Shown here piece by piece: positions 1 through 64,000 of a stretch of DNA of 64,000 nt. Below the pieces are notes generated by a model. It saw only the letters and a list, made by a program, of their open reading frames with translations. It was not told where the DNA came from and ran no database searches. Source of the stretch: Chloroflexi bacterium HGW-Chloroflexi-2 (GTDB lineage: Bacteria; Chloroflexota; Anaerolineae; Anaerolineales; Anaerolineaceae); the NCBI GenBank assembly GCA_002840735.1, contig PHBY01000008.1, positions 350,648 through 414,647 of the forward strand. Reading direction: 5' to 3'. Position 1 is the stretch's first letter. Each line of letters opens with the position of its first letter. Both the position numbers and the translations under genes were made by a program.

Positions 1-1
1 A

Positions 2-961
2 TGGAAAAGAATGATTGGGGCATATTTCCGATTATTTAAGAAATTTAAAAACTTACCCGATTTTGATGTGTTAGTAGTTGGTTATCCTGGACAATTTGAT
101 GTTTTTTTTGCCAAATTATTGACTATATTCAAGAAAAAACCAATTATTTGGGATGTTTTTATGTCTATTTATTTAATTTCCAAAGAAAGAAACCTACATT
201 TAAAAAATCCCATCTCTGTTAAATTATTAAAAATTATTGAACATTTAGCTTTAAGATTACCTGAGAAATTAATCATAGATACAAAACAATACGCTGATTG
301 GTTTTACCGAAATTATAAAATTCCATTTGAAAAATTTTGCATAATCCCCACAGGGGCAGACGACGATGTTTTCTGCCTGGATCAGTATGTGGAATATCAA
401 CCAAAAGAGAAATTTATTGTGTTATATTATGGTACATATATTCCCAACCATGGGGTTCCCTATATGATTGAAGCTGCAAAATATTTAAATAATGATTCCA
501 CAATAACTTTTCAATTTATTGGAGAAGGTCCAGAATTAGATGTTTGTCAAAAACTTATAAAAAAATACAACTTACAAAATGTAGAACTATATTCCTGGAT
601 GGAACAGGAGGAACTAAAAAAATACATTCGTGAGGCGGATATCGTACTTGGAGCTTTTGGGAATACCCCCCAATCTTTAATGACGATACAAAATAAAATA
701 TACGAAGGTATGGCAATGGGTAAAGTAGTAATAACTGGTGATAGTGAAACAATAAGAAGTTTGTTTATTAATTATAGAGAAATTATATATTGCAACCGAG
801 ACAATCCAGAAGAATTAGTAAAAGTAATTAGCAAATTAAAATCTAATCCCACTTTGGTTTCCCAAATTTCACGTTATGGTTTTTTTTGTTATAAACAGAA
901 TTATTCAATTAAAAGAAATGTGCAAAAATTTGCAAATTGCTTGAATATACTAAACTTATGA
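2..961 (+). CDS. GT4-family glycosyltransferase, 5' end missing
   Basis: Retaining GT-B glycosyltransferase of the GT4 (GT1-like) superfamily, expected to move a sugar from a nucleotide-sugar donor onto a growing surface glycan at the cytoplasmic face. The frame is open from base 2 and the visible protein starts inside the N-terminal Rossmann domain, so about 60-80 residues lie outside the window; the ATG at 11 is probably internal. The C-terminal domain shows the usual landmarks: VLYYGTYIPNHGVPYMIEAA (new beta strand and helix), GEGPE, and a donor-site segment NKIYEGMAMGKVV in place of the common E-x7-E. The stop overlaps the next ATG as ATGA (958-961), so translation is probably coupled. 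Very AT-rich like the four genes after it. Donor and acceptor cannot be read from the sequence. Confidence 0.85.
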   Translation, partial: WKRMIGAYFRLFKKFKNLPDFDVLVVGYPGQFDVFFAKLLTIFKKKPIIWDVFMSIYLISKERNLHLKNPISVKLLKIIEHLALRLPEKLIIDTKQYADWFYRNYKIPFEKFCIIPTGADDDVFCLDQYVEYQPKEKFIVLYYGTYIPNHGVPYMIEAAKYLNNDSTITFQFIGEGPELDVCQKLIKKYNLQNVELYSWMEQEELKKYIREADIVLGAFGNTPQSLMTIQNKIYEGMAMGKVVITGDSETIRSLFINYREIIYCNRDNPEELVKVISKLKSNPTLVSQISRYGFFCYKQNYSIKRNVQKFANCLNILNL

Positions 962-2169
962 AAATTACTTTTTTCCTAACCCAAGATCTAAATAGCCCTT
1001 CAGGATTAGGGAGATATTTCCCATGGGCTAAAGAATTGTCAAAATTAAATCATGAAATCAAAATTTATGCATTACATTCAAATTATTCATCTCTCAACAA
1101 TAAAAGAGAAATTATTGATGGTGTTGAAGTGCATTATATTGGTCAAATGCATGTAAAGAAATTTGCAAACTCAAAAGTTTACTTCGGTAGTTTGACGTTA
1201 TTAGCATTGATGATAAGTGCAACAATTAAATTTATTTATTATTCTCTTTTTGACGATTACAATGTATTGATTATTGGGAAACCACATCCTATGAATGGAA
1301 TTGCGTCTATTTTCTCAAAAATTGTTAGAAGGAAAAATATAATTGTTGATTGTGATGATGATGAAACCCATTCAGGCAATTTTAAAAAAACATGGCAAAA
1401 ATTAGTGATTTGTTTCTTTGAAAAAAGCATTCCAAAAATTGCAGATGTAGTAACAACAAACACGAAATATACAGAACAACGATTAATTAAAGATGGAATT
1501 TCTAAGGAAAAAATTTTCTACTTAACAAATGGTGTCGATCCAGACCGATTTACAAATATTGATGAGAATCGATTATTTACATTGAGAAGAGAATTGGGAC
1601 TAGAAAATAAAAAAGTTGTTGCATATCTTGGAAGTATGAGTTTAGCAAGTCATGCTATTAATTTATTGATTGATGCCTTTGAAGAAATAGTAAAAGAAAA
1701 TACAGATATAATGATGTTATTAGTTGGGGGAGGTGAAGATTTTGATTACATTCAGAAAATTGTTAATAAAAAAGGCATAATATCCAGGACAGTTTTTACT
1801 GGAAGGGTTAACTCTGGTGATATAAAGTATTATTATAAATTAGCTGATATTACCGTGGACCCTGTTTATAATGACATTGCAGCAAAAGCCAGATCACCTT
1901 TAAAAATATTTGAAAGTTGGGCTTGTGGTGTTCCAGTGCTAACTAGCAAAGTAGGTGATAGGAATGAATTATTCAGAGATAACTTTTCCTGTTTGAGGGT
2001 TTCAGACAATGAAACACCTTTGGAAATCAAAAACGCTATACTAATTTTTTTTAAGACATCATCATTTGATAATCATCAATGTTCTGATTTATCTAAAAGA
2101 TATTTTTGGGACAAACTCATTAAATCCTTAATTGATAATAATGAAAAATTATTTGGAAAATATATCTGA
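958..2169 (+). CDS. GT4-family glycosyltransferase
   Basis: GT-B glycosyltransferase of about 403 residues. The N-terminal domain begins KITFFLTQDL and has the acceptor-side loop GLGRYFPWAKEL; the C-terminal domain carries LTNGVDPDRF, a glycine-rich GGGEDFDYI strand-turn and the donor-site stretch KIFESWACGVPVLTS. I prefer the ATG at 958, which overlaps the preceding stop (ATGA), over the ATG at 937, because the Rossmann strand starts directly after it. It lies inside the AT-rich glycan block and overlaps the flippase gene by 29 bp, consistent with one transcript. Linkage and sugar unknown. Confidence 0.88.
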   Translation: MKITFFLTQDLNSPSGLGRYFPWAKELSKLNHEIKIYALHSNYSSLNNKREIIDGVEVHYIGQMHVKKFANSKVYFGSLTLLALMISATIKFIYYSLFDDYNVLIIGKPHPMNGIASIFSKIVRRKNIIVDCDDDETHSGNFKKTWQKLVICFFEKSIPKIADVVTTNTKYTEQRLIKDGISKEKIFYLTNGVDPDRFTNIDENRLFTLRRELGLENKKVVAYLGSMSLASHAINLLIDAFEEIVKENTDIMMLLVGGGEDFDYIQKIVNKKGIISRTVFTGRVNSGDIKYYYKLADITVDPVYNDIAAKARSPLKIFESWACGVPVLTSKVGDRNELFRDNFSCLRVSDNETPLEIKNAILIFFKTSSFDNHQCSDLSKRYFWDKLIKSLIDNNEKLFGKYI

Positions 2170-3427
2170 GGTTGTTCCACGAATAATTAGGTCTAGTAAA
2201 ATTAGAAATACATTATATTCCTTATTAGGTCTTTTTGTATTTCAATTTACAAATGCTTTAGTTATATTAATTATTGCCAGAAAAATTACTGTATTAGAAT
2301 ATGGTCAATTGGTGTCAATTAAAGCATTTGTAAACATTTTAATAGTTTTAGCAAATTTCGGCTTTGATTCTTGGTTTTTAGCTCGTGCAAATTTTTTTGA
2401 AAACTACAAATTCATTTGGTTAGACCTTTTTTCAAAAAAAATCAAATTATTAATAATCTTTTTTTTGTCAGGCTTACTTTTTACCTATTTCTTATTTGAT
2501 AACCAAACATATCCTGAAATTATATTTTTTCTATTAGGTGGAAGTCTAATTTTTGATAGTCTTCTTCAATCAATTTTTACACTCCAAAGGGTGGTTGGAA
2601 AATTTGTCTCCATTTTTTATTTACAGATTTCTTACTCAATAATTTTATTTATAACAGTTCTATTAATTCCAAAATATGGAAATTCGTTATTGATATTTTG
2701 TCTCATTAAAGTGTTAATTTCAATTTTGTCTGTGTTTTTTGGATTTTATAGGTTGAATAAGGAACACGGAATTAAAATTATTAATTACAAAAAAAATAGT
2801 TTATCAAAAAAATTAAATATCTGGACTTTTTACATTGCCGACATTTCTGCTGTTTTTTACGAACGGATAGATATTTTTTTAATTTCAATTTTTATTGGTG
2901 TAAGTGGTAATGAAATTTATGGTCCAGCTATTAGTATAATTTTCTTTTCATTTTTTCTACCTAATGCAATTTATTATGTAGTACTACCTTTACTTTCAAC
3001 TAATTATAAAAATTATATTAATCTGAAGAATAATTCATTTATAAAAATCGCTCTGACCCAATTAACAATTCAATTCTTTTTTGGAATTCTTGTTTACATT
3101 TTTATAAAATTATTCACACAACCTATTATCATAATTCTTTTTGGGAGCAAATATGTAGAATCATTGACAATATTACAAAATTTAGCAATTATCCCTATGA
3201 TTAAGTACTTAAATTTTGGATTAGGTGCAATTATTACTTCCTCCAATAATCAAAAAATAAGAACTAATATCATGATCTCTAGTGCTGTTATAAACTTTTT
3301 GTTAAATTTGTTATTGATTAGGATTATTGGAATACAAGGTGCAATAATTTCTTATATCATATCTGAACTTTTTTTGATGTCATTTTACACCTATTATTCC
3401 GTAAAAATCCTGAGGAATAAACCTTGA
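2141..3427 (+). CDS. Wzx-like polysaccharide flippase (MATE-like superfamily)
   Basis: Polytopic inner-membrane protein of about 428 residues with roughly 12 hydrophobic segments. It starts with a short cytoplasmic stretch and then a first membrane helix around LYSLLGLFVFQFTNALVIL. The length, the ITVLEYGQLVSIKAFVNI segment after the first helix and the late helices match the polysaccharide-transport (Wzx/RfbX) branch of the MOP superfamily, which flips undecaprenyl-linked oligosaccharides. ATG 2141 is chosen; TTG 2132 is three codons upstream and less likely. Neighbours are glycosyltransferases and a pyruvyl-transferase homologue, fitting a Wzx-dependent glycan. No Wzy polymerase is visible in the window, so the matching polymerase may lie upstream of base 1. 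Confidence 0.82.
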   Translation: MKNYLENISEVVPRIIRSSKIRNTLYSLLGLFVFQFTNALVILIIARKITVLEYGQLVSIKAFVNILIVLANFGFDSWFLARANFFENYKFIWLDLFSKKIKLLIIFFLSGLLFTYFLFDNQTYPEIIFFLLGGSLIFDSLLQSIFTLQRVVGKFVSIFYLQISYSIILFITVLLIPKYGNSLLIFCLIKVLISILSVFFGFYRLNKEHGIKIINYKKNSLSKKLNIWTFYIADISAVFYERIDIFLISIFIGVSGNEIYGPAISIIFFSFFLPNAIYYVVLPLLSTNYKNYINLKNNSFIKIALTQLTIQFFFGILVYIFIKLFTQPIIIILFGSKYVESLTILQNLAIIPMIKYLNFGLGAIITSSNNQKIRTNIMISSAVINFLLNLLLIRIIGIQGAIISYIISELFLMSFYTYYSVKILRNKP

Positions 3428-4653
3428 AAATAATAATTGTAAACTTACATTCATCAAAAAACCTAGGTGATGAAGCCATTCTTAGGTCGACATTGTATTT
3501 AATTTCAAAAAATATAAAAAATTCACAAATAACCCTTGTGGCAAATGATCCGCAAAGTTGGTTTTATTTTAATAATTGCAAAATAATTCCTTCTTTCATT
3601 AATCTATCCATAAGTGATTTAAATAAATTTACAATCAATTTTAGGTTAATGGTTGTATTGTTGATAAATTTATTGATTAGTTTTTTTCCACTTTCTAATA
3701 GAATAAATAATCGTTATTTCGATGTAATTAAAACTGTAAAAGAAGCTGACTTAGTTTTTAGTTGTGGCGGGGGGAATTTTTATTCTAATTCTTTATTGGG
3801 AGTTCCCTTATTATTAAATTGTCTTATTATTATATTTGCTGGATTAAATAAAAAAAGAATTATATTTCTTCCACAATCTTTTGGCCCCTTTAAGAAGAAA
3901 TTTCATAAGAATTACTTAAGAGCTGCTTTTTATTTTTCTGAAAAAATCCTTGTTCGAGAAAAAAAATCTATTGATTTTCTAGATTCAATGAATATTGATT
4001 TTTCAAAAACAGAATTAGTTCCTGATTTAGCATTTTTATTAACAAAGCTCTCGAATTACGAATCATCTGATCAGATTGTAGAAAAACCTACAAATTTAAA
4101 AATCGGTTTGACAATCATGAATAGAGGAGAACAAATAGAGAATTTTAAATTTCAAAATGAATACGAGAAAAGCATCGAATCTTTTTTAGAGGAATTTTTA
4201 AAGAAAAATAATGGAGAAATTTACTTTTTTGTCCAGTGTTATGGACCGTCAAATGATCAAAATGACAATACAATTTCAAAAAGAATTTACGAAAAAGTGA
4301 AGCAATATTCTGCAAGGGTTTATTTAAGAAATCACTTTACAAATTCATTTGATTTATCGAATGAATTAGCCAAAATGGATTTAATAATTGCTACAAGAAT
4401 GCACACTGCCATTTTCGGATTAATAAATTATGTTCCAACAATAACCATTGGTTATCAACACAAGTCTCAAGGATTAATGAATTTGTTTAATTTGAATGAG
4501 TATTTTATTTCAATTAATGATATAAACTTATATAGTATTGAGGAAAAGTTTTATTTGGTTTTAAGAAACAAAAATGAAATAATAAGCGATTTACGAAAAC
4601 AAGTTCCTTATGTACAACGAAATATCGTCGAAAAATTCAGATACATAATATGA
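3424..4653 (+). CDS. Polysaccharide pyruvyl transferase family protein
   Basis: Protein of 409 residues with a TTG start overlapping the flippase stop (TTGA, 3424-3427). The N-terminus KIIIVNLHSSKNLGDEAIL is the characteristic NxGDxA opening of the CsaB/WcaK family (PF04230), and the C-terminal half has ATRMHTAIFGLINYVPTITI, the R-x-H-T segment of the same family. A central Gly-rich turn (SCGGGNFYSN) and the phrase IIFLPQSFGPF also fit. Members transfer pyruvate from phosphoenolpyruvate to form ketals on sugars, or are exopolysaccharide-processing relatives of less certain chemistry. The gene belongs to the AT-rich block and overlaps the next gene by ATGA, so the pyruvyl modification is probably part of the same glycan. 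Confidence 0.85.
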   Translation: MKIIIVNLHSSKNLGDEAILRSTLYLISKNIKNSQITLVANDPQSWFYFNNCKIIPSFINLSISDLNKFTINFRLMVVLLINLLISFFPLSNRINNRYFDVIKTVKEADLVFSCGGGNFYSNSLLGVPLLLNCLIIIFAGLNKKRIIFLPQSFGPFKKKFHKNYLRAAFYFSEKILVREKKSIDFLDSMNIDFSKTELVPDLAFLLTKLSNYESSDQIVEKPTNLKIGLTIMNRGEQIENFKFQNEYEKSIESFLEEFLKKNNGEIYFFVQCYGPSNDQNDNTISKRIYEKVKQYSARVYLRNHFTNSFDLSNELAKMDLIIATRMHTAIFGLINYVPTITIGYQHKSQGLMNLFNLNEYFISINDINLYSIEEKFYLVLRNKNEIISDLRKQVPYVQRNIVEKFRYII

Positions 4654-5795
4654 AATTATTTCACATTATCAATAATATCTCGGTAGAAAATTACGCTGGT
4701 GGTGCAGAATTGTTTTCTATTAGGTTATTGGAATTTTTACCAAAAGAATTTGAACGTCACCTTATCGTGATTTGGCAATGTGGTACTGAGGATGAAAAAG
4801 AAATAGTTGTTAGGTTAAAAGAAAAAATATCAATTCACTTTTTAGGAGATTATTTCAACAAGAAAAAAACATTTTTCAAGGCAGTAAGATCTTATTTTAA
4901 ATTATTGGAAGATCTTGAGCCATCAATAATTCATAGTCATTCTGAATTGCCAGATGTTTTTGGAATTTTCACAAAAATTTTTTACAATAAGAAAACTACT
5001 TTTATTAGAACAATGCACACTGACAAACAATGGCAAAAATCGTTATTATTTGAATTAATTTTTGTAAAAATTTTACTGCCATTGTACTGTGACAAAGAAG
5101 TTGCAATTTCTGAAATGACAAAAGAAAGATTAGATAATAGATGTGTTGCAAAACGTTTGAATAAATTAAGTAAAAAAATTTATAATGCTATTGACGAAGA
5201 TTCACTATTGAAAAAATATGAACCTAAAGACAATATTTTATCTTTAGATATTTTGGGAAAAAGAATAAGAGCAATTTCAACAGGCAGGTTAACAGAGCAA
5301 AAAGGTTATCGTTACTTAATTGAAGCAATTAGTATTTTACATAAAGAGATTGACATATATTTATATATTTTTGGTGAGGGTGATCAAAGAAAGGAATTGG
5401 AAGAATTAATCAAAAAAAATAATCTTCAAGACAATGTTAAATTATTAGGTCATAATAAAAATGCATGTATGTTCTATAAAGATTTTGATGTGTTTGTTTC
5501 TTCTTCCATTTACGAAGGTTTTCCTACTGTAATATTAGAAGCTATGGTTTTAAACATTCCGGTAATTGCTACGAATGTCTCGGGTAGTAGAGAATTAATA
5601 ATAAATAAAAAAACCGGTTTGTTGATTCCACCAAAGAACCCAGTTGAATTGTCAAATTCAATTAAGTATCTTATAGCCAATTATGATAAAGCTTTGGAGT
5701 ATGCATCCAATGCCAAAAAATTAGTTTCGCAGTATCGAATAGAGAATATAATTCAAGAATATCTAAATATTTACAATAACCCGAAGATAACATAA
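4650..5795 (+). CDS. GT4-family glycosyltransferase
   Basis: GT-B enzyme of 381 residues. The acceptor domain has NYAGGAELFSIRLLEFL near the N-terminus and IIHSHSELPDVFGIF. The donor domain has the textbook GT4 series: STGRLTEQKGYRYLIEAI, IFGEGDQRKELEELI, VSSSIYEGFPTVILEAM (with the E-x7-E pair) and NIPVIATNVSGSRELI. It is the last gene of the AT-rich block and is followed after about 50 bp by a strong hairpin terminator. Acceptor and donor are unknown. Confidence 0.92.
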   Translation: MKLFHIINNISVENYAGGAELFSIRLLEFLPKEFERHLIVIWQCGTEDEKEIVVRLKEKISIHFLGDYFNKKKTFFKAVRSYFKLLEDLEPSIIHSHSELPDVFGIFTKIFYNKKTTFIRTMHTDKQWQKSLLFELIFVKILLPLYCDKEVAISEMTKERLDNRCVAKRLNKLSKKIYNAIDEDSLLKKYEPKDNILSLDILGKRIRAISTGRLTEQKGYRYLIEAISILHKEIDIYLYIFGEGDQRKELEELIKKNNLQDNVKLLGHNKNACMFYKDFDVFVSSSIYEGFPTVILEAMVLNIPVIATNVSGSRELIINKKTGLLIPPKNPVELSNSIKYLIANYDKALEYASNAKKLVSQYRIENIIQEYLNIYNNPKIT

Positions 5796-5845
5796 TTTTC
5801 CGTTAATTACTTTTTTTCAACCACAATTATTATGGGTAAGTAAAG

Positions 5846-5888
5846 ATAAAACATGAGGTGATACACACAGTATTACCTCATGTTTTAT
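5846..5888. terminator. Bidirectional intrinsic terminator
   Basis: An 18-bp inverted repeat with one G-U wobble: left arm 5846-5863, 7-base loop 5864-5870, right arm 5871-5888. The outer part of the stem is A/T-rich, so each strand ends in a T-run. It lies between two convergent genes (stops at 5795 on + and 5929 on -) and can serve both. Confidence 0.88.
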
Positions 5889-5928
5889 TGAAATAAAATT
5901 ATTTTGTTAAAAATTTTTAAAATTCTCC

Positions 5929-7440
5929 TTATGGAATAGGAACAGCGTTGTAATCTTCACCAGCACCTGGATGTTGTACACGGGCTATTGCTATTAATTT
6001 GGCTGTTGGATTATCTGGATGAGCTTCAATGATGACCCCGCCACCAAATGAACCGTCTATGTAATAACCAAATTCACCTGCCACCATTCCATTTTTGCCT
6101 AAAGCACCTGCAACGCTTGCATCGCTATTTGCTTTTGAATTACCAGGAATGGATAACATATGTGTAGCTACAAGTCCTCCGTTTTTATCAAAATATTTGA
6201 CATTCACTAATGAGGTTGTAGTTTCTAAATTTTGTATTGCTATAAAAGCCCTTTGGTACCCTCCATAATTAGTAGAAGCATTAAAATGTGTGTCGTTTGC
6301 CCATCTAATAAATGGTAATGCTAACTTTGAAGATCCTTCAGATTCACCTAAGAAGATCGTGAAGACGTCGGCTTTGTCGGCGGGTGGATTATCCATTGCT
6401 TGAGCTTTTCCGATGGCCACTATTTGCGAAGTTAGGTCTGAAGTAGTTACTACTGCGGAGCCGGTAAATCCAGTCATATTAATTCCACTTTTGGGTTGAC
6501 AAGTGTTTATACTGACTTTTTGACCTGGTCCGATTGTGTATGGACCATCTATTGTTTTTGCAGAACCATTTGTATTATAGTAATTTACAGAAATTGTTGC
6601 AGAATTTGAAAGACTAGCATTTTGGATAGCATAGTATGTTGTTAGCCCAAATGTATTACATAATCCTGTTGCAAGGAAAATTTTGTTAGTTGCTTTGCTT
6701 AAAGGTACACCTTCAAAATTTGCTCCAACATTTTTTGTCAAATATAATTCACTTGCAGCTGCTACAATGTTTGCAGGTAAACCATTACTTTTCTTTACTG
6801 CAGTGATGATTGCAGAACCATTGAAAAATGCAGTAGGTAATCCTGTATCGGTTGGCATATCCATTTCTATATATTTTGAGGAATTTGCTGGAATATCATA
6901 GATTTTTGTTGCTGCTAATGAACCATTAATTACATTATAAAACTTTATTGTTGCTGTTATGGTCTCTGATTCGATATTTTGAATGGAGAAAGTTGTTGTT
7001 CGAGAGAAAGTAGTTCCAAGAACAGTTGCAATAAGATATTGATTTGATACATCAGATTGCGAAAAACCATTAGATAACATTCTCATTCTAACAGTTTCGC
7101 CGGGTGCATTTTGATGAAATTGAACAACAGTTGCTACCATTGGCTGACTTGCTGCCATAATAGCATTACCGTTGAAACCAGCGGGAACATTGGATATATT
7201 TCCTAAATAAAATGATGCTGCTGCACCTGGTGCAAGAGAAGTTGCATTATATGTTATAGGAGTTGCACTACCTTCTTGATAAAATGTAACTGTCACTTCA
7301 GATGAAGAAGTGCCTACATTTTGATATGTTACAGAGACTATCCAGCTTAAATCTGTCGCGCCTGCATTAACAATTCCTAAATTGGTCATAGTTAACGATA
7401 GTAATAGAAAAATAATTATAATAGTACTTTTGATTTTCAT
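5929..7440 (-). CDS. Secreted protein of four ~100-residue repeats
   Basis: About 503 residues with a Sec signal peptide (MKIKST, then a long Ile/Leu core, ending near IVNAGA). The rest is four diverged copies of a roughly 100-residue unit with no catalytic motif: each begins near a Q-N pair (TYQNVG, SIQNIE, AIQNAS, AIQNLE), continues with beta strands ending in a Tyr/Phe-Tyr pair (VTFYQE, IKFYNV, VNYYNT, VKYFDK), a turn IPANSSK or GPGQKV, and ends G-x-A-I/V before a strand with VA. This suggests a beta-sandwich surface or adhesive protein. Start 7440 is preferred to 7452 because GGAGGT (7445-7450) sits 4-5 bases upstream of it and is swallowed by the longer frame. Function unknown. Confidence 0.75.
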   Translation of the reverse strand: MKIKSTIIIIFLLLSLTMTNLGIVNAGATDLSWIVSVTYQNVGTSSSEVTVTFYQEGSATPITYNATSLAPGAAASFYLGNISNVPAGFNGNAIMAASQPMVATVVQFHQNAPGETVRMRMLSNGFSQSDVSNQYLIATVLGTTFSRTTTFSIQNIESETITATIKFYNVINGSLAATKIYDIPANSSKYIEMDMPTDTGLPTAFFNGSAIITAVKKSNGLPANIVAAASELYLTKNVGANFEGVPLSKATNKIFLATGLCNTFGLTTYYAIQNASLSNSATISVNYYNTNGSAKTIDGPYTIGPGQKVSINTCQPKSGINMTGFTGSAVVTTSDLTSQIVAIGKAQAMDNPPADKADVFTIFLGESEGSSKLALPFIRWANDTHFNASTNYGGYQRAFIAIQNLETTTSLVNVKYFDKNGGLVATHMLSIPGNSKANSDASVAGALGKNGMVAGEFGYYIDGSFGGGVIIEAHPDNPTAKLIAIARVQHPGAGEDYNAVPIP

Positions 7441-7549
7441 GAGAACCTCCATTTTCTTTATATATTTGTAAAAATCATATACAATATTTACTGAAAAGAC
7501 AATAATTCTTTAGTGTTATATTATAAAGAAATGTATCGTGAGGAGAATA

Positions 7550-8002
7550 ATGTCAAGAATACTCGCCGCAATAATCTTATTAATTTTATGTTCATTTACA
7601 CTGACTTCATGCCAAACCCAAATAAACTCTTACATAAAACCTAATATTGATATTGAAATTCAAGAAGGAAAATCAGCAATATCTGGTTATCTTGTCAAAG
7701 GAAACTCTTCAGAACCTGCTGGCGAATTAGTAGTAAGGTTGGGGGATGTTATTTGGAATGATGATAAATCTGGAGGGAGCTTCATAATCGATGGGGCAAA
7801 TAGCCCAAGTACAATCGCAGATGAAAATGGATTATTTGTTTTCAATAATATTGAGGTTTCAGATTATGTAATTGTTGTTGGAAATATTGAGGAAGTCCCA
7901 ATAGTAATAGTACAAAAAACGGATAAGGAAAAAGCAGAAATTTATTCACCAAAAGTCAATGAAATTTTATACGTTGGAACATTGAATTTAGATGAAAATT
8001 AA
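7550..8002 (+). CDS. Small lipoprotein with carboxypeptidase-regulatory-like domain
   Basis: About 150 residues. The N-terminus is a lipoprotein signal (hydrophobic core, lipobox LTSC with Cys about residue 21). The mature part reads [20 protein letters not shown] then [20 protein letters not shown], the pattern of CarboxypepD_reg/CNA-B-like beta domains that present variable loops outside the cell. ATG 7550 is chosen because AGGAG (7541-7545) lies 4 bases upstream; GTG 7538 would place that site inside the gene. It is divergent from the four-repeat secreted gene across about 100 bp and overlaps the end of the next, convergent gene by 4 bp. No catalytic motif. Confidence 0.75.
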
Positions 8003-8934
8003 AATTTAATTGATCTTACAGAATTACTTATCTCTTCCAGCATCTTCCGGTTACTCGCAATCAAATCAGCCAGCAAACCATTCAACATCGTCTGAAAGCC
8101 AACGATCAATAATATCGCCGCCAGGATGACAGACTGCACGTGACCAGCGCCTTGTCCTTGAATGAAAAACACTAAATACCTGATTGCTAATATGCCTCCT
8201 GCCACAATAAGAACGATGCCTATACTGAAAAACACCCGTATGGCACGGTACATGGCGTATGCTCTGATGATTGTGATTGTGGAGTGCACCAAATAATCTC
8301 CGATGCCATGCATCAAGCGTGATGGCCGGCGCGGGGAATTGGTACGCACGGGTACCGAGGTGACACTGATATTACGGTTACCAGCCTGGATCAATGTTTC
8401 CAGGGTGTAACTGTAATTGGATAATATGTTCGTTTTCAGGGCTGTTTCGCGGGTCATGGCTCGAAAACCACTGGTCGCATCAGGAATGTCCAATCCGGAT
8501 GCCTTGGATACGACATAACTTCCGAAAGTCTGGAGTTTTCTTTTTAGCGGAGTAAATGATTCTTCAGTCGCGACACCGCGATCGCCAATCACTAACTCTG
8601 CATTTTGTTTTAAAATAGGCTCAATTAATTTCGGAATATCGGCTGAGACATATTGGTTATCTGCATCGGTATTGACAATGATGTCTGCACCCAGGCGAAT
8701 ACAGGCATCCAATCCCGCTTTGAATGCGCCAGCCAATCCCTGGTTCTTTTTGAGTCGAATGACGTGGTCAGCTCCGTGTTCTTTGGCAACTTCTGCGGTA
8801 TTGTCCTGACTGCCATCATCAATTACTAAATACTCAATTTGGTCTATACCATCGATCTTTTTAGGAAGATGACTGAGCGTTTCTGGTAATGTCAGCGCTT
8901 CGTTATAGCAGGGGATTTGTATGATTAGTTTCAT
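7999..8934 (-). CDS. GT2 glycosyltransferase, dolichol-phosphate mannose synthase-like
   Basis: Of 311 residues. The GT-A domain (about 1-225) opens [18 protein letters not shown] and has the two acidic motifs IDDGSQDNT and NTDADNQY (DxD metal site). After it come two membrane helices (about 230-255 and 268-292) and a short charged tail. This arrangement matches the DPM1/polyprenyl-phosphate sugar transferase branch, which makes a lipid-linked sugar for GT-C enzymes; a GT39-like protein at 35559 could be a user. Base composition jumps to about 50% GC here compared with the upstream block. Its own transcription unit, divergent from the next gene. Confidence 0.87.
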
Positions 8935-9101
8935 TTATGAGTGAATTGGCAGCCAAATTTTGGTTAAGTATATCATAAGCAATATTTGAAGAGATCATTT
9001 TTGAGGTCGATTTTTCCAGAAGCCTCCCGTGTTCTATTAAAAAACAGGCATAACTCTTGCACCTTAATTTCCCATAATCAAGTGAAATTTCGGAGGTTCT
9101 G

Positions 9102-10115
9102 ATGAAACGTGCTTTAGTGATTTTATTATTTGTTTTGATGTTGACTGCAGCCTGGTTTCGATGGTTTGATCAAATTGATCCAGATACTGTAAAAGCGGAT
9201 CTGAAGTCACAGGCTACTTTATTAAAAGAAAAATCGACAACTTTCTCATTTAAAGAGGAAGTTTCACAAATCATCACAGCTTTGGACCGCTTCTTCTCTC
9301 CTGCTGAGGAAGAAATGGTTAGCGATGATGATTTTGTTGTGTTACTTCTTCCTGATGAACTTGTTGAAGGTGATCCCGTTGAGGAAGTTGGCAATGCTGA
9401 TGGATCTGAAAATCCAGTTGAAGAATTTTCGATAGAACCTACTGAAGAATTAACAGTAAATGATCAGGAATCACCGCTCGATGTTCAGGAAACTCCCCAG
9501 TTCTCTCCAGACCCTAATTTGGGATATCCAGCACCAGTTGTTGATCCTTCTCTCAGTTCCATAACAGAGCAGATGGTTGAAAATCCAGGGCAAACGGAAG
9601 GTGTAACAGAATTTTTAGAGCAAAGTGAGTTAATTCAAGTCACAGACGCACCTGAATCTTCAATAATGGAGTTTACCCAATTACAGGAAACAGTTCCCGG
9701 ATCATTTTTACCTTATGATCTCCAGTCAGTTGAACCTCTGTATACAACAAATTTTGTTCATCCCGAAGCTGGCTGCAATTGGATGGGTGTGGCTGGACAA
9801 ATATTTGCTGAAAATCTTGAGCCAAAAGACGGGTTAGTCGTCGTGGTTGAAGGCGCTGTCAATAATAGCATGGTTGAAGTTTTAGGATATAGTGGGTTAG
9901 CCCAATCTTATGGTCCTGGTGGGTACGAATTATTTTTGAGTGAGGTTAATAGCCCTGGTATATTCTGGGTCCAATTATTTGATGTTCAGGGTAATCCACT
10001 CAGCGGTATCTACTCTTTCCAGATGAATGGGACCTGTGAACAAAATCTGGCAGTCATTAATTTCTCTCTTAAATCTGATGCAGAAAGCAAATATGTGCCA
10101 ACATTAACACCATAA
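9102..10115 (+). CDS. Anchored acidic extracellular protein with C-terminal beta module
   Basis: Of 337 residues, start supported by GGAGG 5-6 bases upstream. Residues about 4-20 form a signal anchor (ALVILLFVLMLTAAWF). Residues about 75-205 are a low-complexity linker rich in Glu, Pro, Asp and Thr. The C-terminal 110 residues form a compact domain with paired cysteines (EAGCNWMGVAGQIF and MNGTCEQNLAVINF) and GLAQSYGPGGYELFL. I recognise this module from many secreted Chloroflexota proteins, where it is also uncharacterised. It is followed by an intrinsic terminator. Role unknown; probably cell-surface. Confidence 0.72.
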   Translation: MKRALVILLFVLMLTAAWFRWFDQIDPDTVKADLKSQATLLKEKSTTFSFKEEVSQIITALDRFFSPAEEEMVSDDDFVVLLLPDELVEGDPVEEVGNADGSENPVEEFSIEPTEELTVNDQESPLDVQETPQFSPDPNLGYPAPVVDPSLSSITEQMVENPGQTEGVTEFLEQSELIQVTDAPESSIMEFTQLQETVPGSFLPYDLQSVEPLYTTNFVHPEAGCNWMGVAGQIFAENLEPKDGLVVVVEGAVNNSMVEVLGYSGLAQSYGPGGYELFLSEVNSPGIFWVQLFDVQGNPLSGIYSFQMNGTCEQNLAVINFSLKSDAESKYVPTLTP

Positions 10116-10167
10116 AATATTGATAGATTGTTACTAATTAATTCACGTTTCACATTCGATAATTGTG

Positions 10168-10203
10168 AGCACATCATCTTCCCCTCTGATGGTGTGCTTT
10201 TAT
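10168..10203 (+). terminator. Intrinsic terminator
   Basis: Arms 10168-10178 and 10188-10198 pair over 11 bp with one G-U pair, loop of 9 bases, then a short T-run. It ends the gene at 9102 and separates it from the promoter of the long glycan operon. Confidence 0.8.
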
Positions 10204-10285
10204 TATCAAAAAGATAATATTAGCTTTCACGAATAATCTCATTTTCAAGCCATCGGGTATTGTAGAGGATATGAGATTTTTCGGC

Positions 10286-10314
10286 TTGACCTATCTATGC
10301 AGTAGGTTTATAAT
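10286..10314 (+). promoter_or_regulatory. Sigma-70 promoter of the glycan operon
   Basis: TTGACC at 10286-10291, 17-base spacer, TATAAT at 10309-10314. Predicted start about 10321, leaving a leader of about 15 bases before the ATG at 10336, with no Shine-Dalgarno sequence in it. Confidence 0.8.
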
Positions 10315-10328
10315 TCAGCAACTGAATT
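10312..10328. promoter_or_regulatory. Palindrome over the -10 box and start site, putative operator
   Basis: AATTCAG (10312-10318), CAA, CTGAATT (10322-10328): a perfect 7-bp inverted repeat overlapping the end of the -10 box and the predicted start site. Since the first gene encodes a winged-helix DNA-binding protein, autoregulation is a reasonable inference. Confidence 0.5.
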
Positions 10329-10335
10329 TTGAATT

Positions 10336-11771
<1,436 letters not shown>

Positions 11772-11798
11772 AAGAAGGTCACCTTTTTTATAAACAAT

Positions 11799-12650
11799 AT
11801 GACAACCAATCATAATCAAATTCCGATAACTTATTTACGCCCTGCCAAAGGTTTAGCTACTTTGAATTTAAAAGACCTCTGGGATTATAGAGAGCTGATT
11901 TATTTCCTTACCTGGCGTGATTTAAAGGTTCGTTATAAACAAACAGTTTTAGGGTTTTCCTGGGTGATCCTTCAGCCGGTGATCAATATGGTGGTGTTCA
12001 CTGTTCTTTTTGGGCAATTACTGAAAGTTCCAACAGATGGAATTCCTTATCCCATCTTTTCATTTGCTGCTCTTCTTCCCTGGTTGTATTTTGCAGGGTC
12101 ATTAACCCGATCCTCAACAACCCTGGTTGGAAGTGCTAACCTCATCAGTAAAGTCTTTTTTCCGAGGATGGCTATCCCAATTGCAGGGGTTTTATCAGGG
12201 ATTGTTGATTTTGTTGTCTCATTAATTGTATTGGTTGGAATGATGTTATTTTACAAGATAATCCCAACCTGGAATTTGTTGATGTTACCAATATTTTTAT
12301 TCCTGGCGATGTTAACTGCTTTGGGATTTGGTTTATGGCTGTCAGCATTAAACGTTAGATTTCGGGATATCAATCATCTTGTACCATTTATCATCGAAAT
12401 CTGGAAATATGCAACGCCGGTTATTTATGGAGCTACATTAATTCCAGAAAGGTTTCGCTTTTTATTGGGTTTGAATCCGATGACAGGCGTCGTTGAAGGT
12501 TTTCGGTGGGCGATATTGGGAAGTAAATATGTAGAAAATTTTGATCCTGGTCCTTTATTTATCGTTTCGATCACCATTACATTAGTGATACTCATTTCAG
12601 GTGTTATTTTCTTTCGAAATACTGAAAGAACATTCGCGGATATTATATAA
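11799..12650 (+). CDS. wzm: ABC-2 polysaccharide exporter permease (Wzm-type)
   Basis: Of 283 residues with six predicted membrane helices. The amphipathic segment ELIYFLTWRDLKVRYKQTV, followed by LGFSWVILQPVINMVVFTVL, is the gate-helix and first-helix region typical of Wzm/TagG/KpsM permeases; WKYATPVIYGATLIPERFRF and NPMTGVVEGFRWAILG are late conserved blocks. With the ATPase next door it should export a completed lipid-linked glycan across the inner membrane. No convincing ribosome site precedes the start; a weak 4-bp hairpin with a T-run sits in the 27-base gap before it. Confidence 0.9.
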   Translation: MTTNHNQIPITYLRPAKGLATLNLKDLWDYRELIYFLTWRDLKVRYKQTVLGFSWVILQPVINMVVFTVLFGQLLKVPTDGIPYPIFSFAALLPWLYFAGSLTRSSTTLVGSANLISKVFFPRMAIPIAGVLSGIVDFVVSLIVLVGMMLFYKIIPTWNLLMLPIFLFLAMLTALGFGLWLSALNVRFRDINHLVPFIIEIWKYATPVIYGATLIPERFRFLLGLNPMTGVVEGFRWAILGSKYVENFDPGPLFIVSITITLVILISGVIFFRNTERTFADII

Positions 12651-13910
12651 ATGACTGATATAGCCATTCACGTAGATAAATTATCAAAAAAATATAAATT
12701 AGGTGCCATGTATGAACGCCAGGATACATTACGGGATTTTCTGACTTCCATGGTTCGCTCTCCCTTTCAGAAAAGACCTGTTTCGGATAACCAGATTCTT
12801 TGGGCATTAAAGGATATCAGTTTTGATATAGAACGAGGTTCGGTTATCGGTATCGTGGGTAGGAATGGAGCTGGCAAAAGCACCTTATTAAAAGTCCTTT
12901 CAAGGGTAACCGATCCAACCAGTGGCATTGGCGAAATACGTGGCAGGGTGGGTTCTTTACTGGAAGTCGGAACTGGTTTTCATCCAGAGTTAACCGGGCG
13001 AGAGAATATTTACCTGAACGGTGCGATATTAGGCATGAAGCGCACCGAAATCGAGAAAAAATTTGATGAGATTGTCGATTTTTCTGAAGTGGCGAAATTT
13101 ATCGATACTCCGGTAAAAAGGTATTCAAGCGGAATGTATCTACGCCTTGCTTTTGCTGTAGCTGCTCATCTTGAACCAGATATTCTTGTAGTTGATGAAG
13201 TACTTGCAGTTGGAGATGCAGAATTTCAAAGAAAATGTCTTGGGAAAATGAGTGATGTCGCTGAACAAGGCAGAACGGTTCTGTTTGTCTCTCACAATAT
13301 GTCCGCTATTCTTCGGCTGACGACAGAAACTTTGGTTATGGAAAAAGGAAGAATTGTAAAACGTGCACCTTCTAATGAAGCGGTTGATTTTTATTTATCC
13401 AGTGGTTTTGTTGAGACCGGTGAACGAATTTGGGATGTTGATGAAATCCCTGAAAATGCGGCACCATTCAGTCCCAAAGCATTAAGAATAATAAATGAAC
13501 AAGGTTTGGTGGTTAATACAATTCGCTCAACCGAGGAAATGACAATTGAGTTTGAATATCAGCTTGATGCGTCTGTCACTGGATTAAGAGTTGGTTTTTA
13601 CTTAATGAGTGCACGCGGTGAATTCATTTTTACAACATTTGATACCGATGAACCTCAAATGTATGATCGATTTTCGGTTAGAGAACCCGGTTTGTATTAT
13701 AGCCGCTGCAAAATACCGGCAGACACATTTAATGAAGGTCGATTTGTGGTTGGTATCAATGCAAGCACTTATAGAATTCGCAGATACTTTCAGGATGAAC
13801 GAGCCATTACATTCAACATTGATCCAGCTGGAGCACCTGGAATGCAATGGCCAGAACAAAGATTGGGACCGACTCGTCCCAGATTAAATTGGGAAATTGA
13901 GAAGAAATAA
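12651..13910 (+). CDS. wzt: ABC polysaccharide exporter ATPase with C-terminal domain (Wzt-type)
   Basis: Of 419 residues, starting right after the permease stop. The nucleotide-binding domain (1-245) has Walker A GRNGAGKST (about 70-78), signature YSSGMYLRLAFA, Walker B ILVVDEVLAVGD and switch histidine VSHN. The exporter-specific SLLEVGTGFHPELTGREN is present. Residues about 250-419 form an extra beta-rich domain like Wzt-C, which in O9a-type systems binds the capped end of the glycan; here it could decide which polymer is exported. Strong sign that the glycan made by this operon leaves by the ABC route rather than by the Wzx of the AT-rich block. Confidence 0.92.
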   Translation: MTDIAIHVDKLSKKYKLGAMYERQDTLRDFLTSMVRSPFQKRPVSDNQILWALKDISFDIERGSVIGIVGRNGAGKSTLLKVLSRVTDPTSGIGEIRGRVGSLLEVGTGFHPELTGRENIYLNGAILGMKRTEIEKKFDEIVDFSEVAKFIDTPVKRYSSGMYLRLAFAVAAHLEPDILVVDEVLAVGDAEFQRKCLGKMSDVAEQGRTVLFVSHNMSAILRLTTETLVMEKGRIVKRAPSNEAVDFYLSSGFVETGERIWDVDEIPENAAPFSPKALRIINEQGLVVNTIRSTEEMTIEFEYQLDASVTGLRVGFYLMSARGEFIFTTFDTDEPQMYDRFSVREPGLYYSRCKIPADTFNEGRFVVGINASTYRIRRYFQDERAITFNIDPAGAPGMQWPEQRLGPTRPRLNWEIEKK

Positions 13911-13911
13911 T

Positions 13912-15528
13912 ATGGCAATTGTTGGAAAAGAAGCAATAAAAAAATTTTTCGGAAATATTCCTTACACAGCAGAATTGTATTGGTTGTTCAGGCAACAGGG
14001 TAAACCCATTAATCGGTTTTCTTTGCAGAATCTGGATAAAAATCTTCCTGGACTAATCGAACAAGCCACTGAATTACGTTCAGTTGCACCAAAAGGAAAG
14101 AAAGTTTTTATATTTGCCACGTTACATTATTGGATTGAACATGCAACCCTGATGAGTTTAGCCTTATCATCACAAGGACATGATGTAACTTTGGGATATT
14201 TACCATTTTGTGAATGGCGTTTCCCCATTAATCGTTTTGACCTAAGGCGTCAGAATGCTTATGCAAAAAACATTCTTCGGAAAACTGCACCGCTCATGAA
14301 TACAGTGTCTTTTTTGTCAAAACGAGCTCCTTACGTGCCTTTGTCAAATGAGATAGAAAATTATGTTAAAGAAATTAGTATTTTTGATTCACAATATACT
14401 GAACAAATTGAAGATATTGATCCGAATAGTGACATTTATAAATTAAGATATCGTAGAAACCGTGATGCTGCTCAATCATTATTAGCCTGGTTGCGGGCAG
14501 AAAAACCCGATGTTGTCATTGTGCCGAATGGAACCATTATGGAGTTAGGGGTCTGTTATCGGGTTGCACGATCATTGAAAATTCCCACAACAACCTACGA
14601 ATTTAGCGACCAAAGAAATAGATTCTGGATTGCCCAGAACAATGAAATCATGCGGCAGGATACAAATGAACTCTGGAAAGCAAGAATAGATGAAAAACTT
14701 ACAGATGAACAATTGGAAAAAGTCAGAGCATTAATGATTTCACGTCAAAAAGCCAGTTTATTTGAAAATTTTTCCCGATTATGGCAAGGGATCCCAACTC
14801 AGGGGGCAGAAAAAACCCGTAATAATTTAGGTCTTGATCAACGACCGGTCGTTTTATTGGCAACAAATGTTTTGGGTGATAGCCTTACCCTGGGGCGACA
14901 GGTTTTCACGAAAAGCATGGCTGAATGGATCGAGAGAACAGTCCAGTATTTTGTTGCCCGAAAAGATGCCCAGTTAGTCATTCGAGTTCATCCTGGTGAA
15001 ATTAAATCGCGTGGTGTTTCCATAGTCGAGATTATTCATCGTCTTATGCCTGAATTACCCGAACATATACACCTGATTAAGCCTGAGGATAAAGTTAATA
15101 CGTATGATCTGGTTGAGATTACGGATATTGGTCTTGTTTATACAACAACGGTAGGTATGGAAATGGCGATGAGTGGAATTCCTGCAATTGTGGTGGGTGA
15201 AACCCATTATCGAAATCGCGGTTTCACAATCGATCCGGATTCTTATGTGAATTACTATAAACTTTTGGGTGCTATGTTGGAAAATCCAGGTGCTTTTCGA
15301 CTACCGAAAGAAAAGATCGATTTAGCCTGGAAATATGCTTACCACTTTTTCTTTGATTTTCCGAAACCATTTCCATGGCATCTTGTGCGCATGTGGGAAG
15401 ATTACAAACAACATGACTTGAGGGCAGTGTTAAGCCCTGAAGGACTAAATGAATATGAAGAATCTTTTCAAAATCTGGTTGGTAAACCTTTAGATTGGAC
15501 AAGATCAACGAATGAGGATAAAGAATAG
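13912..15528 (+). CDS. GT-B capsule-polysaccharide-type glycosyltransferase, orphan
   Basis: About 538 residues. Residues 50-110 are a first Rossmann-like block (KVFIFATLHYWIEHATLMSL); the C-terminal half has LATNVLGDSL, LVIRVHPGEIKSRG and TTTVGMEMAMSGIPAIVVGE, the layout of capsule-synthesis GT-B proteins (KpsC/KpsS-like and CDP-glycerol-transferase-like folds), in which R-x-H-P and the S/T-x-x-x-E-x-x-x-x-G-x-P segments line the donor site. Such enzymes often use CMP-activated sugars, which fits this locus, but that is inference. The start at 13912 is the first ATG after the ATPase stop; TTG 13897 overlaps it. Homologous in layout to the genes at 23304 and 28745. Confidence 0.65.
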   Translation: MAIVGKEAIKKFFGNIPYTAELYWLFRQQGKPINRFSLQNLDKNLPGLIEQATELRSVAPKGKKVFIFATLHYWIEHATLMSLALSSQGHDVTLGYLPFCEWRFPINRFDLRRQNAYAKNILRKTAPLMNTVSFLSKRAPYVPLSNEIENYVKEISIFDSQYTEQIEDIDPNSDIYKLRYRRNRDAAQSLLAWLRAEKPDVVIVPNGTIMELGVCYRVARSLKIPTTTYEFSDQRNRFWIAQNNEIMRQDTNELWKARIDEKLTDEQLEKVRALMISRQKASLFENFSRLWQGIPTQGAEKTRNNLGLDQRPVVLLATNVLGDSLTLGRQVFTKSMAEWIERTVQYFVARKDAQLVIRVHPGEIKSRGVSIVEIIHRLMPELPEHIHLIKPEDKVNTYDLVEITDIGLVYTTTVGMEMAMSGIPAIVVGETHYRNRGFTIDPDSYVNYYKLLGAMLENPGAFRLPKEKIDLAWKYAYHFFFDFPKPFPWHLVRMWEDYKQHDLRAVLSPEGLNEYEESFQNLVGKPLDWTRSTNEDKE

Positions 15529-16397
15529 TGAGTGACTTAGAAGTCAAACAACAGGTACGAAATTTTTATGACCAAATTGGTTGGAGGATGGAATCTGATG
15601 GATTTTATCAGAACGCCAGATATGAAGATTTACGACCTGTCGCAAAAGAATACATAGAAAAATGTCATTTGCGCATTAATAGGCATCTGGTTAGGCCAGG
15701 GAAATTCCTTCTGGATGCTGGATCAGGTCCAATTCAATACCCGGCGTATTTAACATATATGGAAGGTTATAAATACCGGCTATGCATGGATATTTCCATC
15801 ATCGCTTTACAGGAAGCTCGCAAAAGAATTTCTGATCGCGGTTTATACGTTGTTGGAGATATATCAAATCTTCCGTTTAAATCAAATGTTTTTGAGGGAA
15901 TTGTATCTTTACATACATTACATCATTTGCCTATTTCAAATCAAAAAAAAGCTTATAAAGATTTATATCGTGTGCTGATGCCTGGGCAAAATGCAGTCCT
16001 TGTAAATGGTTGGACCGAATCACCTTTGATGAACCAATGGTCATGGTTAGCGAAATTGATGGACAAAATCGGTGGACTCCTCCATAAATTGCTTGAAAAA
16101 AAATCTATTCAGCAATCAGAAAAAATCGAAAACAATAAAAATGAAAAGACGATCAAAAAAGAATCTACCGGCACGTTCGTTGAAAAATTAACTGTTGAAT
16201 GGTTACGCAAAGAATTTTCCGACATGAATATTGATATTTTTGTCTGGCGGACTGTCAGTGTGCGATTTCTTCGTGCAGTATTCCACCGTGCTCTTGGTGG
16301 TAAATTTTGGTTAAAAATGTTATATGTCCTGGAAGAGAAACACCCTGAATATTTCGGTAAAAACGGACAGTATCCTTTGATTGTTATTCATAAATAA
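15528..16397 (+). CDS. Class I SAM-dependent methyltransferase
   Basis: Of 289 residues, GTG start sharing one base with the preceding TAG. Motif I LLDAGSGPIQYPAYL and post-motif acidic residue LCMDIS, then motif SLHTLHHLP: a Rossmann methyltransferase of the Methyltransf_11 type. The region about 175-215 is a Lys/Glu-rich insertion. In ABC-exported O-antigens a terminal methyl group can cap the chain and be read by Wzt-C; with an exporter of that type two genes upstream, a capping role is attractive but not shown. A sugar or lipid acceptor cannot be told apart from sequence. Confidence 0.78.
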   Translation: MSDLEVKQQVRNFYDQIGWRMESDGFYQNARYEDLRPVAKEYIEKCHLRINRHLVRPGKFLLDAGSGPIQYPAYLTYMEGYKYRLCMDISIIALQEARKRISDRGLYVVGDISNLPFKSNVFEGIVSLHTLHHLPISNQKKAYKDLYRVLMPGQNAVLVNGWTESPLMNQWSWLAKLMDKIGGLLHKLLEKKSIQQSEKIENNKNEKTIKKESTGTFVEKLTVEWLRKEFSDMNIDIFVWRTVSVRFLRAVFHRALGGKFWLKMLYVLEEKHPEYFGKNGQYPLIVIHK

Positions 16398-16413
16398 AAA
16401 CTGGAGTAAAAAA

Positions 16414-17418
16414 ATGGATTGGTCAAAAAAAGTAGTCCTGATAACGGGTGGGACTGGATCATTTGGAAAGAAATTAACGAGAATAATGTTGGACGAGTAC
16501 AACCCTTCCAAAATCATTGTTTACAGTCGCGATGAATTGAAACAACATGAAATGCGTGCAGCTGGGTATGACGCTACTAATTTACGTTATTTTATTGGAG
16601 ACGTTAGAGATCTGGATCGATTAAGAAGAGCATTCGAAGGTGTGGATATAGTTATACATGCTGCAGCCTTAAAACAGGTACCTGCCTGTGAATACAATCC
16701 CATGGAAGCTATCAAGACAAATATTTTAGGTAGCAGCAATGTAATCGACGCTGCTTTGGATGCCGGTGTGGAACGGGTGGTTGCACTCAGCACAGATAAG
16801 GCGGTAAATCCAGTTAATTTGTATGGAGCCACAAAATTAGCCGCCGAAAAATTATTCATTCAAAGTAATTCTTATGCAGGTGGTAGGAAAACAAGGTTTT
16901 CCTGTGTACGGTATGGTAACGTAGTAGGCAGTCGCGGGAGTGTAGTACCGGTTTTCCTACGACAGAGGGAAAATGGTGAAATCACTATTACCGATGATCG
17001 CATGACCCGTTTCTGGATCTCGTTGGAGCAAGGTGTGCGTTTTGTGATTCGTTGCGTAGAGCATATGCATGGTGGTGAGGTTTTTGTACCCAAAATACCC
17101 AGTATGGCAATCATTGATTTGGCGAAAGCAATCGCTCCAGAAGCCAAAGTGAATGTAATTGGCATCCGACCCGGGGAAAAGCTTCACGAAGTGCTCATCT
17201 CCGAGGATGAAGCCAGAACAACCGTTGAATTAGAAGATATGTTTGTTGTTCAACCTGCTGAGGCACTATGGTTTGGCCGTGATTGGGAAAAACAAGGCAA
17301 ATTAATCTCGGATGAATTCCGTTATGCCAGCAATACAAATGAAATTTGGTTGGATGTGAATCAAATAAATTCAATCATTGCACCGATCGAAGAGGATTAT
17401 CTGGCAGGGAAACTTTAA
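16414..17418 (+). CDS. pseB: UDP-GlcNAc 4,6-dehydratase (inverting), PseB-like
   Basis: About 334 residues; start 16414 has GGAG 7 bases upstream, whereas the upstream ATG at 16381 lies inside the methyltransferase gene. Nearly every PseB landmark is present: ITGGTGSFGKK, YSRDELKQHEM, the catalytic ALSTDKAVNPVNLYGATK with Lys in place of Tyr in the second half, RYGNVVGSRGSVVP, TRFWISLEQGV and GIRPGEKLHE. The enzyme removes water from UDP-GlcNAc with C5 inversion, the first step to pseudaminic acid and to some 6-deoxy-HexNAc sugars. The next pseudaminic enzyme, the PseC aminotransferase, is not in the window. Confidence 0.9.
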   Translation: MDWSKKVVLITGGTGSFGKKLTRIMLDEYNPSKIIVYSRDELKQHEMRAAGYDATNLRYFIGDVRDLDRLRRAFEGVDIVIHAAALKQVPACEYNPMEAIKTNILGSSNVIDAALDAGVERVVALSTDKAVNPVNLYGATKLAAEKLFIQSNSYAGGRKTRFSCVRYGNVVGSRGSVVPVFLRQRENGEITITDDRMTRFWISLEQGVRFVIRCVEHMHGGEVFVPKIPSMAIIDLAKAIAPEAKVNVIGIRPGEKLHEVLISEDEARTTVELEDMFVVQPAEALWFGRDWEKQGKLISDEFRYASNTNEIWLDVNQINSIIAPIEEDYLAGKL

Positions 17419-18341
17419 TGTCTCGGTTTGTAGTAACGGGTGCGAGTGGATTACTGGGTCTGAATTTGTCATTACAAATTACGGCGAATGATGAAGTCCT
17501 GGGTATAGCGAATACAAGCCCATTGGAAGGGTTGCCTTTCGAGATTCAGGTGATGGATCTTGTAAACGACAATTTTGAAAAAGATGTGCTTGAGGCTTAT
17601 AAACCAGATGCTGTGATCCATTGCGCAGCGATTGCGAACTTAGAAGAGTGTGAAAAAAATCCAGAACTTGCTTACCACACCAATGCTATCGTTCCAGGTG
17701 AGATTGCTTATCAATGCAGAAAAAGAGATGTGAAATTTGTTCACATTTCTACAGACGCGGTTTTTGATGGAAAATCCGGAAATTATTCTGAACATGATAT
17801 TACCAATCCACTCTCAGTTTATGCAAAAACAAAAAGAGCTGGAGAAGAAAATGTGCTAAACCGGAATCCTGATGCCATCATAGCCAGGGTAAATTTCTTT
17901 GGATGGAGTCTCAGTGGAACTCGCAGTCTCGCTGAATTCTTCTATAATAATTTGATTTCCAAAAATCCGATAAATGGATTTATCGATGTACATTTTTGCC
18001 CATTGTATGTATCACATTTATCAGATTTATTATTAGAGATGGTCAGAGCTGATCTTTCCGGTATTTATCACGTAGTCAGTTCTGATCAAATGACAAAATA
18101 CGAATTTGGATGTGCAATTGCGAAGCAATTTGGATTAGATCATAAGCTTATCCATCCAATTTCTGTAACAGAAAGTAATTTACAAGCTGAAAGATCATTG
18201 AATTTAACACTATCAACGAAGAAATTATCTACTGATCTAAATCGATCCATGCCCACCGCGCTGGATGGTATAAAACAATTTTTTGATGATTATCAAAATG
18301 GGTACGCTCAAAAAATCAGGAATTATTCAATAGAAAATTAG
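17418..18341 (+). CDS. RmlD-like nucleotide-sugar reductase
   Basis: About 307 residues; ATG 17418 overlaps the PseB stop as TAATG. SDR of the dTDP-4-dehydrorhamnose reductase type: VTGASGLLGLNLSLQI (NADPH site), AVIHCAAIANLEECEKNPEL, HISTDAVFDG and catalytic YAKTK. It lacks the C-terminal cupin of CapF/WbjC. Directly after PseB it could reduce the 4-keto sugar made there, giving a 6-deoxy-HexNAc, or act on another 4-keto intermediate. True RmlD is less likely because no RmlA, RmlB or RmlC is nearby. Confidence 0.8.
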   Translation: MSRFVVTGASGLLGLNLSLQITANDEVLGIANTSPLEGLPFEIQVMDLVNDNFEKDVLEAYKPDAVIHCAAIANLEECEKNPELAYHTNAIVPGEIAYQCRKRDVKFVHISTDAVFDGKSGNYSEHDITNPLSVYAKTKRAGEENVLNRNPDAIIARVNFFGWSLSGTRSLAEFFYNNLISKNPINGFIDVHFCPLYVSHLSDLLLEMVRADLSGIYHVVSSDQMTKYEFGCAIAKQFGLDHKLIHPISVTESNLQAERSLNLTLSTKKLSTDLNRSMPTALDGIKQFFDDYQNGYAQKIRNYSIEN

Positions 18342-18368
18342 CACTTTGTTTTAGAAAGGCAGGATGAA

Positions 18369-19433
18369 ATGGAAATCAATATTGGAAGTCGATTAATTGG
18401 GGGAGCCCATCCCACATATTTTATCGCGGACATAGCTGCCAACCATGATGGAAGTTTGGAAAGAGCTAAGTATTTAATCCGTTTAGCAAAAAAAGCCGGA
18501 GCAGATGCTGCAAAATTCCAAAATTTTCAAGCTTCAAAAATCGTATCCGATTACGGTTTCAAAAATCTTGGTGGACAACAGTCCCATCAGGCAAAATGGA
18601 AAAAATCTGTCTTTGATGTATATCAGGATGCATCCGTTCCATTTGATTGGTCTAAAGAATTGAAGGATACGTGTGACGAAGTTGGGATTGATTACTTTTC
18701 TTCACCCTATGATTTTGATGCGATCGATTATTTGGATCAATACATGCCTGCTTACAAAGTAGGATCCGGTGAAATTGATTGGATAGAAGCATTGGAGCGC
18801 ATGGCATCTAAAGGAAAGCCCGTGATTCTGGCAACTGGAGCATCGAATATTGGTGAAGTGCAGCGGGCAGTTCACGCAATTTTGAAGATAAATCCACAAT
18901 TAGTTTTGTTGCAGTGCAACACAAATTACACGGGAAGTTTGGAAAACTTAAAATTCGTAAACATAAACGTACTTAAAACATATGAGGTCATGTTTCCTGA
19001 TGTGATTTTAGGTTTATCGGATCATACACCTGGACATGCAACTGTTTTAGGTGCAGTCACTTTAGGAGCAAGAGTAATCGAAAAGCATTTCACCGATGAT
19101 ACTGAAAGAGAAGGACCAGACCATCCATTCTCAATGGATCCGGAAGCTTGGGCTGACATGGTATCGCGAACAAGAGAATTAGAAGCTGCCCTAGGAAGTA
19201 CAGACAAAATTATTGTCGAAAATGAACGAGAGACTTCCATCATTCAAAGGCGTTGTATCCGTGCTGCCAGAGATTTATATGCAGGTGAGGTGATCACCAG
19301 AGATATGCTGGATGTACTGCGTCCTGCGACCGTCGGAGCCTTAAAACCTTATGAAATTGAATCAGTAATTGGAACGACGGTCCATAAGGATATACCTGCA
19401 GGCAAAGAGATTCATTGGACAGACTTAATTTAA
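18369..19433 (+). CDS. Nonulosonate synthase with SAF domain (NeuB/PseI/LegI family)
   Basis: Of 354 residues, normal length for the family. TIM-barrel part (1-280): YFIADIAANHDGSLERAK, AGADAAKFQNF, FSSPYDF, YKVGSGEIDWIEAL, ILATGASNIGEVQRAV, LLQCNTNYTG, LGLSDHTPGHATVLGAV and IEKHFTDD. C-terminal SAF/antifreeze-like domain from about 290 (RRCIRAARDLYAGEVITRDM ... IPAGKEIHW). The family condenses phosphoenolpyruvate with a 6-carbon N-acetylated sugar to make sialic, legionaminic or pseudaminic acid. With PseB two genes upstream, pseudaminic-type is favoured; substrate specificity cannot be settled by eye. Confidence 0.9.
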   Translation: MEINIGSRLIGGAHPTYFIADIAANHDGSLERAKYLIRLAKKAGADAAKFQNFQASKIVSDYGFKNLGGQQSHQAKWKKSVFDVYQDASVPFDWSKELKDTCDEVGIDYFSSPYDFDAIDYLDQYMPAYKVGSGEIDWIEALERMASKGKPVILATGASNIGEVQRAVHAILKINPQLVLLQCNTNYTGSLENLKFVNINVLKTYEVMFPDVILGLSDHTPGHATVLGAVTLGARVIEKHFTDDTEREGPDHPFSMDPEAWADMVSRTRELEAALGSTDKIIVENERETSIIQRRCIRAARDLYAGEVITRDMLDVLRPATVGALKPYEIESVIGTTVHKDIPAGKEIHWTDLI

Positions 19434-19446
19434 AGGTTTCTTGGTG

Positions 19447-20571
19447 ATGAATTCCTCAAATCGAGTGCTTTACTTCAGCCGTAATTTAACAACCCATGAT
19501 CATCGATTTTTGTCTTCTTTAGCAGAAACGGATTATGAGATATTCTTTTTACGTTTAGAAAACAGAAAGCACGATGTAAACGAGATTTCGTTACCTGAAA
19601 AAATAAATATTCTACCGCCATTAAATTTGAACAAAAGCTTCAAGTATTTAAATCTTCTTGAAAACTTGGATAAATTGAAAACCCAGATTAATCAAATACA
19701 ACCTCATATTATTCATGCAGGGCCAATTCAAACTTGTGGTTTTTTAGTAGCTTTATCAGAGTTTAATAATTTGATAACCATGTCCTGGGGATCGGATATT
19801 CTTATAGATAGTCAGAAGAATTTCCTTTACAAGTGGATAACAAAACATACTCTAAAAAAAACATCAGTTCTTATAGCTGATTGTGATGCAGTCTCAAATA
19901 TAGCAATTCGGTTTGGTTTTACCAAGGAGAGGATTATCAAATTTCCATGGGGAATCGATCTGCAAAAGTTTCAACCAGGCGTAAACAATGAGTTGAGAAA
20001 TCAATTGGGATGGGAAGATAAATTTATTATACTCTCATTACGTTCCTGGGAAAAATTATATGGGGTAGATGTTGTAGTAAAAGCATTTGTTGAAGCAGCA
20101 AAAAGTGAACCAGATCTGAGATTGTTACTTTTAGGCACAGGTTCGATGAAGTCGGTAATTGAGAAATTTGTCGCAGACAACAATATGCATGACCGTATTT
20201 TCATGGGTGGCGTCATAAATCAAAAAGACCTACCTGATTACTATCAAGCATCGGATCTATATATCAGTGCTTCATATAGCGATGGTTCGTCTGTTTCATT
20301 AATGGAGGCATTAGCATCCGGTTTGCCTGTTCTAGTTTCGGACATTCCTGGAAATAAAGAATGGATCGATCAGGGCAGAAACGGGTGGTTGTTTAAAACT
20401 GGAAGTGTTGAAAATTTGACAAAAAGCATGTCAGAAATTTATAAAAATAAAGTGCACATTTCTCAGGTTGGAATAGAAGCAAGAAAATCAGCTGAAAAGA
20501 AAGCGAATTGGGAAGTTAATTTTCAGAAATTATTGTTTGCATATCAGTTAGCTTTGAACCCAGAAATATGA
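19447..20571 (+). CDS. GT4-family glycosyltransferase
   Basis: About 374 residues. Acceptor domain: VLYFSRNLTTHDHRFLSSLA and IIHAGPIQTCGF, then TMSWGSDI. Donor domain: LRSWEKLYGVDVVVKAFVEA, LLGTGSMKSVIEKFV, SASYSDGSSVSLMEALASG and PVLVSDIPGNKEWI. The Glu pair in the donor site is partly changed (DGSSVSLME keeps the second Glu only), which occurs in a GT4 subgroup that has SDGSS. Possible starts TTG 19441, GTG 19444 and ATG 19447 are adjacent; ATG is taken. Confidence 0.88.
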   Translation: MNSSNRVLYFSRNLTTHDHRFLSSLAETDYEIFFLRLENRKHDVNEISLPEKINILPPLNLNKSFKYLNLLENLDKLKTQINQIQPHIIHAGPIQTCGFLVALSEFNNLITMSWGSDILIDSQKNFLYKWITKHTLKKTSVLIADCDAVSNIAIRFGFTKERIIKFPWGIDLQKFQPGVNNELRNQLGWEDKFIILSLRSWEKLYGVDVVVKAFVEAAKSEPDLRLLLLGTGSMKSVIEKFVADNNMHDRIFMGGVINQKDLPDYYQASDLYISASYSDGSSVSLMEALASGLPVLVSDIPGNKEWIDQGRNGWLFKTGSVENLTKSMSEIYKNKVHISQVGIEARKSAEKKANWEVNFQKLLFAYQLALNPEI

Positions 20572-20582
20572 AAAGGAGACTG

Positions 20583-20599
20583 ATCAGGTTAATCCTGAT
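20583..20599 (+). promoter_or_regulatory. Hairpin between ribosome site and start codon
   Basis: AAGGAG at 20573-20578 is about 30 bases upstream of the ATG at 20609. Between them lies ATCAGG (20583-20588), loop TTAAT, CCTGAT (20594-20599). When folded, the hairpin would bring the ribosome site closer to the ATG. No alternative ATG, GTG or TTG in frame is nearer to the site. Confidence 0.35.
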
Positions 20600-20608
20600 A
20601 TCTGGTCA

Positions 20609-21388
20609 ATGATACAGAAACAGAAAATAGTCGCAATTATTCAGGCTCGGATGACATCCAGTCGATTACCTGGAAAGGTGATGATCGATATTGCGGGCTT
20701 TCCAATGCTTCATCATGTAATCAAGCGTGTTTCTTCAGCACAAATGCTAGATCAGATTGTTGTCGCTACGACGGATGATCCAGCTGACGATCCAATTGAA
20801 GAATTCTGTAATTCAAACGGCTTTTTGTGTTTTAGAGGCCATCCTTTTGATGTTCTGGATCGCTATTATCAGGCAGCATCAAAATTTAAAGCGGATATTA
20901 TTGTAAGGATTACTGCTGATTGCCCCATTATGGATCCAACATTAATCGATACGTTAATTCAATCCTTTCTGGATACAGGCGTCGACTTTGGTGCCAATCG
21001 TCTCCCACCACCCTGGAAAAGGACCTACCCGATAGGTTTGGATATTGAAATTGTTCGGTTTGAAGCTTTGGAGAAGGCGTGGCAGGAAGCTGAATCTCAA
21101 TTTGAACGTGAACATGTTATGCCTTATCTCTATGATCAACCCGGACGATTTAAGATTATGTTAGCACATCATGAACCTGATTATGGAGAACAACGATGGA
21201 CTGTTGATACGCCGTTAGATCTTGCGTTGGTTAATAAAATTTTTGGGTACTTTTCTCCGCGCATTGATTTTTCCTGGATGGAAGTGATAGATCTCATCAA
21301 GAGAGATCCAGATTTAGAAAATATCAACATAAGTGTCAACGCTAAAAATGTTGATGAAGTTGATAATCGATTTTTAAATTCGAAGTGA
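20609..21388 (+). CDS. SpsF-like cytidylyltransferase family protein
   Basis: Of 259 residues. The N-terminus VAIIQARMTSSRLPGKV is the hallmark of the SpsF/CMP-NulO-synthetase-like branch of PF02348; RITADCPIMDPTLIDTLI, ANRLPPPWKRTYPIGLDIEI and HHEPDYGEQRWTVDTPLDL follow in the expected order. SpsF works in the Bacillus spore-coat polysaccharide pathway near a NeuB homologue (SpsE), and similar proteins accompany nonulosonate clusters. It probably activates a keto-sugar with CTP, in step with the NeuB at 18369. The translation start is unusual (see the hairpin entry). Confidence 0.82.
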   Translation: MIQKQKIVAIIQARMTSSRLPGKVMIDIAGFPMLHHVIKRVSSAQMLDQIVVATTDDPADDPIEEFCNSNGFLCFRGHPFDVLDRYYQAASKFKADIIVRITADCPIMDPTLIDTLIQSFLDTGVDFGANRLPPPWKRTYPIGLDIEIVRFEALEKAWQEAESQFEREHVMPYLYDQPGRFKIMLAHHEPDYGEQRWTVDTPLDLALVNKIFGYFSPRIDFSWMEVIDLIKRDPDLENINISVNAKNVDEVDNRFLNSK

Positions 21389-22341
21389 TGATCATGACAA
21401 ATCCGAGATTAACAATTTTCACTGCTCCAAAGCCTTTCAAAGATTCTCATATCTCCATGATCCAATATAATGCTATTTGTTCCTGGAAGAAATTAGAACC
21501 CGACGTTTCCATCTTGCTGATTGGAGATGAAGAAGGGGTCGAACCGGTGGCAAAAGAACTGGATGTTCACTTTGTTCCAGATGTGAAACGAAATGTACAA
21601 AATACTCCACTGATTTCATCTATCTTCGAAATTGGAAGAAATTTGAATAAAAGCCCGCTTCTGGCCTATATTAATGCAGACATCATCATTTTTCCGGATT
21701 TTGTAGATGTATCTCAAAAGGTGTTTCAGAAATTTGATAAGTTTTTGTTGGTGGGTCAACGTTGGGATATGAACATTCAGAACCGAATAGATTTCTCAGA
21801 AGATTGGCAACCCAATTTAAATGAAGAATGTCAATTGAAAGGAAATATTCATCCCAGGGGTGGAAGTGATTATTTTATTTATCCCAGAATTTGTTTTTGG
21901 CAAATACCTGAATTTGCGGTTGGAAGAGCAGGTTGGGACAATTGGATGTTTTATCATGCGCGTCGCAATAAATGGCCAGTGATTGATGCCACAAAATCCA
22001 TTCAGATCATTCACCAGAATCATGATTATTCGCATTTACCTGGGGGACAGGCTCATTATCGCTTACCAGAAACCAATGAAAACGTACGGTTGTCTGGTGG
22101 CCGCCGCACTATCTTTAACTTAATGGACGTAAATTATGAAATTGTGAGTGGAAAAGTAAGGAATTATCCATTGGATTGGAAAAAATTCTGGCGAGAAGTA
22201 GAAATATTTCCACTGGTTACTCTCAAATCTAAATGGTTAGCCCAAATTTTCTTCGCAATCCTTCATCCTAAAAAGGCTTATTTGGAATTACGGAATTGGA
22301 TCTCCTCCAGGAAAAATAAAGTTAGGAAAGATTATGCGTAA
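21388..22341 (+). CDS. GT-A-like protein of glycan operon, unassigned
   Basis: About 317 residues; GTG 21385, ATG 21388 and ATG 21394 are alternative starts overlapping the previous stop. The first half reads as a nucleotide-sugar binding GT-A fold: LTIFTAPKPFKDSHISMIQ, a middle strand LLAYINADIIIFPDF where the acidic pair may be the metal site, and LLVGQRWDMNI. Later blocks include GSDYFIYPRICFWQIPEF and GRAGWDNWMFYHARRNKWPV, resembling family members that I know only as hypothetical glycosyltransferases. Tightly coupled on both sides. Confidence 0.6.
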   Translation: MIMTNPRLTIFTAPKPFKDSHISMIQYNAICSWKKLEPDVSILLIGDEEGVEPVAKELDVHFVPDVKRNVQNTPLISSIFEIGRNLNKSPLLAYINADIIIFPDFVDVSQKVFQKFDKFLLVGQRWDMNIQNRIDFSEDWQPNLNEECQLKGNIHPRGGSDYFIYPRICFWQIPEFAVGRAGWDNWMFYHARRNKWPVIDATKSIQIIHQNHDYSHLPGGQAHYRLPETNENVRLSGGRRTIFNLMDVNYEIVSGKVRNYPLDWKKFWREVEIFPLVTLKSKWLAQIFFAILHPKKAYLELRNWISSRKNKVRKDYA

Positions 22342-23284
22342 AGGTCAAAACCCGGCTAAGTTTGTCAATACTGTTGCAAAACCTGCTAATATCACGGTTG
22401 TTGTTCTCAGTTATATCCCTTTTCTGAGTGGGTTTTATGCTGATGCCTTAAAAGTGCTGGATGCATGCCTTTCCAGCATCAAAAAAGAATCAAAATTGGA
22501 ATTTGATTTGATGGTATTTGATAATGGAAGTTGTGAAGAAGTTCAGGATTATTTGTTGCGAGAACAAAGATCTGGCAATATCCAATTTTTGATCCTTTCG
22601 GATAAGAATCTTGGTAAAGGCGGTGCCTGGAATTTAATATTTGATGCTGCACCAGGGGAGATCATCGCTTATGCAGATAGTGATGTATATTTCCATGAGG
22701 ATTGGCTATCCAAAAGTGTAAATATTTTAGAGACATTCCCAAATGTGGGAATGGTCACTTCCAGACCGTTTATTACCAAAAAAGAATATATAACCAGCAC
22801 AATTCAGTGGGCACAGGAATCGAATGAAGTAAGAATTGAAAGTGGCAAATTTGTTCCCTGGGAAGTTTTCGCTGAGTTCAATTTGAGTCTGGGTCAAAAT
22901 ATAAATGATATTCAAAATGATTATGATCAGAATGATATAGAAAAAATTAATTATAAAAATCAGATTGCTTTTGTTGGCGCATCTCACTGGCAGTTCTTAA
23001 CAAAAAAAAATATTATCAAACAATTTCTACCATTTGCTATGGACCGCCCAATGGGACAGGTAAGACAGTTAGATCAACGCATGAATGATGCTGGTTTTTT
23101 ACGATTAATGACTGCTGAGCCGTTGGCAGATAATATGAGCAACAGTCTGGAAAAAATGGGTGTCAGTATCGCCAAGGGAAAAGAAAATGAGAAGAGATCA
23201 TTAAGAATGATCGATCTGCCTTTTATTAAACGATTCTTATTATATATTCATCATCGAATTTTCATTGCTTACTATGATCGGTGA
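22334..23284 (+). CDS. GT2-family glycosyltransferase
   Basis: Of 316 residues, AGGAAAG shortly upstream of the ATG. GT-A fold: ITVVVLSYIPFLSGFYADAL, DLMVFDNGSCEEVQDYL, the helix LSDKNLGKGGAWNLIFD and the metal motif IAYADSDVYFHEDWL. The second half (VGASHWQFLTKKNIIKQFL ... MGQVRQLDQRMNDAGF) replaces the usual acceptor domain and is followed by a hydrophobic C-terminal segment that may sit on the membrane. Acceptor unknown. Confidence 0.85.
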   Translation: MRKGQNPAKFVNTVAKPANITVVVLSYIPFLSGFYADALKVLDACLSSIKKESKLEFDLMVFDNGSCEEVQDYLLREQRSGNIQFLILSDKNLGKGGAWNLIFDAAPGEIIAYADSDVYFHEDWLSKSVNILETFPNVGMVTSRPFITKKEYITSTIQWAQESNEVRIESGKFVPWEVFAEFNLSLGQNINDIQNDYDQNDIEKINYKNQIAFVGASHWQFLTKKNIIKQFLPFAMDRPMGQVRQLDQRMNDAGFLRLMTAEPLADNMSNSLEKMGVSIAKGKENEKRSLRMIDLPFIKRFLLYIHHRIFIAYYDR

Positions 23285-23303
23285 GCAATTCAGGAGAGAG
23301 ATC

Positions 23304-24758
23304 ATGGGTTCAAAAACAATATTCATCTCAGCAGACCATGGACTGGCAATTGTCTATTTTTTACAAACGGATGTTGTGAAAACCTTACTTGAAAAAGATG
23401 TGAAAATCGTCTTTTTAACAGATGACGCATTATTAAACCAAATAGAGAAAAAATTTGGACAACCTGGACTACGGTTTGAGGGGTTGCGGATAAATCAAGC
23501 CAGAAAATATAGTGATCAGAAAGAGCCGATTTTCCAATATTGGCTTCACCACTTAAGACGTTTTGGTGCATCCAAAAAAATTAATACAGCAGCTTTGGAT
23601 AGCCAGATACCTCAGGTGGAGTATGAAGCAAAAGGAAAAAGACGCTTATTATTACCACTCATCAGGCTTATTCTTTTTTTGATGCGTCATTTCAGGTTCG
23701 TCAGAAAATTGGTATATCAACAACAGATGAAATATACCCCTGACATCTATTCGGACTTATTTTCTAAATACAAACCCGATTTGGTAGTTGCGAGTTCCCC
23801 AGGATGGCGGTATGACCGTTATTTATTACGCGAAGCAGCAAAACGAAACATTCCCACAGCAGCTGTTGTAGTGGGTTGGGATAACCCCAGCAGCTATAGC
23901 ATTTCCGGGGCTCCGATGGATTGGATCAATTGTTGGTCAGAAATTCAAAAACAAGAATTGGTAGATGGATCAGATTGGGATCCAGGACAGATTCACATTG
24001 GTGGAATACCAACCTACGATGGTTATTATAAAAAAATATGGCTGATGCAAAAAGAGGCGTACTTTAAATTACATCAGCTTGACCCTCATCGAAAATTGAT
24101 TTCCTTTGCCTGTAGTTTTGTCACTTTCGCCCCCAATATTGAGAATATAAAAACTTTGGTGGATCTTATTGAAAATGATCAGTTGGATCAACCTGCACAG
24201 TTACTCATTCGATTGCATCCAAACCATTTTTTGGATGATCCGCATTTTAAAGCCGAACAAGAAGCCATTCGAAAATTAGCATCTGACAACAAGCACATTC
24301 ATATGGTTGAACCAGTACCTTTGGGTGGAGAATTGGGATATTACTCAGGTGAAGACATGCCTGAAAAAACATCTATGATGGCATATTCTGATGTGTTTAC
24401 AACTGTTTATTCCACGATGGTTGTAGAAGCCGCCATCCATAACCGACCAATCGTCAGCATTTGTATAGATGTTCCTGGTGGGTGGAATGATCCAAATAAA
24501 TATTCACTCTCCTTGAAAGAAATTGGTGAATGGCCCACCCATAAAAGATTCAGGGATGCGCAAGCTGGTCAGGTAGCTTTCGATAAAGAGGCAGTCAAGA
24601 AAGCCCTGAACCTGGCTTTGAATCAAGAATCTTATCAAGAAGAAAATCGAAAGAGATTTGTTAAAAGTGAAATTACATTTATAAATGCCAGTTCTGGAAT
24701 TCAGGTTGCGAATTTCCTGTATTCAAAAATTGGTCAACATTTTATGAGGAGAGTATAG
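23304..24758 (+). CDS. GT-B capsule-type glycosyltransferase, orphan
   Basis: About 484 residues; start 23304 follows AGGAGAGAG with good spacing, while the longer frame from 23265 overlaps the GT2 gene. Order of blocks: IFISADHGLAIVYFLQTDVV, a basic region with a hydrophobic stretch around 125-140, PDLVVASSPGWRYDRYLL, AAVVVGWDNPSSY, FACSFVTFAPN, LLIRLHPNHFLDDPH, YSTMVVEAAIHNRPIVSI. R-x-H-P and S-T-x-x-x-E-A are the CDP-glycerol-transferase/capsule GT signature. Likely a glycosyltransferase for this locus; donor unknown. Confidence 0.68.
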   Translation: MGSKTIFISADHGLAIVYFLQTDVVKTLLEKDVKIVFLTDDALLNQIEKKFGQPGLRFEGLRINQARKYSDQKEPIFQYWLHHLRRFGASKKINTAALDSQIPQVEYEAKGKRRLLLPLIRLILFLMRHFRFVRKLVYQQQMKYTPDIYSDLFSKYKPDLVVASSPGWRYDRYLLREAAKRNIPTAAVVVGWDNPSSYSISGAPMDWINCWSEIQKQELVDGSDWDPGQIHIGGIPTYDGYYKKIWLMQKEAYFKLHQLDPHRKLISFACSFVTFAPNIENIKTLVDLIENDQLDQPAQLLIRLHPNHFLDDPHFKAEQEAIRKLASDNKHIHMVEPVPLGGELGYYSGEDMPEKTSMMAYSDVFTTVYSTMVVEAAIHNRPIVSICIDVPGGWNDPNKYSLSLKEIGEWPTHKRFRDAQAGQVAFDKEAVKKALNLALNQESYQEENRKRFVKSEITFINASSGIQVANFLYSKIGQHFMRRV

Positions 24759-24760
24759 CC

Positions 24761-25747
24761 ATGCGTTTTCTAATCACTGGTTTCGGATCGATTGGTAGAA
24801 GACATTTTCGAAATCTTGTCACTCTGGGTTATGATGACATCATTTTGTACCGTTCCAACAAAAGCACGTTGGATACAGATGAAATAAAAGGTTTTGTCGT
24901 TGAAACTGATTATGAAAAAGCATTATCACACAAACCAGATGCCGTTATCATCTCCAATCCCACAGCCTTGCACCTGGATGTAGCAATTCCAGCCGCATTA
25001 CAGGGATGCCATTTGTTTTTTGAAAAACCAATTTCTGACTCAATGGATCGTATTCCTGAATTACGAGATGCACTGAAAACTGGCGGCGGTAAAGCCATGA
25101 CAGGATTTCAATACCGCTTTCATCCAGGATTGAATCAGGTGAAAAATTGGATTAATCAAGGCTTGATAGGAAATGTTATTTCTGCAAGGGCGCATTGGGG
25201 TGAATACCAACCTGGTTGGCATCCCTGGGAGGATCATCGTAAAAGCTATAGTGCCAGGAAGGATCTGGGTGGGGGAGTTATCCTCACGCTCTGCCACCCG
25301 ATAGACTATTTACGTTGGATGTTTGGTGAAATTCATTCAGTATGGAGTGCTTATAATTCGATCGACCATTTACAAATAGATTCAGAAGGAATTGCGGACA
25401 TAGCCTTATTATTCGAAAATGTTATTGGCCATGTTCATCTTGATTACATACAACGACCTGGAAAACATGTAGTAGAAATCATTGGTGATTCGGGTACAAT
25501 AACCTGGGACAAAAAAGATGGAGTGGCCAGATGTTATTCTGCAGAATATGAAGTCTGGCATGAGTTTACTCCTTCTTCCGATTTTGAAAGAAACACATTA
25601 TTCATTAATGAAATGGAAAATTTTATTGAATTTATCAAAGGCAATGAAGCCCCAATGTGTACGCTTGAAGATGGCATTAAAATACAAGAAATCGTTTCAG
25701 CGATTTATCAAAGTCAAATTGAAAAAAGAAGAATCGATCTGGAATAA
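24761..25747 (+). CDS. Gfo/Idh/MocA-family sugar oxidoreductase
   Basis: Of 328 residues. NAD-binding GFGSIGRRHFRNL at the N-terminus, the conserved FEKPISDSM, then GFQYRFHPGLNQVKNWI and the catalytic-region GGGVILTLCHPIDYLRWMFG. Members oxidise or reduce nucleotide sugars. A protein of this class (PtmF) sits beside PtmA and PtmB in the Campylobacter legionaminate locus, and here too the next two genes are PtmA-like and PtmB-like, so a role in a legionaminate-type pathway is a reasoned guess. Confidence 0.82.
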   Translation: MRFLITGFGSIGRRHFRNLVTLGYDDIILYRSNKSTLDTDEIKGFVVETDYEKALSHKPDAVIISNPTALHLDVAIPAALQGCHLFFEKPISDSMDRIPELRDALKTGGGKAMTGFQYRFHPGLNQVKNWINQGLIGNVISARAHWGEYQPGWHPWEDHRKSYSARKDLGGGVILTLCHPIDYLRWMFGEIHSVWSAYNSIDHLQIDSEGIADIALLFENVIGHVHLDYIQRPGKHVVEIIGDSGTITWDKKDGVARCYSAEYEVWHEFTPSSDFERNTLFINEMENFIEFIKGNEAPMCTLEDGIKIQEIVSAIYQSQIEKRRIDLE

Positions 25748-25801
25748 TCAATAGTTGTTCGTATTTGACCCAAATAATTTAAATATTAACTAGAGGATTC
25801 G

Positions 25802-26626
25802 ATGATGAGTAATATTTTTGAAAAATTTGACATGAAGAACAAGGCAGTTATCGTCACGGGAGGTGCTGGTCTCTTGGGGCGTCAATTCTCAAAGACTCTT
25901 GCTGAAGCCGGTGCAGGCGTGGTAGTTGCTGATTTGTTGATCGAAAAAGCAGAAGAAGTTGCCACAGGATTAAGAAAATCAGGATATCAAACGATCAGTG
26001 TTCAGGTAGATGTTACAGACAAAAATTCTGTTGAGAATTTAGTAGAAAAAACCATCAAGGAATACGGAATTTTGAGTGCACTCATCAACAGCGCTGCCAT
26101 GGACCCTAAATTTGATAATGAGCATGCAGGTAAACATAATAATAGTTTTGAAGATTATCCTGTTGATATGTTTAGATCAGCCCTCGATGTGAACCTGACA
26201 GGCATGTTTTTATGTTGCCAGGCTGCCGTTAAAGAAATGCTGAAGCAAAAAAAGGGTTCGATTGTTAATATTTGTTCTACCTATGGTTTGGTTGGACCTG
26301 ATCAGCGATTATACGAACGGGAAGGACAACCTAAACAATACAAACCTGTTTTTTACACGGTTTCGAAAGCAGGGGTTTTGGGTCTAACAAAATACCTGGC
26401 AACATACTATATGGGAACGCAAATTCGAGTGAATGCGCTTACACCGGGTGGTGTTTACAACCAGCATGATGAAACCTTTACGGAACGCTACTCAGCCCGG
26501 ACAGTTTTAGGAAGGATGGCGGATCAGGATGAGATGAATGGTGCCTGCTTATTCCTGGCATCGGATGCATCCTCTTATATGACAGGTGCTAATGTAGTGG
26601 TGGATGGTGGATGGACAGCATGGTAA
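25802..26626 (+). CDS. PtmA-like short-chain dehydrogenase
   Basis: Of 274 residues. Classical SDR: VIVTGGAGLLGRQFSKTLAE, INSAAMDPKF (in place of NNAG), NICSTYGLVGPDQRLYE and catalytic YTVSKAG; the C-terminal LTPGGVYNQHDETFTERY and TGANVVVDGGW are the PtmA-type blocks. PtmA takes part in legionaminic acid supply to Campylobacter flagellin; its exact reaction is debated. Start supported by GAGG 5 bases upstream; a second ATG directly follows. The gene overlaps the next one. Confidence 0.82.
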   Translation: MMSNIFEKFDMKNKAVIVTGGAGLLGRQFSKTLAEAGAGVVVADLLIEKAEEVATGLRKSGYQTISVQVDVTDKNSVENLVEKTIKEYGILSALINSAAMDPKFDNEHAGKHNNSFEDYPVDMFRSALDVNLTGMFLCCQAAVKEMLKQKKGSIVNICSTYGLVGPDQRLYEREGQPKQYKPVFYTVSKAGVLGLTKYLATYYMGTQIRVNALTPGGVYNQHDETFTERYSARTVLGRMADQDEMNGACLFLASDASSYMTGANVVVDGGWTAW

Positions 26627-27849
26627 AAGCAAAACCTGAAATTATGGCGGTAATCCCAGCCAGGGGTGGATCCAAAGGAATACCCCGTAAAAATATCAAA
26701 AATTTTGCAGGGTTTCCGTTGATTGCGTATAGCATTCAGGCTGCGTTAAATTCAAAATACGTTACCCGAACAATCGTTTCCACAGATGATGAGGAAATTG
26801 CAAACGTAGCCAGGGCTTTTGGGGCTGAAGTTCCATTTCTACGCCCTTCAGAATTTGCCCAGGATACCACGCTGGATTTTCCGGTTTTCGAAAATCTTCT
26901 CAAAACGCTTCAGGAAATAGAAAATTATGTTCCAGACCTGGTTATTCAATTACGACCAACTTCTCCCATCCGACCCATCCATCTTGTCGATGAAGCGATT
27001 GAGATCATGTTGGGCGATCCTGCGATCGATTCTGTTCGTGGGGTGGTTCCTTCGGGGCAAAACCCTTATAAAATGTGGAGAATTGACCCTATCAATAAGT
27101 TGATGACTGGCCTATTGAGTGTGGATGGGATTGATGAACCATATAATTCGGCTCGGCAAGCATTGCCGGACACGTACTGGCAAACAGGCCATATTGATGT
27201 CATTCGAACGAATGTAATTCTTGAAAAAAAATCGATGTCTGGAAATAAAATTAAACCCATTCACATAAATCCGGATTTTACCGTGGATATTGACAAACCA
27301 TCTGATTGGCAAAGAGCTGAATGGTTGGTCTGGTATGGTAGTCTGGAGATGGTTGTCCCGGGGAATAAGCGACGACCACTGCCTGATGTTGTTGATCTGG
27401 TTGTTTTTGATTTTGACGGTGTTATGACGGATGATCGCGTCTACGTAAATCAGGACGGTATGGAAATGGTAGCAGCTAACAGACGGGATGGAATGGGTAT
27501 AAATCAGTTACAAAAAGCCGGGTTTAGGATGATCGTTCTGTCTTCAGAAAAAAATCCAGTCGTAGAGGCACGTTGCAAAAAATTGAATCTACCGGTTATT
27601 CAAGGTATTGATGAAAAATCAAGTGTGCTAAAAAAATATCTATTCGATCATAATATCAATCCCGAACAGGTTATTTATATTGGCAATGACATTAACGACT
27701 TGCCCTGTTTCCCTGAAGTGGGTTGTGCATTTGCCGTTGCCGATGCGCATCCAGTAGCCATTAGGCAGGCTGATATTGTCTTGAGACACAATGGGGGTCA
27801 GGGGGCTGTACGCGAGGTTTGTGACTTGTTGTTACAATCCAGAAGATAA
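26611..27849 (+). CDS. CMP-nonulosonate synthetase fused to HAD phosphatase
   Basis: Of 412 residues. Residues 10-245 are a NeuA/PtmB-type cytidylyltransferase: VIPARGGSKGIPRKN (12-28), STDDEEIA, LRPTSPIRP (114-122), then YWQTGHIDVIRT. Residues 262-410 are a KdsC-like HAD domain with all four motifs: FDFDGVMTD (nucleophile D267, acid D269), Ser in VLSSEK, Lys near 336, and GNDINDLP (358-365). The same order occurs in vertebrate CMAS. In bacteria KdsC-like HADs dephosphorylate Kdo-8-P or KDN-9-P. The fusion suggests that the synthase next door makes a phosphorylated ulosonate that is dephosphorylated and then activated by CTP. ATG 26620 is an alternative start. Confidence 0.88.
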   Translation: MDSMVKAKPEIMAVIPARGGSKGIPRKNIKNFAGFPLIAYSIQAALNSKYVTRTIVSTDDEEIANVARAFGAEVPFLRPSEFAQDTTLDFPVFENLLKTLQEIENYVPDLVIQLRPTSPIRPIHLVDEAIEIMLGDPAIDSVRGVVPSGQNPYKMWRIDPINKLMTGLLSVDGIDEPYNSARQALPDTYWQTGHIDVIRTNVILEKKSMSGNKIKPIHINPDFTVDIDKPSDWQRAEWLVWYGSLEMVVPGNKRRPLPDVVDLVVFDFDGVMTDDRVYVNQDGMEMVAANRRDGMGINQLQKAGFRMIVLSSEKNPVVEARCKKLNLPVIQGIDEKSSVLKKYLFDHNINPEQVIYIGNDINDLPCFPEVGCAFAVADAHPVAIRQADIVLRHNGGQGAVREVCDLLLQSRR

Positions 27850-27866
27850 TGATCAAAGGAGAAAAA

Positions 27867-28745
27867 ATGATAAAAGTGATACAAATCGATAATAAAATGG
27901 TTGGTGATGGTTATCCGGTTTATATTATTGGAGAAATTGGGATCAATCATAATGGTGATTTAGAAATCGCTAAAAAATTAATTAAAGAAGCGTATCTGGC
28001 AGGATTGGATGCTGTTAAATTCCAAAAACGAACACCGGAGATTTGTGTTCCAAAAGAACAACAGTCTCAGATGCGGGATACGCCCTGGGGCTACATCAGC
28101 TATCTGGATTATCGTTATAAGGTTGAATTCGGTGAACAGGATTATCGTGAAATCGATAAATTGTGTAAAGAATTGGGAATCACCTGGTTTGTGTCTGTCT
28201 GGGATGAGCCTTCTGTAGATTTTATGGAGCAATTCTCGCCTGCCTGTTACAAAGTGCCTTCTGCTTCGATGACCGATCTACCCTTATTAAAAAAACTTAG
28301 AGCCACTAGTCGACCGATTATTTTATCAACAGGTATGTCCACAATGAATCAGATTCGAACTGCTATCCAGGAAATCGGAAGTGAAGATCTGGTTATTACC
28401 CACACAACCAGCGCATACCCATGCCCACCGGATGAGTTGAATTTAAGGATGATTGAAACTTTACAAAATGAATTTGATTGTCCAATAGGATACTCAGGGC
28501 ACGAAGTTGGGTTGGTGCCTTCAGCCGTGGCTGTTGCATTGGGAGCCTGTCTGGTGGAGCGCCATATTACGTTGGATAGAGCCATGTGGGGCTCCGATCA
28601 GGCTGCCTCAGTAGAACCGCAAGGAATGGAAAAACTGGTCAAATATATTCGAGTAACCGAGCAAGCCCTGGGGGATGGTGTCAAAAAAGTGTACGATAGT
28701 GAAAAATCATCCCTACAGAAATTGCGCAGGGTTACTTCCTTCTAA
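27867..28745 (+). CDS. NeuB-family synthase without SAF domain
   Basis: About 292 residues, some 50-60 shorter than ordinary NeuB. The whole TIM barrel is present: YIIGEIGINHNGDLEIAKKL, AGLDAVKFQKRTPEICVP, TWFVSVWDEPSVDFMEQF, YKVPSASMTDLPLL, ILSTGMSTMNQIRTAI, LVITHTTSAYPCPP, IGYSGHEVGLVPSAVA and VERHITLDRAMWGSDQAAS. The chain ends soon after QKLRRVTSF, where a SAF domain would start. In NeuB the SAF domain of the partner subunit contributes an Arg to the active site, so this enzyme should bind its aldehyde substrate differently. Start 27867 has AAAGGAG with a 5-base spacer; ATG 27849 does not. Confidence 0.86.
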   Translation: MIKVIQIDNKMVGDGYPVYIIGEIGINHNGDLEIAKKLIKEAYLAGLDAVKFQKRTPEICVPKEQQSQMRDTPWGYISYLDYRYKVEFGEQDYREIDKLCKELGITWFVSVWDEPSVDFMEQFSPACYKVPSASMTDLPLLKKLRATSRPIILSTGMSTMNQIRTAIQEIGSEDLVITHTTSAYPCPPDELNLRMIETLQNEFDCPIGYSGHEVGLVPSAVAVALGACLVERHITLDRAMWGSDQAASVEPQGMEKLVKYIRVTEQALGDGVKKVYDSEKSSLQKLRRVTSF

Positions 28746-30352
28746 TGATTCAAAAGTTAAAGCAGATCAAAGCCGGTGTTCGCCAACGCTGGATTCATAA
28801 TGCTAATGATCAGCGCCTGGCGAAACTGGCGAACGAAATCAAAAAGCAATCAACATTGAACAACCAGCAGCCTGTGGTTTTTATGGGTGTGTCAACTCGC
28901 CTGCAAGGAATGAGTTTGAACGCTGGATTTGCTTTGATCACGAGATGGAGTCTTCAATTACAGGGAGTACCTGTTATACAGTTTGTTTGTGATGCCGGGA
29001 TGGATCAATGTATGTTAGGAAGCATTCTAAAACAACCTTTAGATCGCCCTCCCTGCACAATCTGCATCAGACAATCAAAGCGTATGTATAAACATTCGGA
29101 AGTTGCCTGGTTCAGGAATCAATCTTCATTGGAAATTAAAAAACAAATTTCTGATTTTTCGATCCAACAATTATCAGATTACAAATTTGATGATATTCCA
29201 TTTGGAGAGTTGGTATTACCTGCTATTCGTTGGGTTTTGCGTTGTTATCATTTACCAGACAATGAAGAGACCAAAACATTGTTCAGAAATTACATTCTTG
29301 CCGCGGAAAGCATTGCCTCTCAGTTTCTCAGATTACTGGAGAAAGAAAAACCACAAAAAGTAGTTGTGTTTAATGGCATGTCTTTCCCTGAAGCGACAGT
29401 CCGATGGTTAGCTCAAAAAAATAATATTCCCGTTGTCACGCATGAAGTTGGTCTGCAACCCTTCAGCGCTTACTTTACCTACGATCAGGCAACTGCTTAT
29501 CCGATTAAAATAGCAAAGAATTTTTCACTCAATCAAAATCAGAATAATATTCTGGACCAATACCTTGAACAAAGATTTCAAGGCAATTTCACCATGGCAG
29601 GTGTACGCTTTTGGCCTACCATGCGAACCTTAAGTGATTCATTTATTAAATTATCATCCTCATTTAAACAAATTGTTCCAATCTTTACCAATGTAATTTT
29701 TGATACAAGCCAATCGCATGCGAATGTGATATTTGAGCATATGTTTGATTGGCTGGATCAGGTTCTGACCATTATCCAAAAAAATCCAGATACGTTATTT
29801 GTCATTCGTGCTCATCCCGATGAAGCCAGACCTGGAAAAGCCAGCCGTGAATCGGTAGCTGAGTGGGCAAAACTTAACCGGGTAGATGCTCTGGAAAATG
29901 TTGTTTTTGTTGATGCAACTGAATACTTCAGCTCTTATGATCTGATTCAAAAATCAAAATTCGTGATGATTTATAATTCTACGATAGGATTGGAAGCTAC
30001 CTTATTGGGTGTTCCTGTTTTATGTGCCGGCAAATCACGTTTTACACAGATTGAGACTGTTTATTTTCCAAAAACACGCAATGAATATATCCGCACGTTT
30101 GAAGAATTCTTAGTAGCACCGGATGTGGAATTACCTGAACTATTTATTGAAAACACAAGAAAATTCATGTATACCCAGTTGTATCGGGTATCTCTGCCAT
30201 TTGAGCAATTTTTGGAAGAAGATCGAGTTTGGAAAGGGTATGTTCAATTAAAAGATTTTAATTGGCAAGACCTTCTGCCTGAAAATTCTGAGCCTTTACG
30301 AATTATTTCAGAAGGGATTTTAAAAGATATTGCTTTCGAATTGGAAAGATGA
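28745..30352 (+). CDS. GT-B capsule-type glycosyltransferase, orphan
   Basis: Of 535 residues, start overlapping the NeuB stop (TAATG). N-terminal block with two Cys pairs (VCDAGMDQCML and PPCTICIRQ), then VVVFNGMSFPEATVRWLAQ, and a C-terminal Rossmann part with IFTNVIFDTSQSH, LFVIRAHPDEARPGKAS, MIYNSTIGLEATLLGVPVL. R-x-H-P plus NST-x-x-x-E-x-x-x-x-G-x-P is the capsule-synthesis donor-site pattern. PPCTIC is unusual and could bind metal. Position between the NulO synthase and the third cytidylyltransferase makes a CMP-sugar donor plausible. Confidence 0.66.
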   Translation: MIQKLKQIKAGVRQRWIHNANDQRLAKLANEIKKQSTLNNQQPVVFMGVSTRLQGMSLNAGFALITRWSLQLQGVPVIQFVCDAGMDQCMLGSILKQPLDRPPCTICIRQSKRMYKHSEVAWFRNQSSLEIKKQISDFSIQQLSDYKFDDIPFGELVLPAIRWVLRCYHLPDNEETKTLFRNYILAAESIASQFLRLLEKEKPQKVVVFNGMSFPEATVRWLAQKNNIPVVTHEVGLQPFSAYFTYDQATAYPIKIAKNFSLNQNQNNILDQYLEQRFQGNFTMAGVRFWPTMRTLSDSFIKLSSSFKQIVPIFTNVIFDTSQSHANVIFEHMFDWLDQVLTIIQKNPDTLFVIRAHPDEARPGKASRESVAEWAKLNRVDALENVVFVDATEYFSSYDLIQKSKFVMIYNSTIGLEATLLGVPVLCAGKSRFTQIETVYFPKTRNEYIRTFEEFLVAPDVELPELFIENTRKFMYTQLYRVSLPFEQFLEEDRVWKGYVQLKDFNWQDLLPENSEPLRIISEGILKDIAFELER

Positions 30353-31308
30353 AACCCACCTGTTCTATTGTCATACGTGCGTTTAACGAAGAAAGACATA
30401 TAGCCAGATTATTGGATGGAATTCGCCATCAAAATATTCAGGATGTACAAGTCATTCTGGTTGATTCTGGTTCATCTGACCGCACCGTTGAGATTGCTAC
30501 AGAGTATGGTGTTCAAATTGTGAACATACAACCTCAGGATTTTACATTTGGAAGATCGCTCAATCTGGGAATCTCACATGCAAATGCAGATTTTGTTGTT
30601 ATCGCCAGTGCACATGTTTACCCGGTTTATCCGGATTGGCTGGAACGACTTCTGGAACCATTTGCGGATGAAAAAGTAGCAATCAGTTATGGTAAACAAA
30701 GAGGAATGGAAACTACACAATTTTCAGAGCATAGAATTTTTGAGCATTGGTTTCCAGATATCTCAATACATCATCAAGATCATCCATTCTGTAATAATGC
30801 CAATGCAGCCATTCGAAAAAAAATATGGGAACAAAACGCATATAACGAGACCTTGCCTGGTTTGGAGGATTTGGCTTGGGCACGCTGGTCTCATGAACAG
30901 GGATATCGAATCGCATATGTGGCTGAAGCAGAAATTATTCATGTTCATAATGAATCCTGGCGTGGAATTTCCAATCGATATCGCCGAGAAGGAATGGCTT
31001 TTAAAATGATTTATCCGCAGGAACAATTTGGTATTCTCGATCTATTATCAGCTTTCTTTTCTAATGTAAAAAATGATCTGAAAATTGCCAGACGGGATAA
31101 AATAATTAAGAAGGTTTGGAAGAGTGTATTGGGTTTTCGCTGGAACCAATTTTACGGAACCTATCTGGGATATCATCAATCAGGTCCATTGACATGGCAA
31201 TTAAAACAGACTTTTTACTATCCCAGAAATAGCCATCCGATCAAGCGAATGGAACGTGAAATCAAACCGATTCATTATCAGGAATTAACTGGAAAGGATG
31301 AGAAATGA
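30349..31308 (+). CDS. GT2-family glycosyltransferase (rhamnosyltransferase-like)
   Basis: Of 319 residues, ATGA overlap with the preceding gene. Begins CSIVIRAFNEERHIARLLDG and VILVDSGSSDRTVEIA; metal-site strand is FVVIASAHVYPVYPDWL, in which the usual DxD is replaced by SAH, as in the RfbN-like subgroup; acceptor helix PGLEDLAWARWSHEQGYRI with E-D-x-x-W. Similar to GT2 enzymes annotated as rhamnosyltransferases, but rhamnose synthesis genes are not seen here. Followed after a 4-base overlap by a cytidylyltransferase-family gene. Confidence 0.82.
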   Translation: MKPTCSIVIRAFNEERHIARLLDGIRHQNIQDVQVILVDSGSSDRTVEIATEYGVQIVNIQPQDFTFGRSLNLGISHANADFVVIASAHVYPVYPDWLERLLEPFADEKVAISYGKQRGMETTQFSEHRIFEHWFPDISIHHQDHPFCNNANAAIRKKIWEQNAYNETLPGLEDLAWARWSHEQGYRIAYVAEAEIIHVHNESWRGISNRYRREGMAFKMIYPQEQFGILDLLSAFFSNVKNDLKIARRDKIIKKVWKSVLGFRWNQFYGTYLGYHQSGPLTWQLKQTFYYPRNSHPIKRMEREIKPIHYQELTGKDEK

Positions 31309-31994
31309 ATAAAAAAATGAAAATCGCGGCTCTCGTTCCTATGCGTCATCATTCAGTAAGAGTTCCTGAAAAGAATTTTCGATTGATTGCCGGAAAACCT
31401 TTATACCATTATATTTTATCCAGTTTGCTGGCTGTACCGGAAATCGATCAAATTGTTGTTGACACGGACAGTGAAAAAATTATTGAAGGTATAAAAATTT
31501 ACTTTCCATCCATAAAAATCATTCACAGACCAGAGCATTTACGCGCTGATTCAATCCCGATGAACGAAATTTTATTACATGATACCGATAAAATTGATGC
31601 TGATTTATATTTCCAGACCCACAGCACCAACCCCCTTTTAAGATCTGAGACAATCTCTAAGGCTATTAATCAATTATGTGAAAATATGCCGGCATATGAT
31701 TCGCTTTTTTCAGTAACGAAACTGCATACACGATTTTGGGATCAATTAACCAGGCCGATCAATCATAATCCATCCATTTTATTGAGAACCCAGGATCTTC
31801 CACCAATATTTGAAGAAAACTCCTGTATTTACCTCTTTCAGAGAAAAACTTTGGTAGAACACAGAAATCGTATTGGCGAAAGGCCTTTGATGTTTGAAGT
31901 AGATCGCTCAGAAGCATTTGATATAGATGAGGAACTCGATTTTCTATTGGCTGATTTAATGATCTCTCACCAGTCCAAAAGCGATTTGGTATAA
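31305..31994 (+). CDS. Third cytidylyltransferase-family protein (NeuA-like)
   Basis: Of 229 residues. N-terminus IAALVPMRHHSVRVPEKNF replaces the standard PARGGSKG(I/L)P with PMRHHSVRVP, keeping the downstream Lys-Asn; then VVDTDSEKIIEGI, FQTHSTNPLLRSETI and a C-terminal FEVDRSEAFDIDEELDFLL. The fold is that of CMP-acylneuraminate synthetases but the P-loop-like segment is altered, so it may use another nucleotide or sugar. It is the third such gene in 11 kb. Confidence 0.78.
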   Translation: MNKKMKIAALVPMRHHSVRVPEKNFRLIAGKPLYHYILSSLLAVPEIDQIVVDTDSEKIIEGIKIYFPSIKIIHRPEHLRADSIPMNEILLHDTDKIDADLYFQTHSTNPLLRSETISKAINQLCENMPAYDSLFSVTKLHTRFWDQLTRPINHNPSILLRTQDLPPIFEENSCIYLFQRKTLVEHRNRIGERPLMFEVDRSEAFDIDEELDFLLADLMISHQSKSDLV

Positions 31995-32010
31995 TCCATA
32001 TCAATACCAA
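31986..32010. promoter_or_regulatory. Possible internal promoter with inverted repeat
   Basis: TG at 31987-31988, one base, TATAAT at 31990-31995 is an extended -10 element at the end of the preceding gene; no good -35 box is seen. TTGGTAT (31986-31992) and ATACCAA (32004-32010) form a perfect 7-bp inverted repeat around it. It may give the last six genes of the run a separate start. Confidence 0.35.
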
Positions 32011-32025
32011 CTTCCTGGGAGAATT

Positions 32026-32997
32026 ATGAAACCAACAGTTTTACTTTCTGCACCTTATATGATTCCATTTAAAGATAGATTTATTCCTGTCTTGGAATCA
32101 TATGGCATTGATGTAATTGTTCCTGAAGTGCATGAGAGATTGTCTGAAGAGGAGATCCTGAATTTCGCCGGGCAGATTGATGGAGCCATTTGTGGTGATG
32201 ATCACTTTACAAAAAAAGTGATTGATGTCTGCCTTCCACGTTTGAAAGTCATTTCTAAATGGGGAACCGGAATTGATTCGATCGATAAATCATACGCCAC
32301 TTCAGTTGGTGTGATGGTTGGAAACACACCGAATGCCTTCACCTTGCCGGTGTCTGACAGTGTTATTGGATATATTCTGGCTTTTGCCCGCCGTTTACCT
32401 TGGATGGATGCAGCGATAAAATCAGGCGAGTGGGATAAAATTCCAGGAAGATCATTGAGTGAATGTACCCTCGGTGTTATTGGGGTTGGCAATGTTGGGA
32501 AAGCAGTTGTCCGGCGTGCAAAAGTCTTTGGCATGAAACTTCTGGGCAATGATATCCGTGACATTGAACCTGATTTTATCCTCGAACAGGGATTGTCAAT
32601 GGTTTCACTCGAAGAATTAATGAGACAATCTGATTTTATCAGCGTTAACTGTGATTTAAATAAATCCAGCTTACACTTAATTAATCAAGATACCCTAAGA
32701 TATGTAAAAAAAGACGCTGTTTTAATCAATACAGCAAGGGGACCCATTGTAGATGAAAAAGCATTGATTGCAAAGCTTCAAGTGGGCCAACTAGCCGGCG
32801 CAGCGCTGGATGTATTTGAAATTGAACCATTACCGCTTGATTCTCCATTATTATCTTTGAACAATGTGATGCTGGCCCCTCATAATTCAAATTCAAGTCC
32901 ACAAGCCTGGGAAAGAGTCCACTGGAACACCATCAAAAATCTATTGATTGGATTAGGGATTGAACCAACAGGATTAGAAAATTTTAAAATCAATTAA
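32026..32997 (+). CDS. D-2-hydroxyacid dehydrogenase (SerA-like)
   Basis: Of 323 residues. NAD domain GVIGVGNVGKAVVRRA; the Arg of INTARGPIVDEKALI, Glu of DVFEIEPLP and His of LAPHNSNSS form the family's catalytic set; the N-terminal domain includes KWGTGIDSIDKSYATSVGV. Members oxidise D-phosphoglycerate, D-lactate, D-glycerate and others. No ACT domain, so not a standard biosynthetic SerA. In glycan loci such enzymes may supply a hydroxyacid or oxidise a sugar acid. GGGAG precedes the start; the gap before it carries a possible promoter. Confidence 0.82.
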   Translation: MKPTVLLSAPYMIPFKDRFIPVLESYGIDVIVPEVHERLSEEEILNFAGQIDGAICGDDHFTKKVIDVCLPRLKVISKWGTGIDSIDKSYATSVGVMVGNTPNAFTLPVSDSVIGYILAFARRLPWMDAAIKSGEWDKIPGRSLSECTLGVIGVGNVGKAVVRRAKVFGMKLLGNDIRDIEPDFILEQGLSMVSLEELMRQSDFISVNCDLNKSSLHLINQDTLRYVKKDAVLINTARGPIVDEKALIAKLQVGQLAGAALDVFEIEPLPLDSPLLSLNNVMLAPHNSNSSPQAWERVHWNTIKNLLIGLGIEPTGLENFKIN

Positions 32998-33009
32998 TGG
33001 CAGGAAATA

Positions 33010-33747
33010 ATGAATAAAAATCCGAGAGTCATGTTAATTACAGGTGCGGCAGGTGGAATGGGCCGGGCGACCGTCGAATTATTTAATGAAAAAGGTTGGA
33101 TCGTGATTGGTGTTGATCGAAATGAATTTGGTCAATCATTTCCAGGAAATGGATTATTTATTCAGGCTGATATATCTGATCCAACCCAACTTGAGGAAAT
33201 TTATTCATCTGTCAGGAATTTTACGGTCTCTCTGGATGCGGTGATCAATAATGCTGCTCTTCAAGTAGTAAAGCCACTACTGGAAACGACTGTGGAAGAA
33301 TGGGATGCAGTTATGGCATCAAATTTAAGGTCAGTTTTTTTAGGGGCAAAATTGGCTTATCCTTTATTAAAAAATAAGGGAGGGGGAGCAATCGTGAATG
33401 TCTCTTCTGTGCATGCTATTGCTACATCTTCTGGTGTGGGCAGTTATGCCGCCAGTAAAGGGGGCTTGCTTGCACTCACACGGTCTATGGCAATAGAGTT
33501 TGCGCGGGATAATATCAGGGTGAATGCCATCCTTCCAGGTGCTGTGGATACTCCCATGTTATCAGCTCACCTGGATCAGATACGCCTGGAAAACCTGGCA
33601 AAACGCACAGTCAATGGCCGCATTGGCATGCCATTCGAGATTGCGCATGCGATTTATTTTTTGGCTGATGACGAACAGTCCTCCTTTATGACTGGACAGT
33701 CCATTGTTGTGGATGGTGGAGCTACAGCGAAGCTGAGCACGGAGTAG
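33010..33747 (+). CDS. Short-chain dehydrogenase/reductase
   Basis: Of 245 residues, classical SDR: MLITGAAGGMGRATVELF (cofactor), the Asp after strand 2 in IGVDRNEFG suggests NAD rather than NADP, VINNAALQVV, INVSSVHAIATSS-like catalytic Ser block and YAASKGG (Tyr-Lys), then NAILPGAVDTPM and FMTGQSIVVDGG. It sits between a 2-hydroxyacid dehydrogenase and the GT42-like gene, 12 bases after the former. Substrate unknown; modification of a nucleotide sugar is the contextual guess. Confidence 0.84.
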   Translation: MNKNPRVMLITGAAGGMGRATVELFNEKGWIVIGVDRNEFGQSFPGNGLFIQADISDPTQLEEIYSSVRNFTVSLDAVINNAALQVVKPLLETTVEEWDAVMASNLRSVFLGAKLAYPLLKNKGGGAIVNVSSVHAIATSSGVGSYAASKGGLLALTRSMAIEFARDNIRVNAILPGAVDTPMLSAHLDQIRLENLAKRTVNGRIGMPFEIAHAIYFLADDEQSSFMTGQSIVVDGGATAKLSTE

Positions 33748-33749
33748 TA

Positions 33750-34556
33750 ATGAAAGATCAGATCAAAAAGATTCTTCCGATGCCAGTCTTAACTGTTGTT
33801 CGCGATTCCCTGGATGCTATAAAACGCAGCAAAGAAATTCCGGAAGCCTTTTTTCATTCATGGCGGGTCACCTCTCGCAAGGATCTTGAACAGTTCCGCA
33901 ATATTCATCAAGGAAAACGATGTTTCATATTGGGAAATGGTCCCAGTTTGAAACAAACGGATCTGACAAAATTAAAAAATGAATACACATTTGGCATGAA
34001 CCGAATTTATCTTGCCTTCGATGATATTGGCTTTGAAACCAGTTATTACGTATCAGTCAATGACCTGGTCATTGAACAATGCGCAAATGAAATTCTGGAA
34101 TTAAAAATACCTCGATTTGTTTCCTGGCGAGCTGGTAAGCGGTGGTTAACGCAACAGGAGAATTTGTTCTTCCTATACACAACGTATACTGAACCTAAAT
34201 TTGCAAAAGATATCCGAAATCGTTTGTGGGAAAGCGCTACTGTTACGTATGTTGCCTTACAAATTGCATTTTTTATGGGTTTCGATGAAGTAATCTTAAT
34301 TGGAGTTGACCATAATTTCGAAACAAAAGGAAAAGCAAATACGACGATTATCTCCCAGGGGGATGATCCCAACCATTTTCACCCAGGATACTTTGGAAAA
34401 GGGTTTCGATGGCAATTGCCTGATTTAGAAATGTCTGAAGTGGGGTACCGGATGGCTAAAGAAGCATTTGAAAGAGATGGAAGGAAAGTGTTGGATGCAA
34501 CCATTGGTGGAAAATTATCTATTTTCGAAAAAATTGACTATAACAGGCTTTTTTAA
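33750..34556 (+). CDS. DUF115/GT42-like protein, candidate sialyltransferase
   Basis: Of 268 residues. Motif CFILGNGPSLKQTDLTKL (58-75) followed by FGMNRIYLAF (81-90), then AFFMGFDEVILIGVDHNF (173-190) and DPNHFHPGYFG (206-216), with D-A-T-x-G-G-x-L-x-x-F near the end. This order resembles both the MptE-like DUF115 family and Campylobacter CstI/CstII (GT42), where GNGPSLK binds CMP and the catalytic His lies in a similar N-S-H-Y segment (here H209). No signal or membrane helix. With CMP-nonulosonate genes upstream it is a good candidate for the transferase, but a plain DUF115 role is not excluded. Confidence 0.62.
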   Translation: MKDQIKKILPMPVLTVVRDSLDAIKRSKEIPEAFFHSWRVTSRKDLEQFRNIHQGKRCFILGNGPSLKQTDLTKLKNEYTFGMNRIYLAFDDIGFETSYYVSVNDLVIEQCANEILELKIPRFVSWRAGKRWLTQQENLFFLYTTYTEPKFAKDIRNRLWESATVTYVALQIAFFMGFDEVILIGVDHNFETKGKANTTIISQGDDPNHFHPGYFGKGFRWQLPDLEMSEVGYRMAKEAFERDGRKVLDATIGGKLSIFEKIDYNRLF

Positions 34557-34602
34557 ATGCTATCCTCAGAGGTAAAAAATTTAGTAATCCGAACAATCAA
34601 TT

Positions 34603-35562
34603 ATGAAAAATAAACCCCTCATTTCCATAATCACTCCTTCATATAATCAATCTGATTATCTGGAAATGGCGATGTTATCCGTTTTGAATCAGGATTATCC
34701 CAACCTGGAATATATCGTGGTAGATGGAAATTCTACGGATGGTAGCCAGGAAATAATTATGAAATATGCGGATCGGTTAGCCTGGTGGGTATCTGAAAAT
34801 GATAAAGGTCAGGCTGATGCCTTCAATAAAGGTTTAATGCATGCTGGTGGAAAATATATTGGGTGGTTAAATTCAGATGACCTGTATTTGGATGGAGTGG
34901 TTTCAGAAGCGATTGAAATGTTGGAATCAAATCCCGAACTTGCATTTGTATTTGGAGATGTTCAGTCGATCAATGAAAAGGATGAAATAACCAATATTAT
35001 GAAATATGGGCATTGGGGTCTTGTGGATTTGATGCAATTTAAGATGATCGGTCAACCAGCTGTGTTTATGAGGAAAGATTTGTTAGTTTCTTCGGGAGGA
35101 TTGGAAACTTCATACCATTTTCTTCTAGACCATCATCTATGGCTAAGATTGGCATCGAACGCACAAATCAAATATTCGAATAAATTATGGGCAGCCGCCC
35201 GTTTTCATGCAGCTGCAAAAAATGTTGCTCATGCTGCTGAATTTGGAAAAGAAGCATATCGATTGGTTGAATGGATGGAAAAAAATCCGGATCTGAATCA
35301 AATTTTTCTAACAAATCATAAAAAAATTCTAGCAGGTGCACATAGAATGAATGCCAGATATTTGTTGGATGGAGGTCAATATTCAAAAGCAGTAAATGTT
35401 TATTGGCAGGGGATGAAATTAGATTTCCTAACAATTCTTCCAGAATGGCATCGCATGTTATATGCTATATTTGCTCCTATCGGAGTGTACAAAATTAAAA
35501 ATCTCTATCTGAAAATGAGATATTGGGTAAAAAGACCTGATCTAAAGGGGAAAGGGCAATGA
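34603..35562 (+). CDS. GT2-family glycosyltransferase
   Basis: Of 319 residues. SIITPSYNQSDYLEMAMLSV, VVDGNSTDGSQEIIMKY, WWVSENDKGQADAFNKGL and the metal motif WLNSDDLYLDG. The C-terminal part beyond about 220 (EWMEKNPDLNQIF ...) is helical and may help membrane contact. Very similar in its first 110 residues to the gene at 37114, so the two are probably paralogues adding like sugars. Overlaps the next gene by ATGA. Confidence 0.9.
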   Translation: MKNKPLISIITPSYNQSDYLEMAMLSVLNQDYPNLEYIVVDGNSTDGSQEIIMKYADRLAWWVSENDKGQADAFNKGLMHAGGKYIGWLNSDDLYLDGVVSEAIEMLESNPELAFVFGDVQSINEKDEITNIMKYGHWGLVDLMQFKMIGQPAVFMRKDLLVSSGGLETSYHFLLDHHLWLRLASNAQIKYSNKLWAAARFHAAAKNVAHAAEFGKEAYRLVEWMEKNPDLNQIFLTNHKKILAGAHRMNARYLLDGGQYSKAVNVYWQGMKLDFLTILPEWHRMLYAIFAPIGVYKIKNLYLKMRYWVKRPDLKGKGQ

Positions 35563-37106
35563 AGTCTGCTCGCGAAAATTCTGCGATTGAACCAATGGAT
35601 GAAAAATTATTTAATAAGCATCAATTACTTTACATAATTTCGATTGTGGTTATTTTATTAGTAGGTTTGGCTATTCGTTTTTATGATTTAACAGACGCAC
35701 CTCTCGATTTTCATCCAACCAGACAACTTTATTCAGCTTTGAAAGCCAGAGGGATGTTTTATGAGAACCTTGAGACGGTACCGGAATGGCAGCGAGATTT
35801 CGCTGTACATCAATGGAAACTTCAAGGACTCATCGAACCACCTGTCATGGAAAGATTAACTGCATTCACATACAAAATCATAGGACAAGAGGTTCTTTGG
35901 GTAGCGCGTATCTATTCAATTTTTTTCTGGACTCTTGGTGGTTTAGCTTTATTAGATTTAACTAAAAGAATGATCGATAAGAATGCTGCAGTGTTTGCAT
36001 TCCTGGTGTTTATGGTAACGCCTTATACAGCAATTGCCAGCCGGGCTTTTCAACCAGATCCTTTGATGGTTATGCTTATGATTATTGGTTTATGGGGATT
36101 GGTGAGATGGATTGACCAGGAAAATATCATTAATGCAATAATTGCTGGATTATTTGCTGGCTTAGCGATTTTCATCAAATCGGTCGTAATATTTCCAATT
36201 GTTTTTTCCTTCGTTGCAGTGGTTTTATGGAAGAAGAAATCTTTTAAAAAGATTTTCACAAATTCATCTATTTGGGTAATGGGTATTTTAACAGCCTTAC
36301 CATACGCTCTTTATATGTTGTATGGATTGGTAATTAGTGGATCTCTACAATCACAATTTAGCTTGCGATTTTTCCCTCAATTGTGGACCGATCCGGTGTT
36401 CTGGTTACGCTGGAATGAAATGATTACTAAGGCAGTTGGTTTTGAAATTTTCCTTGCATCAATTGTTGGAATATTAATTTTCAAAAGATCAATTTATCGT
36501 GTTTTCCTTTCAGCTCTCTTTATTGGTTATTTTATTTATGGTTTGACACTCTCTTATCACATTTCGACACATGATTACTATCAATTACCATTGGTTCCAA
36601 TTGTCATTATTGGGGCTTCATCGGTTTTCAGTCAGGTTATTTCAGAATTGAAAAACACACGTTGGCTATCTACCAGTATCGTAGTAGGTGTTTTAATTTT
36701 TTATGCATCAATTAATGCCTGGGATGTCAGAGTGACCCTAAAGAGAGTTGATTACACAAGTGAAATATCTTTTTGGCAGACGATGGAGAGTGTATTTGAA
36801 CCTGATGATCGAATCATTGGGATCACCCAGGATTATGGTTATCGATTGAATTATTGGGGTTGGACGGGTATCGAAAACTGGATGTCTACGTTTGATTTTT
36901 CTGTTCGCGAATTAGCTGGTCAGGAATTTGATATGCTATCCCTTTTTGAGGAAAAAACCCAGGGAAAAGACTATTTCCTGGTTACCCAGTTGTCAGAATT
37001 GGATAATCAACCCGAGATTAAAAAGATACTTTTCGAGAATTATAAGATTCGAGAAGAAACCAGCGATTATATTATTTTCGACTTAAGTGAAAAAATTGAA
37101 AATTGA
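35559..37106 (+). CDS. GT39/ArnT-like membrane glycosyltransferase
   Basis: Of 515 residues with about ten to eleven membrane helices. After the first helix the extracytoplasmic loop reads FYDLTDAPLDFHPTRQLYSA, the acidic first-loop motif of GT-C (PMT/ArnT) enzymes, which use a lipid-phosphate sugar. The last 100 residues (after about 410) form a soluble domain with few landmarks. Such enzymes act on the outer side of the membrane; the DPM-like GT2 at 7999 could make the donor. Flanked by two paralogous GT2 genes. Confidence 0.75.
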   Translation: MKSARENSAIEPMDEKLFNKHQLLYIISIVVILLVGLAIRFYDLTDAPLDFHPTRQLYSALKARGMFYENLETVPEWQRDFAVHQWKLQGLIEPPVMERLTAFTYKIIGQEVLWVARIYSIFFWTLGGLALLDLTKRMIDKNAAVFAFLVFMVTPYTAIASRAFQPDPLMVMLMIIGLWGLVRWIDQENIINAIIAGLFAGLAIFIKSVVIFPIVFSFVAVVLWKKKSFKKIFTNSSIWVMGILTALPYALYMLYGLVISGSLQSQFSLRFFPQLWTDPVFWLRWNEMITKAVGFEIFLASIVGILIFKRSIYRVFLSALFIGYFIYGLTLSYHISTHDYYQLPLVPIVIIGASSVFSQVISELKNTRWLSTSIVVGVLIFYASINAWDVRVTLKRVDYTSEISFWQTMESVFEPDDRIIGITQDYGYRLNYWGWTGIENWMSTFDFSVRELAGQEFDMLSLFEEKTQGKDYFLVTQLSELDNQPEIKKILFENYKIREETSDYIIFDLSEKIEN

Positions 37107-37113
37107 TCAAATA

Positions 37114-37896
37114 ATGCCACTTGTTTCCATTGTTACCCCATCTTTTAATCAAGCAAAATTTCTTGAACGAACTATACTATCCGTTCTTAACCAGGATTAT
37201 TCAAATATTGAATATATCGTTATGGATGGTAATTCTACGGATAATAGTGTTGATATCATTCAGAAATATTCTTCCAGAATTGCTTACTGGCAGTCAGAAA
37301 AAGATCTGGGACAGACTGATGCGATCAATCAAGGCTTTCAGAAGGCTCACGGTCAAATTTATGCCTGGCTTAATTCAGACGATACCTATGAAAGGCATGC
37401 TATATCTCAGGTTGTAGATTATTTTTCCAAACATCCTGAAGTGGGGATGGTTTATGGTGATTGTAATTTTATGGATGCAGAAGATCGAGTCATAGGCAAG
37501 TTTAATGCGCAACAAACGAATTATCAAAAGTTGAGAACTGGATTTGTGCATATCCCACAACAAGCAGCTTTTTGGCGGTCGGACTTGTGGGAAAACGTTG
37601 CTCCATTGGATGCATCTATCTATTTTGCCATGGATTATGATCTGTGGTTACGGTTGGCAAAAATCAGCAAAATAGTCTATGTGCCAAAATTATGGGCAAA
37701 TTTTCGCCTCCATGGTGACACAAAAACAATTTCCGAAGACGATCGTTGCTGGCCGGATATGCTGAAAATCCATTATCGAGATGGGGGTAAGTGGTTGCAT
37801 CCGATTGTATTGAAATATTACATCCGAAAACTGGCAGCTCCGTATTTCCAATATAAACGCAGCAAAATGATGAAAAAAAGTTCAAAAATTTCCTGA
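37114..37896 (+). CDS. GT2-family glycosyltransferase, last gene of operon
   Basis: About 260 residues. VSIVTPSFNQAKFLERTILS, VMDGNSTDNSVDIIQKY, SEKDLGQTDAINQGF and WLNSDDTYERHA match the gene at 34603 block for block. Later segments: VYGDCNFMDAEDRVIG and FAMDYDLWLRLAKISKIVYV, the acceptor side. ATG 37114 is preferred; GTG 37087 would overlap the GT39 gene by 20 bases and add nine residues before the first strand. No clear terminator follows. Confidence 0.87.
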   Translation: MPLVSIVTPSFNQAKFLERTILSVLNQDYSNIEYIVMDGNSTDNSVDIIQKYSSRIAYWQSEKDLGQTDAINQGFQKAHGQIYAWLNSDDTYERHAISQVVDYFSKHPEVGMVYGDCNFMDAEDRVIGKFNAQQTNYQKLRTGFVHIPQQAAFWRSDLWENVAPLDASIYFAMDYDLWLRLAKISKIVYVPKLWANFRLHGDTKTISEDDRCWPDMLKIHYRDGGKWLHPIVLKYYIRKLAAPYFQYKRSKMMKKSSKIS

Positions 37897-37931
37897 ACAA
37901 TATATACCCTCTCGAGTTTTTAAATACAGGT

Positions 37932-37940
37932 TGCTATAAT
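37932..37940 (+). promoter_or_regulatory. Extended -10 promoter of the sugar dehydrogenase gene
   Basis: TG, one base, TATAAT (37935-37940) about 25 bases before the start codon at 37963. The -35 region is poor, as is usual for extended -10 promoters. Confidence 0.5.
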
Positions 37941-37962
37941 TGGACCAAGAGGTAGATAATTT

Positions 37963-39258
37963 ATGAAATTAAAAGGGAGAATGATTTTTAGCATTCTGAT
38001 TGTTGTTGTGTTGACTGCATGTTCTGGGAGTGAAGTGACTTTTACACCATCGGTTTTGGAAATTCCAACTGCCACAAATCCAATTGAAACCACTCCCGTA
38101 CCAACCGGGACGAATACCGAAGCTAATGAAAATGATCCAACTCAGAAAGTGGAAAAAATAGAAGAAGATACTCTTAATACTGTTGAGACATTTCCCGATC
38201 CTTCCCAGTATCAATGGCAGGAAATTACATCAGGTCTGATCAAACCCCTGGGAATGACCTCTTATTTTGATGGAAATTTGTTGATTTATATTCTTGAACA
38301 GGATGGCATTATTCGCGTCTTGGAAAATGGTGTATTACTAACAGAACCTTTTTTGGATATAAAGAATAAAACTACCACAAGAGGGTCGGAACAAGGTTTA
38401 TTAGGTATTGCAATAGATCCTAATTATGCAGACAATGGAATTTTCTACTTGAATTATTCAGATAGCAGCGGTGATACTGTGATTGCCAGGTATTATGCTT
38501 ATGATGATCGGAAAGTAGCAGATCCAGGCAGTGAGCAGATCATATTAACCTACGAACAACCTTATTCAAACCACAATGGTGGAAATCTCATATTTGGTCC
38601 GGATGGTCTCCTTTATATCGGGTTGGGAGATGGCGGTTCTGGTGGTGATCCGGAGATGAGAGCACAGAATCCCGACACTTTATTGGGGAAAATGCTTCGA
38701 ATAGCTGTGCAGGATCAGGAAAATTATGCAATTCCCTCTGATAATCCTTACCAGGGTGGTGGTGGCAGAGCCGAGATTTGGGCAATGGGATTGAGAAATC
38801 CCTGGCGATATTCCTTTGATCGCCTGACAGGCGATTTATGGATTGCTGATGTCGGGCAGGGAAATTGGGAAGAGATAAACTTTACACCTGCCAACCCTGA
38901 ACCAGGTCTCAATTATGGGTGGTACTTTCGGGAAGGGACACATCCTTTCAAAGGTGATTCACCCCAGCAAGTAGATTTGATCGACCCAATTTATGAATAT
39001 GACCATAGTATGGGTTGTTCGGTCACAGGTGGATATGTTTACAGAGGAACTGAATTACCAGAGTGGTATGGTGTTTATGTGTTCGGTGATTTTTGTAATG
39101 GAAAAGTCTGGGGTTTGTTGCCTGATAATGGAGGAAATTGGACTTCATCAGAATTGTTCAGTACAGGCGTAAACATCAGCTCTTTTGGAGAAGATGTGTT
39201 TGGAGAGTTATATTTGATTTCTCACAACGGAACAATTTATAAATTGGTCAAAAATTAA
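37963..39258 (+). CDS. PQQ-type glucose/sorbosone dehydrogenase lipoprotein
   Basis: Of 431 residues. Lipoprotein signal with lipobox VLTAC (Cys about 20), then a Thr/Pro/Glu linker to about 80. The rest is a six-bladed propeller of the GSDH/Asd (PF07995) family: SGLIKPLGMTSY, EQGLLGIAIDPNYADNGIF, FGPDGLLYIGLGDGGSGGDP, LLGKMLRI, GLRNPWRYSFDRLTGDLWIA and ADVGQGNWEEIN. Members oxidise aldose sugars at the cell surface with pyrroloquinoline quinone; many homologues have no proven cofactor. It stands outside the glycan operon with its own promoter. Confidence 0.86.
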   Translation: MKLKGRMIFSILIVVVLTACSGSEVTFTPSVLEIPTATNPIETTPVPTGTNTEANENDPTQKVEKIEEDTLNTVETFPDPSQYQWQEITSGLIKPLGMTSYFDGNLLIYILEQDGIIRVLENGVLLTEPFLDIKNKTTTRGSEQGLLGIAIDPNYADNGIFYLNYSDSSGDTVIARYYAYDDRKVADPGSEQIILTYEQPYSNHNGGNLIFGPDGLLYIGLGDGGSGGDPEMRAQNPDTLLGKMLRIAVQDQENYAIPSDNPYQGGGGRAEIWAMGLRNPWRYSFDRLTGDLWIADVGQGNWEEINFTPANPEPGLNYGWYFREGTHPFKGDSPQQVDLIDPIYEYDHSMGCSVTGGYVYRGTELPEWYGVYVFGDFCNGKVWGLLPDNGGNWTSSELFSTGVNISSFGEDVFGELYLISHNGTIYKLVKN

Positions 39259-39291
39259 AAGAATCGAAAATGATATAATTAAAAAGTAGAA

Positions 39292-39309
39292 TTCGAGTTC
39301 TTTCTCGAA
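39292..39309 (+). promoter_or_regulatory. Leader hairpin touching the ribosome site of the 76-aa gene
   Basis: TTCGAG (39292-39297), loop of 6, CTCGAA (39304-39309); the right arm overlaps the first bases of AAGGAGGT (39308-39315). A TATAAT at 39274-39279 would start transcription near 39286, just before the hairpin. It could moderate translation. Confidence 0.35.
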
Positions 39310-39319
39310 GGAGGTGTAA

Positions 39320-39550
39320 ATGGCAGAAAAAAGATGGTATCCAGCGAAAACCCAATATTGTAAACATGCTGGTGGTGAAGTTCAATTGGAGGTTCACGTA
39401 GTTTTGCCGCCTGAATATTTACCCGATCAGCCACCTCACGTGGTAGGGCACAGATGTTCACATGGTTTACAATGTAATCTCCTGACTCAACCTTCCTGTG
39501 TGTGGGCAGGCACCAACCCTGCATATGATCCATTCAGCGAAGAGGAATAA
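39320..39550 (+). CDS. 76-residue Cys/His protein, conserved-looking, unknown
   Basis: Of 76 residues, very strong ribosome site AAGGAGGT ending 4 bases before the ATG. Four Cys (14, 46, 52, 60) and three His near them (16, 44, 48): YCKH near the N-terminus, HRCSHGLQC and QPSCVW later. The spacing suggests a small zinc-binding fold. The start MAEKRWYPAKTQY and acidic tail PFSEEE look like a folded cytosolic protein. It is not a transposon or toxin type that I recognise. A terminator follows. Confidence 0.65.
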   Translation: MAEKRWYPAKTQYCKHAGGEVQLEVHVVLPPEYLPDQPPHVVGHRCSHGLQCNLLTQPSCVWAGTNPAYDPFSEEE

Positions 39551-39568
39551 GTCAGAATCGACATAAAG

Positions 39569-39595
39569 AAAAAACACGCCATCAGGCGTGTTTTT
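39569..39595. terminator. Bidirectional intrinsic terminator
   Basis: An 11-bp perfect inverted repeat, arms around AACACGCC and GGCGTGTT, loop ATCA (39581-39584), with A-run on the left and T-run on the right. It sits between convergent genes ending at 39550 and 39626. Confidence 0.92.
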
Positions 39596-39625
39596 CATTG
39601 CATGGGTATTTGTAAATTTGCTTCT

Positions 39626-40807
39626 TCAGATAACTCTTAATTTTTTCCCAACACGTTCGAATGCCTGCAGACAAAGGTCGAGATCTTCTTTTGTATGGGT
39701 TGCAGAAATCATAACACGGATTCTGGCTTTTCCTACAGGAACGGTTGGAAAACCTAAAGCCATCGCAAATACGCCTTCGTTGAATAATTCTTTACTGAAG
39801 TCTTTTGCTAATTTGGCATCCCCTAACATGACGGGGGTAATCGGTGTTTGAGATAATCCAGTATCAAACCCCAATTTCTTCATTTCTGCTTTGAAATAAT
39901 TTCCATTTTCCCATAAACGATCAACCAATTCAGTGGATTCCTCTAGAAGGTCAACTGCGGTTAGACAGGCGGCCACATCAGCTGGTGTTAATGCAGATGA
40001 AAAGATGAAGGGTCGGCCACGTTGTCGAATCCATTCGATTAATTTTGCATTGCCTGCAACCATTCCTCCCATCACCCCGAAGGCTTTCGACATCGTACCG
40101 ACCTCAATATCCACTTTTCCATGTAAGCCAAAGTGATCCACGATGCCACGTCCGCCTTTGCCAACAACACCTTCTCCATGAGCATCATCAACCATTAACA
40201 TAACATCGTACTTGCTGGTGACTTCATAAATCTTGTCTAATGGTGCCAAATCACCGTCCATACTGAATACACCATCCGTAATGGCTAATAATCTGCGATA
40301 TTTTTCTTTGTTTTCTAAGATTTTTGTTTCTAAATCTTCAGCACTAGCATGATTGAAGCGGATGATGGTCGCACCGGATAATCGGCAGCCGTCGATAATG
40401 GAAGCATGGTTCAGTTCATCCGAGAGGATGCCATCTTCTTTACCAACGAGGCAGGGGATGGTCGCCAGATTGGCCGTAAAACCTGATTGGAAGGATATGC
40501 AGGCTTCCACACCCTTGAATTGAGCCAAACGACTTTCTAATTCCAGATGCACATCCATGGTTCCAGCGATGGACCGAACAGCTCCAGGTCCAACTCCATA
40601 TTCATCTACAACTTTCTTGACAGCTGCTACCATTTTTGGATGATTCGCCAGCCCTAAGTAGTTATTCGAACAGAAATTTAAGACTTTCTTTCCATCCACA
40701 ATCAACCATGCGCCCTGAGGAGAACTGATGGTGCGTATCTGATTGTATAATCCATTATCCTTTAAGGATAGAATCTCTTCTTCTGCCCAGACTAATCGAT
40801 TTGACAT
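39626..40807 (-). CDS. kbl: Glycine C-acetyltransferase / BioF-family PLP enzyme
   Basis: Of 393 residues, alpha-oxoamine synthase family. [14 protein letters not shown], the [11 protein letters not shown] block, [29 protein letters not shown] and the PLP lysine in [12 protein letters not shown] (K241). Kbl combines glycine and acetyl-CoA to 2-amino-3-ketobutyrate; BioF uses alanine and pimeloyl-CoA. Kbl is preferred because of the GVMGGMVAG and [13 protein letters not shown] wording and absence of other bio genes, but no threonine dehydrogenase is adjacent. RBS AGAGG lies 5 bases before the start. Same strand as the next upstream gene. Confidence 0.82.
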
Positions 40808-40930
40808 GTAAACCTCTTTTCAGGTGAAATCAAATTTGATAATTAGATTATATCCGAAGCATGTTGTAGCCCATGGTTACAAAAAACATGTTTTATATGG
40901 AATATTGTTGATATTTCCACTGCTATTCTT

Positions 40931-42628
40931 TTATTCACTTAAATACCCCATTTCGATTAATGTTTTTCGAACCTGCTCGACTCCGTTTGGAAGCACAGCA
41001 ACTGTATTTGGATTAAGAATTGCTTGGATGAATTTCTTTGCAGAAGTGTTTTGTAATTGATTGATTGCTTCTGGGTCTGCAAGATGTAAAAGGATTGCCT
41101 GGGTGAAGTGAGCCTGCGTTCCGTGATGCTCCCAATTCTCCAAAGCAGACTTTAATTTGGGCGGAAATGGATGAGGAAGAACAGATTGGACAATTTTCAG
41201 AAAGTGACTGATTTTTAATCCCTGATCCTTTGCGCGTTGCAACGAAACAGGTGATATTTGAAAAGCATAACCATCTTTGGACTTCCCGTTCCAGTCGCAA
41301 AACCTGGATATCTGATATCTTATTGATCTTGAAAACCTCAACGGGATGACAATTTTTCCGTATGAATCAATCAGGAGTTTGACATCTTCTGGTTTAATGG
41401 CATCAGGTGGATGGTTGGATAACAAATTTGCATACCATTGCGAACATTTAAAAGCCTGGATTTTGTTATCACTTTCGCTGCAAGCCAGGTCAACCAATCC
41501 CAACCAGAATAATGGCCCCGTGAGCATGAAACGAATATAAGCACCGTCAATGACATCCCAATGCTCAAAGCCACGCAAATATTCACCTGTTTCAGCCTTC
41601 TTGATATACCACGTGTCATAATTTCCGGCTGGGCGTTGAAAATCAGGATTGATCTGAAAAACATAGGACACGAAACTTTCGAGATTCCACCATTGTCCGG
41701 ATGGTACCAGGGAGATTTGATCCAGAAGGAATTGGCGGACATTGTGGTGATTGCGATCAAGCACGCCTTCAATGATAAAATCCGGCATTAATTCCATTTC
41801 GTTTAATTGCTTACTTTCAATCCAATGATTGGTAAGCATCATTAATGATTTTTCACGAGAAGTTTCTAAGAAATTTCGTACTTGATCAGGATCCAATATC
41901 CCCTTGTCTGAAATTAATTTTATGTCAAAAATAAGTTTATTTAAAAAATCGGTAGGAATATCACAATATTCATGAAGAATGTCAATCGAAAACCCATTTC
42001 GGATCGCAGCTAATAGGGTGCAAATATCATCCAGAATTCTATCGGAAGCAGTAAAAATGATTTGAGTTTCTTTGGTTGTGGCAGAACGACCAGGTATTTG
42101 TTTTTTCTGTATATAGGCAGGCTCCAGGCAAGAAAATATTTCTTCCGGGATATAAGCAAATTCCTGAGGTTCTGTTTCTGTGCTTAAAAATGCCCGCCCT
42201 ATGAAGGCTCTATACCAAAGATATTCAGTTGGTGTTTTTGGATTTAGGTCTGGTCTTTCACGATCTCTCCTAGCTGACCCCATAACCTGGATTTCTCCAA
42301 AATCACGAGCAAATTTTGCCCAGGGAATTTTTCCATCGTTATCTAACAGGGTATCAAAGGCTTGACGAACATTTTCTGGAAAAACTTCATAAATTTCTTT
42401 AATGATCTCTGGATTATTCATTTCCATTGCTAATTGAGTCCTGGCGGTATAAGCATCAGGAGCTTTGATTTCTATACCCCATGCATTGGCAACGATCTTT
42501 AAGAATCCCAAATCTTGACCATTTAATGAACTGACAATATTTAGCATTGAAATAATCTCATCCTTTATTCGGTCGTACTGAATATCACAACTGAAAAAAT
42601 TATACAGGAGATTTCCTGACTGATGCAT
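40931..42628 (-). CDS. Helicase-associated (XPB/Ssl2 N-terminal-like) protein without helicase
   Basis: Of 565 residues, apparently soluble. The C-terminal 100 residues show the pattern I know from XPB/Ssl2-type helicase-associated domains (Helicase_C_3-like): FQISPVSLQRAKDQGLKISH, LKSALENWEHHGTQAHFTQA, ILLHLADPEAINQL, KKFIQAILNPNTVAVLP and ending IEMGYLSE. In other bacteria this region stands before a superfamily-2 helicase; here no Walker motif is present, so the gene lacks the motor. The first 450 residues have a helical character and no known motif. Divergent from the DUF4388 operon across 100 bp. Confidence 0.65.
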   Translation of the reverse strand: MHQSGNLLYNFFSCDIQYDRIKDEIISMLNIVSSLNGQDLGFLKIVANAWGIEIKAPDAYTARTQLAMEMNNPEIIKEIYEVFPENVRQAFDTLLDNDGKIPWAKFARDFGEIQVMGSARRDRERPDLNPKTPTEYLWYRAFIGRAFLSTETEPQEFAYIPEEIFSCLEPAYIQKKQIPGRSATTKETQIIFTASDRILDDICTLLAAIRNGFSIDILHEYCDIPTDFLNKLIFDIKLISDKGILDPDQVRNFLETSREKSLMMLTNHWIESKQLNEMELMPDFIIEGVLDRNHHNVRQFLLDQISLVPSGQWWNLESFVSYVFQINPDFQRPAGNYDTWYIKKAETGEYLRGFEHWDVIDGAYIRFMLTGPLFWLGLVDLACSESDNKIQAFKCSQWYANLLSNHPPDAIKPEDVKLLIDSYGKIVIPLRFSRSIRYQISRFCDWNGKSKDGYAFQISPVSLQRAKDQGLKISHFLKIVQSVLPHPFPPKLKSALENWEHHGTQAHFTQAILLHLADPEAINQLQNTSAKKFIQAILNPNTVAVLPNGVEQVRKTLIEMGYLSE

Positions 42629-42668
42629 GGGTGAATAACTACCTTTCGAATTCGTAAATAAGATTTAA

Positions 42669-42697
42669 TTGACTTACATGCTGCTTACTTGTATAAT
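42669..42697 (+). promoter_or_regulatory. Sigma-70 promoter of the GTPase operon
   Basis: TTGACT (42669-42674), spacer of 17, TATAAT (42692-42697); predicted start about 42704, 26 bases before the ATG at 42730. Confidence 0.8.
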
Positions 42698-42729
42698 TTC
42701 TCAAGTCATGGTTAAGATATGGAATTCAA

Positions 42730-43545
42730 ATGGCCTTAAAAGGTAACCTGCGCGACTTTACGATCACCCAATTATTGAATCTTGTTAATCTTGCCTGCAA
42801 AACGGGTACCCTGGTTGTCGAGGGTCCTGCAGATGTAGCCAAGATTACTTTTCGTGAAGGAAAGTTGATCTATGCCCAGTTGGATCATCAGGACAATTCC
42901 TTGGCAGGAATATTAAGAAGAAGCAAAAAAATTAGCTCTCGCCAGTATTCCATCCTCTCTGAACGGGCAGCCAATATGAATGATAAAGAGCTTGGCATCT
43001 TATTAATTAATGCCGGGTATCTAAGTCAGTATGACATTATTGAAAGTTTACAACAGTACTTCGTAGGTATCGTTCGCCAGTTATTCACCTGGGTAGAAGG
43101 TGTTTTCAATTTCGAAGTAAATACATTGCAGCCTTCTGATAAAATTCCGATCCGTATGGATCTTGAAAACCTGATCATAGAAGGATCAAGACAGTTAAGA
43201 GAGTGGGAACAATTACAACAGGAAATTCCTTCCCTGGATATGTCTTTAAAATTTAGTGATCGACCTGGAATCAATATCAGAAATGTAAATCTTAGCGTGG
43301 AAGAATGGCGGGTGGTTTATTACGTAAATCCCAAAAATACTATGCGTCAGATTGCGAAAGCAACAAAATTGAATGATTTGGAGATCAGACGAATAGTGTA
43401 TTCTTTACTGCAGGCTGGTTTAGTTGAAGTAATCCGACCTGGAGAACGGACCGTTGCATTACCCCCGAGAGCATTCCCAAAAACGAACAAAACAGAACAG
43501 AAATCATTGATTAATCGAATTATCGATAGAATTCGTTCAATTTGA
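42730..43545 (+). CDS. DUF4388 (PATAN) signalling protein
   Basis: Of 271 residues. Residues 1-110 are a DUF4388/PATAN domain: MALKGNLRDFTITQLLNLV, GTLVVEGPADVAKITFREGK (the strand-turn hallmark) and LIYAQLDHQDNSLAGIL. Residues about 195-250 form a winged-helix-like region (LSVEEWRVVYYVNPKNTMRQ ... LNDLEIRRIVYSLLQAGLVE) and the tail is basic. PATAN proteins act in two-component and GTPase signalling as adaptors. It is the first gene of the GTPase operon, which suggests a partner or regulator of that GTPase. Confidence 0.82.
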   Translation: MALKGNLRDFTITQLLNLVNLACKTGTLVVEGPADVAKITFREGKLIYAQLDHQDNSLAGILRRSKKISSRQYSILSERAANMNDKELGILLINAGYLSQYDIIESLQQYFVGIVRQLFTWVEGVFNFEVNTLQPSDKIPIRMDLENLIIEGSRQLREWEQLQQEIPSLDMSLKFSDRPGINIRNVNLSVEEWRVVYYVNPKNTMRQIAKATKLNDLEIRRIVYSLLQAGLVEVIRPGERTVALPPRAFPKTNKTEQKSLINRIIDRIRSI

Positions 43546-43558
43546 AAACAGGTAATTT

Positions 43559-44092
43559 ATGCAGACGGTAAAAATTGTAGTAACAGGCCCATTCAGTTCA
43601 GGAAAAACAGAATTTATCCAGTCTATCAGTGAAATTGATGTCGTTTCCACGGAACGAAAAATATCCCTTGAATCGGAGAAAATCAAGAATGCTACTACAG
43701 TTGCCATGGATTTTGGGCGGATCACAATTGATAAAGAATTAGTGCTTTATATGTTTGGAACACCAGGTCAAAGAAGATTTGATTTCATGTGGGAAATTCT
43801 TTCAGAAGGCATGCTGGGCTTTATCGTAATGGTGGATAGTGCCCGTCCGGAGACATTTCGAGAGGCACGCTACATTCTGGAAACGTTTCGCGCATATGCA
43901 CCAACTCCCTATGTGGTAACTGCCAACAAACAAGATTTGGATGATGCATGGGATCTTGAAGACATGCGTTTTGCATTAAGGTTGGATCCAAAAATTAAAC
44001 TTTTACCCTGTGTGGCACATGATAAAAACTCGGTTAAGAAGGTTCTTCTCGAATTACTTTATACCATTTTAGCCGAGATGGAGGCAAAATAG
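43559..44092 (+). CDS. Small Ras-like GTPase, TPGQ type
   Basis: Of 177 residues. G1 GPFSSGKT (10-17), switch I Thr about 46-47 followed by AMDFGRI, G3 as FGTPGQ (66-71) in place of DxxGQ, and G4 NKQD (123-126). TPGQ GTPases are prokaryotic relatives of MglA and of the streptomycete CvnD proteins and commonly sit by MglB/roadblock or DUF4388 partners. No roadblock gene is here. It probably cycles in a membrane-linked or polar signalling complex. It begins 13 bases after the DUF4388 gene. Confidence 0.88.
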   Translation: MQTVKIVVTGPFSSGKTEFIQSISEIDVVSTERKISLESEKIKNATTVAMDFGRITIDKELVLYMFGTPGQRRFDFMWEILSEGMLGFIVMVDSARPETFREARYILETFRAYAPTPYVVTANKQDLDDAWDLEDMRFALRLDPKIKLLPCVAHDKNSVKKVLLELLYTILAEMEAK

Positions 44093-44101
44093 TCTGCGCT
44101 G

Positions 44102-44893
44102 ATGTCGTCCATCACAACTGATAAAGGAATATTACATTACGAGGTTTTTGGTAAAGGGAGACCTGTAATTTTTTTGCATGGGTGGCTGGGTTCCTGGGGA
44201 CTCTGGCAGGAAACCATATCAGAGATCGGAAAAACAAATCGAGCTTATGCACTTGATTTTTGGGGATTTGGTGATTCCGACGATAAACTATCGTCTTACA
44301 ATGTGCAGGATTTTGTAGATCTGATCAGACAATTTATGGATCAATTAGGTATTCAAAAAGCTCCTCTCGTAGGACACAGTATGGGTGGGACAGTAAGTTT
44401 GATGGCGGCAATCAATGATCCAGACCGCATTCAAAAAGTGGCTGTGATCGGTTCACCAATTGAAGGAAAATCCCTGAGTTTCCCCTTAAGGTTGGCTGGC
44501 AAAAGAATTGTTGCAGAATTCTTATTTCGATACTTTGGTCTATTTCGTAAAACATTAAAAAAAATTTCTCCCATAATTTGTAATGACCCCCAATTTCCAG
44601 AAATTATTGATCATGATCTTTCAAGAACAAATCTGGAGTCTTTTCTCAACAGCATTCGTTCACTTAATCGGGTAGATTTGAGGATGGAACTCGATAAAAT
44701 CAAAATTCCGGTATTGGGAATGTATGGAAAACGTGATAATATAGTATCACCCGCTCAATATAAACCATTGCACCAAGGGATTCCACACGCACAGATTGAA
44801 ATTTTTTCAAAATCCGGTCACTTTATAATGCTTGAAGAACCGAAGTTATTTTTAAAACTAATCCATGAATTCATAAATCAGGAGACTGATTAA
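44102..44893 (+). CDS. Alpha/beta hydrolase, paralogue of the 53405 gene
   Basis: Of 263 residues, alpha/beta fold. VIFLHGWLGSWGLWQETI (oxyanion H-G), LDFWGFGDSD, nucleophile VGHSMGGT (S93), acid YGKRDN (D212) and base SGHFIML (H240): an intact triad. The cap region about 125-185 is medium length, as in esterases and lipases. Substrate unknown. Its N-terminal third is nearly the same as that of 53405, so the two arose by duplication and now sit on either side of the response-regulator and kinase block. Confidence 0.88.
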   Translation: MSSITTDKGILHYEVFGKGRPVIFLHGWLGSWGLWQETISEIGKTNRAYALDFWGFGDSDDKLSSYNVQDFVDLIRQFMDQLGIQKAPLVGHSMGGTVSLMAAINDPDRIQKVAVIGSPIEGKSLSFPLRLAGKRIVAEFLFRYFGLFRKTLKKISPIICNDPQFPEIIDHDLSRTNLESFLNSIRSLNRVDLRMELDKIKIPVLGMYGKRDNIVSPAQYKPLHQGIPHAQIEIFSKSGHFIMLEEPKLFLKLIHEFINQETD

Positions 44894-44896
44894 GAA

Positions 44897-45502
44897 ATGA
44901 CCTATCAATCAACTCTAAATTGCTCTGGTACGATGACTGACATATTACTGGAGGGGGTAAGAGAAACGATTGGAATACCAGAAAAAAACTTATTGGAAAG
45001 ATCCGCTTCTGTTTTTGAAAATTACATAAATTTCGACTCACACACTCAAGAAGAGTTATTTAATTTATTGGATAAAGCTCCTATTTTATTTGGAGAAAGA
45101 GGATCTTGTGGTATTGCTCATAGAATTGGTGAAGCAAGTTTTCGGTATTTTCTGAGGAAAAATGGTAAACAATATTCATTAACCGAGAATTCCTATCGAT
45201 TATTGAATTCTCAACAAAGAATCGTGTTCGGATTGAATCAGCTTACTGAATTTGCCCACCAGAACTGTGGCGCCTGCATTGAAATCAATCAGAATGAAAA
45301 TAGATGGTATTGGCAGGTATTCGCTAATGAATCTGTTCCCTATTGGAATCGCTTATACTCACCCTATACTTTTGGTTTATTGCGCGAATTTTTCACCTGG
45401 ACAAGTGGGGGCCGTTACTATCTCATGGAAGAGGAAACGAGCGATCCCGGTTCAGACATATTATTCCAGATAGCCATAAATAAAAAACCTCTAGGTAATT
45501 AA
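44897..45502 (+). CDS. V4R-like small-molecule-binding protein
   Basis: Of 201 residues. From about 60 on it follows the 4-vinyl-reductase (V4R) plan: PILFGERGSCGIAHRIGEAS, FRYFLRKNGKQYSL, then QNCGACIEINQNENRWYW, YSPYTFGLLREFFTWTSGG and a terminal YLMEEETSDPGSDILFQIAI that replaces the usual G-x-x-x-C-x-F-x-I end. V4R domains bind small hydrocarbon-like ligands and serve as sensors in other bacteria. It keeps Cys residues about 71, 124 and 127. It is 3 bases after the hydrolase, hinting that the ligand could be a product or substrate of that enzyme. Confidence 0.6.
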   Translation: MTYQSTLNCSGTMTDILLEGVRETIGIPEKNLLERSASVFENYINFDSHTQEELFNLLDKAPILFGERGSCGIAHRIGEASFRYFLRKNGKQYSLTENSYRLLNSQQRIVFGLNQLTEFAHQNCGACIEINQNENRWYWQVFANESVPYWNRLYSPYTFGLLREFFTWTSGGRYYLMEEETSDPGSDILFQIAINKKPLGN

Positions 45503-46767
45503 TGCTAGATTATCGAATTGTTCTGCGCTCTAACAGGCAGGTATTACCGTTTAATGAACCAGCCAGAGATCTGAGAATCCTGAATAAACCTTTATGGTTA
45601 ATTCAAAGAGATGCCCTGGCAGCATATACAAATCAGGAAATGGATATTTACCCTGGAGAGAAAATTCCAATAGAAAATAAATCCTGTGTCGTCTTTCGTG
45701 ATAATCTCTTTTTCGATGAGACTTTTGTCAAATCGTTTATCGAGCTCGCAAAAGAAAAAAATTGTGCTGTACGAGCGGCATTTACAATCGAAGATGCTGC
45801 TTTTAGAGAGCATTGCCTGCCATTATCAAGCTCCTATGAGAAAAAGGATGACCTCTATTTTTCTGATCTTTGGTATTACCCGAATGGTCCGGTGGATGAG
45901 GTTGAACCCTTAATTATGGATCTGCAGTCACAGGAGATTGGTTACTATCATGTACCAACTTACATGGCTTTTAATCAGGGTGATCTGGTTTACCAGGTTC
46001 CATTACAGAGCATGATTGCCATCGATTCCTGGGTGCATGTTTTCATTGCCGATTCGATATTTGGATTATTTGCCAGAGGTGCCCGATTTGAAATGCGCTT
46101 AAAGAATGATCCTAAATTTATGTTAAGCGTGTTATTCACATCCATGTATGAAGGCAAGCAATTGTTGACCTGTTCGAAATTGGTCACTGTTGGAAAAAAT
46201 TGTTCCATCGACCCCAGTGCAGTTATTCATGGACCGACAACCATAGGCGATAATGTTACGATTGGTGCCGGGGTAGTCATTGAAAATTGTATTATTGGCA
46301 ATAATGTCAATATTTCTCAGGGGTGCAATTTAATGCTGTCTGTGATTGGTGATGGGACTTTTCTTCCTTTTCGTGCATCCCTCTTTATGACCACTTTAAT
46401 GGATAATAGCATGGTTGCTCAAAATACCTGTCTTCAGATGAGTGTTGTCGGACGTAATTCATTTGTTGGTGCTGGCACCACATTTACAGATTTCAATTTA
46501 TTGCCGGTCGAATTACGGGCGAGAGGTGTAAATGGCGAGTTGGAAAATTCAAATCGACCGGTTTTAGGGGGTTGTGTAGGACACAATTGTCGGATTGGAT
46601 CTGGACTTGTCATTTATCCAGCCAGAATGATAGAGTCGGATGTGGTATTGATCAGTTCGAATGATAGGCGGGTGATCGATCACGATATTACTTATGAAGA
46701 AAGTGATCACCACAAATTAAAACAATCTGACCTTCACCGTCAATTCTATCCTAGAGAAAATCAATAA
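45502..46767 (+). CDS. Left-handed beta-helix (hexapeptide) protein, GlmU-like layout
   Basis: Of 421 residues, starting in the last codon of the V4R gene. The N-terminal 210 residues are unlike standard nucleotidyltransferases though they begin with YRIVLRSNRQVLPFNEPARD. Residues about 230-390 carry hexapeptide repeats: VGKNCSIDPSAVIHGPTTIG, DNVTIGAGVVIENCIIGNNV, VGRNSFVGAGTTFTDFN and VGHNCRIGSGLVIYPARMIE. This suggests a sugar-phosphate or lipid acyl/nucleotidyl transferase scaffold. It ends the operon begun at 42730. The match to GlmU is in general shape only. Confidence 0.7.
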   Translation: MLDYRIVLRSNRQVLPFNEPARDLRILNKPLWLIQRDALAAYTNQEMDIYPGEKIPIENKSCVVFRDNLFFDETFVKSFIELAKEKNCAVRAAFTIEDAAFREHCLPLSSSYEKKDDLYFSDLWYYPNGPVDEVEPLIMDLQSQEIGYYHVPTYMAFNQGDLVYQVPLQSMIAIDSWVHVFIADSIFGLFARGARFEMRLKNDPKFMLSVLFTSMYEGKQLLTCSKLVTVGKNCSIDPSAVIHGPTTIGDNVTIGAGVVIENCIIGNNVNISQGCNLMLSVIGDGTFLPFRASLFMTTLMDNSMVAQNTCLQMSVVGRNSFVGAGTTFTDFNLLPVELRARGVNGELENSNRPVLGGCVGHNCRIGSGLVIYPARMIESDVVLISSNDRRVIDHDITYEESDHHKLKQSDLHRQFYPRENQ

Positions 46768-46941
46768 TCGATAAAGGTCTGTCCAATCACCTAAATAAAT
46801 CAATGGCTCTTTGATCCCATTCGTTAATTGGATTAAGTATAATTAGTATGTCATCTGAATTATGCAATTATATTTGTAAGCGTTGATGCCGGATGATATG
46901 CAATTGTTCGATTATTATAAATCACAGATTTGGAGGTATAG

Positions 46942-47838
46942 ATGAGTAAAGGTCGCCTATTGGTTGTTGAAGATGATCATGATATTTCGAATATGTTGAG
47001 TATTTATTTTTCAGGGCTTGGGTATGATGTAGATATCGCTCCTCGTGGAGAAGTAGCCCTTGATAAAACCAGACAATTAATGCCCCATTTAATTATCTTG
47101 GATATCATGCTGCCTGATATCGATGGTTATGAAGTGTGTCGCCGTTTGAGAATTAACACGCGCACGAGTCACATTCCAATTATTTTCTTAACACAAAAGG
47201 ATGAGCGCAGCGATAAATTACAGGGATTGGAATTGGGGGCAGATGATTACATTACGAAGCCGTTTGATATTGAAGAATTGCGCTTACGAGTTCAAAATGC
47301 AATTGCCAGAGCAGAAAGAGAAAGCCTGACAGATGCCCAATCGGGGTTACCTTCCGGAAGATTAATTGAAGATCAATTGCGAAAAATCATTCGCGAGAAA
47401 AATTGGTCATTATTCGATATTCGCATCAACCATTTGGAGCCATTCAAAGAGGTTTATGGATTTATTGCAGCCAATGATGTTTTGCGGTTCACGGGCATGT
47501 TTTTAGGAGACGTTTTGGATGAAGTTGGCACCCAGGATTATGATTTTATCGGCCACGCAGGCGGTGATAATTTTGTATTGATTTCAGATTTCAGCCCATC
47601 ACAAAAGTTATTTACCTTTCTCAAAGAAAAATTTGCTGAAACCATCAAAACTCATTACAACTTTATAGATCGAGATCAAGGCTACCTGACAGTCCATGAT
47701 GAAAAAGGTGTTCCGAGTAAAGCTCCATTAATGACGTTATCCATTGGCATGGTATCACCCAATACCCATCAATTTGCAGATATCCGCGAAATCACAGAAT
47801 TAGCTGCTGAAGAACGAAGAAATGATGATCAGAAATAA
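46942..47838 (+). CDS. Response regulator with degenerate GGDEF domain
   Basis: Of 298 residues. Receiver domain 1-120: VVEDDHD (E10, D11, D12), phosphoacceptor D54 in LIILDIMLPD, LTQKD and ITKPFD. Residues about 130-290 follow the GGDEF plan (LTDAQSGLPSGRLIEDQL, then DFIGHAGGDNFVLISDF at about 202-217) but the signature is GGDNF, losing the acidic residue for metal and cyclisation, so it is probably a binding or regulatory domain rather than a diguanylate cyclase. GGAGG precedes the start. Directly upstream of the kinase gene. Confidence 0.82.
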   Translation: MSKGRLLVVEDDHDISNMLSIYFSGLGYDVDIAPRGEVALDKTRQLMPHLIILDIMLPDIDGYEVCRRLRINTRTSHIPIIFLTQKDERSDKLQGLELGADDYITKPFDIEELRLRVQNAIARAERESLTDAQSGLPSGRLIEDQLRKIIREKNWSLFDIRINHLEPFKEVYGFIAANDVLRFTGMFLGDVLDEVGTQDYDFIGHAGGDNFVLISDFSPSQKLFTFLKEKFAETIKTHYNFIDRDQGYLTVHDEKGVPSKAPLMTLSIGMVSPNTHQFADIREITELAAEERRNDDQK

Positions 47839-47853
47839 ATTTGGATATATAGG

Positions 47854-50800
47854 GTGATTATTTATCTTTTCAGCAGCCTTATTACACTGGCGATTATTGG
47901 CATCCTATGGTTTTCAATTATGCCATTGATTAGATTTAAGCAGCAAGACAAAGATGCCAATACCGCTAAATTGGACGAAGAGATTGATTACTTACACCCA
48001 GTTTTATTGGTTGAAAAAGGGGGTAGGATAAAGTATCAAAGTTCAGGGATGACCGGTTTACTGGATCAAAAACAAGGGCAGAAATTTGATATAAACTTGC
48101 TAGCCCAAAAAGCGAATAACAAAGATTTTTATAAAATATTTACCCAACCCGGCAATTACAATTTTGAGTTAAATGGTGAAATGTATGCCATCTATAGTTA
48201 CCAGACATCTGACGGAATGTTGGTTTCGTTCATCAAAGACCAAAATCAAAATACTTATCGCTTCAGAGACGATGAAAATCCTGAATTTTCACTGAACATT
48301 TTGGAAAAAATTTCAAATAATGAAGAACTGGATCAAATTATTCTTATCTTATTTGAAGAAATACAAAAAAGACTTTCAGCTGATTATGTAGAGATCGCGA
48401 TTTGGGATGATGAAAAAGAAGAGATAATTTCCTATCCATTCCACAAATTTCGAAATATTGATTCTCAGGTATCCGCTAAACGGTATTTCGCGAATGAATG
48501 TTTTACCGGGCAGGTTGTTGAGAAAAAGGAAATAATTTATCTTGAAGACCTGAAAACCAGCCAATATACACTGTCTGAGGAAGTATTGGAATTTGATTTT
48601 CAAGAACTTTTAGGAATCCCTTTGTGGATCAACAATGTTGTCATTGGGGTGATGGCCTTGGGAAATACCGAATCGTTAGGAATCTCAAAAAAAGTACAGG
48701 AATTGGACCCTGGTTTTATCAATCAGATTTCAATTGGACTATATAACGCCTGGATGAACCATGAAGTAAAGCGGAAATCACTGGAGTTGAGCGGTTTAGC
48801 GAAATTATCCTACTCCTTCAGTAAAATTCAGGAACCACAGGAATTATTCAAAAATATAATATTTAGTTTTGAAAACCTGTTACCCATTGATATCTTTGGT
48901 TTTATCCTGTATGAGGAACAAACGAATATTCTGGAAGCCAAGAAACCATTCAAAGGTTTACCAGATCCAATCGTCGATATTATCCGAATCAATATCGATT
49001 CAGATAGCCCAGCGGGAAATATCCTGTTTTCCCAAGATATTTTGATCGTAGAGAATGCGATGGACAACCAGAAATGGTCTGACCTTGGTTTATCTCATCT
49101 TGCCAGTGCGGCATCCATTCGGGAAGCTGTGTTGATCCCTTTGTCTCCAGGCAGTGAGCCTATGGGTTATATCCTGGCAGCCAATCACCATAATGGCGCA
49201 ACATCTTTTTCACAGGATGAAATGCATTTATTAATGATTGTTGCAAATCAAACGGCCCCCCTCATAGAAAATCTTTACCTGCTTATACAATCGAGACAAC
49301 GAACACAACGAGCAGAAACACTTCGAAGAATTTCATCCTTAGCCAGTTCAAATGCCACTTTGAGTGAAGTGTTAGCATTTTCTATCAATGAATTATCACT
49401 GTTGTTGCATGCTGATGTGGGTGGATTATTTCTGGTTGATCATGCCAGTATGCAAATGGACTGGAAACCGGATTCGAACTATGGTCATTGGCAACTTGAT
49501 CGTAGTGAAGGAGAATTATCTCTCTCCTCTTCAGATTTTCTTGGGACTGTTACCTATTTGAAAGAGCCTTTATTAATTGGGAAGTTTGACGAAACAAAAC
49601 CCATTCCAAACTTTTATCAAAATATTGTGGATCGATGTGATCTACAATCAGCCATTGTCGTTCCGTTGATTGTGAAAAACCAGGGCATTGGGGAAATTTG
49701 GTTTGGAAGTCATACGCTCAGCTTTTTTGATCAGGGTGATATTCAATTGATCCTTTCAGCAGCGAACCAATTGGCGTATGTAGTAGACCAGGCAAATTTA
49801 TCCATACGAACACTCGAAGCGATCAATGAAAAAATGGAACAGGATAAATTGATTGATGAATTAAAAAAAATCAATCAGTTTAGCCAAAAGATAACCAGCC
49901 TTCGACCAGAACTAATATTGAAAGAATTATTGGCAGTATTGATGGAATTTGTTCCGGCTGCAGATGCAGGATGGATTGGTTTGTGGAATGAACAAGATCA
50001 ATCTATCAAACCAGAACATTTTTACAACTATTCTGACAGCTTGTACGAAATTCAATTCATTCGCCCCAGTCTTCCGGTTGAAATTTGGGAACACCAAAAA
50101 ACAATTGTGTTGAATGATATGGATTTTCCTGTGAGCTACAGGATGACTGAATCAGAGGCGGTTCAATATTTACGTGCAACTCAAAATCAAATTCCGAACA
50201 CCTGCCTTCAAACACCATTGTTCTCATCCAATCAATGTATTGGTGTTCTGTTGTTGGAGATTTTCAATCAAGAGAAAACATTTTCTGATGAAGATGTATC
50301 GATCACTCTTTCTTTATTACAACAGGCCAATTTAGCATTAGCGAATGCTGATCTTTTCATTACCACGGAAAAGCAATCAGATCGATTAAAGATTCTTTCA
50401 GATCTTTCTAAATCCATTTCAGCCAGTTTAAATAGACAGGAGTTACAGGATTCATTATTGAATCAATTGAGACAGTTGATTGATTATGAAACTGCAACAT
50501 TGTGGGAAAAAGAGACGGACCATTTAAGAGTAATCGCAGCAGACGGATTTACTGATCGAGAGGACAGAACGGGCTTAAAAGTGCAAATCGATGATTCCCT
50601 GCTTTTTCAGGAGATGTTTAACACCAAAAAACCCGTTGTCATTGCGGATATAAGAGAAGATCTGCGTTTTCCGTCATTGATGGAAGTTGAAAATTTATCC
50701 TGGCTGGGTATTCCACTGATTTCGAAAATGGAAGTGATCGGAGTGATCGCCTTAGAGAAAAAAGAAAAGGGTTATTACAATGACGAACTGGTCCAATTGG

Positions 50801-53037
50801 CTGAAGCCTTTGCTTCTCAGGCAGCGATTGCTTTGGATAATGCCAGTTTGTATCAGGATTCGCTCAGAAGAGGCTCAGAACTTGATGAGCGAACTCAAAA
50901 ATTGACCTGGTTGAACCAGTTTTCATCTGAGGTAAATCGCTCGTTGGATATATCCCACATCCTACAGTTGACAACCGACTATGTGTCGAATGTTATTAAT
51001 TGTGAAATGATCACTGTCTTTTTAATCAGTGCAAATGGTGATTTTAAATTGTCATTTCAAAAACCAGCGTTCGAGAATTTTCCTAATTTAACCATTAATC
51101 AACTACCACTTTTCGAGAAATTAATTCAGTCACGCGGCGTATCCCACATTCAGGATATTACTGAAGAAAAAGAGATTGATGATTCACTCCAACTTTATTT
51201 TTCTCGGCGAGGAACAAAATCATTGTTATTAATTCCCTTGCACCGTTCAGACAAAGTGTTTGGCTGGATTGCATTGGAATCTCCAACATCAAGACGCTTT
51301 TTACATGATGAAACTGAATTGGCAATGACATTAGCCAATCAAGCCTCTATGGCGATTAATAATGCGTATTTACTGTCAGAGACTCTTGAATTGAAAGAGA
51401 ACCTGGAAGAAAGAGTGGATGAACGCACCAAAGAACTAGTGTTAGAGCATCGAAATACGGAGATGCTTCTAAAAATATCAAACGAACTCTCAGGTAGCAT
51501 GGATATCGATCAGATTCTGGATAGCACATTGAAGATGATAAATAATTTGATGAATGTGTCGGGTAGTCTGGTGTATGTTCTGGAAGGAAAGAAAACATTC
51601 CAGGCAATTCATCGACCAACCAATGATGAAACTGTGATTACACTTGATTCCGTAGAACCATTTTTCAATCAAGTATTTGCAGAGAAAAATTCAATTCTGG
51701 TTGAAGTTTCTTCCAAAGAAAATCTGACGATACCTTTTTCAAGCTGGATGTATATCCCATTAAAATTTGGGGAGTCGGTTTTGGGCATATTATCGATTTT
51801 CCATGAATCATCTGATTTCTTTACGAATCGGGATCGGGAATTGGGTGAAGCAATCGCGGGTCAGATTAGTATGGCTTTGAACAATGCTGAGATCTTTAAA
51901 TTAGTGCGTGATCAATCCGAAAATCTTGGATCAATGTTGCGAGATCAGGAAGTTGAAGCCAGTCGATCACAGGCAATTCTGGAAGCAGTTGCCGATGGTG
52001 TCCTGGTTACCGGTGTCCAAGCGGAGATTATGCTCTTAAACAAATCTGCCAAAAACATTTTGAGGATAAAAGAAAATGTGATCGATCTGTCATTACAGGG
52101 ATTGAAGACTTATTATGGAGACAAAATTAATCATTGGATTTCAACGATTTTTGATTGGACAAATCAGCCATCAAAAAACAAGTCGGATGTAGTAATTTCT
52201 GAAAAAATTAACTTAAATAAAAATCAAGTTATTTCGGTGCATCTATCACCTGTTATTTGGCGTAATGACTTTTTGGGCACAGTCTCTGTTTTTAGAGATA
52301 TCTCTGTCGAAGTACAGATTGACCAGCTGAAGACTGATTTTATTTCCAATATAAGCCATGAGTTACGTACGCCAATGACATCCATCAAAGGGTATGTAGA
52401 AGTTTTACTGATGGGCGCATCAGGGATGATCAATGAACAACAGAAGCACTTTTTAGAGATTATTCAATCAAACACAAACCGATTAAAATCACTGGTGGAT
52501 GATATTCTGGATGTTTCCAGGATAGAATCCGGAAATATCATTCTTAGACCAGAATCATTCGATCTGCTATCAAAAATAAAAGATATTGTCGAAATTCACA
52601 AAAATTCCACAATGATAGATTCAAAACAAATCTCTTATCGAATCAATCCAATCGGAATAGTTCCACCTATCATTGCTGACCCGGAAAGAATTGAACAGGT
52701 GCTATTAAATATTCTCAATAACGCCAGAATATATTCGTATGACCAAAGTGTAATAACAATTTCAGTAGAATCCCTGGGGGGATTTGTCAAAATTGCGGTT
52801 GCAGATCTTGGAGTAGGGATAGCCAGGGATGAACAGGACCATATTTTTGAAAGATTCTTCCGGGGTAAAAATGCAATTAATCTGAATTCTGCAGGAACAG
52901 GCTTAGGTTTGTCAATTGCGCGTACGATCATTGAAATGCATGGAGGAAACATAAAAATGGAATCATCTGGCATTCCAGGAGAAGGATCAACATTCACAAT
53001 TATGATCCCCATTAAACTAGAAAAGGTTAATGCTTAA
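47854..53037 (+). CDS. 1727-residue hybrid-input histidine kinase with seven GAF domains
   Basis: GTG start. Order: one membrane helix (3-25); PAS-like region (45-130); GAF-like domains at about 150-300, 310-475, 485-650, 665-835, 845-1000, 1020-1170 and 1195-1345; a PAS domain (1370-1490); HisKA with SHELRTP, phosphoacceptor H1502; and HATPase_c to the end with ILNNARIY (N box), DLGVGIARDEQ (G1), FERFFRG (F) and GTGLGLSIA (G2). A coiled stretch (ELKENLEERVDERTKELVLE) precedes the last GAF. Seven tandem GAFs suggest integration of many small-molecule or redox cues. No periplasmic sensor is visible. Response regulators lie on both sides. Confidence 0.88.
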   Translation: MIIYLFSSLITLAIIGILWFSIMPLIRFKQQDKDANTAKLDEEIDYLHPVLLVEKGGRIKYQSSGMTGLLDQKQGQKFDINLLAQKANNKDFYKIFTQPGNYNFELNGEMYAIYSYQTSDGMLVSFIKDQNQNTYRFRDDENPEFSLNILEKISNNEELDQIILILFEEIQKRLSADYVEIAIWDDEKEEIISYPFHKFRNIDSQVSAKRYFANECFTGQVVEKKEIIYLEDLKTSQYTLSEEVLEFDFQELLGIPLWINNVVIGVMALGNTESLGISKKVQELDPGFINQISIGLYNAWMNHEVKRKSLELSGLAKLSYSFSKIQEPQELFKNIIFSFENLLPIDIFGFILYEEQTNILEAKKPFKGLPDPIVDIIRINIDSDSPAGNILFSQDILIVENAMDNQKWSDLGLSHLASAASIREAVLIPLSPGSEPMGYILAANHHNGATSFSQDEMHLLMIVANQTAPLIENLYLLIQSRQRTQRAETLRRISSLASSNATLSEVLAFSINELSLLLHADVGGLFLVDHASMQMDWKPDSNYGHWQLDRSEGELSLSSSDFLGTVTYLKEPLLIGKFDETKPIPNFYQNIVDRCDLQSAIVVPLIVKNQGIGEIWFGSHTLSFFDQGDIQLILSAANQLAYVVDQANLSIRTLEAINEKMEQDKLIDELKKINQFSQKITSLRPELILKELLAVLMEFVPAADAGWIGLWNEQDQSIKPEHFYNYSDSLYEIQFIRPSLPVEIWEHQKTIVLNDMDFPVSYRMTESEAVQYLRATQNQIPNTCLQTPLFSSNQCIGVLLLEIFNQEKTFSDEDVSITLSLLQQANLALANADLFITTEKQSDRLKILSDLSKSISASLNRQELQDSLLNQLRQLIDYETATLWEKETDHLRVIAADGFTDREDRTGLKVQIDDSLLFQEMFNTKKPVVIADIREDLRFPSLMEVENLSWLGIPLISKMEVIGVIALEKKEKGYYNDELVQLAEAFASQAAIALDNASLYQDSLRRGSELDERTQKLTWLNQFSSEVNRSLDISHILQLTTDYVSNVINCEMITVFLISANGDFKLSFQKPAFENFPNLTINQLPLFEKLIQSRGVSHIQDITEEKEIDDSLQLYFSRRGTKSLLLIPLHRSDKVFGWIALESPTSRRFLHDETELAMTLANQASMAINNAYLLSETLELKENLEERVDERTKELVLEHRNTEMLLKISNELSGSMDIDQILDSTLKMINNLMNVSGSLVYVLEGKKTFQAIHRPTNDETVITLDSVEPFFNQVFAEKNSILVEVSSKENLTIPFSSWMYIPLKFGESVLGILSIFHESSDFFTNRDRELGEAIAGQISMALNNAEIFKLVRDQSENLGSMLRDQEVEASRSQAILEAVADGVLVTGVQAEIMLLNKSAKNILRIKENVIDLSLQGLKTYYGDKINHWISTIFDWTNQPSKNKSDVVISEKINLNKNQVISVHLSPVIWRNDFLGTVSVFRDISVEVQIDQLKTDFISNISHELRTPMTSIKGYVEVLLMGASGMINEQQKHFLEIIQSNTNRLKSLVDDILDVSRIESGNIILRPESFDLLSKIKDIVEIHKNSTMIDSKQISYRINPIGIVPPIIADPERIEQVLLNILNNARIYSYDQSVITISVESLGGFVKIAVADLGVGIARDEQDHIFERFFRGKNAINLNSAGTGLGLSIARTIIEMHGGNIKMESSGIPGEGSTFTIMIPIKLEKVNA

Positions 53038-53408
53038 TGTCAAAAATACTGGTTGCTGAAGATGAACAGGATATTCGAGATCTGATCGAATTTACCCTAA
53101 AATATGTTGGGCATGAAGTTGTTTGTGTTTCTAATGGAGAAGAAGCATGCCACATGGCAAAGAAAATCATGCCAGAGCTAATTGTATTGGACGTGCGTAT
53201 GCCTGTCATGTCTGGATATGAAGCCTGTGAAATCATAAAAAACGATCCGAAAACCAAACATATACCGATCGTATTTCTTTCCGCCAAAGGGCAGGATTCG
53301 GAAATTAAGGCTGGTTTGCAAGCAGGAGCCGTGGATTATTTATTGAAGCCATTTGCGCCGGATGACCTTAACAGACGGTTAAAAGAGATTCTTGACGGGG
53401 TTGCATGA
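53037..53408 (+). CDS. Single-domain response regulator
   Basis: Of 123 residues, ATG sharing a base with the kinase stop. Receiver only: VAEDEQD (acid pair E8, D9), D52 in LIVLDVRMP, VFLSAKG and LLKPFAPDD. No output domain, so it would work by protein contact or as a phosphotransfer partner of the kinase. It overlaps the next hydrolase start (ATGA), which ties the hydrolase to this circuit. Confidence 0.9.
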   Translation: MSKILVAEDEQDIRDLIEFTLKYVGHEVVCVSNGEEACHMAKKIMPELIVLDVRMPVMSGYEACEIIKNDPKTKHIPIVFLSAKGQDSEIKAGLQAGAVDYLLKPFAPDDLNRRLKEILDGVA

Positions 53409-54190
53409 GTGCGATATTCATTGATGGTCAATTAGCCCATTATGAAGTGATTGGACGTGGGGAACCTGTTTTATTTTTACATGGTTGGGTTGGCTCCTGG
53501 CGGTATTGGGTTCCGACCATGCAAACGATCTCATCTACGAACAGAACCTATGCGCTTGATTTATGGGGCTTTGGGGATAGTGCAAAGAACAATCAATACA
53601 CTATTAAAGACCAGGTCGCATTTGTGATGGCGTTTATTGAAAAAATTGGACTATCCCGCGTTTCGGTTGTAGGTCATAGCCTTGGTGCCATTGTGGCATA
53701 TGAATTTGCACTGCTTAATCCTGAACTGGTAGAGAAAATATTATCTATTGCTTTGCCCTTATCCTATGATTCTCTTAATACACGTTTACTATTAGGAGAT
53801 CATATTGGGCTTGTTGATAAATTATTGGGAAAAGGCATCGAAACAGAGGCTGTAAGAAGCGACGAATCCAAGAACGATCCAATTGCGATACAATCAACAA
53901 TTGCAGAACTTGAAAAGACTAACCAACTTGGAAAGATTGATTCCTTTGATAAAACCTCCTTATTAGTCTTTGGTCAAAATGATACTGTCGTCCGGATCCC
54001 ATCTTTGGAAATTATTCAATCTCTTCGGTCGAATATCCACACTATTATCTTTGAAGAGTCGGGGCACTTCCCAATGCTGGATGAGAGTAGTAAGTTTTCA
54101 AGGCTTCTGAGTGAATTTCTGGAATTAGGAGAGGATGATTCTCCCCGAAATTTACAAACCAAAGAAAAATGGCAGCGACGCGTAAGATAG
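53405..54190 (+). CDS. Alpha/beta hydrolase, paralogue of the 44102 gene
   Basis: Of 261 residues. VLFLHGWVGSWRYWVPTM, LDLWGFGDSA, nucleophile VGHSLGAI (S92), acid FGQNDTV (D193), base SGHFPML (H221). The N-terminal third closely matches the 44102 protein; the region 125-175 and the C-terminal tail (SPRNLQTKEKW) differ and the tail is basic. Overlap with the regulator gene argues for co-expression. Same fold and triad, so the substrates may be related. Confidence 0.88.
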   Translation: MSAIFIDGQLAHYEVIGRGEPVLFLHGWVGSWRYWVPTMQTISSTNRTYALDLWGFGDSAKNNQYTIKDQVAFVMAFIEKIGLSRVSVVGHSLGAIVAYEFALLNPELVEKILSIALPLSYDSLNTRLLLGDHIGLVDKLLGKGIETEAVRSDESKNDPIAIQSTIAELEKTNQLGKIDSFDKTSLLVFGQNDTVVRIPSLEIIQSLRSNIHTIIFEESGHFPMLDESSKFSRLLSEFLELGEDDSPRNLQTKEKWQRRVR

Positions 54191-54225
54191 ATGGAGTACA
54201 AAAAGGTTGAGGATATGAATTAATC

Positions 54226-54609
54226 ATGGATACGATTGTTTTTTATGACGGCACCTGCCCATTTTGTGTCTATAGTGCCAGAAAACTGAAGAAACTGGAT
54301 TGGATGAATAAATTGAAGGTCCTTGATTTATTTACCCCAGGTTTATTGGAAAAATATAATATCCCCTTAGAAAAGGCAATGAAACGAATTCAAGTTGTTA
54401 AGAATGGGAATATTCGTAAAGAAGGAATGGAAGCTCTCTTGTTGATTTCAGGTCGATTACCGTTACTTTGGATTTTCATTCCTTTTTTCTGGTTATCAAT
54501 TAAGCTTGGACTTGGATCAATAATTTATGATTGGATAGCGAGAAATCGCTTCCTGTTCCCTATGCCTGGATATTGTCCAATTCCAGACCATAAAACAGAT
54601 AAAAGTTAA
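54226..54609 (+). CDS. DCC-family (DUF393) thiol-disulfide protein
   Basis: Of 127 residues. The opening VFYDGTCPFCVYSARKL has the D-x-x-C-P-x-C motif (C11, C14) of the DCC family, a thioredoxin-like group, then a hydrophobic segment (LLWIFIPFFWLSIKLGLG) and the terminal YDWIARNR ... PGYCPIP. Function is unsettled in the family; some members are membrane-associated. Stands alone after the second hydrolase, 35 bases after its stop, and ahead of the thiamine operon. Confidence 0.82.
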   Translation: MDTIVFYDGTCPFCVYSARKLKKLDWMNKLKVLDLFTPGLLEKYNIPLEKAMKRIQVVKNGNIRKEGMEALLLISGRLPLLWIFIPFFWLSIKLGLGSIIYDWIARNRFLFPMPGYCPIPDHKTDKS

Positions 54610-54698
54610 CAGGATTATTCTCTCGTTACGGTTTAAGAACCATTAGTAAATTGAAATTGAGTGGAGAAAAAATGGATTTTCATCAATAATTTGGAAAA

Positions 54699-54731
54699 CA
54701 ATGACAAGGTATGTCAATCGCCTTGACATTG
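54699..54731. promoter_or_regulatory. Inverted repeat over the -35 box of the thiamine operon
   Basis: CAATGACAAGG (54699-54709) and CCTTGACATTG (54721-54731), 11-bp arms with one mismatch, 11-base spacer. The right arm contains the -35 box. May be an operator, or a weak terminator of the upstream gene. Confidence 0.4.
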
Positions 54732-54750
54732 CCCTTATTTCTCATATACT
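54723..54750 (+). promoter_or_regulatory. Sigma-70 promoter of the thiamine operon
   Basis: TTGACA (54723-54728), spacer of 16, TATACT (54745-54750). Start about 54757, a few bases before the riboswitch. Confidence 0.8.
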
Positions 54751-54764
54751 ATGAAAATATAAGG

Positions 54765-54860
54765 AGCAACGGGGAGTCCATTGGGGCTGAGAGGAGAACA
54801 ATACAAGTTCTCGACCCGCAAACCTGATCCGGATCATGCCGGCGGAGGAATATGCGCAAG
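54765..54860 (+). ncRNA. TPP riboswitch (THI element)
   Basis: Conserved order of the thiamine-pyrophosphate aptamer: ACGGGGAG, then GGGGCTGAGAGG (54783-54794), a variable hairpin GAGAAC/GTTCTC, GACCCGCAAACCTGATCCGG and CATGCCGGCGGAGGAA. Core bases CTGAGA, ACCTGATC and GCCGGCG are intact. It lies between the promoter and an intrinsic terminator, so bound TPP should cause early termination. Confidence 0.95.
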
Positions 54861-54870
54861 AATGATTTAT

Positions 54871-54895
54871 AACCCGCCGACTGGTGGGTTTTTTT
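54871..54895 (+). terminator. Riboswitch-controlled intrinsic terminator
   Basis: AACCCGCC (54871-54878), loop GACT, GGTGGGTT (54883-54890, one G-U), then a run of T to 54895. It is about 25 bases before the thiN start. Part of the left arm may pair with the aptamer in the unbound form, which is inference. Confidence 0.9.
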
Positions 54896-54919
54896 GTACT
54901 TCGGAGTGTAAGGATTGAG

Positions 54920-55591
54920 ATGAAAGCAGCTTTATTTGTAAATGGCGAATTTGAAAAAGATGACAGAATTGTGAAGCAAATCAATCAGTCGGATTTGTTG
55001 GTTGCTGTTGATGGTGGTTTGCGCCATTTGAAGAATTTTGGATTGACACCGCATATCATCATCGGTGATCTGGACTCAACCGCTTCAACAGATCTGGAAT
55101 ATTACCAACAGACCAGTGTAAACATTGTTAAATTTCCCGTTCAGAAGGATGAGACCGATTTAGAACTGGCTGTTGATTATGTCTTGAATTTGGGATTTGA
55201 AGAGCTTCTCATCCTGGGTGCTACCGGTGGAAGAATCGACCATTTCTTTGTGAATTTTCTGTTTTTCTCCAATCCAAAATACCTGAACGTAAATATCAAA
55301 ATATTGACGAAAAATAGTGAGATTTTCTATTGTAAATTCGAACAAATAATACAAGGTGCTTCTGGCGATTTATTAAGCTTAATTCCCATCAGTGAAGTTG
55401 TTTCAGGCGTAAAAACAACCGGACTTCTATATCCACTGAATGGTGAGAATCTGCTTCGATGGAAATCCAGAGGCATCAGTAATCAAATGACAGATCAAAA
55501 GGCAAAAATCGTATTTGGATCTGGCGAATTATTATGTGTTCATGGATTCAACTCACAACCTGAAATAGATGAGGAGTATGATGAAAAGTAG
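54920..55591 (+). CDS. thiN: Thiamine diphosphokinase
   Basis: About 223 residues; start 54920 follows AAGGA, while the longer frame begins within the terminator. VAVDGGLRHLKNFGLTPHII, IGDLDST, FPVQKDETDLELAVDYVLN and ILGATGGRIDHFFVNFLFF give the complete ThiN/TPK plan. The enzyme makes TPP from thiamine and ATP. Under the TPP riboswitch with a thiamine importer downstream, it forms a salvage unit. Overlaps thiB. Confidence 0.93.
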   Translation: MKAALFVNGEFEKDDRIVKQINQSDLLVAVDGGLRHLKNFGLTPHIIIGDLDSTASTDLEYYQQTSVNIVKFPVQKDETDLELAVDYVLNLGFEELLILGATGGRIDHFFVNFLFFSNPKYLNVNIKILTKNSEIFYCKFEQIIQGASGDLLSLIPISEVVSGVKTTGLLYPLNGENLLRWKSRGISNQMTDQKAKIVFGSGELLCVHGFNSQPEIDEEYDEK

Positions 55592-56660
55592 TAAATTATT
55601 AATCTTGGTAACCAGCTTGATGGCGGTTCTGTTAGGTGCTTGTAATGGTGGACAAGAATCTTCCCTACCCACAGGTGCGGATACCCAACCACGATTATTG
55701 CGTGTTATGACTCATGATTCATTTGCAGTCAGTGAAAATTTGATTGCTGACTTTGAGAAAGAAAACAATGTAGAAATCAATTTTGTATTATCTGGTGACA
55801 CAGGGGCTGCATTAAATCGCGCAATTTTGACAAAAGAATCGCCACAGGCAGATGTGTTTTTTGGTGTGGATAATACATTTTTATCCAGAGCGCTGGAAGA
55901 GGAAATCTTTGAACTCTATAACAGTCCAATGCTTGAAAATATTGATAATTCACTCCGGTTAGATCCGGAGAATCATGCCTTGCCGGTTGATTTTGGCGAT
56001 GTTTGCATCAACTACGACAAAACCTATTTTGAGGATAATCAGCTCTCCATTCCATCATCACTCAGTGATTTATTATTACCTGAATATGAAGGATTATTGG
56101 TCGTGGAAAATCCGGCCACATCTTCGCCAGGTCTTGCATTTATGCTGGCGACGATCGCTGAATTTGGTGAAGAAGGATACCTGGATTTTTGGACGGATTT
56201 GAAGGCAAATGGTGTCGTGGTTGTCAATGATTGGGAAAGCGCATATTATAGCAATTTCAGTGCATCTGCCGGTAAAGGGAACCAACCCATGGTGGTTTCC
56301 TATGGATCCAGTCCTCCTGCCGAGGTAATTTTTTCTGAGACACCTTTGGATGATGCTCCAACGGCTTCTATCATTGCACCCAATACCTGTTTCCGCCAGA
56401 TTGAATTTGTAGGTATCTTGAAAGGAACCCAACAGCGTGAATTAGCGGAGAAATTTGTTGATTTTCTACTGAATGTACCATTTCAGGAAGATTTACCATT
56501 ACAGATGTTTGTTTTCCCTGCAAATGAAAATGCCCAATTACCACCTGAATTTGAAAAATTTGCCCAGATACCGGACCAACCTGCAAAATTGGATCCGGAT
56601 TTAATTGCACAAAATCGTGAGAAATGGATACAGGATTGGACACTGGTCGTTTTGAGGTAA
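55581..56660 (+). CDS. thiB: Thiamine ABC transporter substrate-binding lipoprotein
   Basis: About 359 residues; start 55581 with GAGGAG 4 bases upstream. Lipobox LLGAC (Cys about 20). Thiamine-binding family: RVMTHDSFAVSENLIADFE, DVFFGVDNTFLSRALEEEIF, ALPVDFGDVCINYDKTYF and VVVNDWESAYYSNFSA. Captures thiamine outside the membrane for ThiPQ. Confidence 0.92.
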   Translation: MKSSKLLILVTSLMAVLLGACNGGQESSLPTGADTQPRLLRVMTHDSFAVSENLIADFEKENNVEINFVLSGDTGAALNRAILTKESPQADVFFGVDNTFLSRALEEEIFELYNSPMLENIDNSLRLDPENHALPVDFGDVCINYDKTYFEDNQLSIPSSLSDLLLPEYEGLLVVENPATSSPGLAFMLATIAEFGEEGYLDFWTDLKANGVVVVNDWESAYYSNFSASAGKGNQPMVVSYGSSPPAEVIFSETPLDDAPTASIIAPNTCFRQIEFVGILKGTQQRELAEKFVDFLLNVPFQEDLPLQMFVFPANENAQLPPEFEKFAQIPDQPAKLDPDLIAQNREKWIQDWTLVVLR

Positions 56661-56664
56661 GTAG

Positions 56665-58368
56665 TTGAAACAAGCCCTGAAGTACATTCGGACGATTCCA
56701 GCTATTTTGCTCTGGAGTCTACCGTTTGCATTTCTGTTGATCTTCTATTTTCAGCCTCTGCTGGCAAATTTCAGAATGGCATGGCAGGCAACAACAACGG
56801 ATGTGCTGGCTTCCATGTCTTTGAAGGTTATCACACAACCTTTGGTTTTCACAATTTGGCAAACTATCCTTTCTACTTTACTAACGATTGTTGTGGGTTT
56901 TCCACCGGCTTATTTACTGGCAAAATACCGTTTTGTTGGAAAATCATTTATTCGCTTGCTGACAACCATTCCTTTTATCATGCCTACAGTGGTTGTGGCA
57001 GCAGGGTTTAATGCGTTATTAGGACCAAAAGGTTGGTTCAATTTATTGCTGCAAACAATTTTTTCTCTCGACAAACCACCGATACAAATCATTAATACAC
57101 TAGGTGCCATTCTTTTAGCCCATGTTTTTTATAATTCAACGGTATTTATTCGTGTTGTGGGTGGAGCGTGGAGTCAATTGGACCCCAAAATTGGATTTGC
57201 TGCCAGAACATTAGGTGCATCTCCGGTGCGAGTCTGGCAAAAAATAACCTTCCCCTTATTGAAACCAGCTCTCCTTTCGGCAATTCTCCTGATCTTTTTA
57301 TTCAACTTTACCAGTTTTGCCGTGATTTTATTGTTAGGTGGACCCAAATTTTCGACACTGGAAGTAGAAATATATATTCAGGCTTTGCACATGCTAAACC
57401 TACCGGCCGCAGGCTTGCTTTCAGCCATTCAATTACTCTTCACGCTGGTTTTGACAATCTTATATACAAGATTAATTAAAACAAAATCAGTTGCTTTAAC
57501 TCCCAGAGATCCTGAAGAAGTTGCCAAACCGATAAATGGATGGAAGCAAAGATCATTTTTGATTGGCACCATGTCTTATCTGATTGTTTTATTTGCTGCA
57601 CCTTTGTTCTCGTTGGTTTTACGTTCTTTTTTATTGACAGATACCAATAGAACCGTAGAAGCGTTGGCTGATAACCGGTTTTCTCTGGTGTATTACCAGG
57701 AATTGTTCTTGAATCGGCGTGAATCGCTCTTTTATGTCCCTCCCATTGATGCAATTCTCAATTCATTGTATTTTGGACTAATAACAGTTGGAATCGCTCT
57801 ATTCCTGGGTTTTTTGGCTGCGAGCGTAATCTCATCACGCTCAAGTTGGGGAAAAATCCTCGATCCCATCCTGATGTTGCCATTAGGAACCTCGGCGGTT
57901 ACATTGGGTTTGGGATTTATTCTGGTCTTCAACAGCCCACCGCTTGATGTTCGGTCATTTCCTTTGTTGGTCCCCATCGCGCATTCCCTGGTGGCAATGC
58001 CTTTTGTTGTCAGGATTTTACAACCTGTGATTGCTTCCATCCCACGTGAATTGAAATATTCTGCTATGGTATTGGGGGCGTCACCCTGGCGGACATTCTG
58101 GCAGGTGGAATTTCCGATTTTATTTCGCGCCATCATATCAGCAGCATTGTTTGCTTTCACAATTTCGCTGGGAGAATTTGGCGCGACAACTTTTCTGGCT
58201 CGACCAGAACGACCAACGATACCCATTGCCATCTATCGCTATCTATCACAACCTGGTGGACTGAATTATGGGCAAGCCATGGCAATGTCCACCATCCTGA
58301 TGATCATTTGTGCAGTTTCAATTATCCTGATCGAACGATTAAAATTGCCGAACATCAAAGAGTTTTAG
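56665..58368 (+). CDS. thiP: Thiamine ABC transporter permease, fused double domain
   Basis: Of 567 residues, TTG start with GAGGT 7-8 bases upstream. About twelve membrane helices in two BPD halves, each with an EAA loop: LGASPVRVWQKITFPLL (first) and LGASPWRTFWQVEFPIL (second). Same design as ThiP of proteobacteria. Lies between the binding protein and ATPase genes. Confidence 0.92.
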   Translation: MKQALKYIRTIPAILLWSLPFAFLLIFYFQPLLANFRMAWQATTTDVLASMSLKVITQPLVFTIWQTILSTLLTIVVGFPPAYLLAKYRFVGKSFIRLLTTIPFIMPTVVVAAGFNALLGPKGWFNLLLQTIFSLDKPPIQIINTLGAILLAHVFYNSTVFIRVVGGAWSQLDPKIGFAARTLGASPVRVWQKITFPLLKPALLSAILLIFLFNFTSFAVILLLGGPKFSTLEVEIYIQALHMLNLPAAGLLSAIQLLFTLVLTILYTRLIKTKSVALTPRDPEEVAKPINGWKQRSFLIGTMSYLIVLFAAPLFSLVLRSFLLTDTNRTVEALADNRFSLVYYQELFLNRRESLFYVPPIDAILNSLYFGLITVGIALFLGFLAASVISSRSSWGKILDPILMLPLGTSAVTLGLGFILVFNSPPLDVRSFPLLVPIAHSLVAMPFVVRILQPVIASIPRELKYSAMVLGASPWRTFWQVEFPILFRAIISAALFAFTISLGEFGATTFLARPERPTIPIAIYRYLSQPGGLNYGQAMAMSTILMIICAVSIILIERLKLPNIKEF

Positions 58369-58381
58369 AAATGAGACCAGC

Positions 58382-59425
58382 ATGTTATCTGTGAAAAACC
58401 TCTATAAAAAATATGAAAATCAGCCATTGTTGCGGGGTGTGAGTTTTGAAGTTCAAAAAGGTGAAACAATCTGTCTCCTGGGCAGATCAGGCAGTGGAAA
58501 AAGCACAATTTTAAGGATCATTGCTGGAATCGAAGCTCCCGAATCCGGAGATGTATTTTGGACCAATCAAAACTTAAAGGACATACCAGTTCATAAAAGA
58601 AAATTTGGTTTCATGTTTCAGGATTATGCTTTATTTCCACACAAAAATGTGTTTGAAAATGTAGCCTTTGGACTGAAAATGCAGAATTTGCCTTTTGATT
58701 TAATTGAAGAAAAAGTGATCACAGTGCTCAACAAAGTAAAAATGCAGGAGTTCAGCCATCGCCAAGTTGCAGATCTCTCAGGGGGGGAGCAACAGCGGGT
58801 TGCATTGGCTCGAGCTCTGGCACCAGAACCACGATTATTAATGTTGGATGAACCTTTAGGTGCCCTGGATCGGAATTTACGGGAACAATTAATGGGTGAA
58901 TTGAGATTACTCCTGCATGCAAGTAATATCCCTGCCATTTATGTTACCCACGATCAGGAGGAAGCGTTTACGATTGGGGATCGTTTGGTTTTGTTGAACG
59001 ATGGCCAGATTATTCAAAATGCATCCCCTGAGGATGTCTATCAAACACCGAAAAATGCCTGGGTAGCTAAATTCATCGGTTTATCCAATTTACTTGAAGG
59101 AGTTATTCAATCCACTCAACCGTTGATTGTCACGACGAAAATTGGTGATTTTTCAGTTCAAACTGGCTTGCCCAAAAATGCAAAATTGGCTGATCCGGTA
59201 ATATTACTGTTACGACCTGATGCCATAAACATGAAAGACAGCAATCTGAATCAATTTCAAGCACACGTTCTGGATGATGTCTTCCTGGGAAATCAATGGC
59301 GGGTGAAATTACAAATGAGTGACCTGGAGTTTTCCTTTCTGGTGGATGAACCCATTCCCATTGGATCTATCATCAAAATTTCTATAGATCCGAAGCAAAT
59401 AAATCTCCTGCAGGCTGAAAAATGA
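58382..59425 (+). CDS. thiQ: Thiamine ABC transporter ATPase
   Basis: Of 347 residues. Walker A GRSGSGKST, Q-loop FMFQDYALFPHKNVFENV, signature LSGGEQQRVALARAL, Walker B LLMLDEPLGALD, and switch VTHDQEE. Residues about 240-347 form a TOBE-like regulatory domain, longer than in Escherichia coli ThiQ; so the gene resembles the iron/putrescine branch, but the operon supports thiamine. Confidence 0.9.
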   Translation: MLSVKNLYKKYENQPLLRGVSFEVQKGETICLLGRSGSGKSTILRIIAGIEAPESGDVFWTNQNLKDIPVHKRKFGFMFQDYALFPHKNVFENVAFGLKMQNLPFDLIEEKVITVLNKVKMQEFSHRQVADLSGGEQQRVALARALAPEPRLLMLDEPLGALDRNLREQLMGELRLLLHASNIPAIYVTHDQEEAFTIGDRLVLLNDGQIIQNASPEDVYQTPKNAWVAKFIGLSNLLEGVIQSTQPLIVTTKIGDFSVQTGLPKNAKLADPVILLLRPDAINMKDSNLNQFQAHVLDDVFLGNQWRVKLQMSDLEFSFLVDEPIPIGSIIKISIDPKQINLLQAEK

Positions 59426-59895
59426 AAAAAATTACAGTGATAAAACAAGATGCGAACGGTATAGAAACCTGGCGATATGAAGGTAAGGAATTGCTGCGTG
59501 ATAAAAATATAGTGATGGTTGAAGCATTGTTTAATCGGGATGATACGAGTTTGCTCGATATTGTGATTAAACGAAATGACCGATTTCTGGAAGCTTTTTT
59601 CAACGATCGATGGTATAACATTTTTGAAATTCGAGATCGGGATGATAACAGCTTGAAAGGCTGGTATTGTGATATCTGTAAACCTGCAGTCATCACAGAT
59701 CACCAGATTTCCTATGCAGATCTTGCCCTTGATTTATGGGTTTTTCCTGATGGCAGGAAGCAAGTTTTGGATGAGGATCAATTCAATCATCTGGATTTGG
59801 ATGACAAACTACGAAATCATGCGCTTGTGAGCCTACAAGATTTGAAAGACAATTTTTTTGAGATTGTAAATCAATTACCTAAGGTTCAAGCGTAA
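59422..59895 (+). CDS. DUF402 protein
   Basis: Of 157 residues, ATGA overlap with thiQ. DUF402 landmarks: NDRWYNIFEIRD, LKGWYCDICKPA, ISYADLALDLWVFPDG and VLDEDQFN. DUF402 proteins include nucleoside di/triphosphatases and FomD-like enzymes. A role in handling the TPP or nucleotide pool is a guess from the operon. It converges with and overlaps the lipoprotein gene by 17 bp. Confidence 0.82.
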   Translation: MKKITVIKQDANGIETWRYEGKELLRDKNIVMVEALFNRDDTSLLDIVIKRNDRFLEAFFNDRWYNIFEIRDRDDNSLKGWYCDICKPAVITDHQISYADLALDLWVFPDGRKQVLDEDQFNHLDLDDKLRNHALVSLQDLKDNFFEIVNQLPKVQA

Positions 59896-60973
59896 TTTCA
59901 AAACTATACAAATATAAAGTACCAGGTAAACGGGACGCGCTTTCCTGGCGTACCGTGAAGCGGATGTTCGTGCTTTCATCTACGGAATAAGGAATATAAG
60001 CTTCGAAAGGAATGTGGCTTAAGATTTGATTGGGAGCTTCCACTTCAACTGTTGCATCTCCTACAATATTTCCATCCGGATCAATACACTCGATGATGAT
60101 GGGAGATGCACTGAGTATGCGTGCCAGACCCTGCACGACAATCACACCACCTTGAATGGTATCACCTGGAGCTGGTCGTCGAATAATATAAGGCTCGGTT
60201 AAGTCTTTTGGCGGGGTTATTTTATTACTTCCCAGCTGTAATAATAATAGATCCACTGAAGTTAATGCCAACATTCGACTATAACGATCTTTTGTATAAA
60301 TTGATAATCTGCCGTATTCCGATACTCTTTCTAATTCAAAACTTACTTCTGGCGCAATGCCAAATCGTCGTCCCAAATAACTTTGATAATTAATATTTTC
60401 CTTTGTTATCGTTCTGCCATCCTCACCCATTAATTCGACGATGATCAATCCATCTTCACCCGGACTTACAATCGCTTCAGGTCGAATGGGGGAGGTCACA
60501 AAAGAAAATGGACCGATATTATTGATCCGGAAAAAGGCTAATGACGGAGTAGGTGTATTGGTAGGTATAGGAGTGCGTGAGGGTCTGATTGTTCTGGTTG
60601 GATATGGTGTTCGTGATGGAATTATTGTGCGTGTAGGTGTAAGGGTGATCGTAGGAGTCAAAGTGGTTGTTGCAGATAAATCAGGTGTAAATGTAAGGGT
60701 TGGTTCTGGTGTATATGATGAGGAAATGTTTTCTGTTGGAACAATGGGTTCAGTGATTGGGTCTGTAGAAATAATTTCTTGAGTAGCTGCGAGTGTATTT
60801 GAAGAGGTAGGTGAGTCAAAAATGGTTATGATTGTTTCAGGTAAGTTAGTTTCAGGATTGGGTTGCTGTCCAGTACAACCAGAATTTACAAATATGAGAA
60901 ATACAATCCAGATCATAGAAAAATTCCGTCTGTTTTGGAAAAGCTGATGAAAGACTCTTTTAATGATTCCCAT
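59879..60973 (-). CDS. Lipoprotein with Thr/Pro linker and C-terminal Ig-like domain
   Basis: Of 364 residues. Signal with lipobox VNSGC (Cys about 33), then a linker with many PTxT units (TPTITLTPTRT, RTPYPTRTIRPSRT) to about 145. The C-terminal 200 residues form two beta-rich parts; the last reads PAPGDTIQGGVIVVQGLARI, like Gmad2-type immunoglobulin domains. Likely a cell-surface protein, role unknown. It is two bases after the luciferase-like gene and last in its group. Confidence 0.75.
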   Translation of the reverse strand: MGIIKRVFHQLFQNRRNFSMIWIVFLIFVNSGCTGQQPNPETNLPETIITIFDSPTSSNTLAATQEIISTDPITEPIVPTENISSSYTPEPTLTFTPDLSATTTLTPTITLTPTRTIIPSRTPYPTRTIRPSRTPIPTNTPTPSLAFFRINNIGPFSFVTSPIRPEAIVSPGEDGLIIVELMGEDGRTITKENINYQSYLGRRFGIAPEVSFELERVSEYGRLSIYTKDRYSRMLALTSVDLLLLQLGSNKITPPKDLTEPYIIRRPAPGDTIQGGVIVVQGLARILSASPIIIECIDPDGNIVGDATVEVEAPNQILSHIPFEAYIPYSVDESTNIRFTVRQESASRLPGTLYLYSFEITLEP

Positions 60974-60975
60974 AT

Positions 60976-61851
60976 TTAATCTTTAAAGATTGGTGCAATT
61001 TCCTGCATAAATTGTTTTATGGCTCTTTCCCTTTCAGATTGGGAATTTACTCTGAAATGGAGTACTGCATAATTCATTCCGGCATTTTGATAATCGTTGA
61101 TCTGTTGAATGATCTGTTCGTTATTACCTGAAATAATCGTCGATTGTTCGGACTCATCATGATCTCCAAGGTACATGCCAGCTCGGACAGCGATCATAAA
61201 TGGACGTAAATGAATAATTGATTGTACATCATGTAAGGATTCTTTTAATGCCATGGGTGAGCTTGCATTTGGATGCCAGCCATCCCCCAATCCGATTGCA
61301 CGTTTTAAAGCTTTTTGAGAATCTCCAGCAACCCAGAGTGGAGGTCCACCTGGTTGGACAGGGGTTGGAGAGAAAGCCATGTTATCAAATTGATAGAATT
61401 CACCATGAAAACTCACGTTGCTTTGACCTCTCCAGCAGGTTCTCATTATTTTTATCGCTTCGTTCATGCGCTTACCCCGGGCATGAAAGTCATATCCAAG
61501 ATTCTGATACTCACCTTTTGACCAACCGACACCCACGCTGACGATTATTCGACCCCCGGATAAATTGTCTAATGTTGCCAGAGATTTCGCTACCTCGATG
61601 GGATTTCGTTGCGGTAAAACCAATGTTGATAATCCAAGTTTTATTGTTCTGGTGCTGGCAGCCAGATATGACAAGGTTGTTAAGGATTCATATATATGGC
61701 CAAATACGTCAGCATCAGCTTCCGGCATCGCAAGATGGTCAGTCAACCATACAGAATCAAAACCGTGATTTTCAGCTGCAATAGCGGAATCTATGATGGT
61801 AAAACGGGATGCTTGTGGGCCGTAATTTGGAAGAACGAGACCAAATTTCAT
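60976..61851 (-). CDS. Luciferase-like (LLM class) flavin/F420 oxidoreductase
   Basis: Of 291 residues. FGLVLPNYGPQASRF, GFDSVWLTDHLAMP, LGLSTLVLPQRNPIEVAKSL, LDNLSGGRIIVSVGVGWSKG and later RAIGLGDGWHPNASSP are the standard LLM blocks. The fine motif for F420 is present in general shape (VGWSKGEYQNLG), so an F420 cofactor is possible but not fixed. Follows the response regulator by 8 bases. Confidence 0.87.
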   Translation of the reverse strand: MKFGLVLPNYGPQASRFTIIDSAIAAENHGFDSVWLTDHLAMPEADADVFGHIYESLTTLSYLAASTRTIKLGLSTLVLPQRNPIEVAKSLATLDNLSGGRIIVSVGVGWSKGEYQNLGYDFHARGKRMNEAIKIMRTCWRGQSNVSFHGEFYQFDNMAFSPTPVQPGGPPLWVAGDSQKALKRAIGLGDGWHPNASSPMALKESLHDVQSIIHLRPFMIAVRAGMYLGDHDESEQSTIISGNNEQIIQQINDYQNAGMNYAVLHFRVNSQSERERAIKQFMQEIAPIFKD

Positions 61852-61859
61852 GTAAAGAA

Positions 61860-62282
61860 TTATATATTGAATTTCGCTATGACAGTTTCAAGATCTCTGA
61901 TTGTTAAAGGTTTTGGAAGGAATCCATCTGCTCCAACTGCGATAGCCTTTTCAGTTTCAAAATCAGGTTCACTGGCTGAGAGTATGATGATTGGTGTTTT
62001 CATGGTTATTTCATCATTGCGCAAGTGATTTACAACATCGAATCCATTGAGTTCCTGCATATTGATATCCAGCATGATTAAATCCGGTAAGGTTTCCATT
62101 GCCATACGCACCGCGTTTTTTGCAGCCGGGCACAGAATGGCTGAATGCCCTAAAATTAAGGCAATTTGTTCCATTAAGGAAAGCGTGTGTGTGTCGTCGT
62201 CAATAAAAAGAATTTTTGCCATAGTATTGGTTTTCAATGGTTCAGCCGTCCCCTTACGATTAGTGATAATCGAATAACTCAT
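61860..62282 (-). CDS. Single-domain response regulator
   Basis: Receiver domain beginning MAKILFIDDD at 62222, with phosphoacceptor D52 (numbered from that Met) in LIMLDIN, ILSASE and PKPLT. The upstream ATG at 62282 lies one base after the stop of the next gene and would add 20 residues; 62222 is the usual start by homology. Neither has a clear ribosome site. No output domain; its kinase may be the large one at 47854. Confidence 0.82.
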   Translation of the reverse strand: MSYSIITNRKGTAEPLKTNTMAKILFIDDDTHTLSLMEQIALILGHSAILCPAAKNAVRMAMETLPDLIMLDINMQELNGFDVVNHLRNDEITMKTPIIILSASEPDFETEKAIAVGADGFLPKPLTIRDLETVIAKFNI

Positions 62283-62283
62283 C

Positions 62284-62550
62284 TTAAAATAATAAATTTA
62301 GCGTAACTGGTTGAGAAAAATGAATTTTTCCAAGTGCTTTGTGGTACAACGTTTGAAGTTCTTGAATTACCTCCGAGGGATGTATTTTTATTTGAAATTC
62401 ACGAGGCAATTCTACCAACTTCCCTAAATTAATTTTATCATGGAAATTGGACAAATTAAGGGCGAATTCCTCCCAACATTGTTGCCGGACGGAATCCAAC
62501 AAGTCTTTCATATTTTTACAATGTCCATCGAGATGATTTGTTTTTTCCAT
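62284..62550 (-). CDS. Small helical protein, unknown
   Basis: From ATG 62550 about 88 residues: MEKTNHLDGHCKNMKDLLDS, LNLSNFHDKINLGKLVELPR and ELQTLYHKALGKIHF. The frame is open further up, with TTG 62604 and a ribosome-like AAAGGAG near 62651-62657 but no ATG, GTG or TTG at a normal distance from it. Possibly a partner of the response regulator one base downstream. Not recognised. Confidence 0.4.
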   Translation of the reverse strand: MEKTNHLDGHCKNMKDLLDSVRQQCWEEFALNLSNFHDKINLGKLVELPREFQIKIHPSEVIQELQTLYHKALGKIHFSQPVTLNLLF

Positions 62551-62653
62551 AAGGTCATTATCTTGTTGCAAATTTGTTGCCAACTTTATTTGAGCGTAAA
62601 TCAATTCTACATTAATGATAACGATAAATAAATAATCTGGTATATACAGTCTC

Positions 62654-62688
62654 CTTTCAATTAAAAATGGTATGACATTAATTGAAAG
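62654..62688. repeat. Perfect 11-bp inverted repeat between divergent genes
   Basis: CTTTCAATTAA (62654-62664) and TTAATTGAAAG (62678-62688), spacer of 13. Lies between the minus-strand group and the gene at 62709, followed on + by a short T-run. Could be an operator or a hairpin. Confidence 0.6.
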
Positions 62689-62708
62689 CTTTTTGTTAGA
62701 ATTATCAA

Positions 62709-63320
62709 ATGCCTGAACCTTTAACGATTTCTCCCAGGATGTTTATTCCGGAAACATTACAACGATGCAAGCTACATGAGTGTCATGGAAAATGTTGTGC
62801 TTTTGGCGTTTGGATCGATTTGCAGGAAAAAGATAGAATTAATGAATTTGCTGAAATTGTTCAATCTTGCATGGATCCAACAAAATTCGATCTGGGAGAC
62901 TGGTTTCTAAGTGAAATTGAGATGGATTCTTTTACATTGAGTGGGAGAGTTATCCATACCAGACTTGTTAGCAGAAAACAACCGTTCAAGCGAAAAACCT
63001 GTATTTTTTTGAGATCGGACCATAAATGTGCTTTACAGGTTGCTTCAGAAAAGTTAGGCAGGCATCCCTGGTTTCTAAAGCCATTTTACTGTGTGTTGCA
63101 TCCCTTAGACTTGAATGATAATGGTCAGATAACATTAGACCAAACCAAAATATTGCTGGAAGAAGAAAGAAGTTGTTTGCGATACTCTGAAAAGGTAAAT
63201 TCTCCTATCGAAATCTTTGAAGAGGAATTAAGATTTCTATTAGGCGATTCGACATACCTGGGCAGTTTAAGTCTTGCTAAGCATACCTGGCAGCTAAAAA
63301 CCGAACAGAAAGAAGAATAG
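62709..63320 (+). CDS. Cysteine-cluster protein (DUF3109/YkgJ-like)
   Basis: Of 203 residues with nine cysteines: C20, C25, C29, C30 in LQRCKLHECHGKCC, then C54, C98, C107, C128 and C156, the order seen in DUF3109 and YkgJ-type zinc or iron-sulphur binding proteins (C..H-E-C-x-G-x-C-C). No signal peptide. Function of the family is not settled. No clear ribosome site. Overlaps the convergent transporter gene by 27 bp. Confidence 0.75.
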   Translation: MPEPLTISPRMFIPETLQRCKLHECHGKCCAFGVWIDLQEKDRINEFAEIVQSCMDPTKFDLGDWFLSEIEMDSFTLSGRVIHTRLVSRKQPFKRKTCIFLRSDHKCALQVASEKLGRHPWFLKPFYCVLHPLDLNDNGQITLDQTKILLEEERSCLRYSEKVNSPIEIFEEELRFLLGDSTYLGSLSLAKHTWQLKTEQKEE

Positions 63321-64000
63321 CACATACAAACCTGATACAACAATCAGACTTATAAACATGACCGGCAAACCTTTTTTATTCCACAACATAGGTGTAATTG
63401 GATAGCGTGTTCGATCCGAAAGTGAAGTGACGATCACATTTGCTGTTGAACCGATAATTGTTCCGTTTCCACCCAAACCTGCTCCGAATGCCAACGCCCA
63501 CCATAAGGGAGCTACAGGAATCCCCATGGTTTCTAATTCTAAAATGACGGGGATGATTGCGATGGTTATTGGGATATTATCCACAATTGCAGAAAGTAAT
63601 GCAACAATCCATAATAAACTCACCCCAAGAATTACCGGGGGTAGATTTCCAATGGAAAGGATTGCCTGTGCAAGGTAATGGAGCACACCTGCATTTTCTA
63701 ATCCACCTACCAGAATAAATAATGAGCTAAAAAAAACCAAAACATCCCATTCCACCAGGTTGAACACCTCTTTGACTTTGGAAGGATTCACCCATAATAA
63801 TGCCAGAGACGATGCTCCTATAGCGATTACGGATGGTTCTAATTTGATGAGATCTTCAAAAATAAAACCGATTAATGCAATTGCTATCATTACCAGTACT
63901 ATAAACACAATTTTTGGTTCTTTAATGGCTTCTTTAGGATTAAGTTGGGCTACTACGGCACCATTATCAATGATCTTGGATGATTGTAATTCTTTCCTGA
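63294..64000 (-). CDS. ArsB/NhaD-type ion transporter, 5' end outside window
   Basis: The 3' part of an ion-transporter-superfamily permease. The reading frame has no stop up to base 64000, so the GTG at 63908 is internal. About 235 residues are visible with five to six helices; DNIPITIAIIPVI is the hallmark half-helix region, and GAGLGGNGTIIGSTANVIV the second one. Families include ArsB (arsenite) and NhaD/CitT-like carriers; SLSDRTRYPITPMLWNKKG is the loop before the last helix. Cargo unknown. Confidence 0.82.
   Translation of the reverse strand, partial: RKELQSSKIIDNGAVVAQLNPKEAIKEPKIVFIVLVMIAIALIGFIFEDLIKLEPSVIAIGASSLALLWVNPSKVKEVFNLVEWDVLVFFSSLFILVGGLENAGVLHYLAQAILSIGNLPPVILGVSLLWIVALLSAIVDNIPITIAIIPVILELETMGIPVAPLWWALAFGAGLGGNGTIIGSTANVIVTSLSDRTRYPITPMLWNKKGLPVMFISLIVVSGLYVLFFFLFGF

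Follow-up and report, generated by a model that had tools for sequence, protein, structure and literature searches.

An MglA-family GTPase operon of Anaerolineae as the probable half of a bacterial Ras-like switch whose two halves usually adjoin V4R genes

We analysed a 64,000-nucleotide stretch of Chloroflexi bacterium HGW-Chloroflexi-2 (contig PHBY01000008.1, positions 350,648 to 414,647; the window), in which the five open reading frames of the original prediction are all present on the + strand at the same coordinates. They encode a DUF4388 protein of 271 aa (42730..43545), an MglA-family small GTPase of 177 aa (43559..44092), an alpha/beta hydrolase of 263 aa (44102..44893; PF00561, 2.5e-31; nucleophile elbow GHSMGG), a V4R-fold protein of 201 aa (V4R no. 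1; 44897..45502) and a nucleotidyltransferase-like protein of 421 aa with a left-handed, hexapeptide-type beta-helix (LbH; 45502..46767; PF00132, 3.7e-15). We take DUF4388 to be the PATAN domain. Because the genes are separated by 13, 9 and 3 nt and in one place overlap by 1 nt at stop and start, co-transcription is very likely, which agrees with the earlier proposal of one operon read from one promoter. The candidate sigma-70-like promoter, TTGACT-17-TATAAT (42669..42697, + strand), is a consensus match alone (11/12); it is the top such site of the region, with its end 32 nt upstream of the first ATG, and sigma-70-like sites overall are not commoner there than in shuffled sequence (12 versus a mean of 14.7, sd 4.5). 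All five are genuine genes, closely spaced and conserved, and the V4R call is the only one that needs care.

Further genes follow on the same strand. A response regulator (46942..47838) combines a receiver (PF00072, 8.6e-28) with a degenerate GGDEF domain that lies below its cut-off (6.4e-4) and reads GGDNF by eye. It is followed by a histidine kinase in which profile searches found seven GAF stretches (47854..53037), a single-domain, CheY-like receiver annotated from reading the ORF alone (53037..53408) and a second alpha/beta hydrolase (53405..54190), for which the matching NCBIfam hydrolase models all scored below their own cut-offs.

The GTPase matches PF03029 (9e-20) and Ras (5e-9); at E<=0.01 the genome gave no second match of this kind. 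All 80 GTPases examined carry GTPGQ at G3 in place of DxxGQ, NKQD (of the [NT]KxD type) at G4 and the stretch TT(V/I)A.DFGR, where, next to the G2 threonine, a further threonine takes the place of the arginine finger of group 1; 76 of them have the P-loop pattern TGPF(S/N)(S/A)GKT. As described in PMC4316618, MglA groups 2-5 have GTPGQ at G3 and TT in G2, and groups 1, 4 and 5 have [NT]KxD at G4. Judged by these motifs, the GTPase belongs to the MglA family (GTPGQ type), and the motifs together with the phyla given in the same source suggest group 5. Against solved structures, the GTPase profile matched MglA at 2.4e-8, but the Rab Sec4 scored better at 9e-11.

The DUF4388 protein scored 84.6 bits against PF14332 (7.2e-24; curated cut-off 25), and no second protein of the genome matches at E<=0.001; its C-terminal part is weakly winged-helix-like, with helix-turn-helix families matching residues 188-237, all below their cut-offs. 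Its gene lies directly upstream of the GTPase gene in 74 of 75 testable loci. PATAN and the MglA-family GTPase therefore form a nearly fixed pair, as expected from the proposal that a PATAN adaptor is encoded with the switch GTPase. MglA genes with PATAN neighbours were already known in 2014 (Wuichet and Sogaard-Andersen, PMC4316618). Beyond that pairing, the statement that no described system has this gene set stood up in a search of open-licence papers, where none was found.

Of the 58 loci whose sequence extends 6 kb or more 3′ of MglA, 33 showed the order GTPase-hydrolase-V4R-LbH-response regulator again, so that chance clustering can be rejected and the gene order is not unique to this genome; in 45 of the 58, a regulator of the receiver/GGDEF-like type is encoded no more than 6 kb downstream of MglA. 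The sample outside Chloroflexota consisted of 14 control genomes. The members are separable: three loci (L082, L091 and L093) have PATAN-MglA-V4R without the hydrolase, and reading of the stretch in eight genomes outside the window's class showed PATAN-MglA without V4R or LbH. Ten loci retain hydrolase and LbH without V4R no. 1, an observation that also speaks against V4R as a regulator. Because V4R and hydrolase each occur without the other, the suggestion that V4R senses a product of the hydrolase is unsupported. The GHSxGG motif is present in all 59 hydrolase orthologues examined. The LbH protein is highly conserved (mean column identity 75%, n=27), and no GxGTR-like nucleotidyltransferase signature was seen by eye in that alignment. 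Its structure model is weak (mean pLDDT 62), with sugar-1-phosphate nucleotidylyltransferases as best matches. We rejected an active sugar nucleotidyltransferase on the missing signature, the model being too weak to settle the matter.

The V4R call stood in part. The window protein itself gave no match to PF02830 at E<=1, but 18 of the 34 members of its family alignment, which includes the window protein and was drawn from the same gene position, did so at E<=0.1 (best 2.6e-13), and a paralogue in the same genome exceeds the curated cut-off (37.1 versus 31 bits). The V4R protein of locus L204 scored 27.2 bits, below that cut-off. The structure model of V4R no. 1 is confident and has the H-NOX/V4R/Bet3 fold, matching Bet3-Trs31 (Z 10.0), TRAPPII-Rab11 subunits (Z 9.9-9.6) and archaeal TRAPPC3 (Z 9.6), with MopR also among the matches and H-NOX at the top (Z 12.8; Foldseek, VIA-align). 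Sequence searches with the V4R profile recover solved V4R structures weakly (MJ1460, E 0.12; PoxR, 0.33). In the V4R alignment, no invariant or nearly invariant histidine was found, the best columns reaching 63% in V4R no. 1 and 78% in V4R no. 2 at different positions; lacking a conserved heme-ligating histidine, the protein was rejected as an H-NOX heme sensor. Five cysteine columns, each conserved to 71-85% in 59 V4R no. 1 proteins and to 89-100% in 18 V4R no. 2 proteins, probably bind zinc in a metal site like that of PoxR and TRAPPC3. None of the five cysteines of this presumed site is left in the window protein (0/5), and we therefore name it V4R-fold rather than a full member.

Decay of the V4R no. 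1 gene was rejected, since comparison with genome G001 (dN 0.075, dS 0.335) indicates purifying selection. V4R no. 1 nevertheless evolves far faster than MglA, for which dN in the same comparison is 0.002, and a tight V4R-MglA contact looks odd for this reason. In the V4R tree, V4R no. 1 and the L204 protein fall into one clade (support 0.98); the root is distant, and the tree does not give the order in time of V4R no. 1 and no. 2.

A single Roadblock/LC7 (MglB-like) gene was detected in the genome. It is on a different contig from the MglA operon, in a cluster with the order Roadblock, V4R no. 2, response regulator, glycosyltransferase. The system is thus bipartite, with the MglA half in an operon and the Roadblock half in a separate cluster. 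The original prediction, which was right on the operon, PATAN, V4R fold and conservation, missed the MglA family, the Roadblock gene, the second V4R gene and the regulator elsewhere. Of four V4R matches in the genome, the one on contig C9 serves as a control and has no profiled partner within 10 kb. Both halves are merged into one cluster in two relatives, L034 and L045 (L089 is likewise joined, but is probably the same record as L045), and the Roadblock cluster is joined to PATAN-MglA in L081, L082 and L137 also. In L204, which belongs to another class, PATAN, MglA, three Roadblocks, V4R, a beta-helix protein and a hydrolase form one same-strand run.

As a rule a genome has either both MglA and Roadblock or neither of them, and V4R follows less strictly. 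MglA loci are present in the cultured relatives Anaerolinea thermolimosa, Bellilinea caldifistulae and Longilinea arvoryzae. Among 61 relatives, 49 have both, two have MglA only, none has Roadblock only and ten have neither, so that Roadblock accompanies MglA in 49 of 51 genomes; Fisher p values for such co-occurrence take no account of shared ancestry. In 42 of the 49, the gene directly after Roadblock is V4R, the remaining seven having no adjacent V4R. Of the 51 MglA genomes, 47 have V4R next to Roadblock or MglA and four next to neither; 13 have none within 1.6 kb of MglA. V4R was found in five of the ten relatives without MglA. In a phylum sample of 201, Roadblock occurs in 38/38 MglA genomes, and 33 of 71 Roadblock genomes have no MglA of this type. 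In the window's class, with 27 genomes listed, MglA and Roadblock coincide in the same 18, with Roadblock-V4R adjacency in 17 and MglA-V4R adjacency instead in the other (G137).

Known MglA/MglB systems share with this one an MglA-family GTPase with the motifs of groups 2-5, a Roadblock gene in the genome, two-component genes nearby and a PATAN neighbour, the last being described as occurring ‘occasionally’ in groups 1 and 5 (PMC4316618). They differ in that 390 of 449 MglA genes in that study are coupled to a Roadblock gene within four genes, whereas Roadblock here mostly lies in a separate cluster; V4R has 0 occurrences in that paper, and its sections consulted here mention neither hydrolase nor LbH. 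The actinobacterial conservons (CvnA-D) are likewise cassettes, in which a histidine kinase, a Roadblock protein and a small GTPase are joined by another conserved protein (PMC4316618), but the additional members here are PATAN, V4R, hydrolase and LbH, and the genes often lie in two separate clusters. With TRAPP, the system has in common the family matches to PF02830, the model matches to Bet3-Trs31 and TRAPPC3 (compare Podar 2008, PMC2253512) and a genetic link of V4R to a small GTPase and a Roadblock protein, although the V4R no. 1 model is closer to H-NOX, which differs in turn by its conserved histidine. We found no description of an MglA/Roadblock switch paired with V4R in bacteria in the open-licence literature.

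The reading we favour, with moderate confidence, is that an MglA/MglB switch is coupled with two-component proteins and has Bet3-like V4R as an additional regulator, V4R contact and ligand being presumed. Against this reading stand the loci and genomes that lack V4R near MglA or Roadblock, the occurrence of V4R in relatives without MglA, the Roadblock genomes without such an MglA, the fast change and lost cysteines of V4R no. 1, and the better structural match of its model to H-NOX. The operon would supply the MglA half; the histidine kinase and receiver proteins may pass signals into the switch, and Roadblock, by analogy with known MglA/MglB pairs, would act as GAP or exchange partner of MglA. 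The V4R proteins, one near each half, might take up a hydrophobic ligand and either shift the GTPase cycle or hold the switch at the membrane, in the way that TRAPP, an exchange factor, is served by its Bet3-type subunits. Output could be carried by PATAN, and hydrolase, beta-helix protein and glycosyltransferase point to the cell envelope as a putative target. The stronger proposal, that V4R and Roadblock of Anaerolineae physically regulate the Ras-like GTPase as a bacterial counterpart of the TRAPP core, where subunits of Bet3 and longin type jointly drive a Rab, is put forward only tentatively.

A less probable alternative to the favoured reading is that V4R serves as a ligand sensor for the two-component branch only (the receiver/GGDEF-like regulator and the kinase), cluster sharing then reflecting a common pathway. 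V4R is known from the sensor proteins PoxR and MopR (PMC2253512), and both clusters contain a regulator of the same type, the two sharing 36% identity along most of the sequence. Because V4R no. 2 touches Roadblock and regulator alike, gene order there does not decide. On the MglA side, however, LbH stands between V4R and the regulator; in L204, V4R lies next to Roadblock and MglA, and the regulator matches, located before PATAN, are weak (33 bits); and L254 has PATAN-MglA-V4R with no receiver/GGDEF-like regulator matched within 20 kb.

PATAN regulators are linked to pili in cyanobacteria. A type IV pilus polarity module, in which MglA and PATAN direct pilus ATPases at the cell pole as MglA does in M. 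xanthus (PMC11580455), is nevertheless improbable. The genome has seven PF00437 matches, and the four above the cut-off, which were scanned, all have the TadA model as their closest family, at scores under its cut-off, and fall far short of PilB (53.5 versus 676 bits) and PilT (53.7 versus 319). With no PilB/PilT-like ATPase among these four, type IVa pilus polarity was rejected for this genome; a Tad-type pilus is a possible target of the switch. Slightly less probable again is an operon for envelope lipid or glycan biosynthesis, in which V4R would measure a product made by hydrolase, LbH and glycosyltransferase, with the GTPase as passenger. These three are recurrent members and LbH is very conserved, but PATAN and MglA, not the enzymes, are nearly invariant, and LbH, by eye, lacks the signature named above.

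The operon in the window is thus probably one half of a bacterial Ras-like switch, both halves of which usually have as neighbour the gene of a probable ligand-binding protein, and this protein is related to part of the machine that activates similar GTPases in human cells. A descent of the TRAPP subunit Bet3 from V4R proteins was proposed in 2008 (PMC2253512), and for the Asgard archaeon MK-D1 it is reported that genes of small GTPases generally do not share operons with Roadblock, longin or TRAPPC3 (PMC10933270). Here V4R is tied to both switch halves across a bacterial order. Because the proteins are compact, apparently soluble and could be expressed, regulation of a Ras-like GTPase by V4R is directly testable at the bench. 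The mostly uncultured Anaerolineae would also gain a defined signalling switch. If the TRAPP-like proposal is true, V4R, Roadblock and small GTPase would have been linked before eukaryotic vesicle tethering arose, or convergently with it.

The operon lies on the plus strand of the window and encodes a DUF4388/PATAN protein (42730-43545) and an alpha/beta hydrolase (44102-44893), both plain in Pfam, an MglA-family GTPase recognized by motifs and structure profile (43559-44092), a V4R-fold protein recognized by family profile and predicted fold (V4R no. 1, 44897-45502), and a hexapeptide beta-helix protein, LbH (45502-46767), assigned from Pfam and a weak model of its N-terminal part that resembles sugar-1-phosphate nucleotidylyltransferases. 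The five ORFs are separated by 13, 9 and 3 nt and then overlap by 1 nt, and 32 nt separate the end of a candidate near-consensus promoter from the first ATG. After a 174-nt gap 3′ of the operon follow a response regulator with a receiver and a degenerate GGDEF domain, a histidine kinase that contains seven GAF stretches, a stand-alone receiver protein assigned by reading, and, at 53405-54190, another alpha/beta hydrolase, so that the cluster contains two hydrolases. Two genes divergent to the operon (39626-42628, minus strand) encode an acyltransferase of BioF/Kbl type and a protein of 565 aa whose C-terminal part weakly resembles helicases; the pair adjoins the operon in some loci only, mainly in the same family.

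The GTPase is the sole match of its kind in the 4.1 Mb genome (G000), which is of Anaerolineae type, and its motifs GTPGQ (G3), TT in G2 and NKQD (G4) were found in 80 of 80 orthologues. In PMC4316618, the first two are given for MglA groups 2-5 and an NKQD-type G4 for groups 1, 4 and 5. A profile of the GTPase matched the solved structures of Rab Sec4 (9e-11) and MglA (2.4e-8), and among the matches listed the nearest named GTPase loci come from Anaerolineaceae or from elsewhere in the Anaerolineales. GHSxGG was kept in all 59 hydrolases examined. The LbH family (27 sequences) has a mean column identity of 75%, and no GxGTR-like signature was seen by eye in its alignment.

The original prediction had named a V4R protein in this operon, and this call stood at the level of family and fold but not in the direct profile search, as the window protein had no Pfam V4R match. 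It matches, at 1.9e-6, a paralogue on contig C19 that passes the V4R cut-off, and 18 of the 34 members of its family alignment, itself included, match V4R at E ≤ 0.1. The five cysteines present in 89-100% of sequences per column in the V4R beside the Roadblock/LC7 (MglB-like) gene (V4R no. 2, 18 sequences) and in 71-85% in V4R no. 1 (59 sequences) are all missing from the window protein, which is probably why Pfam misses it. An AlphaFold2 model based on 52 sequences was good (pLDDT 88, pTM 0.85) and best matched H-NOX domains (Z up to 12.8), followed by Bet3-Trs31 (10.0), TRAPPII subunits (9.9-9.6) and archaeal TRAPPC3 (9.6); the V4R phenol sensor MopR was among the Foldseek matches (E 2.5e-3). 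The V4R alignment A3 contains no conserved histidine. V4R, MetOD1 and the heme-NO-binding domain are described as kin in PMC5847659, and V4R and Bet3 in PMC2253512. Comparison with G001 shows purifying selection on the V4R gene (dN 0.075, dS 0.335), with a dN far above that of MglA (0.002).

Neighbourhood conservation, which had been proposed as a check, was borne out among the nearest 80 of at least 574 confirmed GTPase relatives, several of them from genomes also in our own set; because the nearest relatives were taken, the locus counts lean towards the window. PATAN was directly upstream of the GTPase in 74 of the 75 loci with enough sequence. Where at least 6 kb downstream were available (58 loci), we found the hydrolase in 46, V4R in 39, LbH in 46 and the regulator in 45, with the complete order in 33; in 10 loci, hydrolase and LbH had no V4R between them. 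In Levilinea saccharolytica, contig_12 carries two inverted, equally scoring operon copies separated by some 11 kb (L100/L101, L037), which reflect a recent duplication or else an artefact of assembly.

The only Roadblock match in G000 is on C19, directly upstream of the paralogue, V4R no. 2. Next come a regulator related to the one that follows the operon and a glycosyltransferase that is closest to models of polyprenyl-phosphate glycosyltransferases but scores far under their cut-offs; all four genes share one strand. A fourth V4R match of this genome (C19:28901-29218, minus strand) is a fragment with an internal stop, possibly a decayed copy. G043 and G056 (loci L034 and L045) join both halves in the order Roadblock-V4R-regulator-glycosyltransferase-PATAN-MglA-hydrolase-V4R-LbH-regulator-kinase, and L082 does so without hydrolase and LbH (Roadblock-V4R-regulator-glycosyltransferase-PATAN-MglA-V4R-regulator-kinase). 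Within the same best 80 of at least 574 relatives, reduced to 79 loci by dropping one of two on one contig, Roadblock flanked eight, each with an adjoining V4R; one of these, L089, lies on a contig as long as that of L045 and is probably the same record.

We then consider 61 genomes including G000, with V4R called by profile A3 at E ≤ 1e-8. MglA was present in 51, Roadblock in 49 and V4R in 54; MglA and Roadblock occurred together in 49, MglA alone in two (G024 and the 64% complete G029), Roadblock alone in none and neither in 10. The Fisher p value for MglA-Roadblock was 7e-10; these p values ignore shared ancestry, and profile A3 derives from the two V4R types together, a bias in their favour. 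In 42 of the 49 Roadblock genomes a same-strand V4R came no more than 400 nt after Roadblock (exceptions: G006, G008, G037, G045, G046, G051 and G055), and in 38 of the 51 MglA genomes a V4R lay at most 1.6 kb from MglA; one or the other applied to 47 of 51, leaving G024, G029, G045 and G046. Altogether, 81 of 129 V4R matches, some of them fragments of one gene, adjoined Roadblock or MglA. V4R was present in all 49 Roadblock genomes and also in five of the 10 without MglA; it co-occurs less strictly than MglA and Roadblock do. As a control, one of the four V4R matches in G000 (L052, contig C9) had no profiled partner within 10 kb. L068, a row of the 34-member alignment, is a PATAN-V4R pair without a GTPase in G013, one of these five genomes, where neither MglA nor Roadblock was matched; it is either a remnant or a GTPase-free variant.

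Across 201 genomes of the phylum, Roadblock was found in 38 of 38 genomes with MglA (E ≤ 1e-20), and 33 of 71 Roadblock genomes had no such MglA. Among the 27 listed members of the window's class, the same 18 had both; 17 of these showed Roadblock-V4R, and G137 instead PATAN-MglA-V4R. V4R adjoined 16 of the 30 Roadblock loci listed (best match of each of 30 genomes), the misses being mostly from other classes. The surroundings of MglA were read in eight genomes from outside the class (L250-L253, L257, L258, L266, L267), and there PATAN-MglA stood without V4R, LbH or adjacent hydrolase, with Roadblock adjoining MglA in L267; PATAN-MglA is therefore the wider core. V4R, hydrolase and LbH look like an addition of Anaerolineae and of G068, a genome outside the class with the same-strand run PATAN-MglA-Roadblock-Roadblock-V4R-LbH-hydrolase-Roadblock, in which every member except V4R (E 4e-6, 27.2 bits vs 31) exceeded a Pfam cut-off. 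Its divergent Roadblock directly after MglA (L204, 13766-14167, minus strand), one of three in the run, resembles MglC beside MglB.

The genes, the way they are arranged and the shared presence of MglA and Roadblock are observed; beyond these, a mechanism can be proposed. By analogy with known MglA/MglB pairs, the GTPase would switch between GTP and GDP, and Roadblock would serve as its GAP or as an exchange partner. V4R and Bet3 biology suggests that V4R, probably a dimer, may bind a hydrophobic ligand, and its position near each half could couple ligand or membrane to the switch. The kinase and receivers would set the input, and PATAN would pass the output on to a process in the envelope. 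The type IVa pilus model from M. xanthus did not fit G000, where the four clear PF00437 ATPases score closest to the TadA model.

PATAN beside MglA is already known from PMC4316618, and an appendix table of PMC8756737 lists DUF4388, a GTPase, a hydrolase and glmU of Anaerolinea thermolimosa consecutively. In the open-licence literature searched, one paper, on Asgard archaea, mentions V4R together with MglA, and the same holds for V4R with TRAPP and a small GTPase; we found no published description there of a bacterial V4R paired with a GTPase switch. The MglA-type GTPase cassette variant is real and conserved and, with its V4R, undescribed as far as the open-licence literature was searched; what surprises most is that a V4R protein adjoins both halves of the switch.
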